Source of the DNA: Campylobacterota bacterium
GTDB taxonomy: Bacteria > Campylobacterota > Campylobacteria > Campylobacterales > Sulfurimonadaceae
Direction: 5' to 3'
DNA length: 64,000 nucleotides
Assembly (NCBI GenBank): GCA_040752835.1
Contig: JBFMGG010000005.1
Span: forward strand, 124,001-188,000
The translations under genes were made by a program, and so were the position numbers. Positions 1 to 64,000 of the stretch are shown in pieces. A model generated the notes under the pieces. The model worked only from the letters and a program-made list of their open reading frames with translations, had not been told where the DNA came from and made no database searches. Position 1 is the first letter of the stretch. The number at the start of each line of letters is the position of its first letter.

Positions 1-1
1 C

Positions 2-1063
2 GCCGATCCCGTGGAGGCGGCGATCGGTTTCGTGCGCCGTTACGAAATCGCCGACAAAAGCGCGCTGATGTTCATCGAGGCGCTGCGGGGTTACCGCGAT
101 CTGGAAGAGGCGGTGTTCGAGGTCGACCGGCTCGAAACCGCTTCGCCGCAAAGCGATCTGCGGGGGATACGGATCATGACCGTCCATAAATCCAAGGGGC
201 TGGAATTCGAGCATGTGATCGTCCTCGACCAGCTGGGGCGTCCGCGCGCGAAAAACGATCCCATCGTGTACGAATACGACGGTGCGTCGCTGATCGGGCT
301 GCATTACCGGATTAAAGAGCGTGAAAAGCTCGATCCCCGTTATGCGGCGGCGCTCGAAAAAGAGAAAAAAGCGGCCGAAGAAGACCGTCTCAACGCTCTG
401 TACGTGGCGCTGACCCGTGCTGTCGAATCGCTCCACATCATCGCGAAGGAAAAAGGGTCGTGGTTCGAACCTCTCGGGCTGGTTCCGGCGCAATGGGGGG
501 AGCTGCGGCGGCGGGAAACGGCGCCCAAAACGCCGCAGACGCTGGAGAGCCTTTCGTACCGGGGAATGCGGTTCGGCACGCAGGAGGAAGCCGCTTCGCT
601 CCCGCGTGAAGAAGCCTTCGACTACGATGCGGCGCAGTTTGGAACGGCGTTGCATTACGTTCTTGAAATGCTGGGGAGTTTTTCGGCCGATGCCCTCGGC
701 GACGCTCTCGAAGCGGCCCGAAACCGCTACGGCGCGACGCTGCGTCCCGGAGCGATCGACGAGATCGCCCAGAGGGCCGGACGACTGCTGGCCGATCCGT
801 TTTTCCTCCGCATCACGCGGGGGGAAGTGCGCAAGGAACAGACGTTGCGCCATCGCGGCGCGATTCACGTAATCGATCTGCTCATCCGCAGCGAGGAGGG
901 GTGGATCGTCGTTGATTACAAATCGGGGCGGGAGGATGAGGGAAAATACCGTGCCCAGGTCCTCCGCTACGCCGACGCGGTCGCTGCGGCGACGAACCAA
1001 AAGGTCCGCGGCTATCTGTGTTATCTCCTCTCCGAAGGGATCGAATGGGAAGAGTGCTTATAA
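2..1063 (+). CDS. addA: AddA/RecB-like helicase-nuclease, C-terminal part
   Basis: The frame is open from the first complete codon, so the gene starts upstream and only about the last 353 residues are visible. AddA-type subunits unwind double-stranded DNA ends and cut one strand during recombinational repair. Numbering from the GTG at 11, residues 52-66 hold UvrD/Rep helicase motif V (MTVHKSKGLEF) and 128-142 motif VI (LYVALTRA). The end looks like a RecB-family PD-(D/E)XK nuclease: His 215 (GTALH), Asp 289, DYK at 302-304 and a Q-x3-Y near 316-320. The GTG at 11 has no visible ribosome site and would split the helicase domain, so it is not a real start. The AddB partner is not in the window. 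Full-length RecB is an alternative label; the family call is firm. Confidence 0.85.
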   Translation, partial: ADPVEAAIGFVRRYEIADKSALMFIEALRGYRDLEEAVFEVDRLETASPQSDLRGIRIMTVHKSKGLEFEHVIVLDQLGRPRAKNDPIVYEYDGASLIGLHYRIKEREKLDPRYAAALEKEKKAAEEDRLNALYVALTRAVESLHIIAKEKGSWFEPLGLVPAQWGELRRRETAPKTPQTLESLSYRGMRFGTQEEAASLPREEAFDYDAAQFGTALHYVLEMLGSFSADALGDALEAARNRYGATLRPGAIDEIAQRAGRLLADPFFLRITRGEVRKEQTLRHRGAIHVIDLLIRSEEGWIVVDYKSGREDEGKYRAQVLRYADAVAAATNQKVRGYLCYLLSEGIEWEECL

Positions 1064-1099
1064 AAAACTTAATTTAAGCTATCTATAAGAATAAACAGG

Positions 1100-1105
1100 T
1101 ACAAT
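1100..1105 (+). promoter_or_regulatory. Probable -10 element for rplM-rpsI
   Basis: TACAAT lies about 40 bases before the rplM start in an A/T-rich gap (1064-1144) after the helicase gene. No clear -35 hexamer is seen, which is usual for Campylobacterota promoters. It would give a short leader of roughly 30 bases. Confidence 0.4.
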
Positions 1106-1144
1106 TGCGCCACTATTTATAGAGACTTTAAAAGGAGGCTCGTG

Positions 1145-1567
1145 ATGAAATTTACAAAAATTGCCACACCAGAGCAAATCGAGCGTAAATGGGTTTTGAT
1201 CGATGCGGAAGGGAAAACGTTCGGTCGTCTCATGACAGAAATCGCTACCCGTCTTCGCGGAAAAGACAAACCGTATTTCACCCCAAACGTTGACTGCGGC
1301 GACTTCGTCGTCGTCATCAACGCGTCAAAAGCGGTTATCAACGGTAACGGTAAAAACGCGACCAAAACATACCACCGCCACACCGGTTACTTCGGTAACG
1401 TCAAAAGCGAAAAGTTCGTCGAACTGATCGCGACAAACCCCGAGAAAGTATTCAAACTCGCGGCTCGCGGTATGCTTCCCAAAACGAAACTGGGCCGCGT
1501 AATGCTCAAAAAACTCAAAGTCTATGCAGGTGGAGAACACCCACACTCTGCGCAGATCGCTAAGTAA
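1145..1567 (+). CDS. rplM: 50S ribosomal protein L13
   Basis: L13 is an early-assembly protein of the large ribosomal subunit. The 140-residue product has the usual length and family motifs: W-x-L-I-D-A near residue 18 and GRLMTEIATRLRGKDK near 28-43. A GTG sits at 1142, but the ATG at 1145 is better placed, six bases after AGGAGG (1133-1138). rpsI follows after nine bases, the near-universal L13-S9 pair, so both are surely one transcript. Confidence 0.97.
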   Translation: MKFTKIATPEQIERKWVLIDAEGKTFGRLMTEIATRLRGKDKPYFTPNVDCGDFVVVINASKAVINGNGKNATKTYHRHTGYFGNVKSEKFVELIATNPEKVFKLAARGMLPKTKLGRVMLKKLKVYAGGEHPHSAQIAK

Positions 1568-1576
1568 GGATAAACG

Positions 1577-1966
1577 ATGGCAAAAACGTATGCAACCGGC
1601 AGAAGAAAAACTTCGATCGCAAAAGTATGGCTTGCTCCGGGTACAGGTAAAATCACTGTAAACGGTCTTTCACTCGACGCTTGGCTCGGTGGTCTCGAAG
1701 CGAAAAAACTGCGTGTTACGCAGCCTCTTTCACTGACAAAACAGGATACATCGGTCGATATCGTCGCGACAACGCTCGGCGGCGGTTTTTCAGGACAGGC
1801 CGATGCGCTTCGCCACGGGATCTCTCGTGCACTCTGCACTTTCGATCCTTCGTTCCGTGCGATTCTCAAACCTTTCGGTATGCTTACCCGCGACTCTCGT
1901 GTCGTCGAACGTAAGAAACCGGGTAAACGCAAAGCGCGCCGTTCTCCTCAGTTCTCGAAACGTTAA
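1577..1966 (+). CDS. rpsI: 30S ribosomal protein S9
   Basis: S9 belongs to the head of the small subunit; its basic C-terminal tail contacts P-site tRNA. The 129-residue product starts with the conserved [15 protein letters not shown] stretch and ends in the family's basic tail (RRSPQFSKR). It is co-transcribed with rplM and followed by a terminator-like hairpin. Confidence 0.97.
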
Positions 1967-1974
1967 TCGTTTCT

Positions 1975-2000
1975 TTCTCTCTTCGGAGAGAGCCCCTCTT
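1975..2000 (+). terminator. Terminator-like hairpin after rpsI
   Basis: CTCTC-TTCG-GAGAG (1977-1990) forms a stem with a stable TTCG tetraloop just after the rpsI stop and is followed by a pyrimidine-rich run (CCCCTCTTTCTTCTTC). The rest of the gap to 2135 lies between convergent genes and is T-rich; I see no gene in it. Confidence 0.6.
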
Positions 2001-2135
2001 TCTTCTTCATCGATTTTCTTTTTCCGATTCTTTTTTCTTTTTTTACCGTGACCTTCATCGGCTTTTTTCCCTATCGAATGCAGTTTCATTCCGGCCGATC
2101 GGCTCTTTGGATGGAAGGACGGGAAAGCCGCGCGT

Positions 2136-4040
2136 TTAACGGGCGCGGAAAAGTTTTTTGCTGTACATGTCATCCAAAACGGTAATAAACGCCAGAAGAT
2201 CTTTTTCGAGTTCGGCGTCATGGGCCGAGGGGTGCAGGCGAGCCTGTGCGTAGAGGAACGTTTCGGGCGCTTTGCCCGGCTGCACAACGGCGATGCGATC
2301 TTCGGAGCGCAGGGCGAAGGTATCGTTGAACATCATCAGCGAAATTTCCTGTTTCGCGTCGCTGAAGACCGAATGCCCCAGCACCGGATAGGTCAGGTCG
2401 GTTCCGATCAGATCAAGCGCCGTGGCGAGGACGTCGGGTTGCGAGGAGAGTTTGTCGAACGTCTGGGGTTTCAGCCCCGGCGCGACGATCAGCGCGGGGA
2501 TATGGAACATGTTGACCGGGACGACGTCGTCCCCGTAAACACGGACGTTGTGGTCGGCGACGACGACGAAAACCGTGTTGTTGTAATACCGCTCTTTTTT
2601 GGCCAGTTCAAACAGTCTTCCGACGGCGAAGTCGGCGTATTTGACCGCGTTTTCGACTCCGTATTTTGGTTTGCCCGGTAGAAATTCGATTTTTCCTTCG
2701 GGGAGTTCGAAGGGGGAGTGGTTCGAACTTGAAAAGAGGACGCTGACAAATTTCTCCCCTTTGGCGGCGTGTGCTTTGAATTTTTCGTTCGCTTTCATGA
2801 CGAGGTCTTCGTCGCTTACCCCCCAGGTACTGACGAAGGTGGGATTTTTGTAGTCTTTTTGCTCGATCACTTCGTCAAACCCGTTCCCAAGGTACCAGCC
2901 GCGCATGTTGTCAAAGCGCCCCTCGCCGCCGTAGATGAAACTCGATTTGTATCCGAGCGGTTTGAGCAGGGAAGCGACGGTGAAAAAGTCGCTTTGGGAT
3001 TTGTTGCGTTTGACCACTTCATCCCCAGCGAGGGGGAGCCATCCCGACGTCACCCCGGCCAGTCCCCGGATACTTCGGGTTCCGTTGCTGTAGAGGTTGG
3101 TAAAGGCAAGCCCTTCACGGGAGAGTTTTTCCATGTTGGGCGTCACGGCGGCGTCCCCTCCGCAAAATCCGACGAACTGCGCTCCCATCGACTCCTGGAT
3201 GAAAATGACGAGGTTTTTGGGCTCTTCGGAAGGAAAACGGGTCGGTTCGCTGCGGGTGAAGGGGAGGGGCGAGCCCAGCGGGATGTTGAGACGCGCGGAG
3301 ACCCGGGCGTAGGCTTCGCGCACGTCCATTTTGCCGTAGCGTTTGAGGATGTCCTCTTCCTTGGCATAACTTTTGTAGGCATATCCGACGCTGTAAAGGG
3401 AGTTCTTCGCGATTTCGTTGGCCAGGCGGTTGGTGCTGTAGAGGGCATCGGAGATGTTGGCCGGGCGGTGGCCGAAAGAGGAGCGGATTCCGATGAAAAG
3501 GACCAGCAGGATCGGAAAGAGCAGCAGCAGTCTCTGCCACTGCGGCGGTTGCATCGCTTCGACGAAACGTCGGGGGAAGAAGCGCACGTAAGCCCATGCA
3601 GCGAATCCCATCATTACCCCGGCGAGGGCGAGTTGCAGCGGGTACTCTTTGAGGATCATCGAGCTTACTTCCTGCGGGTATTTGAGATATTCGACGAACA
3701 GGTAGTTGGGGCGGACGTCGTACTGCGCGACGAAGGGGAACGTGGCGTTTTCGACGAACAGCGCCAGCAGGAGGAAAACAAGAACCCACCCGTCGATGAG
3801 GCGTTTGCCCCATGCTGCTCCGCGGCGGGGCATCGCGGTGAGGATCAGGGCGGGGATGACGAGGATGATCGAGACGGCCATCGTATCGAGTTTGAGACCG
3901 TAGAGAAAACTGAGGAGCGATTCGGCAAGCGTGATGTCACCCAGACGGTCGAAATAAAGGAGATAAAGCCCAAGCCGCCCCAGAAAAAAGAGGGCGATGA
4001 AGAGGAGGTAGAGTTTGAAGAGTTCTTTGACGATCCGCAC
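2136..4040 (-). CDS. LtaS-like membrane phosphoglycerol/phosphoethanolamine transferase (sulfatase fold)
   Basis: The N-terminal third holds about five membrane helices; from about residue 280 there is a periplasmic alkaline-phosphatase-fold domain. This fits the LtaS/OpgB group, which moves phosphoglycerol or related head groups onto envelope glycans or lipids. Visible motifs are NLVIFIQESMGAQF (first metal site), NGTRSIRG with the likely nucleophile Thr, and VVADHNVRVYGD (later metal ligands). The GTG at 4040 is preferred because AGGA precedes it by eight bases and it leads straight into the first helix; an ATG at 4115 would add 25 residues. Length is 634 residues. It stands alone, convergent with rpsI. 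The substrate is unknown; the organism has no wall teichoic acid, so a periplasmic glucan or lipid A role is likelier (inference). Confidence 0.75.
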   Translation of the reverse strand: MRIVKELFKLYLLFIALFFLGRLGLYLLYFDRLGDITLAESLLSFLYGLKLDTMAVSIILVIPALILTAMPRRGAAWGKRLIDGWVLVFLLLALFVENATFPFVAQYDVRPNYLFVEYLKYPQEVSSMILKEYPLQLALAGVMMGFAAWAYVRFFPRRFVEAMQPPQWQRLLLLFPILLVLFIGIRSSFGHRPANISDALYSTNRLANEIAKNSLYSVGYAYKSYAKEEDILKRYGKMDVREAYARVSARLNIPLGSPLPFTRSEPTRFPSEEPKNLVIFIQESMGAQFVGFCGGDAAVTPNMEKLSREGLAFTNLYSNGTRSIRGLAGVTSGWLPLAGDEVVKRNKSQSDFFTVASLLKPLGYKSSFIYGGEGRFDNMRGWYLGNGFDEVIEQKDYKNPTFVSTWGVSDEDLVMKANEKFKAHAAKGEKFVSVLFSSSNHSPFELPEGKIEFLPGKPKYGVENAVKYADFAVGRLFELAKKERYYNNTVFVVVADHNVRVYGDDVVPVNMFHIPALIVAPGLKPQTFDKLSSQPDVLATALDLIGTDLTYPVLGHSVFSDAKQEISLMMFNDTFALRSEDRIAVVQPGKAPETFLYAQARLHPSAHDAELEKDLLAFITVLDDMYSKKLFRAR

Positions 4041-4150
4041 GTACGAAATCCTGATTTTGGTTTTAAGATACAGAGTTATATCATAAAAACAGGTAATAGT
4101 TTCAAAGGGTTCCATACACCGTTTCTAATGATTTTCTCATAGTAAAAGCC

Positions 4151-4156
4151 TATGAT
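4151..4156 (+). promoter_or_regulatory. Possible -10 for the efflux operon
   Basis: TATGAT lies 26 bases before the ATG at 4182, with AGGAGG at 4171-4176 between. No -35 is recognisable. The gap 4041-4181 otherwise holds only loosely spaced TTTC-like motifs. Confidence 0.35.
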
Positions 4157-4181
4157 TACGGATAAAGATCAGGAGGTTCCC

Positions 4182-4538
4182 ATGCGTTACGCCCTTTTGC
4201 TTGCAGCGTTGCTTTCTTCGGCGGTTTTCGCCCGAATCGATTCGTCGGTCAAAGTTCCGGCTCCTCTGCATGAACTCGCCGTTTTCGGCAATCATGCCTC
4301 CCATCCGGTCCAGAAGATGAAAGTGCGCCAGCAGCTTCAACGACTTGCGCCCCTGAGCTGCGAAGAGGTGAAAACCAAACTCTCGGCACAAGGTTTTCGG
4401 ATCGAGCAGATCGCTCTGCGCGACGTTGCTTCGAATCTGCTGTACGTCGGATGGGGATACGACACTAACGAGAAAGCGGTCAAAGTGTTCGTCGATCCGG
4501 CGACCGGCACGGTCGTCCACCGTGAAGAGCGCTCATGA
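4182..4538 (+). CDS. Small periplasmic PepSY-like protein, first gene of the efflux operon
   Basis: The product has 118 residues with a Sec signal (MRYALLLAALLSSAVFA). The C-terminal half resembles a PepSY repeat: a 'GWGYDTNEKAVKVFVDPATG' strand-turn-strand ending in acidic residues. It may bind metal or act as a chaperone for the pump. The ATG at 4182 follows AGGAGG with five bases between; an upstream ATG at 4152 would put a charged stretch before the signal peptide. By position it matches CrdA, the small secreted first gene of the Helicobacter crdA-crdB-czcB-czcA copper operon, but I cannot show homology. Its end overlaps the next gene by four bases. Confidence 0.7.
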   Translation: MRYALLLAALLSSAVFARIDSSVKVPAPLHELAVFGNHASHPVQKMKVRQQLQRLAPLSCEEVKTKLSAQGFRIEQIALRDVASNLLYVGWGYDTNEKAVKVFVDPATGTVVHREERS

Positions 4539-5728
4539 TACTTCGGAGTTTTTGGACCGCCGCTTTATTGGCGATTCCCGCGACGCTGGGTGCGATGACG
4601 TTTGACGAACTCAGTCGTATCGCTTACGAACGCTCTCTTGAACAAAGCGCGGCGCAGGGGCAACAAGAAGCGCTTCAGCATGAAAAAAGCGCGTACGGTG
4701 CATTCGAACCGCTTTATCTGGAAGGGGCCACACGCCGCATCCGTGCCGACGATCCCAGTGGGAATGGGAACGAGTATTCGATGATGGTGGGCATGACCGC
4801 AAAAAATCCGTGGGTCAAAGAGGCCAAAAATGCCGAGTTCGATGCCGCCATCCGTAGAGCGCAAGGGGATTCTGAGCTTCGCAAGACCCTGATACAAAGC
4901 CGTCTCAAGCACGAGTACCTTTTGGCGGAACTGGCCCGGGAAGAGGCGGAAATCTACCGCCGAAAACAGGAATCGGCCGAACAAGGGTATGCGATCGCGC
5001 GGAAAAAACACGAAGCGGGGAGAATATCGCAGATGGAGCTTGTCCGGTTTGAGACCGAGCTCGGCGTCGCCCGCAAAGAGGCATCCGAAGCGCTGATCGC
5101 CTACCGCACGCACCAGGATACGCTCCGCGAAATGACCCATATTGATACCGAAATCCGTGTTGACGATCTGTCGTTTCGGTTCGTCGATGCCGGGACTTGG
5201 GAAGAAACGATCAAACGCTCGGCGGTGCTGGAGCAGTTTTCACTTGCCGAAAAAGAACTCTCCTCGCAGATCGAAACGCTTCGCCGTTCGATGGTCGAAA
5301 CGGTCGGCTTCGGTGTGGGAATGACCCGCGAACCGACGCAGCACAGCGTCGATGTGCGCGTGAGCATCCCTTTGTCGTTCGGAGCGAAAAACGAGCGCCG
5401 TATTGCGGCACTGATGGCGATGCGCAGCGCGGCGGCGGCTCAAAAGGAGCTGACCGCCCGAAAACTTTCCATTGCGGCGGAACAGTCGTTCCGCAAGCTC
5501 GGAGAGTTACAGCGCCTGATCGGGGAGGCTTTGGCGATGCAAAAACGGCATGAAGCCCTTCATGTAATGGCGGCTAAAGGGTTCGAAGGGGGCGTGGTCG
5601 GACAATTCGAATACCTGGAGACGAAAAACCGTTTTTACGCTGCTCAGGCCGAAACGCTTCGGCTCAAACGCGATTATCTGGACGAGATCGCCAAAACGGA
5701 AGAAAAAGTCGGGAGAATATGGGAATGA
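4535..5728 (+). CDS. TolC-like outer membrane efflux protein
   Basis: The 397-residue product has a signal peptide ending near LGAMTFDELSRIAYERSLE, the family's usual mature start, followed by long amphipathic helices rich in Ala, Glu, Arg and Lys (about 100-200 and 290-390). It would form the outer-membrane/periplasmic tunnel of the tripartite RND pump encoded next. Position matches crdB or czcC. It overlaps the gene before (ATGA) and the adaptor gene after it. Confidence 0.85.
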   Translation: MILRSFWTAALLAIPATLGAMTFDELSRIAYERSLEQSAAQGQQEALQHEKSAYGAFEPLYLEGATRRIRADDPSGNGNEYSMMVGMTAKNPWVKEAKNAEFDAAIRRAQGDSELRKTLIQSRLKHEYLLAELAREEAEIYRRKQESAEQGYAIARKKHEAGRISQMELVRFETELGVARKEASEALIAYRTHQDTLREMTHIDTEIRVDDLSFRFVDAGTWEETIKRSAVLEQFSLAEKELSSQIETLRRSMVETVGFGVGMTREPTQHSVDVRVSIPLSFGAKNERRIAALMAMRSAAAAQKELTARKLSIAAEQSFRKLGELQRLIGEALAMQKRHEALHVMAAKGFEGGVVGQFEYLETKNRFYAAQAETLRLKRDYLDEIAKTEEKVGRIWE

Positions 5729-6777
5729 AAATTTTAGTGATGGCGCTTTTGTGCAGCGTTGCGGCTTTCGGGACGATCAAAATGAGTGACGCCCAGATTA
5801 AAAAACTGGGGATCAGGGCTCAAAAGGTGCAGTCGGTTCAGAGCGACACGATGGGCCCTTTCATCGGGACGTTCGATTATGCCGACGAACGCTCGTCGGT
5901 CTATACCCTCAGCAGCGAAGCGACGGTGGCCGGGGTCGTCAAAAAACCCGGGGACGCGGTCAAAGCGGGAGAGATTGTGTGCACCATCGCTTCATCCGAA
6001 CTTCTCGCGGCCAGTTACGAACTCACCGACGTGCGGCAGCGTCTGAAAATCGTCCGCGAATACGCCAAAAAAGACGAAGCGCTGTTCCGGGAGGGGGTTT
6101 TATCGTTGCGTGAAGCCCAAAGAAGCGCCCTGGAGGTATCGAGCCTTAAAGCCAAAGAGGCCGAAGTATCCGGTCGTTTCCGGTATGCGGGAGCCGACAG
6201 TCGCCCAAGTGAGGGGATGACGTTTGCCATTCGGGCGAAGAGAACGGGCGTCATCTCCGAAGGGCCCGTCATGGGGGGCGAAAAAATCGCCGCGTTCGTT
6301 CCGTATCTGAAACTCTCGGATGCGTCGGTACTCAACGCGCTCATCATGGTTCCCCCCAAGCAGCTCGCTTTTATCCGAAAAGGGGCAGCGGTGAACGACA
6401 AAAACGGAAAACGGATCGGGACGATTACCTCGGTCTCGGTCTCGGTCAATCGGATGAACAATTCGGGTGCGGCCGTCGCGCGGATCACGAACCCCGATCC
6501 CTCTTTCCGCGCGGGTACGTCGGCGGAGATGTACATTGCGGCGGTTGAAAAAAGCCGCTGGGTGCTTCTGCCTCGCTCGTCGCTGACCAAATACAAAAAC
6601 CGCGACATCTGTTTTGTCCGGGTTCAAGGGGGATTTGCCCCCAAAACGGTCGAAGTACGCAAATACTTCAAAGATCACGTCGCGGTAAGCGGCGAGGGGT
6701 TCACCCCCGCAACGCAGGTGGTCAGCAGCGGAACCATTTCGCTCAAAGGCGCGCTCGGCGGAATGGGATTTGAGTAA
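5725..6777 (+). CDS. RND efflux periplasmic adaptor (membrane fusion protein)
   Basis: This 350-residue adaptor joins the inner-membrane pump to the outer-membrane channel. A signal peptide (MKILVMALLCSVAAFG) precedes a split lipoyl/barrel-sandwich domain (VKKPGDAVKAGEIVC, about 75-90, and the return strand near 170-190), a short helical hairpin (about 95-150) and a C-terminal beta-barrel. Two in-frame ATGs lie at 5719 and 5725; the second is nine bases after GGGAG, the first only three, so 5725 is chosen. It overlaps both neighbours. No His- or Met-rich metal tail is seen, so specificity cannot be read from it. Confidence 0.85.
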   Translation: MKILVMALLCSVAAFGTIKMSDAQIKKLGIRAQKVQSVQSDTMGPFIGTFDYADERSSVYTLSSEATVAGVVKKPGDAVKAGEIVCTIASSELLAASYELTDVRQRLKIVREYAKKDEALFREGVLSLREAQRSALEVSSLKAKEAEVSGRFRYAGADSRPSEGMTFAIRAKRTGVISEGPVMGGEKIAAFVPYLKLSDASVLNALIMVPPKQLAFIRKGAAVNDKNGKRIGTITSVSVSVNRMNNSGAAVARITNPDPSFRAGTSAEMYIAAVEKSRWVLLPRSSLTKYKNRDICFVRVQGGFAPKTVEVRKYFKDHVAVSGEGFTPATQVVSSGTISLKGALGGMGFE

Positions 6778-9700
6778 TGCTAAACGCCCTCATCGAATTT
6801 TCGCTTAAACAGCGGCTGATCGTCATCCTCCTCTCCCTGGCCCTGTTCGGGTACGGGGTCTATTCGTTTCTCAAAATCCCCATCGACGCGTTCCCGGACA
6901 TCTCATCGACCCAGGTCAAAATTATCATGAAAGCACCCGGAATGACCCCCGAAGAGGTTGAAAACCGGGTGGTAAAGCCGATGGAGGCTGAATTGCTCGG
7001 GCTGGAAAACCAAAAACTCCTCAAGAGCACTTCCAAGTATGCGATTGCCGACATCACGATCGATTTTAACGACGGTACCGACATTTATCGCGCCCGTGCG
7101 CAGGTGGCCGAGAAACTCTCTGCCCTGCTCCCCGATCTTCCCAAAGGGGTAAGCGGCGGAATGGCCCCCATCACGACGCCGCTGGGGGAAGCGTTCATGT
7201 TCACCGTGGAGGGGAACATCACCCAGTCGCAGAAACGGGAGTTGCTCGATTTCGTCATCCGTCCCGCACTGCGCGGGGCCAAAGGGGTGGCCGACGTGAA
7301 CTCCCTGGGCGGCGAAGCCCGGGCAATCGTCGTTCAACCCGATTTTCAGGCGATGCGCAACCTTGGGATCACCCTCAGCGCCCTCGAAGAGACCCTCTCG
7401 AACAACCTCAAAAACGACGGGGCGGGGCGCGTGGACGCTTATGAGGAGAGTTATCTCGTCAAAGTGCAAAGCGGGGTCCGGGAACCTGCCGAAATTGCCA
7501 ATATCACGATCCATTCGCACAACGGGCCGATCCGGATCGGCGATTTTTGTGCGGTCGAGGAGGGGGCCCGGACCCGGCTTGGTTACGTTACCAAAGACGG
7601 AATCGGCGAAGCGACCGAGGGGTTGGTGTTGACGCTCAAGGGGGCGAACGCCCAGGAAACGGTCACGCAGATCAAACAGCGCCTCGAAGCGCTCAAGCCC
7701 CAGCTCCCGGAGGGGATCGAAATCGTACCGTTTTATGACCGTAGCGAGCTGATCGAAAAAGCGGTTTCGACCGTCTCGAAGGCACTGGTCGAAGCGATCG
7801 TTCTGGTCATAGTGTTGCTGATGCTCTTTTTGGGCGATCTGCGGGCGGCGATCGCAGTGAGCGTCATATTGCCCTTTTCCCTCGCGATCGCTTTTGTAAT
7901 GATGAAATATTTCGGTCTCAGCGCTAATCTGATGAGCCTGGGCGGGTTGGCCATCGCTATCGGGATGCTCGTCGATTCGGCGGTCGTCGTGGTCGAAAAC
8001 GCTTTCGCCAAACTGGGGGAAGGGGAATCGTCGCTGCCGAAACTGCACCAGGTTTACCGTGCGACCAAAGAGGTTTCCGCCGCCGTTTTCAGCGGTATTT
8101 TGATCATCGCGGTCGTTTTTCTGCCGCTTCTGACGCTCGAAGGACTGGAGGGGAAACTGTTCGCCCCGGTTGCGATGACGATCGTTTTCGCACTCTTCGG
8201 ATCGCTGCTCCTCTCCCTCACGCTGATTCCGGTGGTGTGTTCGCTCGTCCTGAAAAGCACCCCCCATGAAGAGACCCGTTTGGGCCGTTTTTTCAACCGT
8301 CTCTACGCTCCGCTGCTCGATTTTTCCCTGAATCGCAGCCGGACGCTTTTTACCGGAGCGGTAGCCTTTTTGGTGATAAGCTTCAGCTTGTTTTTGTTCG
8401 TCGGGAAAAGCTTCATGCCCACCCTGGACGAGGGGGACATTATCCTGGGGGTCGAAACGCCCCCTTCTATTTCGCTCGAAAAATCCAAGGAGCTCAACCT
8501 CCAGATCCAAAAAGCGATTCTCCGGCACGTTCCCGAAGTCAAAAGTATCGTCGCGCGGACCGGTTCGGACGAGCTTGGGCTTGACCCGATGGGATTGAAT
8601 CAGACTGACACGTTTATCACCCTCAAGCCCCAGGACGAGTGGGAAGCCGAATCGAAAGAGAAGATCAAAGAGAAGATTCAGGCCGCTCTGGTCGATTTTC
8701 CGGGAATCAGCTTCGGGTTTACCCAGCCGATCGAAATGCGTGTTTCGGAGATGCTCACGGGGACCCGAGGAGACCTCGCGGTCAAGATTTACGGCAACGA
8801 CATCCAAGAGCTTAACCGCCTCAGCGAGGAGATCGCCGATACCCTTTCGGGGATGAACGGGGCAACGGAGGTGTTTACGACGCTGAACGAGGGGGTCAAC
8901 TACCTCACGCTCAAACCCAACCGGATCGAATCGGCCAAAACGGGAGTCGATTCTGCCGAGCTTGGACTGTTTTTGAAAGTCGCGCTGGAGGGGGTCAGTG
9001 TCGATGAATTGCCGATCGGCAATGCCAGGATTCCGGTCATCATGCGGATGAATCCCGAAATCGCTTCGGACATGGAACGCTTCAAGGCCCTGGAACTTCC
9101 CATGGCGGAAGGGTTTGCGGTTCCGATTGCGAGTATTGCCGATATCCAGACGAGTGAAGGGGCGCTCAAAGTCGACCGCGAAAACGGCGAACGTTTCAGT
9201 ACCGTCCGTTCCAACGTCGAGGGGCGCGATTTGGTCGGTTTTGTGGAGGAAGCGAAAGAGAAAATTTCCCAAAACGTCCGTCTCCCCGAAGGATACCGGA
9301 TCGTTTACGGCGGCCAGTTCGAGAATCAGCAGCGGGCGGCGGCCAAACTGATGATGGTCATCCCCCTGTCGATCGCGGTCATTTTCCTGATCCTCTTTTT
9401 CACGTTCCGCTCGGTGCCGGTTACCCTGCTGATTTTGCTGAACATCCCGTTCGCGGTTACCGGAGGGGTGATTTCGCTGTTCGTTTCGGGCGAATACCTC
9501 TCCGTTCCCGCCTCGGTCGGATTCATCGCCTTGTTCGGGATCGCCGTCCTCAACGGGGTTGTCATGGTCAGTTATTTCAACGCCCTGCTCAAAGGGGGAT
9601 GCGGTATCGAGGATGCGGTACGTATCGGTGCGATGCGGCGTCTGCGCCCCGTATTGATGACCGCATTTATCGCGGCGCTGGGGCTGTTGCCGCTGCTGTT

Positions 9701-9836
9701 CGCCACAGGGGTGGGCAGTGAGGTACAAAAACCGCTGGCTATCGTCGTTTTGGGAGGATTGGTCACATCGACCGTCCTGACGCTACTGATCCTGCCGCCG
9801 GCATTCAGACTCCTCTATGAAAGGACGCACCGATGA
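6777..9836 (+). CDS. Heavy-metal RND efflux pump, CzcA/CusA family
   Basis: This 1019-residue inner-membrane proton antiporter should export metal ions through the adaptor and channel. It has the family layout: one N-terminal helix (VILLSLALFGYGVYSFLKI), a periplasmic loop, six helices (about 335-540), a second loop, and the last helices from about 860. The fourth-helix signature is AIGMLVDSAVVVVEN, not the DFG-type sequence typical of zinc/cobalt/cadmium pumps; the AIG form is reported for copper/silver and some nickel pumps. TM1 includes PIDAFPDIS, typical of heavy-metal RNDs. It overlaps the next gene by four bases. Confidence 0.9.
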   Translation: MLNALIEFSLKQRLIVILLSLALFGYGVYSFLKIPIDAFPDISSTQVKIIMKAPGMTPEEVENRVVKPMEAELLGLENQKLLKSTSKYAIADITIDFNDGTDIYRARAQVAEKLSALLPDLPKGVSGGMAPITTPLGEAFMFTVEGNITQSQKRELLDFVIRPALRGAKGVADVNSLGGEARAIVVQPDFQAMRNLGITLSALEETLSNNLKNDGAGRVDAYEESYLVKVQSGVREPAEIANITIHSHNGPIRIGDFCAVEEGARTRLGYVTKDGIGEATEGLVLTLKGANAQETVTQIKQRLEALKPQLPEGIEIVPFYDRSELIEKAVSTVSKALVEAIVLVIVLLMLFLGDLRAAIAVSVILPFSLAIAFVMMKYFGLSANLMSLGGLAIAIGMLVDSAVVVVENAFAKLGEGESSLPKLHQVYRATKEVSAAVFSGILIIAVVFLPLLTLEGLEGKLFAPVAMTIVFALFGSLLLSLTLIPVVCSLVLKSTPHEETRLGRFFNRLYAPLLDFSLNRSRTLFTGAVAFLVISFSLFLFVGKSFMPTLDEGDIILGVETPPSISLEKSKELNLQIQKAILRHVPEVKSIVARTGSDELGLDPMGLNQTDTFITLKPQDEWEAESKEKIKEKIQAALVDFPGISFGFTQPIEMRVSEMLTGTRGDLAVKIYGNDIQELNRLSEEIADTLSGMNGATEVFTTLNEGVNYLTLKPNRIESAKTGVDSAELGLFLKVALEGVSVDELPIGNARIPVIMRMNPEIASDMERFKALELPMAEGFAVPIASIADIQTSEGALKVDRENGERFSTVRSNVEGRDLVGFVEEAKEKISQNVRLPEGYRIVYGGQFENQQRAAAKLMMVIPLSIAVIFLILFFTFRSVPVTLLILLNIPFAVTGGVISLFVSGEYLSVPASVGFIALFGIAVLNGVVMVSYFNALLKGGCGIEDAVRIGAMRRLRPVLMTAFIAALGLLPLLFATGVGSEVQKPLAIVVLGGLVTSTVLTLLILPPAFRLLYERTHR

Positions 9837-10120
9837 ACCTCAAAGGGCTGGACATCTATTTCGAACTGGAATCCAAAGACGTGCTGGTTGATTTTTTACT
9901 CTCCAAAGGGTATGATGATTTTTATTTTTTCCCCTGCAGCCGCTATTCGGCCGGGGCATTGCTGATCAATGCCCAAGAACAGGTGAGCGCACGTCGCGAA
10001 TACGGGCTGTTTCGTCTTTTTCTCCATGCGGACGCGGCGCAGACGCTCGCGGATGACATCAAAAGCTCGCTGAAAAACAAGAGCATCAAAATCTTCGTTC
10101 GCGAGTGTGAGGAACTGTAA
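9833..10120 (+). CDS. DUF3240 family protein (predicted PII/CutA-like fold)
   Basis: This is a 95-residue soluble protein with no signal peptide. It looks like DUF3240, small proteins found next to CzcCBA-type operons and predicted to take a ferredoxin-like (PII/CutA) fold. The pattern of strands and helices (KDVLVDFLLSKGYDDFYFF; RREYGLFRLFLHAD) fits. A role as metal sensor or pump modulator is inference. It overlaps the pump gene (ATGA) and ends two bases before the response regulator gene, so it is in the operon. Confidence 0.75.
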   Translation: MNLKGLDIYFELESKDVLVDFLLSKGYDDFYFFPCSRYSAGALLINAQEQVSARREYGLFRLFLHADAAQTLADDIKSSLKNKSIKIFVRECEEL

Positions 10121-10122
10121 CC

Positions 10123-10776
10123 ATGCGTATATTGATCGCCGACGACGAAAAAGAGCTGTTGGAGCTGCTGAAAATGTCGTTGGAAAGCGAGTGGATCGTC
10201 GATATCGCCTCGAGCGTCGACGAAGCCAAGGGGTATCTTGATGCGTTTCATTACGCCGTTGCGGTTTTCGACCGGACGTTCGAGGGGGCTGATCGGGTCA
10301 AAGAACTGATTTCGTATGCGAAATCGGGTCATGCGGGGACGGCGGTTCTCGTGCTAAGCGCTTTGGGCGGGGTTGACGACAAAGTCGAAGGGTTCGGATA
10401 CGGCGCCGACGATTACCTTGAAAAACCGTTCGACATCAAAGAACTCCGTGCGCGCATTGCTGCCCTTTCCCGCCGTTTCGCGGTTCGGAAGCTGACCATC
10501 GAGGGGATCGAGATAGACCCTGACGCCGAAACGCTCAAACGCGAGGGCGAAGCGGTCGTTCTGAGCAAAAACGAGCAGGCCCTTTTCTTTTACCTCCTCT
10601 CCAAAGCGCCGCAGGTGGTATCGCGCGAAGAGATCCTCGACGCGCTCTACGACAACCCTCAAAACATCACCTCCAACGCCGTCGACGAACTCGTGGCGCG
10701 GATCCGCAAAAAACTCGATCCCAAAGTGATCAAAACGGTCAAAACGAGAGGATTCGTCATTGAACACGGCCTTTAA
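10123..10776 (+). CDS. OmpR/PhoB-family response regulator
   Basis: The 217-residue product has a receiver domain (about 1-115) with the acidic pocket DDE at 8-10, phospho-acceptor Asp in AVFDRTFEGAD near residue 50, the S/T position in VLVLSALGG, and Lys in DDYLEKPFD. A winged-helix DNA-binding domain (about 125-217) ends in VKTRGFVIE. It probably controls the efflux operon before it, or eptA-lpxE after it, where 11-bp direct repeats are present. It overlaps the kinase gene by 17 bases. Confidence 0.92.
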   Translation: MRILIADDEKELLELLKMSLESEWIVDIASSVDEAKGYLDAFHYAVAVFDRTFEGADRVKELISYAKSGHAGTAVLVLSALGGVDDKVEGFGYGADDYLEKPFDIKELRARIAALSRRFAVRKLTIEGIEIDPDAETLKREGEAVVLSKNEQALFFYLLSKAPQVVSREEILDALYDNPQNITSNAVDELVARIRKKLDPKVIKTVKTRGFVIEHGL

Positions 10777-11965
10777 TACCCTAAAGTTTAAAATCGCCTT
10801 TTTGTTTTCGCTGCTGATCGCGATCGCCTTTGCCGTGAACTGGCAGGTCGCGGCGCGGACGATCCACAGCGAAAAAATCGAAGACCTCGAACAGGTGCTC
10901 AACCATCTGCTCATCGAGAGCCGGGACGAATACCTGATCGTCCCCCCCACGCCGCAGAGCGACCTGCGTTTTCTCCACGCGATCCCGCACAACGTCCTGA
11001 TCTTGAAAGATTCCGAAGCCAGCCACGTCCGTTTCCGTGTGGCTGCCGCCCCTTATGCCCCTGAGGATACCGAAGTGAGCGCTTCCGTGGCACTTTCCAA
11101 CGGGATGTTTCTCAGCGTTATCAGCGACCACGACAAGATCGATGCGGCGGTGGCGAGATACGGCGCGAAACTGGCGGCCCGCTATCTCGTCTCGCTGCTG
11201 TTGATCCTCTCGGTCGGTTATCTGTTGCTGGAGCGTTACATGAAACCCCTCGCACTGCTCGCGGAGCGGGCGCGCGGCTGGAAAAGCGGCGATTCGTTCG
11301 AACTTCCCCTCGATAATCCTCCCCGGGAAATCGATGAGCTTTCCCGTGCGTTTTCCGCACTCGTCCATCGTCTCGAAACCTTTCGTATCAAGGAAAAAGT
11401 CCTTTTCAAAGAGATGGCCCACGAACTCAAAACGCCCATCGCCCTCATGCGCGCGCGGCTGGATGTTTTCGAAGGGAGCGAACGGATTTCAAAAGAGAAG
11501 ATCGTCTCCGAGCTGGGAGGGGATATCGAGCGGCTGATGTCCGAGCTTAAAAACGTTCTGTTTTTTGAAAGTACCGATTTCGAAGACTCCTCGCCGTTTA
11601 CAATCGATGAGATCCTCTCCGAAGTGATCGCCAAAGTCGGCATCCTGACCCGGCGACGGCATCTTGCGATCCGCATAGAAGGGCAGGGCTTTGACCTGCA
11701 CGCCCCCCGCAAACTGTTCGTCAAGCTGATGACCGCCCTGATCGAAAACGCCCTGACCTACGCCAAAGAGGGGAGTACGATCATAGTCGCGCTCGACCCC
11801 GAAAGCAGGAGCATCGCCCTGACGAACGAAAAAGGGGGCGAAAAATACCTCTTCAGCTCCCGCATAGGTCAGAAAATGCTCGACCGTATCGCCCGCGAGA
11901 TCGGGATCGAATACCGGATCGAAGAAGACGCAGAACGCTATCGTATCCGCCTTTTTATCCGTTAA
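10760..11965 (+). CDS. Sensor histidine kinase
   Basis: The 401-residue membrane kinase has one helix near residues 9-28, a periplasmic sensor loop (about 30-125), a second helix (about 130-155) and a HAMP-like segment (PLALLAERARGWKSGDSFEL). The dimerisation helix carries FKEMAHELKTPIALM with phospho-acceptor His near 223, followed by N-box (LIENALTYAKEG) and a short ATPase end. The glycine-rich G1/G2 boxes are poorly visible, so the catalytic domain is compact or divergent. The start is TTG at 10760 inside the regulator gene; there is no early ATG. Confidence 0.88.
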   Translation: MNTAFNTLKFKIAFLFSLLIAIAFAVNWQVAARTIHSEKIEDLEQVLNHLLIESRDEYLIVPPTPQSDLRFLHAIPHNVLILKDSEASHVRFRVAAAPYAPEDTEVSASVALSNGMFLSVISDHDKIDAAVARYGAKLAARYLVSLLLILSVGYLLLERYMKPLALLAERARGWKSGDSFELPLDNPPREIDELSRAFSALVHRLETFRIKEKVLFKEMAHELKTPIALMRARLDVFEGSERISKEKIVSELGGDIERLMSELKNVLFFESTDFEDSSPFTIDEILSEVIAKVGILTRRRHLAIRIEGQGFDLHAPRKLFVKLMTALIENALTYAKEGSTIIVALDPESRSIALTNEKGGEKYLFSSRIGQKMLDRIAREIGIEYRIEEDAERYRIRLFIR

Positions 11966-11993
11966 CCGACTGTTAGCCGTCGATTAGCTCTCC
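11961..11993 (+). promoter_or_regulatory. Three 11-bp direct repeats, probable response-regulator binding site
   Basis: Units GTTAACCGACT, GTTAGCCGTCG and ATTAGCTCTCC follow each other with an exact 11-base period. OmpR/PmrA-type regulators bind tandem half-sites spaced 10-11 bases. The array covers the kinase stop codon and ends where a -35 would sit for the -10 at 12011, a typical activator position for eptA-lpxE. Confidence 0.5.
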
Positions 11994-12010
11994 ATTGTCC
12001 GGAGGCTGTT

Positions 12011-12016
12011 TAGAAT
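12011..12016 (+). promoter_or_regulatory. Probable -10 for eptA-lpxE
   Basis: TAGAAT lies 27 bases before the TTG start of eptA. The -35 region is poor and is overlapped by the direct repeats, fitting an activator-dependent promoter. Confidence 0.45.
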
Positions 12017-12043
12017 ACCTCTTTTTAAAAGAGGAGCAATCTT

Positions 12044-13633
12044 TTGTTTTCCAGAACGTACAGTAGCAGGGCCGTGATTGTCGGGGTATCACTGTGGTGG
12101 GTCATCGCGGCCAATTATTCATTTTTCCGGCATGTTGTGGAAGTTTATCCGCTTGCCTGGGCCTCGGCGTTGGAGCTGTTTTCGGTCGCTTTGGTGCTCT
12201 TTGCAAGCAGCGTACTCATATTGACGCTGTTGACAAACCGCTGGGTATTCAAACCGTTGGTTATTCTCATGTTGATGGTTACCGCGGCGGTCGCTTATTT
12301 TATGGACACATACGACATCGTTGTGGACAGTCACATGATCACCAATGTGCTTCAGACGAACGCCAGCGAATCGGCCGATTTGCTGAGCGCGAAGCTGGCC
12401 CTCTATCTCGTATTGATGGGAGCACTTCCGTCGTGGATCGTCTATCGCCTCGACGTCGTCTATCCGTCGTTTCGGAAACAGGCACTCGAAGACGTCAAAA
12501 CGCTTGGAATCGTATTGGGCGTGGTGATTGTATGCCTACTTGCATTCAGTCCGTTTTACACCTCGTTTTTCCGCGAGCATAAACCGCTCCGTTTTTATGC
12601 GAACCCCTCGTATTACCTCTATTCGGTCGGTAAATACGTTTCCAAATCATTTTCACACGATTATACGGGGTTGAAAATCGTCGGAGAAGATGCGAAAATA
12701 CCCGCGAGCGACAAAGATCGCGAGCTGGTGATCCTCGTCGTCGGGGAGGCGGCCCGTTGGGACCATTTTTCCCTGAATGGCTACAAACGCGAAACGAATC
12801 CGCTGTTAAAAAAAGAGGAGATCATCAACTTCTCCAATTTCAGTGCGTGCGGTACCGAAACGGCGGTTTCGGTGCCGTGCATGTTTTCCTCGCTGACCCG
12901 GGAGAATTACGAGGGGGGGCGTGCCGAACATACCGAGAACGTACTGGACGTTTTGTCCCATGCGAGGGTTAACGTTCTGTGGCGGGACAATAACTCTGAT
13001 TCCAAAGGGGTTGCCCTCAGGGCGCAGTATGAGGATTTCAAATCCCCCGACAAGAACCCCCTCTGCGATGTCGAATGCCGTGACGAGGGAATGCTTGCAG
13101 GGCTTCAGGAATATATCGACGCCCACCCCAAGGGGGATATCGTCATTGTCCTTCACCAGATGGGAAATCATGGACCTGCCTACTACAAGCGCTATCCGAA
13201 ATCCTTCGAGAAGTTTACCCCGGTCTGTAAAAGCAACCAGCTTGAACAGTGTACTCCCCAGGAGATTACCAATGCCTACGACAACGCTATTTTGTACACG
13301 GATTATTTCCTTTCGCGCGTCATTGCACTGCTAAAACAAAACGATGAAAAATTTGAAACGGCGATGTTTTACGTGAGCGATCATGGTGAATCGCTCGGAG
13401 AAAAAGGATTATACCTTCACGGCTTTCCGTACGCGATCGCCCCTGAAGCACAGACACACGTTCCGGCCCTGATGTGGTTTGGAAAGAATTTTGCGATCGA
13501 TAGGGCGACGCTGCGAAAAAAAGCGCAGCAATCCTATTCCCACGATTCGTATTTCCATACGGTTCTTAATTTTACCGAAATCGACAGTAAGGTCTACAAC
13601 CCTGAATTGGATATTTTGTATGGCGTCCACTAA
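12044..13633 (+). CDS. eptA: Lipid A phosphoethanolamine transferase
   Basis: This enzyme moves phosphoethanolamine from phosphatidylethanolamine to lipid A and lowers surface charge, giving cationic peptide resistance. The 529-residue protein has five N-terminal membrane helices (to about 175) and a periplasmic sulfatase-fold domain. Visible are the metal site Glu 235 (VGEAARWDH), CGTETAVSVPC at 269-279 with the likely nucleophile Thr 273 between two Cys that should form a disulfide, and SDHGESLGE near 445. The start is TTG at 12044, seven bases after GAGGAG; no early ATG exists. It overlaps the PAP2 phosphatase gene by 14 bases, the same pairing as Helicobacter eptA-lpxE. Confidence 0.93.
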   Translation: MFSRTYSSRAVIVGVSLWWVIAANYSFFRHVVEVYPLAWASALELFSVALVLFASSVLILTLLTNRWVFKPLVILMLMVTAAVAYFMDTYDIVVDSHMITNVLQTNASESADLLSAKLALYLVLMGALPSWIVYRLDVVYPSFRKQALEDVKTLGIVLGVVIVCLLAFSPFYTSFFREHKPLRFYANPSYYLYSVGKYVSKSFSHDYTGLKIVGEDAKIPASDKDRELVILVVGEAARWDHFSLNGYKRETNPLLKKEEIINFSNFSACGTETAVSVPCMFSSLTRENYEGGRAEHTENVLDVLSHARVNVLWRDNNSDSKGVALRAQYEDFKSPDKNPLCDVECRDEGMLAGLQEYIDAHPKGDIVIVLHQMGNHGPAYYKRYPKSFEKFTPVCKSNQLEQCTPQEITNAYDNAILYTDYFLSRVIALLKQNDEKFETAMFYVSDHGESLGEKGLYLHGFPYAIAPEAQTHVPALMWFGKNFAIDRATLRKKAQQSYSHDSYFHTVLNFTEIDSKVYNPELDILYGVH

Positions 13634-14315
13634 AAACATCCTGCTCACCGCAACGCTTCTTGTATGCGTCATCCTCTTTTTCGGATGGAATCCCTCCGTC
13701 GATGTGTGGGTCCAGAACCACTTTTACGATCCGCTGAATCATCGATGGCTGATTGTGGAGGGGGAATGGCCTTGGCTCGATTTTATTCTGTACGACGGTA
13801 TAAAAAAGCTTTTGATCGTTATCTATTCGGCCCTTTTGCTGGTTGTCCTTTTTGGATACAGAAAAAACTGGGTCCAGCGTTACCGCAGGGCGATCATCAT
13901 TCTGGTACTCTCAGGCATCCTCGTTCCCTCGGTCGTGGTGGGATTGAAAACGCTGACGAATGTCCCCTGTCCTCGTGACTGGCAGATGTATGGCGGCGAA
14001 TACCCGCATGTCGGGGTACTGGATTCCTATCCTGAAAACTTTTGTCGGGAACACCGTATCCGATGTTGGCCTGCCGGTCATGCCAGTTTCGGCTTTTCGC
14101 TGTTGGCACTGGTTTTTGCCTTTAGACGCAAACAGGCCAAAATTCTGGCACTGATCGGCACAATGGGGATAGCATGGAGCATGGGAATTTATAAAATTCT
14201 CAAGGGCGACCATTTTCTCAGCCATACGATAATCGCGATGATTATGGGATGGCTGATTATCCTTCTTATCGTCCGTTTGATCGATCTCCTGCAGCGTGGC
14301 AGGCGTGTTCAATGA
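13620..14315 (+). CDS. lpxE: PAP2-family lipid phosphatase, LpxE-like
   Basis: The 231-residue inner-membrane protein has about six helices and the three PAP2 motifs: KTLTNVPCP (~115), CWPAGHASFG (~150) and LKGDHFLSHTIIAM (~200). PAP2 enzymes next to eptA remove a lipid A phosphate (LpxE, 1-position), making room for phosphoethanolamine. This fits the motifs, but another lipid phosphatase such as a PgpB-like one is possible. The ATG at 13620 lies inside the end of eptA, so translation is coupled. A hairpin with a short T-run covers its stop codon. Confidence 0.72.
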   Translation: MASTKNILLTATLLVCVILFFGWNPSVDVWVQNHFYDPLNHRWLIVEGEWPWLDFILYDGIKKLLIVIYSALLLVVLFGYRKNWVQRYRRAIIILVLSGILVPSVVVGLKTLTNVPCPRDWQMYGGEYPHVGVLDSYPENFCREHRIRCWPAGHASFGFSLLALVFAFRRKQAKILALIGTMGIAWSMGIYKILKGDHFLSHTIIAMIMGWLIILLIVRLIDLLQRGRRVQ

Positions 14316-14328
14316 AATTGAACGTTTT
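14304..14328 (+). terminator. Terminator-like hairpin after lpxE
   Basis: GTTCAAT (14307-14313) and ATTGAAC (14317-14323) form a seven-pair stem around a three-base loop, followed by GTTTTAC. It overlaps the lpxE stop. Confidence 0.5.
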
Positions 14329-14344
14329 ACCCAATTAATTTGAT

Positions 14345-14374
14345 TTGACCCGTCCCGTCGTTCCCCGATACAAT
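14345..14374 (+). promoter_or_regulatory. Sigma-70-type promoter for the carbonic anhydrase gene
   Basis: TTGACC (14345-14350) and TACAAT (14369-14374) are 18 bases apart and lie 30 bases before the ATG at 14405. Confidence 0.55.
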
Positions 14375-14404
14375 AAGTCCTACTTATTTCAGGAGAATAC
14401 CCGG

Positions 14405-15130
14405 ATGAAAACGATCCTTGCCTTATCGGTTTCGGCGCTTTTGCTATGTGCCGGAGCCCACGCCGCAGAACACCATCAGCCCCATTGGGACTACGACGAC
14501 CACGGGCCCGCGCACTGGTGCGACTTCAGCGCAATCTGCAAAGACGGAAAAGCCCAGTCGCCGATCGACATCAAAACCTCGGAGACCGTTTCGATCGCCC
14601 CGTCGCACGTCATCAAACTCAATGAAAACGTCCAGGCTTCAAGCCAGATCGTCGATAACGGCCACGCCATCCAGGTCAACGTCGAAAACGGCGGGAAAAT
14701 CACCGTGGAAGGGGTCGATTATCAGCTGGTGCAGTTCCATTTCCACGGCAAAAGCGAAGAAAAAATCGACGGCAGACAGTACGATCTCGTTGCCCACATG
14801 GTACACAAAAGCGCGTTCGGGAACCTTCTTGTCGTCGGCGTCTTGTTCGAAGAGGGGAAAGAGCGCAACGCGATCCTCGACACCGTGATCAAAGGGGTCG
14901 GAACCAAAACCGTCCTCAACCCTGCCGCGCTTCTGCCAAAAGAGAGCGGCCGCTATTTTCATTACATGGGTTCGCTCACGACCCCTCCGTGCAGCGAGAA
15001 CGTCCGCTGGTACGTGATGAAAGAGATCCAGAGCGCCACACCCGATCAGATCGCGGCAATGCGTAAATTCTACGACCACAACTACCGCCCGGTTCAGCCG
15101 CTCAACGGCCGTGTCGTCGAATCGAAATAG
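14405..15130 (+). CDS. Periplasmic alpha-class carbonic anhydrase
   Basis: This zinc enzyme interconverts CO2 and bicarbonate, useful to an autotroph for carbon supply and periplasmic pH. The 241-residue precursor has a Sec signal (MKTILALSVSALLLCAGAHA) and the alpha-class core: KAQSPIDI near 57, VQFHFHGKSEE with two zinc His, DLVAHMVH with the third, and GSLTTPPCSENVRW near 194-207. An in-frame start at 14345 would put a charged leader before the signal, so 14405, behind AGGAGA, is preferred. It is monocistronic by its own promoter and the new promoter that follows. Confidence 0.95.
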   Translation: MKTILALSVSALLLCAGAHAAEHHQPHWDYDDHGPAHWCDFSAICKDGKAQSPIDIKTSETVSIAPSHVIKLNENVQASSQIVDNGHAIQVNVENGGKITVEGVDYQLVQFHFHGKSEEKIDGRQYDLVAHMVHKSAFGNLLVVGVLFEEGKERNAILDTVIKGVGTKTVLNPAALLPKESGRYFHYMGSLTTPPCSENVRWYVMKEIQSATPDQIAAMRKFYDHNYRPVQPLNGRVVESK

Positions 15131-15137
15131 GTTTTGC

Positions 15138-15143
15138 TATAAT
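15138..15143 (+). promoter_or_regulatory. -10 element for the solute-binding protein gene
   Basis: TATAAT lies 18 bases before the TTG start at 15161. Between them an imperfect inverted repeat, CTCACCC...GGGTTGAG (15144-15165), covers the initiation region and could hide the start codon. Confidence 0.5.
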
Positions 15144-15160
15144 CTCACCCAAAAAGCGGG

Positions 15161-16666
15161 TTGAGATTGAAACTTTTATTCCTCCTCATCCAAAGCGTCT
15201 GGCTTGCTGCCGCGACGCTTCACCTGAGTGCCTCGTCCAATCCCGCACGTCTCAATCCCCTCATCGCCACCGATTCGGCCAGTTCGTCCATCGCCGGATT
15301 TTTGTTCAATTCGCTCGTGAAATACGATGAAAGCGGGACGAAAATCGTCGGCGACCTCGCCGAATCGTACCGTTTCATCACCCCGACGCTGATCGAGTTC
15401 AAGCTCCGACGCGGCGTGCTATGGCACGACGGAGCACCCTTTAGCGCCCGCGACGTCGCTTTTACCTACGAACTGATCCGCTCCCCCAAAGTGATCACCC
15501 CCTACGCCAGTGATTTCCGGATCGTCAAATCGGTGCGGATAATGGATGAATACACCCTGCGCGTCGCTTATGAAAAACCCTATTTTAAAGCATTAGAGAT
15601 ATGGATGATGGGGATCGTCCCGCGTCATATCCTCGAAAAAGAGGGTGACGTTATGGGGAGCCGCTTCAACACGGCTCCCGTCGGAACGGGTCCTTACGTA
15701 CTCAAAAAACTGGAGTTCTCCAAGCAGATCGTTCTGGAGGCCAATCCCCGCTATTTCGAACATCCGCCCAAAATCGGGAAAATCGTTTTTCACGTCATTT
15801 CCGATCCGATGACCCGCTTTTTGATGCTCAAATCAAACCGGATTGACGTCAGCTCTCTCGAACCGATGCAGTACGAACGCCAGTTGGACGGGGCGTTTCA
15901 TAAACGTTTCAAAACGCTGGAACTCCCTTCCCACAGCTACACTTACCTTGGGTTCAACCTGCGGCTCAAAAAATTTCAGGACCCCCGTGTCCGCGAGGCC
16001 CTCTCGCTTGCCATCGACCGCAAAGCGCTGATCGACCTGCTCTTCCTGGGGCACGGCAAAATCTGCACCGGGCCGTTTCTCCCCGGAAGCAAAGGCTATA
16101 ATGCGAAGGTAAAAGCCCCGAAGCGGGATCTGGCCCGCGCCAGGGCACTGCTCAAAGCGGCGGGATATGATGAGAAAAATCCCCTTTCGTTCGAAATCGC
16201 CACCTCCAATTCCAACATGATCCGCCCCTACGCCGCCGAGATCATGCAGCGGCAGCTTGCCGAGGTCGGGGTTCGGGTGAGTTTGCGGGTGATGGAATGG
16301 CAGGCTTTTTTGAATACCGTCGTCGCCCCCCGGAAGTTCGATACGGTGCTACTGGGATGGGCCCTGTCGCTCACCCCCGATCCCTACGCGCTGTGGCACA
16401 GCGACAGTGACGTTCCGGGGGGATTTAACCTCGTGGGGTACCGTTCGTCCAAGACCGACCGGCTGATCGAGGAGATGGAGGGATCGGTCGACCCCGAAAA
16501 GATCGCTGCGCTGCAACGGCGTATTTATGAGCGTATCGCGCACGACAACCCTTATCTTTTTTTGGTGGTGCCCAATGACATCAATGTCTACAGCCGCTCG
16601 ATTCGCGGCATCAAACCCACCATTAACGGGATCTGGGAAGATTACATCGACTGGGAGAAACAGTGA
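15161..16666 (+). CDS. Peptide/nickel-type ABC transporter substrate-binding protein (SBP family 5)
   Basis: The 501-residue protein has a signal peptide (LLFLLIQSVWLAAATLH) and the DppA/OppA/NikA fold. Typical stretches are SSSIAGFLFNSLVKYD (~40), LRRGVLWHDGAPFSARDV (~85), PVGTGPYV (~170) and DPRVREALSLAIDRKALI (~270-287). It should bind peptides, metal chelates or similar ligands in the periplasm. No permease or ATPase gene is beside it, so it is an orphan or serves a transporter elsewhere. The start is TTG at 15161 or 15167; neither has a strong ribosome site. It overlaps the HAD gene by four bases. Confidence 0.85.
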   Translation: MRLKLLFLLIQSVWLAAATLHLSASSNPARLNPLIATDSASSSIAGFLFNSLVKYDESGTKIVGDLAESYRFITPTLIEFKLRRGVLWHDGAPFSARDVAFTYELIRSPKVITPYASDFRIVKSVRIMDEYTLRVAYEKPYFKALEIWMMGIVPRHILEKEGDVMGSRFNTAPVGTGPYVLKKLEFSKQIVLEANPRYFEHPPKIGKIVFHVISDPMTRFLMLKSNRIDVSSLEPMQYERQLDGAFHKRFKTLELPSHSYTYLGFNLRLKKFQDPRVREALSLAIDRKALIDLLFLGHGKICTGPFLPGSKGYNAKVKAPKRDLARARALLKAAGYDEKNPLSFEIATSNSNMIRPYAAEIMQRQLAEVGVRVSLRVMEWQAFLNTVVAPRKFDTVLLGWALSLTPDPYALWHSDSDVPGGFNLVGYRSSKTDRLIEEMEGSVDPEKIAALQRRIYERIAHDNPYLFLVVPNDINVYSRSIRGIKPTINGIWEDYIDWEKQ

Positions 16667-17307
16667 ACACTACCATACTTTTTGATCTTGACGGAACCCT
16701 GATCGATTCGACCGAGGCGATCGTCGAGAGCTTCCGCCATTCCCTGGCGTGCCACGGAGACGTCGGGGAAGTTTCCGAATCGCACATCACCTCCCAGATC
16801 GGCCACACACTCGAGACGATGTTCGCCGCGGTCGGGGTACCCGATGGGCGGATCGCGGCGCATGTCGAAACCTACAAACTCCATTACCGCGAGATTTCCC
16901 GTTTCAAAACATTCCTGCTTCCGGGGGCAAAAGAGGCGATCGAAGAGGCTGCGGCATTTGCGCGGCTGGGGATCGTCACGACGAAAACGGGGCTTTATTC
17001 GCGGGAATTGATGGAGCATTTCGGGGTCATGGGGTATTTCGAGGTGCTGATCGGGCGCGAACACGTCGAGAACCCAAAGCCCCATCCCGAACCGATTTAC
17101 AAAGCGCTCGAAGCGATGAAGCGTCCAAGGCACACCGCATGGATGATCGGCGATACCCGGCTCGATATCGAAGCCTCTGCCCGGGCCGGCATCGGATGCG
17201 TCGCCGTGACAAGCGGATACGATAACGCAGAACAATTACTAACATTAACGGATATTATACAACCTGATGCCCTCGAAGCGGTCCGTTTTATCGCTGCACG
17301 GGGCTGA
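16663..17307 (+). CDS. gph: HAD-family hydrolase, phosphoglycolate phosphatase-like
   Basis: The 214-residue product shows all HAD motifs: FDLDGTLIDS (nucleophile Asp, residues 6-15), TTKTG (Thr, ~107), KPHPEPIY (Lys, ~139) and MIGDTRLDIEASARAG (~160). Length and cap type fit phosphoglycolate phosphatase, which clears 2-phosphoglycolate formed during DNA repair or oxygenase activity; another small sugar phosphate is possible. The GTG start overlaps the end of the binding-protein gene (GTGA), so both are probably co-transcribed. Confidence 0.8.
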   Translation: MNTTILFDLDGTLIDSTEAIVESFRHSLACHGDVGEVSESHITSQIGHTLETMFAAVGVPDGRIAAHVETYKLHYREISRFKTFLLPGAKEAIEEAAAFARLGIVTTKTGLYSRELMEHFGVMGYFEVLIGREHVENPKPHPEPIYKALEAMKRPRHTAWMIGDTRLDIEASARAGIGCVAVTSGYDNAEQLLTLTDIIQPDALEAVRFIAARG

Positions 17308-17375
17308 AAGTAACACTTTTCCTTTCCGCGTTTCCCTCCCATAAAGTGAAAAGCTACATTTAAGAGCAACTTTCA

Positions 17376-17381
17376 TAAAAT
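17376..17381 (+). promoter_or_regulatory. Possible -10 for porCDAB
   Basis: TAAAAT lies just upstream of the FNR-type palindrome. If used, transcription would start at about 17388 and the palindrome would sit over the start point. No -35 is recognisable. Confidence 0.35.
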
Positions 17382-17388
17382 ACACGCA

Positions 17389-17402
17389 TTGATAAAAATC
17401 AA
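17389..17402 (+). promoter_or_regulatory. Perfect FNR/CRP-family box upstream of porCDAB
   Basis: TTGATAAAAATCAA matches the FNR consensus TTGAT-N4-ATCAA at all ten defined bases. It ends 29 bases before the porC ATG. A second palindrome, ACTTAA-AAC-TTAAGT (17402-17416), touches it. Confidence 0.6.
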
Positions 17403-17431
17403 CTTAAAACTTAAGTCATGAGGGAGAATTC

Positions 17432-17989
17432 ATGCTAGAGATTCGATGGCACAGTCGAGCCGGACAGGGTGCCGTAACGGGCGCAAAAGGTTTGGCCGAC
17501 GTTGTATCCACCACCGGTAAGCATGTTCAGGCATTCGCGTTCTACGGTTCAGCCAAGCGCGGAGCGGCGATGACGGCCTACAACCGTGTCGACGACAAAG
17601 TGATTTTGAACCATGAGAAATACATGAGACCTGACTATGTTTTGGTCATCGACCCCGCTCTGGTTTATGTCGCGGACATTACGGCGAACGAAAAAGAGGA
17701 TACGATCTATATCGTTACGACGCACATGAGTACCGAAGAACTGATCGCTTCCCAGCCGAAATTGGAAGGGAAAAAAGTTTATACCGTCGACTGCATCAAA
17801 ATCGCCCAGGAGACTATCGGACGCGCGATCCCCAACACGCCGATGCTGGGTGCATTGATGAAAGTATCGGGAATGTACGACATCGAGTTTTTCAAAGAGA
17901 GCATGGTCAAAGTTCTCAAAAAACTCCCTCAAAAAATTATCGACGCCAATATGATCGCGATCCAACGCGCGTATGATGAAGTGAAATAA
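17432..17989 (+). CDS. porC: Pyruvate:ferredoxin oxidoreductase, gamma subunit
   Basis: The gamma subunit is part of the core of pyruvate synthase/oxidoreductase, which links pyruvate, CoA, acetyl-CoA, CO2 and ferredoxin. The 185-residue product starts with RWHSRAGQGAVTGAKGLAD, the POR/KOR gamma signature, and has YGSAKRGAAMTAYNRV near 40-55. It has no Fe-S motif, as expected. It heads a four-gene operon (gamma-delta-alpha-beta), the Campylobacterota order, with a ribosome site GAGGGAGA. In this group the enzyme is essential and can run as pyruvate synthase in the reductive TCA cycle. Confidence 0.95.
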   Translation: MLEIRWHSRAGQGAVTGAKGLADVVSTTGKHVQAFAFYGSAKRGAAMTAYNRVDDKVILNHEKYMRPDYVLVIDPALVYVADITANEKEDTIYIVTTHMSTEELIASQPKLEGKKVYTVDCIKIAQETIGRAIPNTPMLGALMKVSGMYDIEFFKESMVKVLKKLPQKIIDANMIAIQRAYDEVK

Positions 17990-17999
17990 GGAGCACATG

Positions 18000-18416
18000 A
18001 TGGAAAAAAAAGGATGGGATGGATTCGAAATCGGTGCCATGCTCCGATCGTTTGACGGGGCGACACGCGATATCGCGACGACGCTTCCCGAAAATCGCCC
18101 TTATTCACAGTCGAACTCGTTTACCGCGAGCGTTGCGGACTGGCGCATCGAGAAACCTTTGTTCAACAAAGACTACTGCATCGATTGCCAGTTTTGCTGG
18201 GTTTACTGCCCGGACATGTCGATCATCTCGCGCGACAAAAAAATGGTCGGTGTTGATTACGACCACTGTAAAGGGTGCGGTATCTGTGTGGAAGTCTGTC
18301 CGACGAATCCGAAATCGCTCTTGATGTTCCCCGAACAAAAAGACGAAGACGCAGCACTTGCCGAATGGCCTCAAAAAGATAAAAACGCTAAAGCAGAAGA
18401 ACCAAAGGAAGACTAA
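18000..18416 (+). CDS. porD: Pyruvate:ferredoxin oxidoreductase, delta (ferredoxin-like) subunit
   Basis: The 138-residue subunit carries two [4Fe-4S] motifs, CIDCQFCWVYCPD (~60) and CKGCGICVEVCPTNP (~92), which carry electrons between the thiamine-diphosphate site and ferredoxin. The C-terminal tail is Lys/Glu-rich. Two ATGs occur at 17997 and 18000; the second has better spacing (six bases) from AAGGAG. Its stop codon overlaps the porA start. Confidence 0.95.
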   Translation: MEKKGWDGFEIGAMLRSFDGATRDIATTLPENRPYSQSNSFTASVADWRIEKPLFNKDYCIDCQFCWVYCPDMSIISRDKKMVGVDYDHCKGCGICVEVCPTNPKSLLMFPEQKDEDAALAEWPQKDKNAKAEEPKED

Positions 18417-19636
18417 TGGCTGATACAATGGAACTACGCGACATTGAAGTCTGGGACGGTAATATGGCCGCGAGCCAAGCGCTCCGCCAGGTACAGGTAG
18501 ACGTCGTTGCGGCTTACCCGATTACCCCGTCGACTCCGATCGTTGAAAACTACGGAAATTTTACGGCAAACGGCTATGTAGACGGCGAGTTCGTCATGGT
18601 TGAATCCGAGCACGCGGCGATGTCCGGCTGTATCGGTGCGGCTGCGGCCGGCGGACGTGTCGCTACGGCGACCTCTTCTCAAGGGTTTGCCCTGATGGTC
18701 GAAACGCTTTACTCGGCATCGGGGATGCGTCTGCCGATCATCCTCAACGTTGTCAACCGTGCCCTGGGCGCACCGCTCAACGTTAACGGCGACCACTCGG
18801 ACATGTATCTCGGACGCGACAGCGGATGGATCCAGCTCGATGCCTACAACCCGCAAAACGCGTACGATCTGAACTTCATCGCGTTCAAAGTCGCCGAAGA
18901 CCACGACGTCCGTCTGCCCGCAATGGTTCACCAAGACGGGTTCATGACGTCGCACACGGCTCAGGGCGTTGCGACCCTCACCGACGAAGCGGCCTACAAC
19001 TTCGTCGGCGAATTCAAACCGATGAACGACATGCTCGACCTCGACCACCCCGTTACCCACGGGGTACAGACCGAAGAAGACTGGCACTTCGAACACAAAG
19101 CACGTCAGCAGCACGCCCTGATGACGGCGGTTCTGCCGAAAATCCAGGCGGCATTCGACGAGTTCGAAAAACTCAGCGGACGCAAATACAACATCGTCGA
19201 AACCTACAACATGGAAGACGCCGAACTCGCCGTCGTGTGCATGGGTACGTCGGTCGAAACGGCTGAAGAGGTTTCAAACGAACTCCGCGCCAAAGGGATC
19301 AAAGCGGGCGTCGTGGGAATCCGCGTATTCCGCCCCTGGCCTCTCGAGCAGATCGCCGCGGCCCTCAAAGGGGTCAAAGCGGTCGCCGCGCTTGACCGTT
19401 CAAGCCCGCACGGCGCGATGGGGACTCTGTACAACGAACTTGCCGGTACGCTGATCAACAGCGACACCAAAGCGGTATTGACAAACTACATCTACGGTCT
19501 GGGCGGACGTGACCTGACCAAAGCTCACCTCGTCGGGATCTTCGAAGATCTCAAGGCAAACATGGACGCAGGCAAGCCGACGACTCCATTGCAACAATAC
19601 ATCGGTCTGCGCGGACCGAAACTCGCGTTTTTCTAA
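18416..19636 (+). CDS. porA: Pyruvate:ferredoxin oxidoreductase, alpha subunit
   Basis: The 406-residue alpha subunit supplies the pyrimidine-binding part of the thiamine diphosphate site. Visible are AAYPITPSTPIVENY near 35-50, ESEHAAMSGCIGAAAAGGR near 67-85 with the conserved Glu, and SSQGFALMVE. The C-terminal half has the transketolase-C-like fold (VVGIRVFRPWPLEQI). The ATG overlaps the porD stop by one base. Confidence 0.96.
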   Translation: MADTMELRDIEVWDGNMAASQALRQVQVDVVAAYPITPSTPIVENYGNFTANGYVDGEFVMVESEHAAMSGCIGAAAAGGRVATATSSQGFALMVETLYSASGMRLPIILNVVNRALGAPLNVNGDHSDMYLGRDSGWIQLDAYNPQNAYDLNFIAFKVAEDHDVRLPAMVHQDGFMTSHTAQGVATLTDEAAYNFVGEFKPMNDMLDLDHPVTHGVQTEEDWHFEHKARQQHALMTAVLPKIQAAFDEFEKLSGRKYNIVETYNMEDAELAVVCMGTSVETAEEVSNELRAKGIKAGVVGIRVFRPWPLEQIAAALKGVKAVAALDRSSPHGAMGTLYNELAGTLINSDTKAVLTNYIYGLGGRDLTKAHLVGIFEDLKANMDAGKPTTPLQQYIGLRGPKLAFF

Positions 19637-19646
19637 GGAGTAAGCG

Positions 19647-20603
19647 ATGTCAGAAATGAAAAAAATCAAAAACCTCAAAGAGTTTTCGACCTCTGCTGAC
19701 CGTTTCGAAGGGGCGAACCTCCTTTGTCCGGGGTGTGCCCACTCGATCATCGTGCGCGAAGTCCTCAATGCGACCAACGACGATCTGATCCTGTCGGCAT
19801 CGACGGGCTGTCTGGAAGTTTGTACGGCGGTTTACCCGTATACTTCATGGGACGCTTCGTGGATCCACATCGGATTCGAAAACGGTTCAACCGCCGTTGC
19901 GGGTGCCGAGGCGATGTACAAAGCGCTCAAGAAAAAAGGGCGCCTGAAACAGCCTGATCGTACCCCGAAATTCGTTGCGTTCGGCGGCGACGGTGCAACC
20001 TACGACATCGGTTTTCAGTGGATTTCGGGCTGTTTCGAGCGCGGACACAACATGATGTACGTTTGTCTGGACAACGAAGTCTACGCCAACACGGGCGGAC
20101 AGCGCTCATCTTCGACGCCGATCGGCTCGTCAACGACGACCGCGCCTGCGGGTAGCGTGAGCTACGGCGAAAAAATGAACAAAAAAGACATGCTCGCCAT
20201 CATGGCGGCGCACGGCGCTCCTTACGTCGCCCAGGTCGCTCCGAACAAATGGAAAGACATGGTCGCCAAAATCCAAAAAGGTTTCGCAGCGGAAGGCCCG
20301 GTTTACATCAATGCGATGTCGGCGTGTACGACCGAGTGGAAATTCGCTCCCGAAGATACGATCGCCGTATCCGACCTGGCGACCGATTCGCTTGTTTTCC
20401 CTCTCTATGAAATCATCGACGGAAAAGAGCTCAACATCACCTACCGTCCGAAAAACGTTATCCCGGTTCGTGACTATCTGGGGGCACAGGGGCGTTTCAA
20501 ACACCTCTTTACCAAACAGTACGAACACATCATCGAAGAGTGGCAGCGCCGCGTCGATGCGCAGTGGGAATACCTCCAGCGCCGTGAAGAAGCACGCGTC
20601 TAA
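19647..20603 (+). CDS. porB: Pyruvate:ferredoxin oxidoreductase, beta subunit
   Basis: The 318-residue beta subunit binds the thiamine pyrophosphate and a proximal Fe-S cluster. Visible are LLCPGCAHSIIVRE (~25-39), STGCLEVC (~52-59), the diphosphate/Mg motif GGDGATYDIGF (~111) with CLDNEVYANTGGQRS (~136), and a late Cys (SACTTEW). It follows porA after ten bases with an AAGGAG ribosome site and ends at a strong terminator. Confidence 0.96.
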   Translation: MSEMKKIKNLKEFSTSADRFEGANLLCPGCAHSIIVREVLNATNDDLILSASTGCLEVCTAVYPYTSWDASWIHIGFENGSTAVAGAEAMYKALKKKGRLKQPDRTPKFVAFGGDGATYDIGFQWISGCFERGHNMMYVCLDNEVYANTGGQRSSSTPIGSSTTTAPAGSVSYGEKMNKKDMLAIMAAHGAPYVAQVAPNKWKDMVAKIQKGFAAEGPVYINAMSACTTEWKFAPEDTIAVSDLATDSLVFPLYEIIDGKELNITYRPKNVIPVRDYLGAQGRFKHLFTKQYEHIIEEWQRRVDAQWEYLQRREEARV

Positions 20604-20656
20604 GACGCGCTTCTTCCCCATCCCTTCTTCCCTTTCTTCCCCTTTTTTTATTTTTG
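20589..20656 (+). terminator. Rho-independent terminator after porB
   Basis: The last codons of porB and the bases after the stop form a long stem: GAAG plus CGCGTCT (20589-20601) pairs with AGACGCG plus CTTC (20603-20613), with a two-base bulge. C/T-rich sequence and a seven-T run (from about 20643) follow. Confidence 0.65.
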
Positions 20657-20705
20657 GAACCTTCTTTGCTTTAAAACGTCAAATACCGTTTATGGAAAGC
20701 GCATC

Positions 20706-20909
20706 ATGTATCGAATGACTTACAACCACAAAGGCGTTACCGGCTGTTCAGCACGTGGAATCGCCAAACGCAACACCAAAGAAGAGCTGCTCAAACTGGC
20801 CGAAGAGCTCAAAGATTCCATCTGCAACATCGACATCCGTCCGATCGAAAACTACAGCGAAAAGAGACTTCCGCTGGAAGTGTTCGCCAACACCAAAGAG
20901 TTGCGATGA
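20706..20909 (+). CDS. Small unknown protein coupled to lsrK
   Basis: The 67-residue product is not recognised. It is basic at the start (YNHKGVTGCSARGIAKRN) with one amphipathic helix (KEELLKLAEELKDSI), no signal peptide and no membrane helix. GGAAAG lies seven bases before the ATG. Its stop overlaps the lsrK start (ATGA), so it is likely translated and coupled to it. A role in AI-2 kinase control or stability is only a guess. No clear promoter is visible in 20656-20705. Confidence 0.55.
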   Translation: MYRMTYNHKGVTGCSARGIAKRNTKEELLKLAEELKDSICNIDIRPIENYSEKRLPLEVFANTKELR

Positions 20910-22438
20910 AAGGCTACTTTCTGGTCCTCGATGCGGGAACGGGGAGTATCCGCTCGGTCATATTCGATACCCTGGGCAATCAGGTCGCCATCGCGCAGTA
21001 TGAATGGGAACACGTAGCCGAGGAGGGGGTCGCGGGGTCGATGGGATTCGATTATGTCCGGGGCTGGGAACTCGCCAAGCGCTGTATCGGCGAGTCGATC
21101 GCGTCCGCTAAAATCGACGCTTCCGCGATTATGGCGGTTTCGGCTTCGAGCATGCGCGAGGGGATCGTCGTTTACGATGCGCAGATGCGTGAGATATGGG
21201 GGGTCGCGAACGTCGACAGCCGTGCGGGATCGGAAGTGGCGTATCTCAAAAGCCGCGATCCGTTTTTGGAAAAGGAGTGTTACCGCAGCAGCGGGCAGAC
21301 GTTTGCCCTCTCGGCGGCTCCTCGACTGTTGTGGCTCAAAAACAACCGGCCCGCACTGTATGAACGTGCCCGATATTTTACGATGATCAGCGACTGGATC
21401 CTCTTCAAACTCAGCGGGGAACTCGCCTCGGAACCCTCCAATGCGGGGACCGCCGGAGCGTTTAGCCTGACGCGGCGCGACTGGAACAAACGCGAATTCG
21501 AACAATGCGGTCTCAAGGATATGTTCGTACCGATCCGGGAGAGCGGGGAAGTTTTGGGGAAGGTGAGCGTACAGGCTGCCCGGGAAAGTGGATTGAGCCC
21601 CTCGACACTGGTGGTGATGGGTGGCGGCGACGTACAGATCGGAACCGCGGGCCTGGGAGCTTCAAAGCTCGGCGACGCCGTCGTGCTGGGCGGAAGTTTC
21701 TGGCAGCAGGTCGTCAATATCCCCTCCGGGGCGACTCTTTCGGATGCGATGTTGCTGAGGGTCAATCCGCATGTGGTGGCGGGAATGTCCCAGGCGGAGG
21801 GGATCACCTTTTTTACGGGGCTGGTGATGCGCTGGTTTCGCAATGCGTTCGGATGCGGTAAAAGCTATGCGGAACTCGAACGGATGGCCCAGAACGTTCC
21901 GCCGGGTTCGCACGGGATCATCCCGATCTTCAGCGACCGGATGAATTACGGGGAATGGATACACGCCTCGCCGTCGTTTCTGGGACTCGGGCTCGACGAG
22001 AGCAAGTACAACGTCGCCTCGATGTTTCGGGCCCTCGAAGAGAACGCGTGCATCGTAAGCGCGATCAATCTCGATAACATCAAAGCGTTCAGCGGCGTTT
22101 CGCCCACCTCGCTGACCTTTGCCAGCGGTGCCTCCAACGGGACACTATGGTCGCAGATCCTCGCCGACGTGAGCGCTCTGGAGGTGCGCGTTCCGGTGGT
22201 GAAAGAGGCGACGGCGCTGGGGGTAGCGATGGCTGCGGGGATCGGTGCGGGCATTTACGAAAGCTTTGAAGAGGCGGGGAGCCGCATCGTCACAATCGAG
22301 CGGGTGTATGAGCCGAACATGGCAAACCACGCACGCTACGCCGAAGTCAAAGAGCGGTGGCTCAACGCCTACGCCAAACAGATGGAACTGGTCCGCGAGG
22401 GGACGCTGGAGCCGATGTGGAAGGCTCCGGGGATTTAA
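20906..22438 (+). CDS. lsrK: Autoinducer-2 kinase (FGGY family)
   Basis: LsrK phosphorylates AI-2 (DPD) at C5 with ATP, trapping it in the cell. The 510-residue product follows enterobacterial LsrK closely as I recall it: LDAGTGSIRSVIFD at 8-21, VSASSMREGIVVYD near 75-88, NVDSRAGSEV, FSDRMNYGEWIHASPSF near 345 and LWSQILADVSALEV near 410. It ends in LEPMWKAPGI, like LsrK's WKAPGL. Other FGGY kinases (fuculo-, rhamnulokinase) lack the SMREGIV stretch, so the call is strong. No lsrACDB or lsrR is nearby. Its stop overlaps the convergent lsrG-like gene by four bases. Confidence 0.9.
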   Translation: MKGYFLVLDAGTGSIRSVIFDTLGNQVAIAQYEWEHVAEEGVAGSMGFDYVRGWELAKRCIGESIASAKIDASAIMAVSASSMREGIVVYDAQMREIWGVANVDSRAGSEVAYLKSRDPFLEKECYRSSGQTFALSAAPRLLWLKNNRPALYERARYFTMISDWILFKLSGELASEPSNAGTAGAFSLTRRDWNKREFEQCGLKDMFVPIRESGEVLGKVSVQAARESGLSPSTLVVMGGGDVQIGTAGLGASKLGDAVVLGGSFWQQVVNIPSGATLSDAMLLRVNPHVVAGMSQAEGITFFTGLVMRWFRNAFGCGKSYAELERMAQNVPPGSHGIIPIFSDRMNYGEWIHASPSFLGLGLDESKYNVASMFRALEENACIVSAINLDNIKAFSGVSPTSLTFASGASNGTLWSQILADVSALEVRVPVVKEATALGVAMAAGIGAGIYESFEEAGSRIVTIERVYEPNMANHARYAEVKERWLNAYAKQMELVREGTLEPMWKAPGI

Positions 22439-22740
22439 AATCCGTACGCCTTTTCATCCAGAAGATCCAGCTCTTCGGTGTATTTGTCGTCGACGAACGG
22501 CTCGTAATGCGATTTGTAGTAGGCATAATGTTCCGTATGCTTGTGCCCTTCGAGCGCTTCTTCGTTTTCCCACGATTCGACGGCGAAAAATTTTCTCGGA
22601 TTGACCTGCGACTGAAAGATGTAGTAAAAGAGGCATCCGGGCTCTTTGAGCGAAGGCGCAACCATGTCCTCAAGCAGTTTTTTGACCGTTTGGATGTGTT
22701 CTTCTTTGGCGATAAAGGTCACTTTTTTCGTAATTTTCAT
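22435..22740 (-). CDS. lsrG: LsrG-like protein (antibiotic-biosynthesis-monooxygenase fold)
   Basis: LsrG isomerises phospho-AI-2 to 3-hydroxy-2,4-pentanedione 5-phosphate. The 101-residue product has the dimeric ferredoxin-like ABM fold. Its core SLKEPGCLFYYIFQ...RKFFAVESW...HKHTEHYAYY matches LsrG in spacing (SIKEPGNLRF, RFFIYEAY, HKTTPHYK, from memory). The C-terminus is longer and acidic. The family also includes quinol monooxygenases, so the function rests on the match plus the adjacent lsrK and luxS. It lies 10 bases after the aldolase gene, in the same operon. Confidence 0.72.
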   Translation of the reverse strand: MKITKKVTFIAKEEHIQTVKKLLEDMVAPSLKEPGCLFYYIFQSQVNPRKFFAVESWENEEALEGHKHTEHYAYYKSHYEPFVDDKYTEELDLLDEKAYGF

Positions 22741-22750
22741 AGATTGATCC

Positions 22751-23923
22751 TTATTTTTTGAGTTTTGCCTGTTCCAGCTCCCAATATTCCATCTGAAACA
22801 TTTGCGGGAGGCTAAGCGACGTCCATCCCCCCAGCTGTTCGGCTGAGAGGATTGCGGTGAGAGTGTGTTTGACGATGTCGCCGATGATCAGCGACTCTTT
22901 GTCGTCTTTACCCAGTACGACGATTCCCACCCCTTTAATCACAGCGTAGCGGGGGGCGAGATCAAGGCAGATGTGCTCGCTCAAGGCGTTGGCGTGGAAA
23001 TAGGCTTTGTATTCCTGGGCAAATTGCACGATACCCTGGGCGATGTCCCCGTCGATGATGGCGGGGAAGGGTTTGATCCGGATAACGTGTTCGGGAGTCA
23101 GTCCCCCCTTTTTGACCAGGGATGCAAGATTGGGAAGGATGCTGAACAGCTGTGCGCGGGGTGAATCGATCAACATCGGGGAGAGATCGCATCCGCGCAG
23201 TTTCGACGCTTCCGCGGCTACGGCCGCAGCCACAGCGGGATCGCCTTTGCCTTCGCAATCGCCGCAGGCAAGGGTGACACGCTCGGCCAGATACGTTTCG
23301 GCTGCGGTGACGATTTCGATCATTTTTTCATAGGCCCGTTTGGCGTCATTGTCAAACGTAAAGACGCCGTGGTGCATCAGAATGATCCCGGACAAGGTAC
23401 TCCAGTCGACGCTCCGGGTGAGTTCATGGATATGCTTGGCCAGTTCGAACCCCGGCATCACGTAATCGACGATGAGCATATTTTTTCCGTACAGCTCCTG
23501 CACCAGCGTTTTGCCGCCCGGGGTGTTGGTGAGGGTTACGACCGCGTCGGCATGGGTGTGGTCGACGTAATCAAAGGGGATGATGGCGTGGAGAATCGCT
23601 TCGATCGAGGGGTTGGGGGCGCTTTGGTCCGACATCGCTTCGCGCTGTTCTTTGACCATTTGGGTGTCCGAGAGGCTTTCGCGCTCGGCCATCGCACACA
23701 GCGCCCCCAGATTGACCGGGGAAAACCCCGGTTTTTCGATCGTATCGAGATTCCATCCGCTCCCTTTGACGTAGAGGGTATCGCCGATTTTGACGGAGGT
23801 GTTGCCTCCTCCGTGCAGGACCAGGCTTTTTTCGGCTCCCAGCAGTCGGGAGGTATACACCCGCATGGCGAGAGGATCGTTCCCGAAGCGGGCGGCAGTG
23901 GCGTCGTCGAAAAGGCTTTTCAT
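22751..23923 (-). CDS. Class II aldolase/adducin-family protein, RhaD/FucA type
   Basis: Zinc-dependent class II aldolases split ketose 1-phosphates into dihydroxyacetone phosphate and an aldehyde. The 390-residue product has GGGNTSVKIG (phosphate site, ~38-47), NPSIEAILHAIIPF with a candidate catalytic Glu (~104), DHTHADAV (two zinc His, ~121-126) and MHHGVFTF with a third. The first part resembles the aldolase half of long RhaD-type bifunctional enzymes, but the usual C-terminal dehydrogenase is missing. Context (LsrG-like gene downstream, luxS divergent, lsrK convergent) suggests a role in phospho-AI-2 breakdown; the substrate is not proven. Confidence 0.75.
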   Translation of the reverse strand: MKSLFDDATAARFGNDPLAMRVYTSRLLGAEKSLVLHGGGNTSVKIGDTLYVKGSGWNLDTIEKPGFSPVNLGALCAMAERESLSDTQMVKEQREAMSDQSAPNPSIEAILHAIIPFDYVDHTHADAVVTLTNTPGGKTLVQELYGKNMLIVDYVMPGFELAKHIHELTRSVDWSTLSGIILMHHGVFTFDNDAKRAYEKMIEIVTAAETYLAERVTLACGDCEGKGDPAVAAAVAAEASKLRGCDLSPMLIDSPRAQLFSILPNLASLVKKGGLTPEHVIRIKPFPAIIDGDIAQGIVQFAQEYKAYFHANALSEHICLDLAPRYAVIKGVGIVVLGKDDKESLIIGDIVKHTLTAILSAEQLGGWTSLSLPQMFQMEYWELEQAKLKK

Positions 23924-23951
23924 AGGGTTACACCTTTGGTTTAATCCACGA

Positions 23952-23957
23952 ATTATA
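23952..23957 (-). promoter_or_regulatory. -10 element for the aldolase-lsrG operon
   Basis: TATAAT reads on the minus strand 28 bases before the aldolase start codon, within the 95-base divergent gap shared with luxS. Confidence 0.5.
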
Positions 23958-23979
23958 GCGATGCAATAGTGAAATATGC

Positions 23980-23985
23980 TACTAT
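23980..23985 (+). promoter_or_regulatory. -10 element for luxS
   Basis: TACTAT lies 33 bases before the luxS ATG. The two divergent -10 elements are only 22 bases apart, so the promoters overlap and could share control. Confidence 0.45.
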
Positions 23986-24018
23986 TACCCCCAATAAAGA
24001 CCGAATTTAAGGATATAC

Positions 24019-24525
24019 ATGCCGCTACTTGACAGTTTTTGCGTCGATCACACCATTATGCCCGCTCCCGCCGTCCGCCGTGCCAAAGGGATGAAAACGC
24101 CCAAAGGGGACGACATCACCGTTTTCGATCTGCGTTTTTGCCGCCCGAACGAAAAGACCCTCTCTCCCGAGGGGATCCACACCCTCGAACACCTTTTCGC
24201 GGGATTCATGCGGGATCATCTCAACTCGGATAAAACCGAGATCATCGACATCTCGCCGATGGGATGCCGCACCGGATTTTACATGAGCGTCATCGGAACC
24301 CCCAGCGAGGAAGAGGTAGCCGACGCATGGGAAGCGTCGATGAAAGATATCCTCGATGTCAAATCCCAAAACGATATCCCCGAACTGAACATCTACCAGT
24401 GCGGTACCTACAAAATGCATTCGCTCGAAGACGCCAAGGCGATCGCAACCGAAGTGCTGCGCAAAGATATCGATATCATGGACAACGAAGCACTCAAACT
24501 CGACCTATCGAAGGTAGAAAAATAA
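24019..24525 (+). CDS. luxS: S-ribosylhomocysteine lyase (AI-2 synthase)
   Basis: LuxS splits S-ribosylhomocysteine into homocysteine and DPD, the AI-2 precursor, as part of the activated methyl cycle. The 168-residue product has the metal site H54-T-L-E-H58 and Cys 128 (YQCGTYKM), catalytic Cys 83 in MGCRTGFY, and the N-terminal SFCVDHT. Length is typical. AAGGATATAC precedes the ATG. Its stop codon overlaps the next start, beginning a run of four genes joined by 1-4-base overlaps. Confidence 0.98.
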
Positions 24526-24827
24526 TGGTCCTTTTGTTGCCGATGAACGGTGACGATACCCAGGAATCGGAGCTCAGCGGTATTTTGAGCGCCGAATTCT
24601 GGGCGACGGTCGAGGTCGAAGAGGGGCGCGTCGTGGAGATCAACTTTTACCGGGACCGCTCCGCGATCGAGACCCCCTGCGATGCCGTCATCGTTATCAA
24701 CAATTACGAACCCGTGATGGAATTTCTCGATCAACAGATGATGGTTCTCGTCGCCCACGCGCAACGCACCGTCGACGATATCGTCGAGGCTTATCTTTTC
24801 CGTGAGTTGCACGATCTGGCACTATGA
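24525..24827 (+). CDS. Small protein resembling the NifX/NifB cofactor-binding fold
   Basis: The 100-residue soluble protein is not firmly recognised. The middle and end (PCDAVIVINNYEPVMEFL, then VLVAHAQRTVDDIVEAY) resemble the pattern of the dinitrogenase iron-molybdenum cofactor-binding family, which also occurs in non-fixers with unknown roles. It has no Cys or His cluster for metal binding. The ATG uses the last A of the luxS stop codon, and its own stop overlaps the next gene by four bases. Confidence 0.6.
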   Translation: MVLLLPMNGDDTQESELSGILSAEFWATVEVEEGRVVEINFYRDRSAIETPCDAVIVINNYEPVMEFLDQQMMVLVAHAQRTVDDIVEAYLFRELHDLAL

Positions 24828-25303
24828 TCACCTCGCTGCTCCATCCTACGCCCCATACGAAAATCATGGTGGTGACCAGTCATCTGGACTCGATGGCGGA
24901 GGAACTGGGGCGTTTTCTCTCCCCCTATGAGGGGCTTATCGATCTTTCGCTCTTCCCCGGGGAACATCGGGACCTCGTCCACGGCACATTTCACAAAACA
25001 TTCCCGATCAAAGACTACCGATCCCCCGCCGCAGGCGTTCCCCGCGATTACGCCGCCGTGATCGTTCAGGATGTGCTGCACCGTCATGAGAATCCGCACA
25101 AATTTTTGCAGATGGCTTACCGGACGCTCCTCAACGCTTCGGAGATCATCATCGTCCAGCAAAACGGCTCGATGCCGCCGGCCGAGGTCGAATCGCTGCT
25201 CGATCAGGCTGAATTTCGGGCAATTAATGCGATCATGGATTTGATCGAAGGGTACGATGTGATCGTCGGAAAAAAAATGCACATGTGGGGTAAAGGGCTA
25301 TGA
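24824..25303 (+). CDS. Unknown protein, possibly a partial methyltransferase-like fold
   Basis: This is a 159-residue soluble protein. Its middle (YAAVIVQDVLHRHENPHKFL, then YRTLLNASEIIIVQQ) resembles the region after the SAM-binding loop of class I methyltransferases, where an Asp/His-rich turn is followed by a helix and strand. The glycine-rich SAM loop itself is missing, so it may be inactive or bind something else. It overlaps the genes on both sides by four bases (ATGA), putting it in the luxS operon. Confidence 0.55.
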   Translation: MITSLLHPTPHTKIMVVTSHLDSMAEELGRFLSPYEGLIDLSLFPGEHRDLVHGTFHKTFPIKDYRSPAAGVPRDYAAVIVQDVLHRHENPHKFLQMAYRTLLNASEIIIVQQNGSMPPAEVESLLDQAEFRAINAIMDLIEGYDVIVGKKMHMWGKGL

Positions 25304-26046
25304 AGCGATGGGTGCAAAGCGACGACGGCAGCTATACCGCGTATAGCAGCGAGTACGACGAACACTACCACTCGACCAAGGACGGGGCGCTTAACGAATC
25401 GCTCAAAAAACATATCGAGCCCGCTTTTAGGCTGCATGCGCAAAAAGAGCATCTGCGCATCATAGACATCTGTTTCGGGTTGGGATTCAATACGCTTCTG
25501 AGCCTCCATTACCGCGATGCCTATTATCCCGATACGACGCTCGAAATCTATTCACCCGAACTTGACGGCGATCTGGTCGCTTCGCTGGTCGATTTTCCCT
25601 ACCCCGAAATATTTGAACCGTACCGAAACATCATCACCGACATCGCAACGCTCGGCGGTTATGAGGACGAGCGGACGCAGATCACCGTGGAGATCGCAGA
25701 CGCGAGGGTAGCGATACGGGAACTCTCGGGGGAGTGGGACGTCTGCTACCAGGACGCGTTCAGCCCGCAGACCAATCCGATGCTGTGGACGCGGGAATAT
25801 TTTGCCGATGTGGCAGGGCTGATGGGGGAGGAGGGGGTCGTGACGACTTATTCGACGGCGCTGGCCACCCGATTGGCTTTACATGAAAACGGATTTCACG
25901 TCTATCTCAATACGGGCAAGGGGTATCGTAACGCGACGATCGCTTCACGGCGAGAACTGGCCGGGTACACGAAAGTCGATATGGCACACAAGATTGCCTG
26001 CAACCCCGATGCACGGAGCCTTAGCGACGAAAGTCCGGGTCTTTGA
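25300..26046 (+). CDS. mnmC: MnmC-type tRNA (mnm5s2U34) methyltransferase domain protein
   Basis: The methyltransferase half of MnmC finishes 5-methylaminomethyl-2-thiouridine at the wobble base of tRNAs, using SAM. The 248-residue product has the SAM site DICFGLGFNTLLSL (~57-70) and WDVCYQDAFSPQTNPMLWTREYF-like sequence (~147 on) typical of the family. The oxidase half of the E. coli enzyme is missing, as in standalone MnmD proteins, so a separate oxidase or a different substrate tRNA form is needed. It starts by an ATGA overlap and ends 26 bases inside the convergent gene. mnmG, which makes the precursor, is 2 kb away. Confidence 0.8.
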   Translation: MKRWVQSDDGSYTAYSSEYDEHYHSTKDGALNESLKKHIEPAFRLHAQKEHLRIIDICFGLGFNTLLSLHYRDAYYPDTTLEIYSPELDGDLVASLVDFPYPEIFEPYRNIITDIATLGGYEDERTQITVEIADARVAIRELSGEWDVCYQDAFSPQTNPMLWTREYFADVAGLMGEEGVVTTYSTALATRLALHENGFHVYLNTGKGYRNATIASRRELAGYTKVDMAHKIACNPDARSLSDESPGL

Positions 26047-26332
26047 AGCGGTAGTGCTCGATCAGGTGGCGGAGGCGGTTCCCGTTGAAGCGCCAGAAGT
26101 GCTTGGGATCGAATTCAGGGTGTGATGTCATGCGCTGAAAGAGGGCTTCTTCATCCAACCCCGGCTCATTTCGATCGCACTCGACCATGATCCGCTCGAG
26201 CAGCTCCACCGATTCTGGGGTCGTATCGTCGTCGCTGAGGCGTCGGACCGGGAGAAAAGCGTACAGCTTCCAGACGGTGAGGATCACTCCTCCGACGAAC
26301 GATCCCAGCATAATCCATTCGAGCGGTTTCAT
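26021..26332 (-). CDS. Small membrane-anchored protein of unknown function
   Basis: The 103-residue product has one N-terminal helix (PLEWIMLGSFVGGVILTVWKLYAF) and a charged cytoplasmic domain (SDDDTTPESVELLERIMVECDRN) ending in basic residues. I do not recognise it. It lies 44 bases downstream of riboflavin synthase on the same strand, so it may share that transcript, and it overlaps the end of the mnmC-type gene. Confidence 0.6.
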   Translation of the reverse strand: MKPLEWIMLGSFVGGVILTVWKLYAFLPVRRLSDDDTTPESVELLERIMVECDRNEPGLDEEALFQRMTSHPEFDPKHFWRFNGNRLRHLIEHYRFKDPDFRR

Positions 26333-26376
26333 GAATATTTCCTTAATGAAGGGATTTTATTCCTTCGTCGTTCAAA

Positions 26377-26991
26377 TTAGTATAAAGAATGGATGCGGTC
26401 GATGTCGTCCCAGCTCATCCCTTTGGGCTTCGAAGCGCTCAGGATGTGGCGGATGTATCGCGCGAAAACGTCCGTTTCGATGTTGACGCGGGTCCCTTTT
26501 TTATAGGTACCGAAGAGCGTTTCGCGCATCGTGATCGGGATGATGGTGAGGCGGAAGGCATCTTCGTATACGTCGTTGACGGTGAGGCTCACCCCGTCGA
26601 TCGTAATCGAGCCCTTGGGCGGGATCAGCGGGATAAACCCGCTATCGACCTCAATGATCACGTCGTAGCTGTTGCCGTTGTCGGTAATGGAGCGGACGGT
26701 ACCGATCGTGTCGACGTGCCCCTGGACGATATGCCCCTCGAACCGGTCTCCCATTGCCATTGCCGGTTCGATGTGTACTTGACCTGAGAGTTTTTCGGTC
26801 GCGATGTGCTCAAGGGTTTCGGGGGAGAGTTCGACGGTAAAGCCGTCGTTTTCGATGCTGACGACCGAGAGGCAGGTGCCGTTGATTGCAATCGAATCGC
26901 CCAGTTTCGGTTTGTGGCGCGCTTTGAGTGCAAGGCGGTTGGCGCTGAAGTTTTTGACACTCGCCATCTCCCGGATCAATCCCGTAAACAT
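26377..26991 (-). CDS. ribE: Riboflavin synthase, alpha subunit
   Basis: It disproportionates two 6,7-dimethyl-8-ribityllumazine molecules to riboflavin and the pyrimidine precursor. The 204-residue protein is two Lum-binding repeats: MFTGLIREMASVK with GDSIAINGTCLSVV, then EGHIVQGHVDTIGTV with GSITIDGVSLTVNDV. It lacks a long C-terminal tail but has the usual length. No FMN-riboswitch-like leader is present: only 12 bases separate it from the Sel1-repeat gene upstream, suggesting co-transcription. Confidence 0.95.
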   Translation of the reverse strand: MFTGLIREMASVKNFSANRLALKARHKPKLGDSIAINGTCLSVVSIENDGFTVELSPETLEHIATEKLSGQVHIEPAMAMGDRFEGHIVQGHVDTIGTVRSITDNGNSYDVIIEVDSGFIPLIPPKGSITIDGVSLTVNDVYEDAFRLTIIPITMRETLFGTYKKGTRVNIETDVFARYIRHILSASKPKGMSWDDIDRIHSLY

Positions 26992-27003
26992 GAAACCCCT
27001 TCG

Positions 27004-27687
27004 TTAAAATACTATTTTACCCTCTTCCTGCAAGGAACGGATAATTTGTTTGGCTTTTTCGTGGCCGTTATAGGCCGCTTTGCGGCACCATTCGAGTGCG
27101 GCGTCGTGGTCTGCGTCGCACCCGAGCCCCTGATCGTGCATCAATCCGAGGTTGTACTGCGCTTCGGGGAGGTTCATTTGCGCGGCGCGCGAAAAACAGA
27201 CGAAGGCACGGGCATAATCCTGCGGGACGCCGTACCCCTCTTTATAAAGGACACCGAGGTTGTTAAAGGCGTTCGCGTTCCCCCGTTTTGCCCCCTCTTC
27301 GTACCAAAAGGCCGCTTCGGAGAAATTCTGGACGCATCCCAGTCCCCGCTCCAGGCTCAGTCCCGCTTCGTATTGCGCCTGGGGAAATCCCAGGATCGCC
27401 GAACGCAGGAGCAGTTCGTGCGCTTTGAACTGGTCGTGCGCCACCCCCGCCCCGTCGGCGTACATCAAGGCGAGGTTGTAGATCGCCGCGGGTTCGTCGT
27501 GTTCGGCCGCCTGAGAGTAGAGGGCGAACGCTTTGTCGAGCGAGGGTTCGGTCCCCAGCCCTTTTTGGTACATGTATCCCAGCGATGCCACCGCGGTGGG
27601 GTTTCCCTCCCGCGCGAGCGCCTCGAACCGCGTCAGCGCGGCTGCGTAATCGCCGTTATTGAAAGCTTCCAATGCATCGTGAAGCAT
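27004..27687 (-). CDS. Sel1-repeat (TPR-like) protein
   Basis: The 227-residue product is built of about six Sel1-like repeats of around 36 residues (A-x2-LG-x-MY-x-KG; AIYNLALMYADG; AFNNLGVLYKEG; AQYNLGLMHDQG). There is no signal peptide, so it is probably a cytoplasmic scaffold, unlike the secreted cysteine-rich Hcp proteins of Helicobacter, which have Cys pairs missing here. Binding partner unknown. It is upstream of ribE on the same strand. Confidence 0.88.
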   Translation of the reverse strand: MLHDALEAFNNGDYAAALTRFEALAREGNPTAVASLGYMYQKGLGTEPSLDKAFALYSQAAEHDEPAAIYNLALMYADGAGVAHDQFKAHELLLRSAILGFPQAQYEAGLSLERGLGCVQNFSEAAFWYEEGAKRGNANAFNNLGVLYKEGYGVPQDYARAFVCFSRAAQMNLPEAQYNLGLMHDQGLGCDADHDAALEWCRKAAYNGHEKAKQIIRSLQEEGKIVF

Positions 27688-27730
27688 CGATTCGCTCCTT
27701 TGCGTTTTTCGGGATTATAGCGGCGCACCC

Positions 27731-27928
27731 TTAACGGCGCACCTTCCGGTGGCTCCGCTGTTTTTCCTTAAGGAGGGTTACAACATCTTTGAGCTCCTCT
27801 TTTTTCTTGAGCAGCTCGTCGCGGATCATGTGCTCCTCATCGCCGTCGATTTCGGGATCGTACTCGACGGGTGAGGGGTCGTAGTTTTTCAGCATCTCTT
27901 CCAATGTCAGGGGTTTGTCGTTTTTCAT
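27731..27928 (-). CDS. Small charged coiled-coil protein
   Basis: The 65-residue product has an acidic middle (YDPEIDGDEEHMIRD) and a Lys/Glu helix (LLKKKEELKDVVTLLKEKQ) likely to form a coiled coil, with a basic end. I do not recognise it. No strong ribosome site precedes the ATG, which lowers confidence. It is divergent from mnmG. Confidence 0.5.
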   Translation of the reverse strand: MKNDKPLTLEEMLKNYDPSPVEYDPEIDGDEEHMIRDELLKKKEELKDVVTLLKEKQRSHRKVRR

Positions 27929-28008
27929 GGCAATCGCTCGTCATCAAAAGGTTTTCTTAATTCTAGGCTATTTTTCCTTTGGATTTTATAGGTTTCAACA
28001 ATCAAGGT

Positions 28009-28014
28009 TATAAT
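28009..28014 (+). promoter_or_regulatory. -10 element for mnmG
   Basis: TATAAT lies 33 bases before the mnmG ATG in the divergent gap 27929-28047, with T-rich sequence upstream in place of a clear -35. Confidence 0.5.
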
Positions 28015-28047
28015 TGCGTTCAAAGAATGTAGTAAAGAAGCAAAATC

Positions 28048-29925
28048 ATGCAATATGACGTAATCGTAGTCGGCGGAGGACACGCCGGAATCGAAGCGGC
28101 CCTGGCCGCAGCCCGGATGGGACACAATACCCTGATGGTCTCCATACTTGCCGAACAGGTGGGAGCGACGAGCTGCAATCCCGCCGTCGGGGGACTGGCC
28201 AAAGGGCACCTGGTACGCGAACTCGACGCCCTGGGCGGGGAGATGGGGCTGCTCACCGACGAAGCGGGGATACAGTTCCGGATTCTCAACATCACCAAAG
28301 GGCCCGCCGTTCGCGGAAGCCGCGCCCAGATCGACATGGACCGCTACCGCGTCATCGCGCGCAACACCATCCTCACGACCCCCAACCTGAGCCTGATCCA
28401 AGAGACGGTGACGTCGCTGCTGATCGAAGACGATACCGTCGTGGGGGTACAGACCCATCTGCTCAACGAATACCGCGCTTCGCGGGTGATTCTTACGACC
28501 GGGACGTTCCTCAACGGAGTCGTTCATATCGGCGAAGTGACGCAGGAGGCGGGGCGGTTCGGAGAATTTGCCGCCAAAGGGCTCAGCGATCAGCTCCGTT
28601 TGCTTGGGGTGAACGTCGGGCGGCTCAAAACGGGGACATGCCCCCGCGTCGACAGTTCCTCGATCGACTTTAGCGTGATGGAACTCCAAGACGGCGACGA
28701 GCTCCCCGCACCGTTCAGTTTCCGGACCGACCGTGAGGCGTTTGCCCGTACCAAAAAACAGCTCCCCTGCTACATCGCCTACACGAACGAGGAGACCCAC
28801 AGCCTGATCGAGGGGAATTTTCACCGCGCCCCCCTCTTTACCGGACAGATCGAAGGGATCGGGCCGCGCTACTGCCCCAGCATCGAAGACAAGATCAACC
28901 GTTTCCGGGACAAAGAGCGTCATCACCTCTTCATCGAACCTCAGACGGCGGAGAACACCGAGTGCTACATCAACGGGATGTCCACCTCGCTTCCCCCCGA
29001 CGTGCAGCGCGCCATGATACATTCGGTCCGCGGGATGGAAAATGCCAAAATCGTCCGATACGGCTATGCCATCGAGTACGATTACGTCGACCCGACGGAG
29101 CTTCGCCATACTCTCGAGACGAAAAAGATCCGCAACCTCTATTGCGCCGGGCAGATCAACGGGACCACCGGATACGAGGAAGCGGCCGCACAGGGGCTCA
29201 TGGCCGGGATCAACGCCAGCCTCAGCCTGCAGGGGAAAGAGCCGCTTGTGCTGCGCCGTGATGAAGCCTACATCGGCGTCCTGATCGACGATCTGGTCAC
29301 CAAGGGGACCAAAGAACCTTACCGGATGTTTACTTCCCGCGCCGAATACCGGCTGCTGCTGCGCGAGGAGACCGCCGATCTGCGTTTGGGCAAATACGGT
29401 CACGCGCTGGGGCTCATTTCGGACGCTCAAATGGAACGGATCGACGCGAAACGGCGACAGATTGAGGAGGGGTTGGCACTTCTGGAAGAGACGGTCTATA
29501 CCCCCAACAAAGAGTTCCTGGCCTTTTTGGAAGAGATCGGCGAAGAGAAAATCAGCGACAAACTCGCCGCGACCCAGCTCGTTTCGCGTAAGACGTTCGA
29601 CGAGGAGAAACTCCTGAAACTGTTCCCGCAGTTCAAAGAACTCGACCCCTACATCGTCGAGCAGATCCTGATCGAGGCCAAATACGCCCGTTACGTCGAA
29701 AAACAAAGCGACGACATCAAGCGGATGGAGTCGATGCTCCACATCGCGATCCCCTCCGATTTCAATTTCGGCTCCGTTTCCGGACTCTCTAAAGAGATCG
29801 TCGAAAAACTGGAAAAATTCAACCCGCCTACGTTGCAGGCGGCATCGCAGATAAGCGGGATCACCCCCGCCGCCCTCGACATCCTGCACATCTACATCAA
29901 AATGGCCGCCAAAGGAAAAAAATGA
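28048..29925 (+). CDS. mnmG: tRNA U34 carboxymethylaminomethyl-modifying protein MnmG (GidA)
   Basis: With MnmE, this FAD protein adds the 5-carboxymethylaminomethyl group to wobble U34 of certain tRNAs. The 625-residue product has the dinucleotide fold [19 protein letters not shown] (residues 5-23), [15 protein letters not shown] (~46) and KTGTCPRVD (~195), and the late motif [17 protein letters not shown] (~367). The C-terminal helical domain for MnmE is complete. mnmE is not in the window. The next gene overlaps by four bases. Confidence 0.97.
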
Positions 29926-30791
29926 GATATTTCTACTACGTCCATACGGGGCACCGTATCGGTCTGGATCGCTTCCACCGCGCCGTTGCGATCGTCAACG
30001 AACTTCAAAAAGAGATCGACATCACCCTGCTGTGTTCGGATTTCCGGATCGCATCACAGGCGAGAGAATACGGGATCAAACGCGCCGTCGGGGTCGATGT
30101 CGTGCGCAACATCCCCCAAATCGCCGTTCACGGCGACAAGATCATTTTCGATTCGGCCGAGCTCAATCCGGTCTTGCACGATGACATGTGCCGTTTTTTC
30201 TCGACGTTTGTCCGAATCGGCGACGACCCTTCCGATGCGAAGCACCCGGGCGAATTCCTGATCTCCCCCTATCTCGAAGGAGAAGGGATCTGCCGCGGCG
30301 TGGTGATCGGCGAACAATACTTCCGCCCGCTTCCCAAGACGATCGCGATGGCTCTTTTCTTCGGGGACGACGACTACGAAAAGGACCTCGAAAAACTCCA
30401 GGGGATATTCGCACCGCATAAGATGGACCTGCTGATGGGCTTTTATCATTTCCTGGGATACGAGAATAGCCTGAAAGAGAGTTTCGGGACGATCCATGAT
30501 TCAGAGACATACGATGAGGTGATCCGCTCGACGAACGTTTTACTCAGCGCCTCGCCGCAGGCGGTTTTGCAGAACCTCGCCGCCGGAGGCCGCCCCGTTT
30601 ACCTTCAACGCCCCGATTATCCGCACGATTTTCTCCCCCTTTTCAAAGAACTGAATATCCCGGTCGTGACCGATCTTACGCAAGAGAAGCTTATGCAAAC
30701 CATAAGTATCGCTTTATCAAACAACTATCACTTAATGGATAAAAACAATACGAAAGTAATCGAATTCATAAGGAAAACTTTCAATTTATAG
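29922..30791 (+). CDS. Unknown protein with glycosyltransferase-B-like features
   Basis: The 289-residue protein opens with [26 protein letters not shown], the pattern of GT-B or PseG-like sugar-nucleotide enzymes (a glycine/His turn, then a helix carrying an RA pair). Near 205-250 [20 protein letters not shown] and [11 protein letters not shown] resemble the second Rossmann half. There is no membrane segment. It might act on nucleotide sugars, but I cannot assign a reaction. It is translationally coupled to mnmG (ATGA), an arrangement that need not mean related function. Confidence 0.6.
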
Positions 30792-30812
30792 AAACTTTAA
30801 ACCTTTTTCACT

Positions 30813-30818
30813 TATGAT
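30813..30818 (+). promoter_or_regulatory. Possible -10 for petABC
   Basis: TATGAT lies 34-43 bases before the possible petA starts in the short A/T-rich gap 30792-30846. Confidence 0.4.
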
Positions 30819-30846
30819 AGAGTGTTAAATTTCCAAATTAAGTGAG

Positions 30847-31353
30847 ATGACAATGATGGATGAAAGCAGAAGAGGGTTTATCGGAAAAGCCTTTGGTGCC
30901 GTCGCCGCCGTCGGAGGGATCGCATCGCTGATCGCGATGAAGAAGACATGGGATCCGCTTCCGAGCGTCATGTCTGCCGGTTTCACGACAGTCGACGTAT
31001 CAGGGCTCGAAGCCAATAAACTCGAAGTCGTCGTATGGCGGGGCAAACCGGTGTTTGTCCTTAAATATACCGAAGATATGAAACCGACCGACGGACGCAG
31101 CGTCAAAATCGGGGATCACTATTTCTCTGTAATGATCGGGCTGTGTACCCACCTGGGATGTATCCCGGCTTACCGTGCCGACCAGCACGATTTCAAATGC
31201 GCCTGTCACGGCGGTGAATTCACCGATGCGGGCATCAACAAGTTCGGACCGCCGCCGCGTCCGCTCGACATTCCTCCGTTCAAACTTGACGGCGTAACGC
31301 TTGTACTGGGTGAAGAAGGCCCTGAATACAAAGCGATGATGGCAAAAGCGTAA
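30847..31353 (+). CDS. petA: Rieske iron-sulfur protein of the cytochrome bc1 complex
   Basis: It accepts electrons from quinol at the Qo site and passes them to cytochrome c1. The 168-residue protein has a Tat-like twin-Arg start (ESRRGFIGKAF) followed by a helix that anchors it. Cluster ligands lie in CTHLGCIPAY (~100) and CACHGGEFTDAG (~118); the second box has Gly where many Rieske proteins have Ser after HG. Starts at 30847, 30853 and 30856 are all possible. It heads petABC. Confidence 0.95.
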   Translation: MTMMDESRRGFIGKAFGAVAAVGGIASLIAMKKTWDPLPSVMSAGFTTVDVSGLEANKLEVVVWRGKPVFVLKYTEDMKPTDGRSVKIGDHYFSVMIGLCTHLGCIPAYRADQHDFKCACHGGEFTDAGINKFGPPPRPLDIPPFKLDGVTLVLGEEGPEYKAMMAKA

Positions 31354-31363
31354 GGGGGGAAAT

Positions 31364-32614
31364 ATGGCAGAATTTAAAAAAGCAGACTCGATGCTCGAGT
31401 GGTTTGACCAGCGTCTGGGTGTCGTCAACTTTGCAAAAGTGATGATGACCGAGTATTGGATTCCCAAAAATATCAACTTTTTGTGGGCGATGGGGGTATT
31501 GCTGACCGTATTGTTCACGTTCTTGCTGGTGTCGGGGATCTTTTTGTTGATGTATTACAAACCGGATGTCAACCTAGCATTCGACAGCGTCAACTACACG
31601 ATCATGCAGGAAGTCGCCTACGGATGGCTGTTCCGTCATATCCACGCGGTGGGTGCGTCGGTCGTCTTCCTTGTCATTTACATCCATATGTTTACCGGGA
31701 TCTATTACGGCTCGTACAAAAAAGGGCGTGAGATGATTTGGATTTCAGGGATGTTGCTGTTTGTCCTTTTCTCGGCGGAAGGGTTCAGCGGATACATGCT
31801 TCCGTGGGGCCAGATGTCGTATTGGGCGGCGTACGTAATTACCGAAATCTTCGGCGGGATTCCCGTGATCGGAGACGAACTGGTGGTTTGGATCCGCGGT
31901 AACTTCTACGTTTCCGATGCGACCCTGACCCGCTTCTTCATGCTGCACGTGCTGCTCATCCCGTTGCTGATCCTCGGTGCGATCGCGTTCCACTTCTACG
32001 CGCTCCGTTTCCCGCATGTCAACAACGAAGACGGCGAGTTTTTCGACTTCGACGAAGAGGCCGAGAAATACAAAGCAGGCAAGAAAAAAGAGTCCAAAGT
32101 CGTCCCTTTCTGGCCGGTGTTCCTCTCGAAAGACTTTTTCGTCCTCGGGTTCTTTATGCTCTTCTTTTTCTACCTGGTCTTCTTCCATTACGGGTTCGCG
32201 ATGGATGCGATCAACTTCGACAAAGCCGACGGCCTGAAAACCCCTGCCCACATCTACCCTGAGTGGTACTTCCTGTGGAGTTACGAAGTGTTGCGCGGAT
32301 TCTTCTTTGAAATCGCCGGTATTTCCGGAAAAGACCTCGGTCTGATCGCATTCGGAATCGCGAACGCGATTTTCTTCTTCATGCCGTGGCTGGACCGCTC
32401 GCCGATGGTTAAACCGGCGAACAAGCGCCCGTATTTCAAATACTGGTTCTGGTTCATGATGGTTGACCTGATCGTCTTGACGATTTACGGAAAACTGCCT
32501 CCGACCGGTGCCAACGCATGGGTAGGGTTCGCGTCATCTTTGACGTTCCTGACGCTGTTCGCGTTGCTGCCGTTTATTACCAAAGCAGAAGCTAAAAAAG
32601 TGGGGGGCAAATAA
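31364..32614 (+). CDS. petB: Cytochrome b of the bc1 complex
   Basis: The 416-residue membrane protein holds both quinone sites and the two b haems. Haem His pairs appear in GWLFRHIHAVGAS (~85) and the matching helix FFMLHVLLIPLLI (~190); the Qo motif is PEWYFLW (~300). A charged insertion (FFDFDEEAEKYKAGKKKES, ~225) follows the fourth helix. As a single chain with N- and C-terminal halves it is the mitochondrial type, not the split b6/IV type. Its stop overlaps petC (TAATG). Confidence 0.96.
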   Translation: MAEFKKADSMLEWFDQRLGVVNFAKVMMTEYWIPKNINFLWAMGVLLTVLFTFLLVSGIFLLMYYKPDVNLAFDSVNYTIMQEVAYGWLFRHIHAVGASVVFLVIYIHMFTGIYYGSYKKGREMIWISGMLLFVLFSAEGFSGYMLPWGQMSYWAAYVITEIFGGIPVIGDELVVWIRGNFYVSDATLTRFFMLHVLLIPLLILGAIAFHFYALRFPHVNNEDGEFFDFDEEAEKYKAGKKKESKVVPFWPVFLSKDFFVLGFFMLFFFYLVFFHYGFAMDAINFDKADGLKTPAHIYPEWYFLWSYEVLRGFFFEIAGISGKDLGLIAFGIANAIFFFMPWLDRSPMVKPANKRPYFKYWFWFMMVDLIVLTIYGKLPPTGANAWVGFASSLTFLTLFALLPFITKAEAKKVGGK

Positions 32615-33492
32615 TGAAAGAGTTTAAAATCTTGGCCGTCATTGTTGCTCTTGTCGGCATTACCTATTACGGGATCGAACCGTATGCACACCACGTGATG
32701 CATCCGGAGGTCGCACCCGCCGATTTCACGTTCAAAGATCTGAAAAACGTTGATACGTCGATTGCAGGGAACCCCGAAAACGGGAAAGTCCTCGTCGAAG
32801 CCAACTGTATCGCGTGTCACTCGATCGAAACGGCGGGCCATCCGCAGATGATGCCCAACGCCGATGCTGCCGCCAGCTACGGCGTCGTTCCTCCCGATCT
32901 GAGCGGAGCGGGGTGGATTTACGACAAAAACTATTTGGCCAATTTCATCTTTGACCCCGTCAGCGCGATGAAACTTCAGCACAAATACACGCCTGAAAGC
33001 GGCAAACAGTTCCCGATGCCTTCGTACAACTGGATGTCGGCGCAGGAAATCATGGATATCGTCGCGTACCTGCAGTCGATCGCTCCCAAAGCGAAATCGG
33101 GGACCGAATCGCATAAAAATACATTCGAAGCGGCATGCGGACGCTGCCACTCCATGGCGTATGCGGGACTCGAATCGACCACGCCTCCCGATGTGATCAA
33201 AAACTACATGGGAGCCACACCGCCGGATCTGTCGCAATACATCAAAAGCCGCGGCGAGCACTACCTTTACAGCTTCATCAACGACCCGCAGGTTCTCCTG
33301 CCCGGAACGTCGATGCCCAGAACGGGTCTGAACCAGAAAGCCCAAGAAGAGGTCATCGCCTACATGGAAGAGATCGGCGACCGCAAAAAAGCCGAACGCG
33401 AAAGCCTCGGGCTTTACGTGATGCTTTATACCGCGGTATTCGCTCTTCTGGCCTGGGCGTGGAAACGCAAAATCTGGTCGGAAGTACACTAA
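32614..33492 (+). CDS. petC: Diheme cytochrome c1-type subunit of the bc1 complex
   Basis: The 292-residue protein passes electrons from the Rieske centre to soluble cytochromes. It has an uncleaved N-terminal helix (FKILAVIVALVGITYYGIE), two haem c sites, CIACHSIE (~67) and CGRCHSMAY (~174), and a C-terminal anchor (LYVMLYTAVFALLAWAWKRK). Two haems set it apart from the monohaem c1 of mitochondria and are usual in Campylobacterota. It ends ten bases before the small cytochrome gene. Confidence 0.95.
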   Translation: MKEFKILAVIVALVGITYYGIEPYAHHVMHPEVAPADFTFKDLKNVDTSIAGNPENGKVLVEANCIACHSIETAGHPQMMPNADAAASYGVVPPDLSGAGWIYDKNYLANFIFDPVSAMKLQHKYTPESGKQFPMPSYNWMSAQEIMDIVAYLQSIAPKAKSGTESHKNTFEAACGRCHSMAYAGLESTTPPDVIKNYMGATPPDLSQYIKSRGEHYLYSFINDPQVLLPGTSMPRTGLNQKAQEEVIAYMEEIGDRKKAERESLGLYVMLYTAVFALLAWAWKRKIWSEVH

Positions 33493-33502
33493 GGAGTCAG
33501 GG

Positions 33503-33898
33503 ATGAAAATGATTAAAATGATGGCTCTTGCCGCACTGCTCGGCAGTGCGGCCATGGCAAACGAAACGCTGGCCCTGAACATGAGCCAGATGGAAAACGG
33601 CCTGAGCAACGTCCAAAAAGGGTTTTTGTACAATGCACCCGTCCTTATCAAAGGGGGCATCAGCGAAATCCAAAAAGCCAACGCGTTGTTTCATAACGCC
33701 GATGCGACCAAAAAGTATCTTCCTAAAGAAAAACAGCATATGAGCAACATCGCCTTCAATGCCGCGAAGCGTATCGACGCTTCGAGCAACGAGCTCATCA
33801 AAGCGCTGAATAAAAAAGAATACTCCAAAGCGAGCCAGTCGTATTCGGAGATCGTCAACGCCTGTACCGCGTGCCACGCCGTCGTTCGCGGCTGGTAA
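33503..33898 (+). CDS. Small periplasmic c-type cytochrome (cytochrome c'-like)
   Basis: The 131-residue precursor has a signal peptide (MIKMMALAALLGSAAMA) and a helical protein with one haem site close to the C-terminus (CTACHAVV), the arrangement of cytochrome c'/c-556 proteins. Possible roles are an electron shuttle from petC or a gas/NO-binding protein. It lies ten bases after petC with AAGGAG before the ATG, so it is the fourth gene of the pet operon. Confidence 0.8.
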   Translation: MKMIKMMALAALLGSAAMANETLALNMSQMENGLSNVQKGFLYNAPVLIKGGISEIQKANALFHNADATKKYLPKEKQHMSNIAFNAAKRIDASSNELIKALNKKEYSKASQSYSEIVNACTACHAVVRGW

Positions 33899-33905
33899 AG
33901 CGTAC

Positions 33906-33930
33906 CTGCGCCCCGCGGGGCGTTCCTTCG
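33906..33930 (+). terminator. Terminator-like hairpin after the pet operon
   Basis: The self-complementary CGCCCCGCGGGGCG (33909-33922) folds to a G/C stem, followed by TTCCTTC. The rest of the gap to 34043 holds a CATAAT (34011-34016) that may be the -10 for moaA. Confidence 0.55.
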
Positions 33931-34043
33931 TGTCTGCGCCTTTGGTTGTGCAGCTTTCTCTAATTCCTCCGATAAATAAAACTCCAAACAACATTTCGCT
34001 ACACTCCCGCCATAATGGATAAGGTTTAGATACAAGGATCACT

Positions 34044-35009
34044 TTGCTAGTTGACAGTTACGGCCGTACGGTCGATTATTTGAGGGTGTCGGTGACGGAG
34101 CGGTGCAATTTCCGCTGCCAGTACTGCATGCCCGAAAAACCCTTTTCGTGGGTTCCCAAAGAGAATCTGCTCAGTTTCGAGGAACTGTTCGAATTTATCC
34201 GCGTGGCGATTGACGAAGGGGTGAAGAAGATCCGCATTACGGGGGGTGAGCCGCTTCTGCGCGAAGACCTCGACGCCTTTATCAAAATGATCCACGACTA
34301 CAAAAATGACATCGATCTGGCGATGACCACGAACGCCTACCTGCTCAAAGGCTCCGCCCAAAAGCTCTACGATGCGGGACTTCGGCGGCTGAACGTCTCG
34401 ATCGATTCGCTCAAACCCGACGTAGCTGAGAAAATCGCCAAAAAAGACGTTCTCGGTCCCGTACTGGCCGGCGTGGAAGAGGCGCTCAAAGTGGGGATGA
34501 AGGTTAAGGTGAACATGGTTCCCATGAAAGGGCTCAATGACGGCGAAATCCTTGACGTTCTCGAGTACTGCAAAGCCCGCGGTATGACGGTACGCTTCAT
34601 TGAATACATGGAGAACGTCCACGCGGAGGTGAATATCAAGGGGATGCAGAGCCCCGAATTGCTGGAGATAATCGGTAGCCGTTACGCGTACGAAGACCTG
34701 GGATTCGACGGCCACTCACCATCGCACTATTACCGTCTCGAGGACGGCTATGAATTCGGGATCATCGAACCCCACAAAGACGATTTCTGCACCAAATGCA
34801 ACCGCATCCGCCTCACCGCCGAGGGCAACCTGATCCCCTGTCTCTATTTCGACGAGGCGATGAGCATCCGTGACGCCGTCCGCCGGGGAGACATCAAAGA
34901 AGCGGCACTGGTGCTCAAAGAGGTCGTCCGTACCAAGCCGGAGAAAAACCGCTGGAGCGAAGGGGATGCAGAAGCCTCGAACCGCGCCTTCTACGAAACG
35001 GGAGGGTGA
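34044..35009 (+). CDS. moaA: GTP 3',8-cyclase (molybdenum cofactor biosynthesis)
   Basis: This radical SAM enzyme makes the first intermediate of molybdopterin from GTP. The 321-residue protein has [11 protein letters not shown] (residues 18-28), [10 protein letters not shown] (~70), the second cluster [19 protein letters not shown] (~249-267) and the conserved C-terminal Gly-Gly. The start is TTG at 34044, five bases after AAGGA; the next ATG would be inside the cluster motif. queE follows after one base. Confidence 0.96.
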
Positions 35010-35010
35010 G

Positions 35011-35769
35011 ATGCTCTACCTTGTAGAACATTTTTACTCCGTGCAGGGGGAGGGAAAATATACGGGACATCCGTCGATGTTTTTTCGCTTCGGAGGGTGC
35101 AACCTGACCTGTGAGGGATTCGGGTGCACCGAAATCGCCCCGGACGGGAGCGAAGTGATCGGATGCGATACCGTATATGCCGTCGACCGAAAGGGATTCG
35201 GCGGGATATGGATGGAGATCGAGGAACTCCAGACGCTGATCTGGATCATGAACGGCTACCGCCTTCCTCCCCATGTCGACGTCGTTTTGACCGGCGGGGA
35301 ACCGCTGGTGTACGCAAGCGAGCCGATTTTCGTTCAGTTTATCGAATACCTGGTGTCGCAGGGGCACCGTGTGACCTTCGAGACGAACGGGACGATCGCA
35401 CCCGACTTCGGTCGCTACCCTTTTTACCGGGAAGCGACCTATGCCCTTTCGGTCAAGCTCTCCAACAGCGGCGAGCCCAAAGCCCGACGGGTCAGACCTG
35501 AGGCGATCACCGCGATTGTCGCCAATGCGAAAGAGTCGTTTTTCAAATTCACCGTCGACGAGCCTTCCTTGATGAACCACATCGAGACGGAGATCGACGA
35601 GATCATCGCCGAATACCCCTTCACGCCCGTTTACTGCATGCCGCTGGGCGGTGACAAGGCGCATATCGAAGCCAACTGCGAATCGGTGATCGAGTTGTGC
35701 AAACGCCGGGGATTCATCTATTCCGATCGTCTCCATATCCGTATCTGGGATCAGAATCACGGGGTATAA
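35011..35769 (+). CDS. queE: 7-carboxy-7-deazaguanine synthase
   Basis: This radical SAM enzyme contracts 6-carboxy-tetrahydropterin to CDG in queuosine/preQ0 synthesis. The 252-residue protein begins LVEHFYSVQGEGKYTGHPS (substrate and start signature) and has the cluster stretch CNLTCEGFGC, with spacing CX3CX4C instead of the common CX3CX2C. VLTGGEPLVY is at about 87. ATG 35011 follows GGAGGGTGA. It is co-transcribed with moaA; queD follows behind its own -10. Confidence 0.9.
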   Translation: MLYLVEHFYSVQGEGKYTGHPSMFFRFGGCNLTCEGFGCTEIAPDGSEVIGCDTVYAVDRKGFGGIWMEIEELQTLIWIMNGYRLPPHVDVVLTGGEPLVYASEPIFVQFIEYLVSQGHRVTFETNGTIAPDFGRYPFYREATYALSVKLSNSGEPKARRVRPEAITAIVANAKESFFKFTVDEPSLMNHIETEIDEIIAEYPFTPVYCMPLGGDKAHIEANCESVIELCKRRGFIYSDRLHIRIWDQNHGV

Positions 35770-35770
35770 T
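35765..35770 (+). promoter_or_regulatory. -10 element for queD
   Basis: TATAAT overlaps the last codons of queE and would start a transcript near 35777, just before a strong hairpin. Confidence 0.5.
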
Positions 35771-35781
35771 ATCGAGATTAC

Positions 35782-35806
35782 TTGAGGTCGGAACAGGTGA
35801 CCTCAA
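35782..35806 (+). promoter_or_regulatory. Hairpin in the queD leader
   Basis: TTGAGGTC and GACCTCAA pair perfectly (eight pairs) around a nine-base loop (GGAACAGGT). The only Shine-Dalgarno-like bases, AAAAGG, start at the foot of the stem, 12 bases from the queD ATG. It does not match any preQ1 riboswitch class I can recall. Confidence 0.5.
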
Positions 35807-35822
35807 AAGGCAGTGACCCATC

Positions 35823-36404
35823 ATGATTATCCGTAAACTTTTCAAATTCGAAAACGCCCACATCGTCCGAGGTTGTTCCACGCAGCGTTGCCGCGCCTCG
35901 ATCCACGGCCATTCGTACAAGGTCGAAGTGCTGTTCGAATCCAAATACCTCGACCGGGGGCAGATGGTGTACGATTTCGGCCTGATGAAGCAGGGGATGA
36001 AAGAGCTGATTGATAGTTTCGATCATGCCGTGGCGATCTGGGATGCGGATCACACCGAATACATCGACGCGATGAAAGAGTACTCGGCACGGTGGGTCCT
36101 CCTCCCCGTTTCCCCTTCCTGCGAGCAGTTTGCGCGGGTCATTTTCCTGATGATCGACCGTTTGCTCTGTTCCACCCACATGATTAACGGTGAGCGCGGG
36201 GTAAGGCTGCACAGCGTCATCGTACACGAAACCGACACGGGATACGCGCAGGCGTTCGAGGAGGATGCTTATTCGGAATGGATGGGGACGATTGCGCTCG
36301 ATGCAATCCGTTTCAGCAAAGAGGTGCGTGAGGGGTGGAGCGATCCGCAACTGTGGGAAAAGGTCCTCAACGGCGATATCTTCGTCAACCCCGATACCGT
36401 TTAA
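35823..36404 (+). CDS. queD: 6-carboxy-5,6,7,8-tetrahydropterin synthase
   Basis: It converts dihydroneopterin triphosphate to 6-carboxy-tetrahydropterin, the substrate of QueE. The 193-residue product has zinc ligands in FENAHIV (~13) and IHGHSY (~35), a catalytic Cys in GCSTQRC just before, and VYDFGLMKQ (~57). It is longer than the ~120-residue E. coli enzyme; a region around 85-115 and the tail are extra. It converges with moeA, overlapping by four bases. Confidence 0.92.
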   Translation: MIIRKLFKFENAHIVRGCSTQRCRASIHGHSYKVEVLFESKYLDRGQMVYDFGLMKQGMKELIDSFDHAVAIWDADHTEYIDAMKEYSARWVLLPVSPSCEQFARVIFLMIDRLLCSTHMINGERGVRLHSVIVHETDTGYAQAFEEDAYSEWMGTIALDAIRFSKEVREGWSDPQLWEKVLNGDIFVNPDTV

Positions 36405-37618
36405 ACGGTAATCAAAGAGTTTTTTTCGAAAGCGCTGAAGGGCCAGCGCGTGGGGATCACTTTGACTTCCGAGCCTTTTTCCAGCCTTTCGAGTGCGGCA
36501 TCGACCATCACATAGGCGTTGGCGCGTGAAAGAGGGAGGACCATTCCGGGACCGAACTTCGGGCTCGGGGTGAACGATTCCCCGTCGTACCACCCCGGGA
36601 TCAGCGCCCTTCGCCCTTTTTTGACGCGGAAATCTTCTCCCATTTTCGCCGCAAGGGCAGAGAGGTATTTGTCCCCCCGACCGCTTAGTGCAAGAATGGC
36701 ACTCTGGGCGAAGAGTTCGAAACACAGCGCCGCGGCCAGGGGATTGCCCGGGAGATTGAGGACCAGCGTCGAGCCGATCCGTCCGAACGTCGTCGGTTTT
36801 CCGGGTTTGATGTCGACTGATTCGAAAGCGCTCTCAAATCCCAGTGAGGCGAACGCCTCTTTGGTATAGTCGGCATCGCCGACGCTGACGCCTCCGGAGG
36901 TGATGATGAAATCGGCACGCAGCGCGCTGCGGATGTGTTCACGGATCGATTCGAGCGTATCCTGGGCGGTGCCGGTAAAAATAACGTCACATCCCAGCTC
37001 CCGTGCCCGTGCGGCGAAAGTGGGGGTGTTGGTATTGTAAAGCTGTCCCGCACCGACGCTTTCGTAATGCATTTTCAGCTCGTTGCCCGAAGAGAAAAGG
37101 GCAATACGGGGACGGCGGAAAAGGCGTATGTGCGTAATCCCCTGCGACGCCAGTAACGCGATGTGGTGAGCGTGCAGCAGCGTGCCGGACTCGAGCAGCA
37201 CCATCCCTTTTTCGATGTCTTCGCCGCGAAGGCGGATGTGTTGGGAAGGGCGGATCGAAGTGGGGAGGGTGACGCGCCCTTCTTCCAGTTGAACCTCCTC
37301 GACGGGAACGATAGCCTCGCATCCTTGCGGAATGCGCGCACCCGTCATGATCCGGATGCACTGGTCTTCGACCATGCGGATCTCTTCTTGATCGCCGGCA
37401 AAGATGGTGCACGACTGGGTGAGGGTTTTCCCCGCATCTTCCACCCGTACGGCATAGCCGTCCATCGCCGAGTTGTCAAAAGCGGGGAGGGGATACGCGG
37501 CGCTGACCTCTTGTGCCAGAACCCGGTGAACGGCGTTTTCGATCGGCTCGATTTCGCTTTCGAGCGGATGGGAAAGCGCGTAAATTTTTTCGAGCGCCTC
37601 TTCTACGCTGATCGCCAT
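36401..37618 (-). CDS. moeA: Molybdopterin molybdenumtransferase
   Basis: MoeA inserts molybdate into adenylated molybdopterin. The 405-residue protein has FDNSAMDGYAVR (~52-63), MTGARIPQG (~100), SSGNEL (~180), SGGVSVGDADYTKE (~242) and LVLNLPGNPLAA (~290). The start is ATG 37618, preceded by GGAGG; an upstream in-frame ATG at 37651 would add 11 residues without a ribosome site. It is on the strand opposite moaA but in the same cluster. Confidence 0.96.
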   Translation of the reverse strand: MAISVEEALEKIYALSHPLESEIEPIENAVHRVLAQEVSAAYPLPAFDNSAMDGYAVRVEDAGKTLTQSCTIFAGDQEEIRMVEDQCIRIMTGARIPQGCEAIVPVEEVQLEEGRVTLPTSIRPSQHIRLRGEDIEKGMVLLESGTLLHAHHIALLASQGITHIRLFRRPRIALFSSGNELKMHYESVGAGQLYNTNTPTFAARARELGCDVIFTGTAQDTLESIREHIRSALRADFIITSGGVSVGDADYTKEAFASLGFESAFESVDIKPGKPTTFGRIGSTLVLNLPGNPLAAALCFELFAQSAILALSGRGDKYLSALAAKMGEDFRVKKGRRALIPGWYDGESFTPSPKFGPGMVLPLSRANAYVMVDAALERLEKGSEVKVIPTRWPFSAFEKNSLITV

Positions 37619-37708
37619 GGTGCCTCCTTCAAAACGGCGTGCGGATCGCACGGTCGCGGTTTTAAAAATGATAGACGATTATAGGCAAATTAAGGTAAAA
37701 TCCCCTTT

Positions 37709-38122
37709 ATGGAAGCTATGTATGCAGCGGGATTGAATATCCACTATTTCGGGGTCATTGTGCTGATGGGGGTCGTCCTCTTCAATATCGTCATGCTCGC
37801 CTTGTCGCAGCAGGTGGTTCGCTACGCGAAGCGGATGCGGATCGTGATGCCCATATCGGCATCCCTGATCGCCCTGATCCTTTTTACGGGGGCGGTGATG
37901 ATGGCGGCCAAGCAGTTGGCGTTTAACGCTTCGAACGTGGCGATGATCGCCGTCGCCGTCGTCATGATCGTGCTGGAAGCCAAGCGCTACAAAACCCTTA
38001 AACGCCGGACCGACATTTCGAAGGAAGGGGCGTTTGAAGGTTACAAAGCCAAAGCGTTCCGTTTTCTGGGGATCGAGATGGCGCTGCTGGGACTGATGAC
38101 GGGATGGATGGTGGCACTGTGA
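37709..38122 (+). CDS. Four-helix inner membrane protein, unknown
   Basis: The 137-residue protein has four helices: VIVLMGVVLFNIVMLAL, VMPISASLIALILFTGAVMM, VAMIAVAVVMIVLEA and [17 protein letters not shown]. No motif gives a function; small four-helix proteins of this kind are common in Campylobacterota. It overlaps rsmE by four bases, so the two are co-expressed. Confidence 0.7.
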   Translation: MEAMYAAGLNIHYFGVIVLMGVVLFNIVMLALSQQVVRYAKRMRIVMPISASLIALILFTGAVMMAAKQLAFNASNVAMIAVAVVMIVLEAKRYKTLKRRTDISKEGAFEGYKAKAFRFLGIEMALLGLMTGWMVAL

Positions 38123-38781
38123 AATTTTTGCTCCATCCCGACGCGGGTGCGCCGGAGCTGAGCGTCAGCGGGGACGACTACAAATACCTGATCAAAGTCC
38201 GCCGTCACAAAAGCGGTGACCTGATCGCGTTTCGCAGCCGCAGGGCATTGCAAGAAGAGTTCCGTTACCGGTTGGAGAGAACGGAGGGAAAAAGCGCGTT
38301 GTTCCGTCTTGAAAGCCGAAGAGAAGCTCCGTGCGAGGCAACCCGAAAACTGCACATAGGGTGGTGCCTCGTGGACCCCAAAACGGTGGAAAAAACCCTT
38401 CCGATGCTGAGCGAATTGGGCGTCGGGACAATAACGTTCATCCATTGCCGCCGTTCGCAGCGCAATTTCCGCCTTGATTTCGAGCGGTTTGAGCGGATCT
38501 TGGAGAGCTCCATTATCCAGTGCGGCCGCACCTCCTTGATCGAATTGCGCGAGAGCCGCAGCCTCGGTGATTTTTTAAACGACCATCCGGATGCCGTTGT
38601 CATGGATTTCGGCGGAGAGCCTTTGCGGGGAGACGAGGGGATCGACACCATCGTCATCGGTTGCGAAGGGGGATTCGACGACAGCGAACGAAAACTGTTT
38701 CGAAACATCCGTTCATTCGCGGTCCCGACCGTCCTGCGCTCCGAAACGGCGGCGGTGGCCGCTGCCGCGGCGCTGTTGTAA
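38119..38781 (+). CDS. rsmE: 16S rRNA m3U1498 methyltransferase
   Basis: This SPOUT enzyme methylates U1498 near the decoding centre. The 220-residue product has an N-terminal PUA-like part ([27 protein letters not shown]) and the knotted SAM site [15 protein letters not shown] (~180) with [15 protein letters not shown] at the end. The start is GTG at 38119 overlapping the previous stop (GTGA); an ATG at 38104 would add five residues. Confidence 0.93.
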
Positions 38782-38798
38782 AAAAATCTTTTTTAAGA

Positions 38799-38804
38799 TA
38801 TAAT
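38799..38804 (+). promoter_or_regulatory. -10 element for rpmE
   Basis: TATAAT preceded by a T-rich run (CTTTTTTAAGA) stands 85 bases before the rpmE start, leaving a leader of about 75 bases. Confidence 0.55.
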
Positions 38805-38811
38805 TCGCCTC

Positions 38812-38870
38812 CAAATCATCCGCCCCCGTACGGATGTAAAACTATACCGGCCGACGTACAACGACGTCGA
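38812..38870 (+). promoter_or_regulatory. Structured rpmE (L31) leader
   Basis: Two hairpins can form before rpmE: CATCCG/CGGATG (38817-38822 with 38831-38836, loop CCCCCGTA), then CGACGT/ACGTCG (38852-38857 with 38864-38869). Structured L31 leaders that bind L31 are known in other phyla; this may be a Campylobacterota version. Confidence 0.4.
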
Positions 38871-38888
38871 CCACCAAGGCATAACCTA

Positions 38889-39089
38889 ATGAAAAAAGAT
38901 CTTCACCCTAACGTTGTCGAAGCAACGGTAAACTGCGCGTGCGGCAACACGTTTAAAACAAAGAGCGTCAAAGAATCGATCCGTGTCGATATCTGCAACG
39001 AATGCCACCCGTTCTACACCGGTTCTGAGCGTCAGGTCGACACTGCCGGACGTATCGATAAATTCAAAAAACGCTACTCGCTCAACTAA
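38889..39089 (+). CDS. rpmE: 50S ribosomal protein L31 (zinc-binding form)
   Basis: The 66-residue large-subunit protein begins [20 protein letters not shown] and keeps the Cys ligands ([16 protein letters not shown]), so it is the zinc-binding C+ type. An open frame extends upstream, but homology starts at the ATG at 38889. A terminator follows. Confidence 0.96.
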
Positions 39090-39097
39090 TCACCCAA

Positions 39098-39128
39098 GCT
39101 CCCCGGGGAATCCCCGAGGGGCCTTTTG
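39098..39128 (+). terminator. Rho-independent terminator after rpmE
   Basis: GCTCCCCGGGG pairs with CCCCGAGGGGC (one wobble, one mismatch) around AAT, followed by CTTTTGCT. Confidence 0.75.
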
Positions 39129-39174
39129 CTCTCGCAATTACGCTTGCCTCTTTAAGGCAGAACCGGGAAGAACC

Positions 39175-39987
39175 ATGCTTTCACTTGTCCCCACTCCCAT
39201 CGGAAACATTGCCGACATCACCCTTCGTACACTAGAAGCTCTCGCGCAGGCCGAGGTTTTATTGTGCGAAGATACCCGTGTGACGAAAAAACTTCTCCAT
39301 TTCCTGAAGGAACGCTACAACCTGGCCATTGCGCAAGAGCAGCAGTTTGTCAGTCTCCACTCCCATAACGAAGCCGATTTTCTGGCGGGTTTGAGCCCCG
39401 ATTTTTTTGACCGCAACGTTGTCTACGTCAGCGATGCGGGGATGCCCGGCTTCAGCGATCCGGGGCAGATGCTCGTGCGCTATTGCATCGACAACGGGGT
39501 TGAGTACGACGTCCTTCCCGGAGCCAATGCCGCGCTGACGGCATTTGTCGCCAGCGGTTTCGTGGAGACGAAGATGCTGTTCGCGGGATTCCTTCCGCAC
39601 AAAGGGAACGACCGTTCCGCCGCGTTGCAGGAGGCCCTTTTCAACGGCTATACCACGGTACTGTACGAAGCACCGACGCGGCTGGAAAAACTGCTGCGGG
39701 AGATTTCCGCCGCCGCGCCGCTGCGGGAAGTTTTCCTGGCAAAGGAACTGACGAAAAAATTTCAGCGCTTTTACCGCGGCACCGCGGCCGAGCTGCTTGA
39801 GAGGATGGAAAAAGAGATCCGCGGGGAATGGGTCGTAGTGATCGGAGCCTCGGAGGGGAAAAGTTCGGCGCTGTGCGAAGCCGACATCCTCGCTCTCGAC
39901 ATACCCAAAAAAGCGGCATCGAAGCTGATTGCCCGGATAACGGGCGAAAATCCCAAAGAGTGTTATCAGCGACTCTTAAACACATAG
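39175..39987 (+). CDS. rsmI: 16S rRNA C1402 2'-O-methyltransferase
   Basis: RsmI methylates the ribose of C1402 in the P-site region of 16S rRNA. The 270-residue product has the tetrapyrrole-methylase-like fold: LVPTPIGNIADITLRTLEAL (4-23), CEDTRVTK (~34), SDAGMPGFSDPG (~85; usually SDAGTPGISDPG) and AFVASGF (~122). The ATG at 39175 follows GGGAAG. It stands between the L31 terminator and rlmB. Confidence 0.94.
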   Translation: MLSLVPTPIGNIADITLRTLEALAQAEVLLCEDTRVTKKLLHFLKERYNLAIAQEQQFVSLHSHNEADFLAGLSPDFFDRNVVYVSDAGMPGFSDPGQMLVRYCIDNGVEYDVLPGANAALTAFVASGFVETKMLFAGFLPHKGNDRSAALQEALFNGYTTVLYEAPTRLEKLLREISAAAPLREVFLAKELTKKFQRFYRGTAAELLERMEKEIRGEWVVVIGASEGKSSALCEADILALDIPKKAASKLIARITGENPKECYQRLLNT

Positions 39988-40045
39988 AGATATAATAACC
40001 GTTAAAAAACATTTCAAGCCCGCGGGCACAAGCAAAGAGAGCAGA

Positions 40046-40723
40046 ATGCTTATTTACGGAAAACAGCCCGTATTCTACGCGCTGGAGCGCCATAAAGACC
40101 GGATCAAGACCCTTTATCTGGCCAAAGAGATCGACAAAAAAGAGTACGGCGCCCTCATGAAAATGGGCTTCGAGATCAAGCGTATCCCTCCCAACGCCGC
40201 GCAGTCGATGGTGAAGGGGGGAAACCACCAGGGCTACATAGCCGATATCTCCCCGGTCGTTCCCTATGCCTCCCCGTTTCTCAAACGGTGCGATTTCGTG
40301 GTGGTGCTCAGCTCCATTACCGATGTCGGGAACATCGGTTCGCTGGTCCGCAGCGCGTATGCCCTCGGGGTCGATGCCCTTGTCATCTGCGGGATCAAAG
40401 AACCCAATCTCGAGCCGATTATCCGTACCAGTACCGGGGCCGCGCTCGATTTGCCGCTGGTGATCGTGCACAACATCCATGATGTCATGCACGAACTCAA
40501 ACAGTCCGGATTTACCCTTTATGGGGCAATGATGGAAGGCAAGGACGTACGGGAAACGCGTTTTGCCCCCAAGCGGGCGCTGATCCTCGGAAACGAGGGC
40601 GAAGGGCTCAGCGGACGGGTTCAAAAAGGGCTGGATGAGGGGGTGTCGATCCGGATGGCACACGATTTTGATTCCCTGAACGTCGGCGTTGCCGGCGCAA
40701 TTTTGATGGAGAGAATGCGATGA
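40046..40723 (+). CDS. rlmB: 23S rRNA Gm2251 methyltransferase-type (TrmH family)
   Basis: This SPOUT 2'-O-ribose methyltransferase is most like RlmB. The 225-residue product has an N-terminal substrate domain (IYGKQPVFYALERHKDRI) and the three TrmH motifs: NIGSLVRSAYALGVDALVI (~107), LGNEGEGLSG (~179) and SLNVGVAGAILMERM (~212). It overlaps the next gene by four bases. A second TrmH-family gene is at 54180, so the exact target of each should be treated with care. Confidence 0.85.
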   Translation: MLIYGKQPVFYALERHKDRIKTLYLAKEIDKKEYGALMKMGFEIKRIPPNAAQSMVKGGNHQGYIADISPVVPYASPFLKRCDFVVVLSSITDVGNIGSLVRSAYALGVDALVICGIKEPNLEPIIRTSTGAALDLPLVIVHNIHDVMHELKQSGFTLYGAMMEGKDVRETRFAPKRALILGNEGEGLSGRVQKGLDEGVSIRMAHDFDSLNVGVAGAILMERMR

Positions 40724-41523
40724 GTAACTACAAAACGTTTGAAGATTTGCAGGCCCTTGGATCGGAAAAAATCCATGAAAGAACCCATATTTCACGGGAT
40801 AAACTTGCGCTGGTACTGGACAAAGCCTACGACAAGATCGGGCGGGTTCAGTTTATGGGATTTCTCTCGATTCTCGAACGCGAATACGATGTCAATCTCG
40901 ATCCGATCCGCGACGAGTATGACGCCTACCGCCAAGAACACGCCGAAGCGCTTGCCCCCAAAGCATCGGTAATCCTGCAGGCCCCTTCGAACGCCAAGCG
41001 AAAATGGCTGATCGCCGGTACCGTTGCGATCGCGCTGCTGGTCGGAGGAGGCTCATTTTTGCAGAGTTTCCTCTCCAACGAACCGCGCGAAGAGGTGATG
41101 AAGCTCACTTCGCTGGCGGTTGAAGCGGTCAAAGAAGCGGCCGAAACCAATACCAGCGTCGAAACCAACGCCACCACGGAGACGAACCGCAGCATCACGG
41201 CGGCCGAACACAATACAACCAAACCGCTTTCCCCGGCTTCGGCGGGAACGACTACCATCCTTCCGAAATACAAAGTATGGGTCGGCATGATCGACAAAGC
41301 CACGGGTGCCAAAACCCAGAAAATCACGGGTGATCCGATCGTGATCGACACTTCCAAAGAGACGCTGCTTGTCCTTGGCCACGGAATGATCGAGATCGAG
41401 ACGGCGGGCGAAAAACAGCAGCTCAAAGAGAAAAATACGGTCCATTTCTGCGTTGAGAACGGTGCGCTCAAACAGATCCGCCAAAGTGAATTCATGGAAC
41501 GCAACGGCGGGAAGAACTGGTAA
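40720..41523 (+). CDS. Bitopic membrane protein, RodZ-like architecture
   Basis: The 267-residue protein has a cytoplasmic helical N-terminus (about 1-85), one membrane helix (KWLIAGTVAIALLVGGGSFL, ~90-110), a Thr/Asn/Glu-rich periplasmic linker (~140-175; repeated ETN) and a beta-rich end (KYKVWVGMIDKATGAKTQ...). This order recalls RodZ, the cell-shape protein that links MreB to the wall machinery, though the N-terminal HTH is not obvious. The RodZ call is inference. It is co-translated with rlmB. Confidence 0.5.
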   Translation: MSNYKTFEDLQALGSEKIHERTHISRDKLALVLDKAYDKIGRVQFMGFLSILEREYDVNLDPIRDEYDAYRQEHAEALAPKASVILQAPSNAKRKWLIAGTVAIALLVGGGSFLQSFLSNEPREEVMKLTSLAVEAVKEAAETNTSVETNATTETNRSITAAEHNTTKPLSPASAGTTTILPKYKVWVGMIDKATGAKTQKITGDPIVIDTSKETLLVLGHGMIEIETAGEKQQLKEKNTVHFCVENGALKQIRQSEFMERNGGKNW

Positions 41524-41534
41524 GGAAGATTACG

Positions 41535-42173
41535 GTGCGTTTCGCGGCCTTGTTGCTCCTTGCCCCGCTGCTCTCTTTCGCGGCGAATCCCGCGCGCATC
41601 CAGGCACGAATAGTTTTCGAGGGGGAGCCCGCCGTTGCGCTGAAAACGCTTTACAACGGTTTTAGCGCCGTCGGATACCGTTTGGACGTACGGAGTTTCA
41701 GTGTCCGAAACAAAGAAGGCGAGATTTCGGGCGAAGCGCACGGAATCCGTCCCTTCGACGCGGCGGCATTTGCTGAAAACATGGCCGAGGAGGGGGTTTC
41801 GGTTCTCAACGAGGGATCATCCAAAGGGGTGTTCAAGATTCGCATGAATGCCCGAAACGGTATCTGGAACGTTCCCCTGATCGCCCCCGAAGAGGGAGCG
41901 CAGCTGGAACGTTCGGCCATCCCGCAATGGTTTGGGGTGGAAGCGGGACAGACGATCCGCATCGAATCCCCCTATGTCGGGAAATGGTATCCCGACGTCG
42001 CCGTTCTTGATGCGTCGATGCAGGTGCTGTATTCCGTACGGTCGGAAGTCCCGAAAGAGGAATACGCCTTTGATCTTCCCCCCGGAGCCCGTTATCTTAA
42101 AGTTTCCAATACCTGGGGAATGAAAGCGCTTCGGGAAGCGACGTGGGTCGAGTCCAAATCGCCCGGTCGCTAA
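41535..42173 (+). CDS. Secreted protein of unknown function
   Basis: The 212-residue precursor has a signal peptide (RFAALLLLAPLLSFAANPA) and a beta-rich mature part. WYPDVAVLDASMQVLYS and PPGARYLKVSNTWG near the end look like a carbohydrate-binding-type beta sandwich, but no family is certain. The GTG start follows AAGGAAG, 12 bases after the RodZ-like gene, so it is in the same operon and may share an envelope role. Confidence 0.6.
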   Translation: MRFAALLLLAPLLSFAANPARIQARIVFEGEPAVALKTLYNGFSAVGYRLDVRSFSVRNKEGEISGEAHGIRPFDAAAFAENMAEEGVSVLNEGSSKGVFKIRMNARNGIWNVPLIAPEEGAQLERSAIPQWFGVEAGQTIRIESPYVGKWYPDVAVLDASMQVLYSVRSEVPKEEYAFDLPPGARYLKVSNTWGMKALREATWVESKSPGR

Positions 42174-42207
42174 GTCTTGAATTATAGATAAACTAAGCCT
42201 CTTATGC

Positions 42208-42213
42208 TAAAAT
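42208..42213 (+). promoter_or_regulatory. Possible -10 for the aminotransferase-hom operon
   Basis: TAAAAT (in TATGCTAAAAT) lies 31 bases before the ATG at 42244. Confidence 0.35.
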
Positions 42214-42243
42214 GGCGCAATTTTTTATGCACAGGTTGTAGCC

Positions 42244-43467
42244 ATGTTTGATGAAATCCAATTCGACCGGATTAAACGCCTTCCCAAATATGTATTTGCC
42301 GAAGTAAACGAACTGAAAATGGCGCGTCGCCGCGCCGGCGCCGACGTCATCGATTTTAGTATGGGGAACCCCGACGGAGACACCCCCGAGCACATCAGAG
42401 AGAAACTGATCGAATCGGCCCAAAAAACGAAAACGCACGGCTATTCGGTCTCCAAAGGTATTCCCAAACTGCGTCAGGCGATCTGCGACTGGTACAAACG
42501 CCGCTACGACGTCGATCTCGACCCCGAAACAGAAGCGGTCGCGACGATGGGTTCCAAAGAGGGTTACGCCCACCTGGCATACGCGATCACCAACCCCGGC
42601 GACGTCGTCGTCGTCCCCGATCCGACCTATCCGATCCATTCGTATGCGTTTATCCTCGCCGGCGGAAACGTACAGAAAATGGAACTGCCCTTCGACGAAG
42701 ACTACAAAGTGGACGAAGACCTCTTTTTCGAGCGTCTGGAGCAGGCGTTTCACGTCTCTTTCCCCAAGCCCAAATACGTCGTCGTCAATTTCCCGCACAA
42801 TCCGACGACCGCGACCGTGACACCCGCGTTTTACACCCGTATCGTCGAGATGGCCAAGCGCGAGCGTTTTTACATCATCAGCGACATCGCTTACGGCGAT
42901 ATTACGTTTGACGGCTACGCAACCCCTTCGATTCTTGCGGTTCCGGGAGCAAAAGACGTCGCGGTCGAGAGTTTCACCCTCTCCAAAAGCTATAACATGG
43001 CGGGGTGGCGCGTCGGTTTCTTCGTCGGAAACCCAAAACTGATCGGCGCGTTGCAGAAAATCAAAAGCTGGCTGGATTACGGGATGTTTACCCCGATCCA
43101 GGTTGCGGCGACCGTCGCATTGCAGGGAGATCAGAGCTGCGTCAAGGAGATCGTGGCAAAATACGATCATCGCCAGGATGTCCTGCTCGAAGCGTTTAAC
43201 CGCGCCGGGTGGCCGATCCGCCGCAACCAGTCGTCGATGTTCGTCTGGGCCCGCATTCCCGAATGCGCCCGTCATATGGGAAGTCTTGAATTCTCCAAAC
43301 GTCTCCTCGTCGAAGCGAACGTCGCGGTGGCTCCGGGGATCGGATTCGGCGATTACGGCGACGAGTATGTCCGTATCGCCCTGATCGAAAACGACAAACG
43401 GATCCGCCAGGCGGCGAAAAACATTAAGCATTTTCTCCAGTCGCTGGGCTGCAAGGGCGGCGAGTGA
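42244..43467 (+). CDS. Class I aminotransferase, AlaC / LL-diaminopimelate aminotransferase type
   Basis: The 407-residue PLP enzyme has YSVSKGIPKLRQAI (~62), PDPTYPIHSYAF (~123), NFPHNPTTATV (~183) and the PLP lysine in TLSKSYNMAGWRVGFF (~245). Sequences of this type are named LL-diaminopimelate aminotransferase in Campylobacterota and AlaC (alanine-glutamate) in E. coli; I cannot separate them here. Overlap with hom (GTGA) favours the aspartate family pathway, i.e. lysine or homoserine-linked metabolism. Confidence 0.88.
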   Translation: MFDEIQFDRIKRLPKYVFAEVNELKMARRRAGADVIDFSMGNPDGDTPEHIREKLIESAQKTKTHGYSVSKGIPKLRQAICDWYKRRYDVDLDPETEAVATMGSKEGYAHLAYAITNPGDVVVVPDPTYPIHSYAFILAGGNVQKMELPFDEDYKVDEDLFFERLEQAFHVSFPKPKYVVVNFPHNPTTATVTPAFYTRIVEMAKRERFYIISDIAYGDITFDGYATPSILAVPGAKDVAVESFTLSKSYNMAGWRVGFFVGNPKLIGALQKIKSWLDYGMFTPIQVAATVALQGDQSCVKEIVAKYDHRQDVLLEAFNRAGWPIRRNQSSMFVWARIPECARHMGSLEFSKRLLVEANVAVAPGIGFGDYGDEYVRIALIENDKRIRQAAKNIKHFLQSLGCKGGE

Positions 43468-44723
43468 CCCGTGTCGGCGTAATCGGGGTCGGGACGGTCG
43501 GCCGCTCCGTCGTTGAAATCCTTGAAGAGAACCGTTCGATCATTACCGCCCGTTCAGGGGATGAGATTGTGGTCAAAAGCGGTGTCGTACGCAACCCCGA
43601 AAAAGTTTCAGACCTCTCAATCGCGATATCGCAAAATCCCGACGATATTCTCGACGATCCCGAAATCGACATCGTCGTAGAGTTGATGGGGGGGGTTGAC
43701 CTGCCGCTGCAGGTAGTCCAAAAAGCGCTTCGTAACGGCAAAGCGGTTGTCACGGCGAACAAGGCGCTGCTGGCGTACCACCGTTACGCGCTCCAGGAGA
43801 TCGCGGGGGACATCCCGTTCGAATTCGAAGCGAGCGTTGCGGGGGGGATACCGATCATCAACGCGCTGCGCGACGGTTTATCTGCGAACCACATCCTCTC
43901 AATCACCGGGATCATGAACGGCACGTGCAATTTTATGCTGACCAAAATGATGAACGAAGGGGCGGCGTTTGAGACGGTACTGGCCGAAGCGCAGGCCCTG
44001 GGGTATGCCGAGGCCGATCCGACGTTCGATATCGGCGGCTTCGATGCGGCGCACAAGCTGCTGATCCTCGCCTCGATCGCGTACGGTATCGACGCGAAAC
44101 CCGAGCAGATGCTGATCGAGGGGATCGAGGGGATCACACAGGCAGACATCGCATTTGCCAAAGAGTTCGGCTACACCATCAAACTTCTCGGGATCGCCAA
44201 ACGCGATGGTAACGAGGTCGAACTGCGCGTTCATGCGGCGCTGGTGAGCGAAGAGGCGATGATCGCGAAAATCGACGGCGTGATGAACGGCATCAGCGTC
44301 GTCGGCGACCGTGTCGGCGAAACCCTCTATTACGGTCCGGGTGCGGGCGGAAACGCGACGGCGAGCGCGGTGGTGGCCAACATCATCGATATTGTACGCT
44401 CGGGCAAACGATCGCCGATGCTGGGATTCAACCATCCGCTCGAAGAGGGGCTCCGCCTAAAATCCAGTGATGAAATCCGCTCCAAGTATTATTTGCGCCT
44501 GCGGGTGTCGGACAAACCCGGGATTCTGGCCCAGATCACCCAGCTCTTCGCCGATCACGCGATCTCTATCGAAGCGGTGATTCAGCGCCCCTGCCAGAAA
44601 GAGTGCGCCCACCTATTGTTCGCGACCCATGAAGCGACCGAACGCTCGATCCGCGAAATGATGCTCCGGCTTGAAACGCTCTCCCCGGTTCTTGAAGCTC
44701 CGTTTATGATACGGATCGTATAA
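43464..44723 (+). CDS. hom: Homoserine dehydrogenase
   Basis: It reduces aspartate semialdehyde to homoserine, leading to threonine and methionine. The 419-residue product has the NAD(P) site VGVIGVGTVGRSVVEIL (2-18), the catalytic region GGIPIINALRDGL (~127) with GIMNGTCNFML (~147), and a C-terminal ACT domain (KYYLRLRVSDKPGILAQIT, ~342) that usually senses threonine. GTG start overlaps the aminotransferase stop. Confidence 0.96.
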   Translation: MTRVGVIGVGTVGRSVVEILEENRSIITARSGDEIVVKSGVVRNPEKVSDLSIAISQNPDDILDDPEIDIVVELMGGVDLPLQVVQKALRNGKAVVTANKALLAYHRYALQEIAGDIPFEFEASVAGGIPIINALRDGLSANHILSITGIMNGTCNFMLTKMMNEGAAFETVLAEAQALGYAEADPTFDIGGFDAAHKLLILASIAYGIDAKPEQMLIEGIEGITQADIAFAKEFGYTIKLLGIAKRDGNEVELRVHAALVSEEAMIAKIDGVMNGISVVGDRVGETLYYGPGAGGNATASAVVANIIDIVRSGKRSPMLGFNHPLEEGLRLKSSDEIRSKYYLRLRVSDKPGILAQITQLFADHAISIEAVIQRPCQKECAHLLFATHEATERSIREMMLRLETLSPVLEAPFMIRIV

Positions 44724-44752
44724 GCGGAGCGCTCCGCTCCCCTCTTCTTTTC
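44724..44752 (+). terminator. Terminator after hom
   Basis: GCGGAGC and GCTCCGC (44724-44737) are self-complementary, followed by TCCCCTCTTCTTTT. Confidence 0.6.
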
Positions 44753-44783
44753 CACCTTAATAAAAATTTAACATAAATTAATG

Positions 44784-44890
44784 TAACATACGCGTCCACT
44801 TTGCACACTCGGACACACAGGTTGAATGTTTCTCACTGTGTTTGACGCAGTCAGAAGTATTGGTGAGGTTTCGACCCACCTACGAGGGCA
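44784..44890 (+). promoter_or_regulatory. Promoter region and structured leader of the alpha ribosomal operon
   Basis: TAACAT (44784-44789) may be the -10. The transcript could form GTCC/GGAC (44794-44797, 44811-44814), ACACAG/CTGTGT (44815-44820, 44836-44841) and GGTGAGG/CCCACC (44862-44868, 44875-44880, one bulged A). A leader of about 120 bases before rpmJ fits control by a ribosomal protein such as S4, as in E. coli, but the fold is not the same. Confidence 0.35.
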
Positions 44891-44917
44891 AGTGACCTAA
44901 ATGAACGGAGCCTACCG

Positions 44918-45031
44918 ATGAAAGTACGTTCTTCAGTGAAGAAAATGTGCGACGATTGCAAAATCATCAAGCGCAAAGGGGTAGTTCGCGTAATCTGCAA
45001 AACCCCAAAACATAAACAAAGACAAGGATAA
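44918..45031 (+). CDS. rpmJ: 50S ribosomal protein L36
   Basis: This is a 37-residue zinc-binding large-subunit protein: [20 protein letters not shown], with Cys 11, Cys 14, Cys 27 and His 32 as ligands. It begins the alpha operon; rpsM follows two bases after the stop. infA, often upstream, is not here. Confidence 0.96.
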
Positions 45032-45033
45032 GC

Positions 45034-45405
45034 ATGGCACGTATTGCTGGTGTAGACTTACCTAAGAAAAAACGGATCGAGTACGGTCTGACCTATATCT
45101 ACGGGATCGGACTTCATACGTCTCGCAAAATTTTGGATGCGACAGGGATCGATTACAATAAACGTGTATACGAACTCTCAGAAGACGAAGCGGCAACTAT
45201 CGCCAAAGAGATCCGCAACAGCGGTATCGCGGTTGAGGGGGACCTTCGTAAAGAAGTCGCTATGGATATCAAAGCGTTGATGGATCTGGGTTCATACCGT
45301 GGTCTTCGTCACCGTAAAGGTCTTCCATGCCGCGGACAGAAAACGAAAACCAATGCACGCACACGCAAAGGTAAAAAGAAAACTGTCGGCTCGGCCACAA
45401 AGTAA
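45034..45405 (+). CDS. rpsM: 30S ribosomal protein S13
   Basis: The 123-residue protein forms the head-subunit bridge to the large subunit. It starts [20 protein letters not shown] and ends in the usual basic tail with [20 protein letters not shown]. It is second in the alpha operon, 11 bases before rpsK. Confidence 0.97.
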
Positions 45406-45416
45406 GGGATTAGAGT

Positions 45417-45809
45417 ATGGCAAAAAGAAAAGCAACCCGTAAAAAAATCGTTAAAAAGAATATTGCCAAAGGTATCGTGCATATCCTGGCTTCATTCAAT
45501 AACACCCTCGTAACCGTCACCGACGAAATGGGGAACATGATCGCATGGAGTTCGGCAGGAAGCCTTGGTTTCAAAGGTTCTAAAAAATCGACTCCGTTCG
45601 CTGCGCAACAAGCAGTCGAAGCGGCAATGGAAAAAGCTATGGTCCACGGAATCAAAGAAGTGGGAATTAAAGTTCAAGGTCCTGGTTCAGGACGTGAAAC
45701 TGCAGTTAAAAGTGTCGGCGCTATCGAGGGCGTACGCGTTTCTTTCATGAAAGACGTTACTCCTCTGCCACACAATGGATGTCGTGCGCCTAAGCGCCGT
45801 CGCGTGTAA
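45417..45809 (+). CDS. rpsK: 30S ribosomal protein S11
   Basis: The 130-residue platform protein of the small subunit carries [18 protein letters not shown] near residue 19 and ends [15 protein letters not shown]. It has the standard length and lies between rpsM and rpsD. Confidence 0.97.
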
Positions 45810-45820
45810 GGAGGTTTGTA

Positions 45821-46447
45821 ATGGCAAGATATAGAGGACCCGTAGAAAAAATCGAAAGAAGATTCGGAGTAAGCCTTGGACTTAAAGGTGAACGCCGTCT
45901 AGCAGGTAAAAGTGCCCTTGACAAACGTCCGTACGGACCTGGCCAGCATGGTCAGCGCCGCACTAAAATCTCAGAGTACGGTACACAGCTTCGCGAAAAA
46001 CAAAAAGCGAAATTCATGTACGGTCTGAGCGAAAAACAGATGCGTTCACTGTTCGCCGAAGCGAAACGCCGCACGGGTAACACCGGTACCAACCTGGTAA
46101 TTCTCCTTGAGCAGCGCCTTGACAACGTTGTCTACCGCATGGGCTTCGCGACAACTCGTCGTTTCGCTCGCCAGCTGGTCAACCACGGCCACATTCTGGT
46201 AGACGGAAAACGTGTTGATATCCCTTCTTACCGTGTAAAACCGGGCCAAAAAGTGGAAATTCACGAGAAAAGCAAAAAGAACAACCAGATCGTTCGTGCG
46301 GTTGAATTGACTAACCAAACCGGCCTTGCTCCATGGGTTGATATCGACCAGGACAAAGTTTTCGGTATCTTTACACGTCTTCCTGAGCGTGAAGAAGTTG
46401 TGATCCCTGTTGAGGAACGTCTAATCGTCGAGCTTTACTCGAAATAA
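45821..46447 (+). CDS. rpsD: 30S ribosomal protein S4
   Basis: S4 is a primary 16S rRNA-binding protein and often the translational regulator of this operon. The 208-residue product has an S4 RNA-binding domain ([38 protein letters not shown]) and an N-terminal helical domain without the zinc Cys set (C- type). GGAGG precedes the ATG. Confidence 0.97.
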
Positions 46448-46470
46448 TCATTAAAGAAAGGGCGCTCAGC

Positions 46471-47463
46471 ATGAAAAAAATTAAAACATCACCGCTTCTT
46501 CCGAAAGAGTTTGTCGTCGAGCAAATCAACGCGAACGAAGCGAACATTATTGCCTATCCGTTTGAAACCGGTTTTGCGGTTTCACTCGCCCACCCACTGC
46601 GCCGCTTTTTGCTCAGCAGTTCCGTGGGATATGCTCCGATCGGAATCAAAATCGAAGGGGCAAAGCATGAGTTTGACTCAGTACGCGGGATGCTCGAAGA
46701 CATTTCGGATTTCATCATCAACCTCAAAGGGGTACGTTTCAAACTGAAAAACGGCCTCAAAGAAAAAGAGATCACCTACAGTTTCGCAGGCCCTTGCGAA
46801 ATCAGTGGACGCGATCTGGACAATGATGATGTCGAAGTGGTAACGCCGAACGCGTTTTTGGCCACGCTGAACGAAGATGCGAATCTGAACTTCACGGTCA
46901 AAATCCATCAGGGTATCGGATACGTTCCGAGCGAAGACGTCCGTGATATGCTGGGTGAAGGTTTCATCGCGCTCGACGCGTTCTTCACACCGGTACGCCG
47001 CGCGACCTATTCGATCGAAAACGTCCTTGTCGAAGACAACCCTAACTTCGAAAAAGTGATCATCAACATCGTAACTGACGGTCAGATTACCCCGGTTGAT
47101 GCGTTTAAAAACGCATTGGAAGTGATGTACGCTCAAATGGCTGTATTCAACAGTGAAGTGAGCATCAAAGCTCCTGCCGTGTCTGAGCGCGCCGACGAGC
47201 ATCCCGAACTCAAACGTTTGGGCGCACGTATCGAAGAACTCGGGCTGAGTGCCCGCAGTTTCAACTGTCTGGACCGCTCGAACATCAAATACATCGGCGA
47301 AATCGTCATGATGAGCCAGAATGATTTGAAAGAGGTTAAAAACCTCGGTAAAAAATCGTTCGAAGAGATTTTGGAAAAAATCAATGAGTACGGTTATACC
47401 GTCGGTCAAGAATTGAGCGATGACCTGGTCAGCGCGATCAAAAAGAAAATTGAAGCTGAATAA
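46471..47463 (+). CDS. rpoA: RNA polymerase alpha subunit
   Basis: The 330-residue protein has the assembly domain ([21 protein letters not shown], ~37; later [12 protein letters not shown]) and the C-terminal HhH domain that binds UP elements and activators ([14 protein letters not shown], ~266; [16 protein letters not shown]). Length is typical. It lies between rpsD and rplQ. Confidence 0.98.
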
Positions 47464-47489
47464 GCTTAGAAAACAAGAGGAAGTATCTT

Positions 47490-47840
47490 ATGAGACATCG
47501 TCACGGATACCGCAAACTCGGTCGGACAAGCGCGCACCGCGCTGCTTTGTTGAAAAACCTGAGCATTGCGTTGATTGAAAACGGCAAAATCGAAACGACT
47601 TTGGTGAAAGCCAAAGAACTCCGCTCTTTCGCGGAAAAACTGATTACAACCGCACGTGCGGGTGACGCAAACGCGCACCGCGCCATTTTCGCGGTTCTTC
47701 AGAACAAAGAAGCGACAAAAACTCTGATGAACGAAGTCGCTCCCAAATACACCGAGCGCAACGGCGGTTATACCCGTATCGTTAAAACTCGTATCCGCCG
47801 CGGTGACGCTACGCCGATGGCATACATTGAACTCGTATAA
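47490..47840 (+). CDS. rplQ: 50S ribosomal protein L17
   Basis: The 116-residue protein near the exit tunnel starts [20 protein letters not shown] and ends the alpha operon. The last codons and the stop lie in a perfect inverted repeat (47826-47850). Confidence 0.97.
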
Positions 47841-47850
47841 CGAGTTCAAT
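47826..47850 (+). repeat. Perfect inverted repeat across the rplQ stop codon
   Basis: ATTGAACTCGT and ACGAGTTCAAT (11 pairs) flank ATA and cover the end of rplQ. No T-run follows (CCCACCCG), so it is not a classical terminator; it may mark an RNA 3' end or a pause. The rest of the gap to 47971 contains a small GAGC-TTC-GCTC hairpin and A/T-rich sequence. Confidence 0.65.
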
Positions 47851-47971
47851 ACCCACCCGCTTAAATCGAGCTTCGCTCTAAAACTATCACAATGCTATTA
47901 GTCCTTGTTTAGCCCTTTTTTCCTATTATAATAGACACTTTATTATCCCGTGTATCAAAGGCATGCAAACA

Positions 47972-48247
47972 ATGATTCCATTTACCGATGAAGAATTAAT
48001 CCAACCGGTCAGCCGCGTTATCGATAAAATCCGGCCTTCTCTTGCCCTTGACGGAGGGGATATAGCCTTTTTGACCGTCAAAAACGGAACGATTTATGTA
48101 CAGCTGCAAGGGGCGTGTGTCGGATGCGCCAGCAGCGGCAATACACTCAAATACGGCGTAGAACGGCAGCTCCGTATGGATATTCACCCCGAACTGGTGG
48201 TGATAAACGTTCCGCACGGCATGGAAAATCAGATCGACGCATTATGA
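47972..48247 (+). CDS. NifU-like Fe-S scaffold domain protein
   Basis: The 91-residue product is a single NifU C-terminal domain, which carries transient Fe-S clusters to other proteins. DGGDIAFLTVKNG and the cluster motif GACVGCASSGNTL (CX2C) are clear. ATGs are at 47963 and 47972; AAAGG is too close to the first (one base), so 47972 is used. It stands alone. Confidence 0.88.
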   Translation: MIPFTDEELIQPVSRVIDKIRPSLALDGGDIAFLTVKNGTIYVQLQGACVGCASSGNTLKYGVERQLRMDIHPELVVINVPHGMENQIDAL

Positions 48248-48295
48248 TTTCGCGGCGGATGTCGATATAGTATTAAACTCCAGGAGGGATTATTT

Positions 48296-48889
48296 ATGAA
48301 AACGATCCAATTATCCAAAACCCTCAAACAAGCCAACGACTATTTTCTCGCAGGACAGTATACGGATGCGCTCAGAGAATATTCTCTGGCGCTCAAAGAC
48401 TATCCCGATTGCAAAGAAGCCTATAACGGCGCGATCCTCTCTGATATGGCGATGGGAGGCGAAGCCGGGGCGGAGGCACTGTTTGACTATTACACCATTT
48501 TGCGCAGCGAAGACGCCGAACAGGCGGACATTGTCATTTCCGAGATTCTCGAAACGATGGACGGGACACTCGAACAGCTCTCCGGCCTATTCGACGAAAC
48601 AATCAAGCAGCGTCTGGCGTACGAAGACGGTATTATGTACAACGAGTTCAAGGAACTGGTGAAAGACGACAGCGATTTTAACCGCATTTTCGAAAACATC
48701 ATGTTCTCAACCCGTGTTATTATTACGGAAAAAGAAGATTTCGTCGACTTTTTGGACAACCTGATCGATCACGGATACAAAGAGATGGCTTTGAGCTACC
48801 TCGAAAGCGCCCTTGGCGTCTATCCGAACGATCGTCAGTTGCGCAATCTCCTTCGACGGCTTGCCAAAGGGAACAATCTTGAAAATTGA
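48296..48889 (+). CDS. TPR-like protein upstream of murE
   Basis: The 197-residue protein has at least one TPR at the start (LKQANDYFLAGQYTDALREYSLALKDYPDCKEAYNG region) and one at the end (GYKEMALSYLESALGVYPND). No signal or membrane segment is seen. AGGAGG precedes the ATG. It overlaps murE by 11 bases, suggesting co-expression with wall synthesis; its role is unknown. Confidence 0.75.
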   Translation: MKTIQLSKTLKQANDYFLAGQYTDALREYSLALKDYPDCKEAYNGAILSDMAMGGEAGAEALFDYYTILRSEDAEQADIVISEILETMDGTLEQLSGLFDETIKQRLAYEDGIMYNEFKELVKDDSDFNRIFENIMFSTRVIITEKEDFVDFLDNLIDHGYKEMALSYLESALGVYPNDRQLRNLLRRLAKGNNLEN

Positions 48890-50174
48890 AGTCAACGCTC
48901 CGGGATTTCGCTACATCAGCGAAAACTCGGCTGAATGCGGCAGCGACTGCGCATTCGTCCTTACCAAACAAAACGAAAAATACGCCGAAGACGCTCGAAG
49001 CAGAGGAACGGCCGCATTCATCACGCCGAGCGAAGCATGGGAACTTCTGGGGCTGGGGCGGATCAAAGTCATCGGCATTACCGGCACCAACGGGAAGACG
49101 ACGACGGCAAGCGCCATTTACTCGTTGCTTCTTGATCTGGGGCATAAAGCGGCGATGCAGGGGACGCGCGGCTTTTTTATGAACGATGCCCCCGTAGAGG
49201 GAAAAACACTCACGACTCCCACCGTCCTCAATACCTATCGGCACATGCTCGAAGCGATCAGGGCGGGTTGCGGCTATTTTGTGATGGAAGTGAGTTCCCA
49301 TGCGATCGAGCAGGAACGGATCGCGGGGATCGCGTTCGATCTGAAAATCCTCACCAACATCACCCAAGACCACCTCGATTACCATGAAAGCCTCGAGGAA
49401 TACGTCCGGGTCAAAAACCTTTTTTTCGCCGACGAAGCGCGGAAGCTCATCAACAAAGACGAGCCCAAAGCGCAGTTCAACATCAAAAACGCCTACACCT
49501 ACGGCGTCGAAAACCCCGCGACGTACAAGATCGTCGCCTATTCGCTCAATAACGGGGTTAGCGGCGTTTTGAAACATTTCGAAGAGTTGGTGACGTTCGA
49601 ATCGTCCCTGCACGGATTTTTCAATCTCTACAACATCACCGCGGCAATGGCGGCAGTGCATCTTGTCAGCGGTGAAAGCCTCGAAAAAATTGCCGAGGCG
49701 CTGGAGAATTTCGGCGGCGTCAGCGGTCGGATGGAGGTGGTCAGCACCGATCCGCTGGTGATCGTCGACTTTGCCCACACCCCCGATGGGATGGAGCAGG
49801 TGCTGGGAGCGCTGAAAGAAAAAGAGGTTCTGGTCGTATTCGGGGCCGGAGGCGACCGCGACCGCACCAAGCGTCCCCTCATGGGACGGGTCGCTTCGGC
49901 TTACGCGAAAAAGCTCTACGTCACGAGTGACAATCCGCGGTTCGAGGATCCCGATGCGATTATCGAGGATATCCTCGCCGGGATTGAAGACCGCAGTAAC
50001 GTCTATGTCGACGTCAATCGGCGCAACGCGATCGCGCAGGCGCTGCGTGATCGCAGCGGCGAGGAAGTGGTGCTCATCCTGGGCAAGGGGGATGAAACAA
50101 GCCAGATCATCTACGATCAGCATCTCCCCTTTGACGACCGGGTGGTGGCACGGGAACTTTTGGAACAAAGGTAA
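48879..50174 (+). CDS. murE: UDP-MurNAc-L-Ala-D-Glu:meso-diaminopimelate ligase
   Basis: MurE adds meso-diaminopimelate to the peptidoglycan precursor using ATP. The 431-residue product has the P-loop ITGTNGKTTTASAIY (~67), EVSSHAIEQER (~139), the carbamylated-Lys region and DNPRFEDP (~350), the motif that marks diaminopimelate rather than lysine use. It is shorter than the ~490-residue E. coli enzyme because domain 1 is reduced. The start is TTG at 48879, after AAAGGG, inside the end of the TPR gene. Confidence 0.94.
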   Translation: MKIEVNAPGFRYISENSAECGSDCAFVLTKQNEKYAEDARSRGTAAFITPSEAWELLGLGRIKVIGITGTNGKTTTASAIYSLLLDLGHKAAMQGTRGFFMNDAPVEGKTLTTPTVLNTYRHMLEAIRAGCGYFVMEVSSHAIEQERIAGIAFDLKILTNITQDHLDYHESLEEYVRVKNLFFADEARKLINKDEPKAQFNIKNAYTYGVENPATYKIVAYSLNNGVSGVLKHFEELVTFESSLHGFFNLYNITAAMAAVHLVSGESLEKIAEALENFGGVSGRMEVVSTDPLVIVDFAHTPDGMEQVLGALKEKEVLVVFGAGGDRDRTKRPLMGRVASAYAKKLYVTSDNPRFEDPDAIIEDILAGIEDRSNVYVDVNRRNAIAQALRDRSGEEVVLILGKGDETSQIIYDQHLPFDDRVVARELLEQR

Positions 50175-50245
50175 CACTCGGCTAAAATGCCCCTTAAAAG
50201 GTAGAGTTGCGTAACAGAGCTTAATCTCTGCGCGCCGATTTTGGC

Positions 50246-50251
50246 TATAAT
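50246..50251 (+). promoter_or_regulatory. -10 element for the ferredoxin-panD-ebfC genes
   Basis: TATAAT lies 52 bases before the ferredoxin ATG in the gap after murE. No obvious -35. Confidence 0.5.
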
Positions 50252-50303
50252 GCCGATACTATTTTCCGGTGCGAAAAGCGCCGTGCTATTCAAGGAGGGT
50301 CCG

Positions 50304-50678
50304 ATGGGTATCCCACAACCGGCTTTTTATATTTTCAAATGCGAGCAAAGCTCCCCTCCGGGTATGCCCAAGCCAAGCTGCGTGAATCCTCAGACGCAGG
50401 ATATTTTTCAGCATTTGGCGCAGACGCTGATGCAAAAAGGGCTGATCGCGACCGTCCAGCCCATCCGTACGTCGTGCATGAACCGCTGTAACGTGGGGCC
50501 CGTGATGCTTGTAGAACCCGGACACGTCATGTATGCGGGCCTGACCAAAGAAAAAATCAATGAAATCATCGACCGCCATATCATCGGCGGCGAAGTCGTG
50601 CAGGAGTACGTGATCCCCGCCGAGCTGTGGGATGCGCCGATTACCCCTGCGGACATGATGAAGCAGATGGGTCGATAA
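50304..50678 (+). CDS. Thioredoxin-like [2Fe-2S] ferredoxin
   Basis: The 124-residue protein has the Cys pattern of thioredoxin-fold [2Fe-2S] ferredoxins: [14 protein letters not shown] near 13-26 and [15 protein letters not shown] near 59. It would carry single electrons; the partner is unknown. The ATG at 50304, seven bases after AAGGAGGG, is preferred to one at 50241. It ends four bases before panD. Confidence 0.85.
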
Positions 50679-50682
50679 AACG

Positions 50683-51048
50683 ATGCTGATCGAAATGCTC
50701 TACAGCAAAATTCATCGTGCCACGGTGACCGATGCCAACCTTAACTACGTCGGTTCGATTACCATCGACGAAGAGCTGCTCGAAGCTTCCAAAATGCGGG
50801 TCGGTCAAAAAGTCGAAATCCTCAACATCAACAACGGCGAGCGCTTTTCGACTTACGTGATCCTCGGGGAGCGGGGCAAACGGGACATCTGTCTCAACGG
50901 CGCCGCAGCACGGAAAGTCCACAAGGGGGACAAGATCATCATCGTCGCGTATGCCACCTATAACGATGCCGAGCTGGAAAATTACAAACCCACGGTCGTC
51001 CTTGTCGACGACGAAAACGGTATTACCGATATTATCGAGAAGATCTGA
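50683..51048 (+). CDS. panD: Aspartate 1-decarboxylase
   Basis: PanD makes beta-alanine for pantothenate and CoA. The 121-residue proenzyme self-cleaves between Gly 24 and Ser 25 (NYVGSITID), the Ser becoming the pyruvoyl cofactor. The position of this pair exactly matches E. coli and supports the ATG at 50683. [15 protein letters not shown] is conserved. The stop overlaps the ebfC start. Confidence 0.97.
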
Positions 51049-51353
51049 TGTTCGGAAATCTCTCTGAGATGGGCAAAATGTTCGAAGCGCTCCAGTCGCA
51101 GGCCAAAGCGATGGAGGAAGAACTCTCCGAACGCCGTTACACCGTCAAAAGCGGCGGCGGCATGGTCAAACTTACCCTCAACGGAAAAGGGGAGGCCATC
51201 GATCTGGAGATCGACGATTCCCTCCTTGAAGACAAAGCTTCCCTGCAAATCATTCTCCTCTCCGCCGTGACGGATGCTTATAAAATGGTCGAGGACAACA
51301 AAAAACAGCATGCGCTCGGCATGCTCGGAGGGATGAACCCGTTTACGAAATAA
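51048..51353 (+). CDS. ebfC: YbaB/EbfC nucleoid-associated protein
   Basis: The 101-residue DNA-binding protein forms dimers with a tweezer shape. Conserved features are MGKMFEALQSQAKAMEEELS, VKSGGGMVKLTLNGKGEAIDLEI, and the end HALGMLGGMNPF. It is usually beside recR; here it follows panD, by a TGATG overlap. Confidence 0.9.
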   Translation: MFGNLSEMGKMFEALQSQAKAMEEELSERRYTVKSGGGMVKLTLNGKGEAIDLEIDDSLLEDKASLQIILLSAVTDAYKMVEDNKKQHALGMLGGMNPFTK

Positions 51354-51412
51354 ACGGGATAAAAGCTCCGGGATGGTACAATTTCGCCAAAAACGGGGAA
51401 AGGTAGCGGGTT

Positions 51413-52267
51413 ATGGAAGCGTTTGAAGCCTATCTGTCGGCACATCTCCCCTGCGTCCCCAGTTTCCATCCCCATTACGAGCGCTCGCTTCGCCAGATGC
51501 TCGAAGGGGGAGGAAAACGGTTTCGCCCCGCGTTGCTGCTGGGTGTCGTCCGCGCTTTCAATCCGTTGATGCTCGAGGGGGCCTATCCCGTTGCCCTTTC
51601 GCTCGAACTGCTGCACACCTATTCGCTGATTCACGACGACCTCCCTTCGATGGACAACGCCGATCTGCGCCGCGGGATGCCGACGCTGCACACGACGTAC
51701 GACGAGGTGAGTGCGATACTCGCCGGAGACGCCCTCAATACCTACGCGTTCGAGGTCCTCTCCAACGCGCCGCTGAGTGAGCGCGTCATCGTCAGGCTGG
51801 TGCGTGAACTCTCCTCCAACGGAGGAGTGTCGGGCATGGTGCTGGGGCAGGCGATCGACTGCCATTTCGAAAACACTCCGCTGGACGTCGAACAGGTCCG
51901 TTTTCTCCACATTCACAAAACGGGCAAATTGATCGCCGCGTCGCTCAAGATGGGGGCCATCGTGGCCGGGCGCGACGATATGGCCGAACGTCTCTACGAT
52001 TTCGGGATCGATCTTGGATTGCTGTTTCAGATCCAGGACGACATCCTCGACGTGACGATGAGCAGCGAAGAGGCCGGGAAAACGACGAACAACGATTCGG
52101 CGAAAAACAGTTTCGTGACGCTGCTGGGCTATGACGAGGCGCTGCGACAGGCCGATGAACTGGCGCAGAAGCTGCTGGGCATGATGGAGAGTTTTGACGA
52201 GAGTTTACGGCGTGAACTCTCCCCAACACTGATCCACTACATCAATCGACATAAGGAACAAGTATGA
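51413..52267 (+). CDS. ispA: Polyprenyl diphosphate synthase (farnesyl/geranylgeranyl type)
   Basis: The enzyme condenses isopentenyl diphosphate with allylic diphosphates. The 284-residue product has GGGKRFRPALLLG (~36), the first Asp motif DDLPSMDNADLRRG (~79) and the second DDILD (~210). Length fits a farnesyl or geranylgeranyl diphosphate synthase rather than a longer-chain enzyme. It overlaps tkt (ATGA). Confidence 0.9.
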   Translation: MEAFEAYLSAHLPCVPSFHPHYERSLRQMLEGGGKRFRPALLLGVVRAFNPLMLEGAYPVALSLELLHTYSLIHDDLPSMDNADLRRGMPTLHTTYDEVSAILAGDALNTYAFEVLSNAPLSERVIVRLVRELSSNGGVSGMVLGQAIDCHFENTPLDVEQVRFLHIHKTGKLIAASLKMGAIVAGRDDMAERLYDFGIDLGLLFQIQDDILDVTMSSEEAGKTTNNDSAKNSFVTLLGYDEALRQADELAQKLLGMMESFDESLRRELSPTLIHYINRHKEQV

Positions 52268-54180
52268 GCAACGCAATGCGTCAAAAGATGGCGGATACAA
52301 TCCGTTTTTTAGCCGCGGACATGGTACAACAGGCCAACTCGGGCCACCCCGGGGCTCCGATGGGGCTGGCGGACATTGCCGTCGTCCTCTCCGAACACCT
52401 GAACCACAATCCCAAAAACCCAAAATGGCTCAACCGCGACCGTCTGGTCTTCTCCGGCGGACACGGGACGGGGCTCATTTATTCGCTTTATTACCTCTGG
52501 GGATACGGTCTGGAGATGGAAGATCTCCAATCTTTCCGCCAGCTCGATTCCGCAACTCCCGGGCATCCCGAATACGGTCATACGGCCGGGGTAGAGATTA
52601 CGACGGGGCCTCTGGGACAAGGTGTTGCGAACGCCGTCGGATTTGCGATGGCGGCTTCCTATGTCGGCCAGAAGGTCAATTCGGAAACGGCAAAATTGAT
52701 CGATCACAACGTCTATTGTCTCTGCGGTGACGGCGACCTGGAAGAGGGGATCAGTTACGAGGCGTGTTCGCTTGCGGGGCATCTGGGGCTTGAGAACCTG
52801 ATTTTGATTTACGATTCCAACCGCATCACGATCGAAGGATCGACCGAGCTGAGCATCAGTGAAAACATCCGCGGCCGTTTCGAGTCGCAAAACTGGGCCG
52901 TTCTTGAAATCGACGGGCACAATTTCGACGAGATCGACGGCGCGATCACGCAGGCCAAGCTAATGAGCCGGCCGGTTCTCATCATCGCCAACACGGTGAT
53001 CGCCAAGGGGGGGGACAAGCTGGAAGGCTCGCATCACTCCCACGGTGCCCCGCTGGGACACGACGTCATCAAAGCGGCCAAGCATGTGGCCGGGTTCGAT
53101 CCTGAAAAAACGTTCCACGTCGATGCGGATGTGCTCGAGCGGTTCCGCTGCGCTATCGAAAAAGGAGATCTCGCCGAACGCGAATGGAACCACCGTCTCA
53201 AAGAGCTTCCGCTCTCGGAACAGAACGAAGCGTACGAGCAGCTAATCAACCCCGATTTCAGCCGTATCCAGTGGCCGGCGTTTGAAAAAGCCGACGCAAC
53301 CCGTAATACCAACGGCATCATCCTCAATGCTATCGCCAAAGCGATTCCGGGATTCCTCGGCGGTTCGGCGGATCTGGGCCCCTCGAACAAAACCGAACTC
53401 TCGGGGATGGGCGATTTCCCCAAAGGGAAGAATATCCATTTCGGGATCCGCGAACACGCGATGGCTTCCATTACGAACGCGATGGCGCTCTACGGCCCGC
53501 TGATCCCTTTCAGTGCCACGTTTTTCGTGTTCAGCGACTACCTCAAACCCTCTGCCCGGATCGCGGCACTGAGCGGAATTCAGCACTTTTTCATCTGGAC
53601 GCACGACAGCATCGGCGTGGGCGAAGACGGCCCGACCCACCAGCCGATCGAGCACTTGAGCCAGTTTAGAGCATTGCCGAATTTTTACGTGTACCGTCCG
53701 GCGGACGGAAATGAAAACGTCAAGTGCTGGCAGAAAGCGCTCCAGATGAAAAACGCCCCCTCGGCGTTCGTCTGCTCCCGCCAGAACCTTCCCCTTCTCC
53801 CTTCTGCGGCAAAAGGCGAGGTCGCCAACGGCGGGTATTTGCTGGTCGAAAAACCGAACGCGACGGTAACGCTCATGGCGTCGGGCTCGGAAGTAGGGCT
53901 TGCACTTGAGACCGCGCAGCTGCTCGAAGCCAAAGGGACCGCCGCCAACGTCGTGAGCGTCCCGTGTTTCGATCTGCTGCTTGAACAGCCGCAGAGCTAC
54001 GTCGAGTCGATCATCAAACCTTCGACCAAAAAAGTGGCGATCGAAGCAGCCCGCGGGCTCGAATGGTACCGTTTTGCCGACACCGTCGTCGGAATGGAAA
54101 GTTTCGGCGCCAGCGCGCCGGCCGATAAGTTGTTCGAACGGTTCGGGTTCAGCGCGCAGGCGATCGCTTCGAAAATCTGA
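52264..54180 (+). CDS. tkt: Transketolase
   Basis: This thiamine enzyme transfers two-carbon units in the pentose phosphate pathway. The 638-residue protein has QQANSGHPGAPMG (~23), the diphosphate motif GDGDLEEGISYEA (~157), the Pyr domain with FGIREHAMASITNAM (~395) and VGEDGPTHQPIEH (~455). Length is slightly shorter than E. coli's 663. The stop overlaps the next start by one base. Confidence 0.97.
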   Translation: MSNAMRQKMADTIRFLAADMVQQANSGHPGAPMGLADIAVVLSEHLNHNPKNPKWLNRDRLVFSGGHGTGLIYSLYYLWGYGLEMEDLQSFRQLDSATPGHPEYGHTAGVEITTGPLGQGVANAVGFAMAASYVGQKVNSETAKLIDHNVYCLCGDGDLEEGISYEACSLAGHLGLENLILIYDSNRITIEGSTELSISENIRGRFESQNWAVLEIDGHNFDEIDGAITQAKLMSRPVLIIANTVIAKGGDKLEGSHHSHGAPLGHDVIKAAKHVAGFDPEKTFHVDADVLERFRCAIEKGDLAEREWNHRLKELPLSEQNEAYEQLINPDFSRIQWPAFEKADATRNTNGIILNAIAKAIPGFLGGSADLGPSNKTELSGMGDFPKGKNIHFGIREHAMASITNAMALYGPLIPFSATFFVFSDYLKPSARIAALSGIQHFFIWTHDSIGVGEDGPTHQPIEHLSQFRALPNFYVYRPADGNENVKCWQKALQMKNAPSAFVCSRQNLPLLPSAAKGEVANGGYLLVEKPNATVTLMASGSEVGLALETAQLLEAKGTAANVVSVPCFDLLLEQPQSYVESIIKPSTKKVAIEAARGLEWYRFADTVVGMESFGASAPADKLFERFGFSAQAIASKI

Positions 54181-54932
54181 TGCACGATTCACCCGAATAT
54201 CTAGAGAAAAAACGTTTTTTCGATTCGCTGGTGACCCTGTACGGCCGCAATGTGGCCGTAGAGGTGCTTCGTGACCAATCGGTCGAAATCCACAAACTGC
54301 ATCTTTCCAAAAGCAACCGGATCGACGAAACGATACAAGAAATCGTCGATTTGGCCGAAATGCGGGGCGTTGAGATCAAATACCATACGAAAGAGGCGTT
54401 GTCGCGCATCTCGAAAAACAGCGCACAGGATCAGGGAGTCGCCCTGGACGTCAAGGCGCTCAATTACCGCAGCGCCGCGCAGATCGGCAGCGATTTTCCC
54501 GGAGCGTTCCGCCTGCTGGCCCTCGATGGGATCAACAACCCCCAAAATCTGGGGATGATCATCCGCTCCGCCGCCGCAAGCCGGATTGACGGCATCGTGC
54601 TGCCCAAGAAAAACTCGACCAGGCTCTCCCCTTTGGTGATGAAAGCGAGCGCGGGGACATTGTTCAAAATCCCGATCTACTACTGCGATACGCTCAGCGA
54701 GATACTGGGATTGGAAGAGACGGCGTTCATCACCCTTTCATCCCACGCGCGCGACGATATCCATTCCCTGAAAATCCCCTCACGTGCCGTTTTTGTGCTG
54801 GGGAACGAATCCGAAGGGGTCAGCGATGCGGTCATGCGGGCGTCGACCCACAGCGTAAGCATTCCGATGCACCGCGGGGTCGAGTCTCTCAACGTCGCCG
54901 TGACGGCGGGAATCGTCAGTTTTCTACCATAA
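54180..54932 (+). CDS. TrmH-family RNA 2'-O-methyltransferase
   Basis: The 250-residue SPOUT protein has an N-terminal substrate domain and the motifs NPQNLGMIIRSAAASRID (~120), LGNESEGVSDAVM (~206) and SLNVAVTAGIVSF (~235). Its target could be tRNA or 23S rRNA; it differs from the RlmB-like enzyme at 40046. It is translated right after tkt and converges with the thioredoxin gene, overlapping by 17 bases. Confidence 0.85.
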   Translation: MHDSPEYLEKKRFFDSLVTLYGRNVAVEVLRDQSVEIHKLHLSKSNRIDETIQEIVDLAEMRGVEIKYHTKEALSRISKNSAQDQGVALDVKALNYRSAAQIGSDFPGAFRLLALDGINNPQNLGMIIRSAAASRIDGIVLPKKNSTRLSPLVMKASAGTLFKIPIYYCDTLSEILGLEETAFITLSSHARDDIHSLKIPSRAVFVLGNESEGVSDAVMRASTHSVSIPMHRGVESLNVAVTAGIVSFLP

Positions 54933-55239
54933 GGCAATACGGTCGCTCAATCGCGTCAATGACTTCACCCACACTCATATGGCGGCTTTTGCGCAAGAAT
55001 TCCCGCCCCTGAAAGAAAATCAAAACGGTCGGAATGGCGAAGACGCTAAAATGGGATGCGATTTCGGGTGTTTCGGAGATGTCGATACTCTCAATGATGA
55101 ACGTAGGGAAGTGTTCCATAACGGCTTCGGTCAGTTTGGGTTTGAGGGCATGGCAGACGTTGCATCCGGGTGCGCTGAAGTAGAGCATGACCGCATCGTT
55201 CGTGTTTAGGGTATGGCTGATCGTATCAAGTGTTTGCAT
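54916..55239 (-). CDS. Thioredoxin-family protein
   Basis: The 107-residue protein has the thioredoxin fold with active site APGCNVCHALKP (~29-40; CNVC, not the classical CGPC) and the cis-Pro region FAIPTVLIFFQG (~77). No signal peptide is seen, so it is probably cytoplasmic. The open frame continues upstream, but homology starts with the ATG at 55239. It lies head-to-head with the radical SAM gene, 12 bases apart. Confidence 0.88.
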   Translation of the reverse strand: MQTLDTISHTLNTNDAVMLYFSAPGCNVCHALKPKLTEAVMEHFPTFIIESIDISETPEIASHFSVFAIPTVLIFFQGREFLRKSRHMSVGEVIDAIERPYCLMVEN

Positions 55240-55251
55240 GAGGGGATTATA

Positions 55252-56133
55252 ATGAAATTTTTCCGCGCTTACGTTGAAATAACCAACATCTGCGGTCTCT
55301 CGTGCAGCTTCTGTCCTCCCAGAAAACAGCCGAATACGACGATGCCCCTGCCGTTTTTCCGGCAGGTTGTGGATCAGCTCAGAGACTACACCGACGAAAT
55401 CGCTTTGCACGTCATGGGGGATCCGATGGTGTTGTCCAACCTCGACGCCTATTTGGACGAAGCACACGCGCAGGGGCTCAGGGTGATGATCACGACGAGC
55501 GGATTTTATCTGAGCCCGGAACGGCGTTTCATGCTCTTGCATCCGTCGATCCGCCAGGTAAACGTATCGCTCAACAGTTTCGACAAAAACGGTGCCGGAC
55601 GGAGCTTTGAGGAATATTTGGAACCGATTTTGGCCCTGTGCGATGAAAAAGTGGACAGAAAAACCGATGCGTTCATCAACCTGAGGCTTTGGAATCTGGC
55701 AGGGGCGGAAGGCGACGAGGCTTTCAATGATCGGTTGTTTGCAAGGCTCGAAGAGCATTTCCGTCTGGAAACCGGCTACATCCGTTCACATGCGAGCGGA
55801 GAACGCCAGGGGATTCGGGTAGCCCCGAAAGTGCTGATCCATTTCGACCGCTATTTCGAGTGGCCGAATCTGCGTAATCCCGATGCGGGAGACGGTTATT
55901 GCCACGGCCTGCGTTCCCAGATCGGGGTATTGGCGGACGGTCGTGTCGTCCCCTGTTGCCTGGATGGGGAGGGGGTGATCGATTTGGGTAACCTGCACGA
56001 GACAAATTTGGATAGAATTCTCTCATCGAAACGCGCCGAAGCGATTGTGGCGGGGTTCGAGGGCGGGAAAGCCGTGGAAGAGCTGTGCCGAAAGTGCACC
56101 TACAAAAAACGATTTGACAAGGAGTCAACATGA
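55252..56133 (+). CDS. Radical SAM/SPASM-type protein
   Basis: The 293-residue protein has the radical SAM cluster CGLSCSFC (~13-20, CX3CX2C), a second Cys set (GYCHGLRSQ; VVPCCLDGEG; near the end CRKCTYKK) and ends like SPASM proteins, which modify peptides or work as anaerobic maturases. The target is unknown. Start ATG 55252 follows GAGGGG by six bases; an ATG at 55213 lacks a ribosome site. It overlaps mgtE by four bases. Confidence 0.82.
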   Translation: MKFFRAYVEITNICGLSCSFCPPRKQPNTTMPLPFFRQVVDQLRDYTDEIALHVMGDPMVLSNLDAYLDEAHAQGLRVMITTSGFYLSPERRFMLLHPSIRQVNVSLNSFDKNGAGRSFEEYLEPILALCDEKVDRKTDAFINLRLWNLAGAEGDEAFNDRLFARLEEHFRLETGYIRSHASGERQGIRVAPKVLIHFDRYFEWPNLRNPDAGDGYCHGLRSQIGVLADGRVVPCCLDGEGVIDLGNLHETNLDRILSSKRAEAIVAGFEGGKAVEELCRKCTYKKRFDKEST

Positions 56134-57482
56134 TTGAAAACCTGCTGGAATCGATCAACAATCGTGTCGCTCTGTACAACGAGGGGATTGACGAAAACGT
56201 CCATATCTACGAAATCGCAATCCTCCTTAAAAACCTTCACGACGAAGACGAAGAACTTTATACCCAGACGCTGGAGACCCTTCCCAAAGAGATTTTGGCC
56301 GAAGTCCTTTTGGAAATGCCTCAGCAGCACATGGAAGAAGCTTACGAACAGTTGGGGGCCGAAGGGCTGGCCAACCTGGCTTCGGAACTCGACACCGACG
56401 ATGCCGCCGACCTGATCCAGCACATCGAAGAGGTGAATGAAGAGCTGGCCGAAGAGGTCCTTTCAAAACTTCCCGAAGAAGAGCGTGCAACGATCGAAAC
56501 CCTCATTTCGTACAATGAAAACGAAGCGGGTGCGTACATGCAGACCGAATTGTTCGAAGCGCGGGCGGATGAGAGCGTCGGCGAATCGATCAAACGCCTG
56601 CGGGCGATGAAAGCCGAAGAGCTGATCGACAACGTCCATCAGGTTTTTATCGTCGACAAACATCGTCGGCTGATCGGCGCGATTTTGCTCGAAGACCTGA
56701 TCCTCCACGAACCCGACGAGATATACCGCGATATCATGCATGACGGTCACAATACCGTACATGTCCACGCGCACGACCCGATTTACGACGTCGTCGAAGT
56801 GTTCGCCAACTACAACCTCAATACCCTCGCCGTTGTCGATGACAACCAGATCCTGCTGGGGCGGATCACCGCCGACGACATCCACGACGTTATGGAAGAG
56901 CGGGCAACCGAACAGATCTATCACATGGCGGGGGTCAACGAGGACGCCGAAGAGGACGAAGAGTTCTGGAGCATCGGGAAAACCCGGGCGATCTGGCTGG
57001 CGATCAACCTGGTGACCGCCATTGCCGCTTCGGTGGTTATCGGGATGTTCGACGCGACGATCGAAGCGATCGTCGCGCTGGCGATTTTAATGCCGATCGT
57101 GGCGTCTATGGGGGGAAATGCCGGGACGCAGACGCTCACCGTAACGGTGCGTAAAATCGCACTGGGCGAGATTGAGGGGAAGGAAGCCTATACGACCGTC
57201 AAGCGTGAGGTGTTGCTGGCGTTGTTTAACGGGTTTATTTTCGCCCTTGTCATCGGCGCGGTCGCCTATTTATGGTTTAAGATACCCCTTCTTGGCTTAG
57301 TAATTGCGTTATCGATGATAATTAATCTTTTCTTTGCGGGATTTTTTGGTACACTAATTCCACTGGGGCTGCGGCGCGCCGGAATCGACCCCGCAATCGG
57401 ATCGACCGTTATTCTGACGACGGTGACCGACGTTGTCGGCTTTTTAAGCTTTTTGGGGCTTGCAACCCTCATATTACTATAA
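56130..57482 (+). CDS. mgtE: Magnesium transporter MgtE
   Basis: MgtE is a Mg2+-gated channel. The 450-residue protein has an acidic N domain (about 20-130), a CBS pair (about 135-260; VDKHRRLIGAILLEDLI, NTLAVVDDNQILLGRIT) and five C-terminal helices with PIVASMGGNAGTQTLTVTVR (~325), the pore helix signature. It follows the radical SAM gene by an ATGA overlap and precedes a cation antiporter by nine bases. Confidence 0.95.
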   Translation: MIENLLESINNRVALYNEGIDENVHIYEIAILLKNLHDEDEELYTQTLETLPKEILAEVLLEMPQQHMEEAYEQLGAEGLANLASELDTDDAADLIQHIEEVNEELAEEVLSKLPEEERATIETLISYNENEAGAYMQTELFEARADESVGESIKRLRAMKAEELIDNVHQVFIVDKHRRLIGAILLEDLILHEPDEIYRDIMHDGHNTVHVHAHDPIYDVVEVFANYNLNTLAVVDDNQILLGRITADDIHDVMEERATEQIYHMAGVNEDAEEDEEFWSIGKTRAIWLAINLVTAIAASVVIGMFDATIEAIVALAILMPIVASMGGNAGTQTLTVTVRKIALGEIEGKEAYTTVKREVLLALFNGFIFALVIGAVAYLWFKIPLLGLVIALSMIINLFFAGFFGTLIPLGLRRAGIDPAIGSTVILTTVTDVVGFLSFLGLATLILL

Positions 57483-57491
57483 GGATCGGAA

Positions 57492-58640
57492 TTGGACAGG
57501 CGAGTACGCTATTTTATCGAGGATTACTGGGATATTTTTATCGGGGTGGTCTCGATAGCGTTGGCATTCGTTTTTCATCTTCAGCACGAGTCGTCTCTGG
57601 CGACCCTTTTCGCCGCCATCGGCATTGCGGCCCTTTCGCTTACGGTGGCCGAAGTCGCCGACATCCTCTCCGAACGCCTCCAGGAACCTTACGGCAGTTT
57701 TGTCCTCACTTTCAGCGCGGTTGCGGTCGAGATCATTCTGTTGTACGTCATTTTGCTGGAGGTCAAACACTCTCCCGAAGTACTCGAAACGGTCAAGGGG
57801 GGGATTATTTCGGCGGTCATCGTCGACCTGAACGTCCTTCTGGGGCTCGCCGTCTTTTTGGGCGGGCTGGCCTATACGCAGCAACAGCATAACAAAGAGA
57901 CCTCCAGCACCTACAGCACCGTTTTGTTCGTCTCCTCGTCGGCACTGCTGGTCCCCGGATTGCTCAGCCACACCGAACACGGTGCGGATGCGTTGACCCA
58001 CGTCAGTCACCTGATCGCCGGCGTGCTGCTGCTGTTTTACATCGTCATCTTTATTTTTCAGACCCGGACCCATACCCATTTTTTCAAAGCGACGGCGCGG
58101 AGCCGTTTTTTCCGTCTTAAACGGAAACTTCAAGAGCACGACGGCGAAATCGACGAGAGTCAATCGACCGATTATGTTTTCGAGCACATGAGCACGGCAT
58201 TCAATTTCGTCGCGATCTTTTTCTTTATCGCGATTATCGCTTTCGGCGCCGAGATTTTTGCCGGTGACGGGGTTGCGGTGGCGAAGCAGTACGGCATTTC
58301 GGCCGGGCTTGCGGGGCTTGTCATCGCAATCATCAGCGTCAGCCCGGAGATTTTCACCGCCGTACGGGCCGCGCGCAACGACCAGATTCAGCGGGTTGTC
58401 AACATCGCCATGGGGGCGTCGACCGTATCGATTATCCTGACGGTGCCGATTTTGATGCTGCTGGCCTATTTTAGCGGGATCAACCTGACTCTCGATTTCA
58501 ACCCGCTGCAGATCGGGGCGTTGCTGCTGACGATCCTGCTGGTATGGAAAACGACTGATGAAGGGGAGACAAACTATTTCGAAGGGGCGTCGCACCTGAT
58601 GTTTTTTACCAGTTACGCGATCATCGCCGCCTATTACTGA
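57492..58640 (+). CDS. Calcium/sodium:proton antiporter, ChaA-like
   Basis: The 382-residue protein has about 11 helices and the two inverted CaCA repeats, marked by VAEVADILSERL (~53) and by VSPEIFTAVRAARNDQIQ (~280). A charged cytoplasmic loop (~195-225) separates them. Such antiporters export Ca2+ or Na+/K+. The start is TTG at 57492, after AAGGATCGGAA; there is no early ATG. It overlaps yaaA. Confidence 0.82.
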   Translation: MDRRVRYFIEDYWDIFIGVVSIALAFVFHLQHESSLATLFAAIGIAALSLTVAEVADILSERLQEPYGSFVLTFSAVAVEIILLYVILLEVKHSPEVLETVKGGIISAVIVDLNVLLGLAVFLGGLAYTQQQHNKETSSTYSTVLFVSSSALLVPGLLSHTEHGADALTHVSHLIAGVLLLFYIVIFIFQTRTHTHFFKATARSRFFRLKRKLQEHDGEIDESQSTDYVFEHMSTAFNFVAIFFFIAIIAFGAEIFAGDGVAVAKQYGISAGLAGLVIAIISVSPEIFTAVRAARNDQIQRVVNIAMGASTVSIILTVPILMLLAYFSGINLTLDFNPLQIGALLLTILLVWKTTDEGETNYFEGASHLMFFTSYAIIAAYY

Positions 58641-59377
58641 TGGTTGTTTTGTTTGCCCCCAGCGAGGGAAAACGCCCGGGAGGTGAGGCCGAGCCTCTTT
58701 CGTCGGCCTCGCTCCTCTTCCCCGAACTCTATTCCCGCCGTCTCGAAATGGCCGGGCGTTACGAAGCAATCGTGAGGGAAGGGGACGATGCGGCCCTGTC
58801 GGAACTTTTCGGCCTCAAAGATCCCCGCGAATTCGACCGCTACAAAGTTCCGTTTGCCCGTGCGGCGACGATGAAAGCGATCCTCCGTTACGACGGGGTG
58901 GCGTACGATTATCTCGATTATCCTTCGCTCGATCAGCGCGCGCAGGAATACGTCGACCGGCACGTGATCGTCTTTTCAAACCTTTTCGGACCGATCGCGG
59001 CGGGCGATTGCATCCCCGATTACAAACTCAAGCAGGGCTCGGCTATCGGAGGGAGCGCTCCGGAAACGTTTTACCGCAAACATTTCGCCGAAGCGCTGGA
59101 CCGCTGGATCGGGGAGCGTGAAGTGCTCGACATCCGCGCCGGATTCTACGACAAGTTCTACGTCCCGAAAAACAGACCCGTGACGATGAAATTTCTTAAA
59201 GAGGGAAAAGCGCTCAGCCACTGGGCCAAGGCGTATCGCGGGAAAGTTCTCAGGGAAACCGCCCTTCACCGCCCACAATCGATCAGCGAACTCCTTTCGC
59301 TCGACATCGAGGGGCTGAAACTCGAAGAAATACGCGAGACCAAAAAGTCCAGAGAGATCGTTTATTCCATTTGTTGA
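58640..59377 (+). CDS. yaaA: YaaA/DUF328 family protein (peroxide stress response)
   Basis: In E. coli YaaA limits intracellular iron and damage under peroxide stress. The 245-residue protein has the family start VVLFAPSEGKRPGG and the stretch VIVFSNLFGPIAAGDCIPDYKL (~110). Its ATG overlaps the antiporter stop (TGATG). It is the last protein gene before the tRNA cluster. Confidence 0.82.
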   Translation: MVVLFAPSEGKRPGGEAEPLSSASLLFPELYSRRLEMAGRYEAIVREGDDAALSELFGLKDPREFDRYKVPFARAATMKAILRYDGVAYDYLDYPSLDQRAQEYVDRHVIVFSNLFGPIAAGDCIPDYKLKQGSAIGGSAPETFYRKHFAEALDRWIGEREVLDIRAGFYDKFYVPKNRPVTMKFLKEGKALSHWAKAYRGKVLRETALHRPQSISELLSLDIEGLKLEEIRETKKSREIVYSIC

Positions 59378-59395
59378 AAATCTTTTGGCGGAGTC

Positions 59396-59424
59396 TTGAC
59401 AATCGGCATCGAAATGACTATAAT
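59396..59424 (+). promoter_or_regulatory. Consensus sigma-70 promoter of the tRNA-tuf cluster
   Basis: TTGACA (59396-59401) and TATAAT (59419-59424) match the consensus in full with 17 bases between, the best promoter in the window. It lies 22 bases before the first tRNA. Confidence 0.85.
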
Positions 59425-59445
59425 TGCAGCTCCATTTCGCCAAAT

Positions 59446-59521
59446 GCCGGTTTAGCTCAGTTGGTAGAGCAACTGATTTGTAATCAGTAGGTCGGGAGTT
59501 CGAGTCCCCCAATCGGCACCA
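59446..59521 (+). tRNA. trnT: tRNA-Thr (anticodon TGT)
   Basis: GCCGGTT/AATCGGC acceptor arms, anticodon loop TTTGTAA (anticodon TGT), GTTCGAGTC T-arm and an encoded CCA. First of four tRNAs before tuf, in the same order as E. coli thrU-tyrU-glyT-thrT-tufB. Confidence 0.96.
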
Positions 59522-59578
59522 TTGTCCGGAATCGGAACGCATTATTTATTTATCAGTGTTAGACCAGATTATGGCCGT

Positions 59579-59664
<86 letters not shown>

Positions 59665-59667
59665 TCT

Positions 59668-59744
<77 letters not shown>

Positions 59745-59752
59745 CTGGGAGC

Positions 59753-59813
59753 TGAAGTACAACCATAATACTACTTCAATCATTACCTTAAAACTGTAAA
59801 AATAGTTTTTAAG
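59753..59813 (+). repeat. Two inverted repeats between tRNA-Gly and tRNA-Thr
   Basis: TGAAGTA/TACTTCA (59753-59759, 59772-59778) and AAAACT/AGTTTT (within 59790-59813) fold into hairpins in this 98-base gap. They may guide tRNA processing or partial termination; otherwise I see nothing in the gap. Confidence 0.4.
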
Positions 59814-59842
59814 CTTCCAAATACGAACGTATCATTGTTTAT

Positions 59843-59917
<75 letters not shown>

Positions 59918-59970
59918 GTAATATTTTTGTAATATTTGAAAGCTTGAAAGCTATTTCAGCTGTTTTTTGG

Positions 59971-59976
59971 TATAAT
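59971..59976 (+). promoter_or_regulatory. -10 element for tuf
   Basis: TATAAT after a T-run (TGTTTTTTGG) lies 35 bases before the tuf ATG, so tuf has its own promoter besides read-through from the tRNAs. Confidence 0.55.
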
Positions 59977-60011
59977 TCCAATTTCATTTACACATTCAGT
60001 CGGAGGACACA

Positions 60012-61211
60012 ATGGCAAAAGAAAAGTTTACGCGTACTAAACCACACGTTAACATCGGTACAATCGGTCACGTTGACCACGGTAAAACTACTTTGACAGC
60101 TGCTATTACAGCTGTACTCGCAGTAACAAACGGTGCTGCTATGATGGACTACGATCAGATCGACAACGCTCCTGAAGAGCGCGAGCGCGGTATTACGATC
60201 GCTACATCACACGTTGAGTACGAAACAGACAAACGTCACTACGCGCACGTTGACTGTCCTGGTCACGCCGACTACGTCAAAAACATGATTACGGGTGCTG
60301 CTCAGATGGACGGCGCTATTCTCGTTGTTTCTGCAGCGGACGGCCCGATGCCACAAACGCGTGAGCACATCCTTCTTTCTAAACAAGTCGGTGTTCCTTA
60401 CATCGTTGTTTTCATGAACAAAGAAGATATGGTTGACGACGAAGAACTTCTTGAGCTTGTTGAAATGGAAATCCGTGAATTGCTCAGCAACTACGACTTC
60501 CCAGGTGACGATACTCCAATCGTAGCCGGTTCTGCACTTCGCGCTCTTGAAGAAGCGAAAACTGGAACACTCGGTGAGTGGTCTGCGAAAATCCAGAAGC
60601 TGATGGCTGCGGTTGACGAGTACATCCCTGAGCCGACTCGTGAAACAGACAAAGATTTCTTGATGCCTGTTGAAGACGTTTTCTCAATCTCTGGACGTGG
60701 TACGGTTGTAACTGGTCGTATCGAGCGTGGTGTTGTTAAAATCGGTGACACGATCGAGATCGTTGGTCTTCGCGACACTCAGACAACTACCGTTACCGGT
60801 GTTGAAATGTTCCGTAAAGAAATGGAGCAGGGTGAAGCGGGTGATAACTGCGGTATCCTCCTTCGCGGTACGAAAAAAGAAGATGTTGAGCGTGGTCAGG
60901 TTCTTTGTAAGCCTAAATCAATCACTCCTCACACAAAATTCGAAGCTGAGATTTACGTACTGAGCAAAGAAGAGGGTGGACGTCATACTCCGTTCTTCAA
61001 CGGTTACCGTCCTCAGTTCTACGTTCGTACAACGGACGTAACAGGTGCGATCACTCTGCCGGAAGGTACAGAGATGGTTATGCCTGGCGATAACGTTAAA
61101 ATCAATGCCGAACTGATCCATCCGATCGCGATGGAAGAGGGTACTCGCTTCGCGATCCGCGAAGGTGGACGTACTGTCGGTGCAGGTGTCGTTTCTAAAA
61201 TCCTTGCATAA
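60012..61211 (+). CDS. tuf: Elongation factor Tu
   Basis: EF-Tu brings aminoacyl-tRNA to the ribosome with GTP. The 399-residue protein has G1 GHVDHGKTT (19-27), [12 protein letters not shown] (~81), and the base-recognition motif MNKED, here with Glu in place of Cys or Glu/Asp variants of NKxD (~136). CGGAGGA precedes the ATG. Wobble bases are more often T than in neighbouring metabolic genes, the mark of high expression. Confidence 0.98.
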
Positions 61212-61216
61212 TTTCT

Positions 61217-61234
61217 TCCGGTCTGCGGACCGGA
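61217..61234 (+). terminator. Hairpin between tuf and rpmG
   Basis: TCCGGTC and GACCGGA pair around TGCG, followed by only TTTAAAGG. It is more likely an attenuator or processing site lowering rpmG-nusG expression than a full stop. Confidence 0.5.
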
Positions 61235-61248
61235 TTTAAAGGTTAACC

Positions 61249-61401
61249 ATGCGTGAAAATATTCACTTGGCTTGTGAAAAGTGCACACGCCGCAACTACC
61301 ACACAAGCAAAAACAAAAAGACTCACACTGAAAAATTTTCAGTGAAAAAGTTTTGCAAATTCTGCCGCGAACACACCGTTCACAAAGAAGCGAAACTTTA
61401 A
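61249..61401 (+). CDS. rpmG: 50S ribosomal protein L33
   Basis: The 50-residue protein MRENIHLACEKCTRRNYHTS ends KFCREHTVHKEAKL. It keeps two CX2C pairs (CEKC, CKFC), so it is the zinc-binding form. AAAGG precedes the ATG. The usual neighbour order tuf-rpmG-trnW-secE is kept. Confidence 0.97.
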   Translation: MRENIHLACEKCTRRNYHTSKNKKTHTEKFSVKKFCKFCREHTVHKEAKL

Positions 61402-61428
61402 GTCCTTTCCCTTCGGGGATTCAACCAT

Positions 61429-61504
61429 AGGTCAGTAGCTCCAATGGTAGAGCGCCGGATTCCAAATCCGATGGTTGGGGGTTCGAATCCCTCCTGGCCT
61501 GCCA
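61429..61504 (+). tRNA. trnW: tRNA-Trp (anticodon CCA)
   Basis: AGGTCAG/CTGGCCT acceptor arms (one G-T pair), anticodon loop TTCCAAA (anticodon CCA), GTTCGAATC T-arm, discriminator G and an encoded CCA. Lies between rpmG and secE, as in many bacteria. Confidence 0.95.
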
Positions 61505-61565
61505 CCATTTTCGACTAATAGTGCTTGAGAGCTTTATTCGTTGGAAATGTCCCAAGGATACAATG

Positions 61566-61751
61566 ATGAAAAACACGTTGAGCAATTACATCCACAGCGC
61601 CAAAATGGAACTGGCAAAAGTCATTTTCCCGACAAAACCCCAGGTCCGCCAGGCATTTATCGCGGTGCTGGTCGTCGTGACGTTCGTCGTTTTGTTCCTT
61701 GCGTTGGTGGACTTCATCATGTCATCAACCGTTTCGGCAATTTTGAGTTAA
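61566..61751 (+). CDS. secE: Protein translocase subunit SecE
   Basis: The 61-residue short form has a single C-terminal membrane helix (AFIAVLVVVTFVVLFLALVDFIM) after the conserved amphipathic helix AKMELAKVIFPTKPQVRQ. It braces SecY in the translocon. Two ATGs at 61563 and 61566; the second has better spacing to AAGGA. nusG follows after nine bases. Confidence 0.95.
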   Translation: MKNTLSNYIHSAKMELAKVIFPTKPQVRQAFIAVLVVVTFVVLFLALVDFIMSSTVSAILS

Positions 61752-61760
61752 GGAAAGAAC

Positions 61761-62291
61761 ATGGCACATCGTTGGTACTCGATTCAAACGTATGCCGGCA
61801 GTGAGCGGAGCGTCAAAGCGGCGATCGAAAACATCATTGCCGAAAATCATCTCGAAGAGGTAATCACCGAAGTTATCGTTCCGACCGAAGACGTCATCGA
61901 AGTCAAGAACGGCAAAAAGAAGATTTCGGAGCGTTCCCTCTACTCGGGGTACGTGTTCGCGAACATGGACCTGAGTATCGATCTTCAGCATAAAATCCAG
62001 TCTCTGCCGCGTGTCGCGGGATTCATTGGCGAAGCGAACAAGCCGACTCCGTTGAGCGACAGCGACATTAAAGTCATCCTCGACCGGGTAACGAACCGCT
62101 CTGCGCCGAAGCCGAAGGTTTTCTTCGACAACGGCGAAATGGTACGTATCGTGGACGGTCCGTTCGCGAACTTCACCGGAACCGTGGATGAATACGATCT
62201 TGAACACGGTACGTTGAAGCTCAACGTTTCGATCTTCGGCCGAAGCACACCGGTCGATATTTCGTACACTCAAGTCGAAAAAATCATTTAA
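61761..62291 (+). CDS. nusG: Transcription termination/antitermination factor NusG
   Basis: NusG binds RNA polymerase and links it to Rho or the ribosome. The 176-residue protein has RWYSIQTYAGSERSVKAAIE at the start (NGN domain) and a C-terminal KOW motif (GEMVRIVDGPFANFTGTVDE, ~123). Standard length and position. Confidence 0.97.
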   Translation: MAHRWYSIQTYAGSERSVKAAIENIIAENHLEEVITEVIVPTEDVIEVKNGKKKISERSLYSGYVFANMDLSIDLQHKIQSLPRVAGFIGEANKPTPLSDSDIKVILDRVTNRSAPKPKVFFDNGEMVRIVDGPFANFTGTVDEYDLEHGTLKLNVSIFGRSTPVDISYTQVEKII

Positions 62292-62312
62292 TCTCAAAAA
62301 AAGGAAGCACAA

Positions 62313-62738
62313 ATGGCAAAGAAAATAGCTGGCTACATCAAGTTGCAAATTCAAGCCGGTGCGGCTAACCCGGCTCCTCCGGTTGGTCCTGCCCTTGGTC
62401 AACGCGGTGTCAACATCATGGAATTCTGTAAAGCGTTCAACGAGCGTACAAAAGATAAAGCGGGTTACAAACTCCCGACCGTTATCACCGTGTATGCGGA
62501 CAAAACCTTCTCTTTCATCACAAAGCAGCCGTCAAACACTGCATTGATCATGGAAAAGGCAGGGATCAAAAAAGGGTCTGAAAATCCACTCAAAAACAAA
62601 GTGGCAAAAATCACCAAAGCCCAGATCATGGAAATCGTCAAGCAGAAAATGCAAGACATGAACACTGACGACGCCGAGTCCGCTGCGCGTACTATCGCCG
62701 GATCCGCTCGTTCTATGGGTATCGACGTCGTCGAATAA
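62313..62738 (+). CDS. rplK: 50S ribosomal protein L11
   Basis: L11 is part of the factor-binding stalk base. The 141-residue protein has [20 protein letters not shown] at the start and [15 protein letters not shown]-like sequence at the end (here [17 protein letters not shown]). AAAGGAAG precedes the ATG. Confidence 0.98.
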
Positions 62739-62803
62739 TCAATTACTCTTCGACCGCAAAGAGGCTAATCCCTGCGGCAGATTCTAGAAATGGAGAATTC
62801 ATT

Positions 62804-63499
62804 ATGGCAAGCAAACGCTATAAACAACTAAGTGAAAAAATCGATTTGGCGAAAAGCTACACTGTAGACGATGCGTCAACGGCAATTAAAGAACTCAAAT
62901 CGGCAAAATTCGACGAAACCGTTGAAATCGCTTTGAACCTCGGTGTAGATCCACGTCACGCTGATCAAATGATCCGTGGTGCGGTTGTGCTTCCACACGG
63001 AACAGGGAAAGTGGTGCGTGTCGCCGTTTTCGCAAAAGGCGCAAAAGTGGATGAGGCCAAAGCGGCGGGTGCAGACATCGTCGGTGCCGAAGATCTCGTA
63101 GACGAAATCAAAGCGGGCAACATCAATTTCGATATCGTTGTCGCTGCTCCCGATTGTATGGGACTTGTCGGTCAGGTAGGGCGTATCCTCGGGCCAAAGG
63201 GGATGATGCCGAACCCTAAAACCGGAACCGTTACCGCAGAAGTCGGTAAAGCGGTCAGCAACGTCAAAGGCGGTCAGGTTAATTTCCGCGTCGACAAAAA
63301 AGGAAACATCCACGCCGGTATCGGTAAAGTGAGTTTCGATTCAGACAAAATCGCCGAAAACATCAAAGCGTTCGTCGGCGCGATCAACCGTGCGAAACCT
63401 TCAACGGCAAAAGGTCGCTATATCAAGAACGCGGCGCTCTCTTTGACGATGAGCCCGGCGATCAAATTCGATACCCAAGAACTTTTGGATATCCGCTAA
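62804..63499 (+). CDS. rplA: 50S ribosomal protein L1
   Basis: L1 forms the mobile stalk at the E-site and often represses its own operon. The 231-residue protein has [20 protein letters not shown] (~33), [18 protein letters not shown] (~125) and [19 protein letters not shown]. The 65-base gap before it can form CTCTT/AAGAG (62746-62763). Confidence 0.98.
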
Positions 63500-63508
63500 A
63501 CGAAAAGC

Positions 63509-63526
63509 AAAGGCGTAACCGCCTTT
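63509..63526 (+). terminator. Attenuator-like hairpin after rplA
   Basis: AAAGGCG and CGCCTTT pair fully around TAAC, followed by ATCTTATGG without a T-run. It stands just before the L10 leader and could reduce read-through. Confidence 0.5.
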
Positions 63527-63533
63527 ATCTTAT

Positions 63534-63600
63534 GGACTGAAGACAGTAGGGGGCCTGTGCCTTAATCGGTGAAAACCGCCCCGCTTGAAGTCATGTCTGG
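63534..63600 (+). ncRNA. Structured L10 leader of rplJL
   Basis: The pairings nest as a branched RNA: AGACA/TGTCT (63541-63545, 63594-63598), GGGG/CCCC (63549-63552, 63579-63582), GGC-CTGT-GCC (63552-63561, competing for one G), and CGGT-GAAA-ACCG with a GNRA tetraloop (63567-63578). Position and form fit the leader to which L10(L12)4 binds to control rplJL. Confidence 0.7.
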
Positions 63601-63612
63601 AAAGGAGAAACG

Positions 63613-64000
63613 ATGAACAAAACGCAAAAAGCTGAGATTGTTGGCGCTCTGAGTGAAGAGTTCAAATCGGCAAAAGCAGTCGTTATGTGTGATTATCGCG
63701 GTCTCACCGTTGCAGACCTCGAATCATTGCGCAAAATCGCACGTGCTAAAGAAGCAAAAGTCCAGGTTGTGAAAAACACCCTTGCGACAATCGCTCTGAA
63801 CAATGCCGGGATGAGCGGTATCGACATTAAAGATACCAACATCTTCGTATGGGGTGAAGACGCTATCGCCGCTTCAAAAGTTGCTGTCGACTTCGGTAAA
63901 GACAACGATAAATTCGTTATCCGTACCGCATACATCGACGGCGAAGCGGCGGATGAGAAAAAAGTCCGTGCATTTGCTACGCTTCCGGGTCGCGAAGAGC
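63613..64000 (+). CDS. rplJ: 50S ribosomal protein L10, N-terminal part
   Basis: The first 129 residues or so of L10, the base of the L7/L12 stalk, are visible; the window ends inside the gene. MNKTQKAEIVGALSEEFKSA and VVMCDYRGLTVADLESLRK are typical. The ATG follows AAAGGAG at the end of the structured leader. rplL should lie just beyond the edge. Confidence 0.96.
   Translation, partial: MNKTQKAEIVGALSEEFKSAKAVVMCDYRGLTVADLESLRKIARAKEAKVQVVKNTLATIALNNAGMSGIDIKDTNIFVWGEDAIAASKVAVDFGKDNDKFVIRTAYIDGEAADEKKVRAFATLPGREE

Follow-up and report, generated by a model that had tools for sequence, protein, structure and literature searches.

A stand-alone class II aldolase as a predicted replacement for LsrF in phospho-AI-2 breakdown

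In E. coli, phospho-DPD is isomerised by LsrG; LsrF then transfers the acetyl group of this isomer to CoA, leaving DHAP (PMC8016206). Which enzyme takes this last step in a bacterium that encodes an AI-2 (DPD) kinase and an LsrG-like protein, and in whose genome no member of the LsrF superfamily was found? The question is raised by a locus in a 64,000-nucleotide stretch of Campylobacterota DNA (the window: contig JBFMGG010000005.1, positions 124,001 to 188,000). A preliminary description of this DNA had reported a two-gene operon of a class II aldolase and an LsrG-like protein, and had suggested that the aldolase replaces LsrF. The operon is borne out by the domain profiles and by the open reading frame coordinates, which leave a gap of 10 bases between the two genes. 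A profile search of the window's open reading frames added lsrK and luxS on the two flanks, which were absent from that description.

The AI-2 locus and its proteins

The locus comprises the following features:

20906..22438, plus strand: lsrK, AI-2 (DPD) kinase, identified by NCBIfam and by a match to a solved structure
22435..22740, minus strand: lsrG-like gene, ABM-family protein of 101 aa with ATG start, presumed phospho-DPD isomerase
22751..23923, minus strand: stand-alone class II aldolase, metal-dependent, 390 aa with ATG start, proposed LsrF replacement
23924..24018, no strand: intergenic region of 95 bases (from the open reading frame coordinates) that separates the divergent aldolase-lsrG operon from luxS
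24019..24525, plus strand: luxS, S-ribosylhomocysteine lyase, the DPD source, identified by NCBIfam and Pfam

All four genes are packed into 3.6 kb, with lsrK convergent to the lsrG-like gene (4-base overlap) and luxS divergent from the operon. Chance is excluded as an explanation of this grouping, because these genes are found side by side again in other genomes, of Campylobacterota as well as of Alphaproteobacteria. Further downstream, 24824-25303 (plus strand) codes for a 159-aa protein with no Pfam or NCBIfam match. The two further genomes of this genus conserve it in the vicinity of luxS.

The identities of LsrK and LuxS are well supported. LsrK scores 735.8 bits against the NCBIfam model for autoinducer-2 kinase (NF008187, cut-off 528) and aligns over its full length with the solved LsrK 5ya0 (E 8e-170); LuxS scores 307 bits against NF002602 (cut-off 197) and 194.6 bits against the Pfam LuxS family. 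The third protein belongs to the Pfam ABM family (59.6 bits) and reaches 33.6 bits with the NCBIfam LsrG model NF007791 (cut-off 135), which counts against our preferred explanation. LsrG proteins of Alphaproteobacteria likewise stay under this cut-off (99-121 bits). Although the protein from the window is nearer in sequence to PA3566 than to the solved LsrG, a profile comparison with LsrG (hhalign) gives a probability of 97.2% (E 4e-11), and this similarity together with the association with LsrK described below (33 of 34 genomes) places it with LsrG. Hence "LsrG-like", as it had been named, is the right label and plain "LsrG" would be too strong; we predict that this ABM protein has LsrG activity.

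The aldolase matches Pfam Aldolase_II (78.4 bits, cut-off 22.2) and does not belong to the DeoC/LsrF superfamily (PF01791). Thus, it is not itself an LsrF, and yet it may work in LsrF's place. Its full length corresponds to the N-terminal ~400 residues of the NCBIfam "bifunctional aldolase/short-chain dehydrogenase" models: with NF006196 it reaches 420.9 bits (cut-off 831) over positions 1-400 of 657, and there is no C-terminal short-chain dehydrogenase (SDR) domain. This agrees with the earlier statement that the dehydrogenase domain of the long RhaD-type proteins is missing here. With the bifunctional rhamnulose-1-phosphate aldolase/dehydrogenase (TIGR02632), the protein shares the N-terminal long class II aldolase domain; its score is 183 bits (cut-off 567.75), it lacks the SDR, and no rhamnose isomerase was found in the genome.

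The protein contains the zinc motif DHTHADAV noted earlier and conserves the residues with which FucA and RhaD bind metal and perform catalysis. In an alignment with FucA, E108 falls on the catalytic position (FucA E73) and H122, H124 and H185 on those of the metal ligands (H92, H94 and H155); these four residues are invariant in all groups, and the residues of the DHAP site are also kept. We compared an AlphaFold2 model (pLDDT 91.2) over residues 1-220 with class II aldolases and obtained Z scores of 31.0 for 3m4r, 17.8 for FucA (1fua) and 18.2 for DrdA (6btg). On residues and fold, the protein is therefore a class II aldolase of the FucA/RhaD type. Dehydratases, an epimerase and oxygenases share this fold, so that the fold does not fix the reaction, and this too counts against the preferred explanation. 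Position 109, beside the catalytic Glu, was considered as a specificity residue and rejected: Ala occupies it in 50 of 51 lsr-associated proteins, but likewise in 12 of the 73 other fusions, and hence it is not diagnostic. A second Aldolase_II protein of the same genome, outside the window (G000:C7:216183-216710), was rejected as a candidate because its translation contains no HxH metal motif; it is perhaps no metal aldolase at all, and an aminotransferase gene lies next to it.

Occurrence with LsrK and the place of LsrF

Within a phylum sample of 298 genomes, LsrK was found in 34 and the aldolase in exactly those 34. Six genera each mix genomes that contain both proteins with genomes that contain neither. 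The profile of the LsrG-like protein, searched in the 34 LsrK-bearing and in 26 LsrK-negative genomes, matched in 33 of the former and gave one weak match (1.3e-11) among the latter. The genes lsrG, aldolase and lsrK are contiguous and co-directional in 14 genomes, and 10 further loci carry the lsrG-aldolase pair. LuxS is present in all 34 LsrK genomes, compared with 254 of the 298 overall. Probabilities calculated for such patterns treat the genomes as unrelated and are given no weight by themselves.

The LsrF superfamily (PF01791) was not found in 28 of the 34 LsrK genomes, including that of the window, and the PF01791 proteins of the remaining six are FbaB-like, being closer to FbaB than to LsrF. 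On these grounds we rejected an LsrF encoded elsewhere in the window's genome. With the Lsr pathway of E. coli and Salmonella, these bacteria have in common LsrK, a protein of the ABM family (LsrG or LsrG-like), an enzyme that takes the position of LsrF, and the expected product DHAP. In contrast, LsrF is a class I enzyme of the DeoC/FbaB superfamily that acts as a CoA thiolase, whereas the enzyme here is a class II metal aldolase; furthermore, the Campylobacterota were found without LsrB or LsrR, and in the window luxS lies next door. In the 34 LsrK genomes, the E. coli LsrB query gave no match at E<=1e-5 in a search without a positive control, and the LsrR family PF04198 was not found with a positive E. 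coli control. The receptor and the regulator that define the Lsr signalling system are thus both missing from what these searches returned (for LsrB, from the search without a positive control).

Among plasmids, the aldolase of the window finds its best matches in lsr loci of Sinorhizobium (41% over 389 residues). The order lsrA-C-D-B-aldolase, divergent from lsrR-lsrK-ABM, is found in Sinorhizobium, Ensifer, Rhizobium, Alloyangia, Paracoccus, Thalassospira and Roseateles sp. XES5. Klebsiella carries lsrF-lsrG where these loci have the aldolase, and a plasmid-borne lsr locus of Lacticaseibacillus carries lsrF; in Sinorhizobium and its relatives the aldolase occupies the operon position of lsrF. 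The Lacticaseibacillus locus (L. paracasei, NZ_CP064315.1, 5249-14339) codes for LsrF and LsrK, with no LsrG annotated or found; the cupin and RbsD (ribose pyranase) genes that follow lsrK might replace LsrG. PF01791 proteins in nine alphaproteobacterial genomes were rejected as LsrF: for most of the LsrF sequence, their identity to it is at most about 30%. That Alphaproteobacteria lacking LuxS can have lsr operons was already known (PMC2561040). Those of Sinorhizobium, Paracoccus, Alloyangia and Thalassospira share with the window an SDR-less class II aldolase, LsrK, LsrG and the lack of LsrF in the locus, but they differ in having their own LsrACDB and LsrR and in being known from bacteria without LuxS (PMC2561040). 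Their aldolases are about 40% identical to that of the window and have a different best NCBIfam model.

The two enzymes exclude each other in the order of Rhizobium cauense. In a Rhizobiales sample of 397 genomes, LsrK was found in 32, and their lsr loci contain LsrF only (22) or the aldolase only (10), never both and never neither, with LsrG in 32/32. In a tree of LsrK, the 20 LsrF-type rows form one clade, and a minimum of three switches between LsrF and aldolase is required. The 32 loci therefore represent few independent events.

Taken together, the adjacent LsrK and LuxS, the identical sets of 34 genomes, the lack of the LsrF superfamily in the genome, the mutual exclusion in the 32 Rhizobiales loci and the position in the alphaproteobacterial operons support the proposal that a class II aldolase replaces LsrF. 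That the aldolase is functionally linked to LsrK and LsrG, in LsrF's stead, is well supported, and from these sequence patterns we consider it highly probable that the stand-alone aldolase is a functional replacement of LsrF in phospho-AI-2 breakdown. It appears that the enzyme at the end of this breakdown was swapped, in two phyla of bacteria, for an unrelated metal-dependent sugar-phosphate aldolase.

Relation to aldolase-SDR fusions

From named genomes we kept 80 close homologues of the aldolase, namely 70 aldolase-SDR fusions and 10 stand-alone proteins. None of the 70 fusions lies beside LsrK, and 43 lie beside mtnA or mtnK. By comparison, eight of the ten stand-alone homologues lie beside LsrK; for the ninth the locus stops at the end of its contig, and the tenth lies beside an LsrK-like kinase. 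This last locus (Celeribacter ethanolicus, NZ_LRUC01000047.1, 2731-12238) codes for a stand-alone aldolase, the LsrK-like FGGY kinase, a 2-hydroxyacid dehydrogenase-like protein and a sugar ABC transporter, together a putative sugar pathway.

In the Campylobacterota, seven LsrK genomes encode the aldolase with a whole or degraded SDR and contain no stand-alone form. The fused aldolase adjoins mtnA in G286, G186, G126, G163 and G200, and mtnK too in the first four; in G210, MtnA is encoded on another contig. The mtnK-mtnA-aldolase/SDR clusters of G286, G163, G186 and G126 constitute a long-form DHAP shunt, and LsrK and LsrG are also encoded in these genomes. Since the only aldolase there is a fusion beside mtnA or mtnK, this enzyme would have to serve two pathways, which counts against the preferred explanation. 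In G253, which has no MtnA, the SDR is truncated while the aldolase domain, LsrK and LsrG are retained. G200 (G200:C104, 487-4727) has lost the SDR motifs and keeps an intact aldolase domain, with no MtnK found nearby, but it is a weaker case than G253 because LsrG was not found in this genome either. Its MtnA carries THSSVG in place of the motif THCNAG, a degraded active-site region in which the altered Cys is presumably catalytic. The G200 locus has the appearance of a decaying DHAP shunt.

In an aldolase tree (quick method, SH-aLRT support only), the Campylobacterota aldolases group in one clade, and a second comprises the alphaproteobacterial lsr aldolases and the Celeribacter protein, both with support 100. 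Forcing every stand-alone form into a single clade is rejected (p 1e-85), and therefore, if the fusion is the older state, the SDR was lost more than once. A joint clade of the Campylobacterota aldolases and the alphaproteobacterial lsr aldolases is not rejected (p 0.69), so that either one or two recruitments to AI-2 breakdown are possible. The best NCBIfam models differ (NF006196 for the Campylobacterota group, NF006192 for the alphaproteobacterial group), which leans towards two.

Reaction, alternatives and biological role

How might a class II aldolase act on the product of LsrG? In ketose 1-phosphate numbering, the bond cut by LsrF is C3-C4, the same bond that class II aldolases cut; with a ketone at C4, this cleavage requires an acyl acceptor. 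In the explanation that we prefer, LuxS would make DPD inside the cell, LsrK would phosphorylate it, and the LsrG-like protein would convert phospho-DPD to 3-hydroxy-2,4-pentanedione 5-phosphate, from which the aldolase, in LsrF's stead, would free DHAP. The metal-bound DHAP enediolate would depart with water as the acyl acceptor (a retro-aldol reaction of the C4 ketone in hydrated form), so that acetate would result where LsrF yields acetyl-CoA. Because water as acceptor would yield acetate and no aldehyde, an SDR domain like that of the sister enzymes would have no task here and would stand idle, which fits its absence. We regard this direct cleavage to DHAP and acetate as about as likely as not.

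The preliminary description had offered two routes, direct cleavage and cleavage after reduction of C4. The former is favoured and the latter disfavoured, because the SDR is absent from the lsr-linked forms and truncated in G253; the chemistry itself is a prediction. If a dehydrogenase encoded elsewhere did reduce the C4 ketone, the aldolase would split a 5-deoxypentulose 1-phosphate to DHAP and acetaldehyde. We consider this unlikely: the SDR is neither fused to nor recurrently found beside the lsr-linked aldolases and was apparently lost more than once, even though the sister enzymes carry it and adjoin mtnA or mtnK, the fusion is the sole form in some LsrK genomes, and DrdA, of the same fold, performs exactly this cleavage on 5-deoxyribulose 1-phosphate (PMC6079011). 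The salvage of 5-deoxyribose and methylthioribose by the DHAP shunt (MtnK or DrdK, MtnA or DrdI, and a DrdA-type aldolase) shares with the present case the fold, the catalytic residues and the carbon skeleton of the substrate, but there C4 is an alcohol, acetaldehyde is released, and the long-form relatives are SDR-fused and lie beside mtnA or mtnK.

It is less probable still that the aldolase uses CoA as acyl acceptor and releases acetyl-CoA and DHAP, as LsrF does with a different fold (PMC8016206). The aldolase takes LsrF's place in the operon, which would suit such a reaction. However, CoA binding is not known for class II aldolases, and we consider a thiolytic enzyme improbable.

A role in other sugar or nucleoside salvage, with the position beside lsrG and lsrK due to other reasons, is very improbable: the nearest relatives are RhaD-type proteins and mtnK/mtnA-linked fusions, but the aldolase co-occurs with LsrK in 34/34 genomes and excludes LsrF, a rhamnose role was rejected because RhaA was not found in the window's genome (for rhamnose, the refuting condition set by the preliminary description thus did not apply), and a methylthioribose or 5-deoxyribose role for the stand-alone form was rejected because MtnA is absent from 24 of the 34 LsrK genomes, including the window's.

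The most far-reaching reading is a metal-dependent retro-Claisen reaction that would convert the 1,3-diketone phosphate to DHAP and acetate with neither CoA nor NAD(P)H. The enzyme would derive from the aldolase-SDR fusions that serve 5-deoxypentose salvage and would have been recruited to LsrF's step, perhaps on separate occasions in the two phyla; in luxS bacteria without the Lsr receptor, the pathway would recycle the cell's own DPD. As a whole, this proposal is tentative and stands slightly short of an even chance. For the window, disposal of self-made DPD with recovery of its carbon is the most likely role, rather than signalling, since LsrB and LsrR were not found and LuxS is encoded in 34/34 genomes and adjacent here; DPD import by another transporter is possible.

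In the open literature we found no paper that ties LsrK or LsrG to a class II aldolase, and an earlier remark in Pereira 2008 (on S. meliloti) or Marques 2011/2014 (on LsrG and LsrF) is possible. The aldolase is a candidate for the final step of AI-2 degradation, which is missing in LsrK bacteria without LsrF in the locus, including Sinorhizobium meliloti, a known AI-2 responder. The predicted reaction would be new for class II aldolases, as an acyl cleavage to acetate and not an aldol cleavage to an aldehyde. Finally, these observations suggest that some luxS bacteria may treat DPD as a by-product that is salvaged internally. This bears on the long-standing question of the purpose of luxS, signalling or metabolism, which becomes testable with three purified enzymes.
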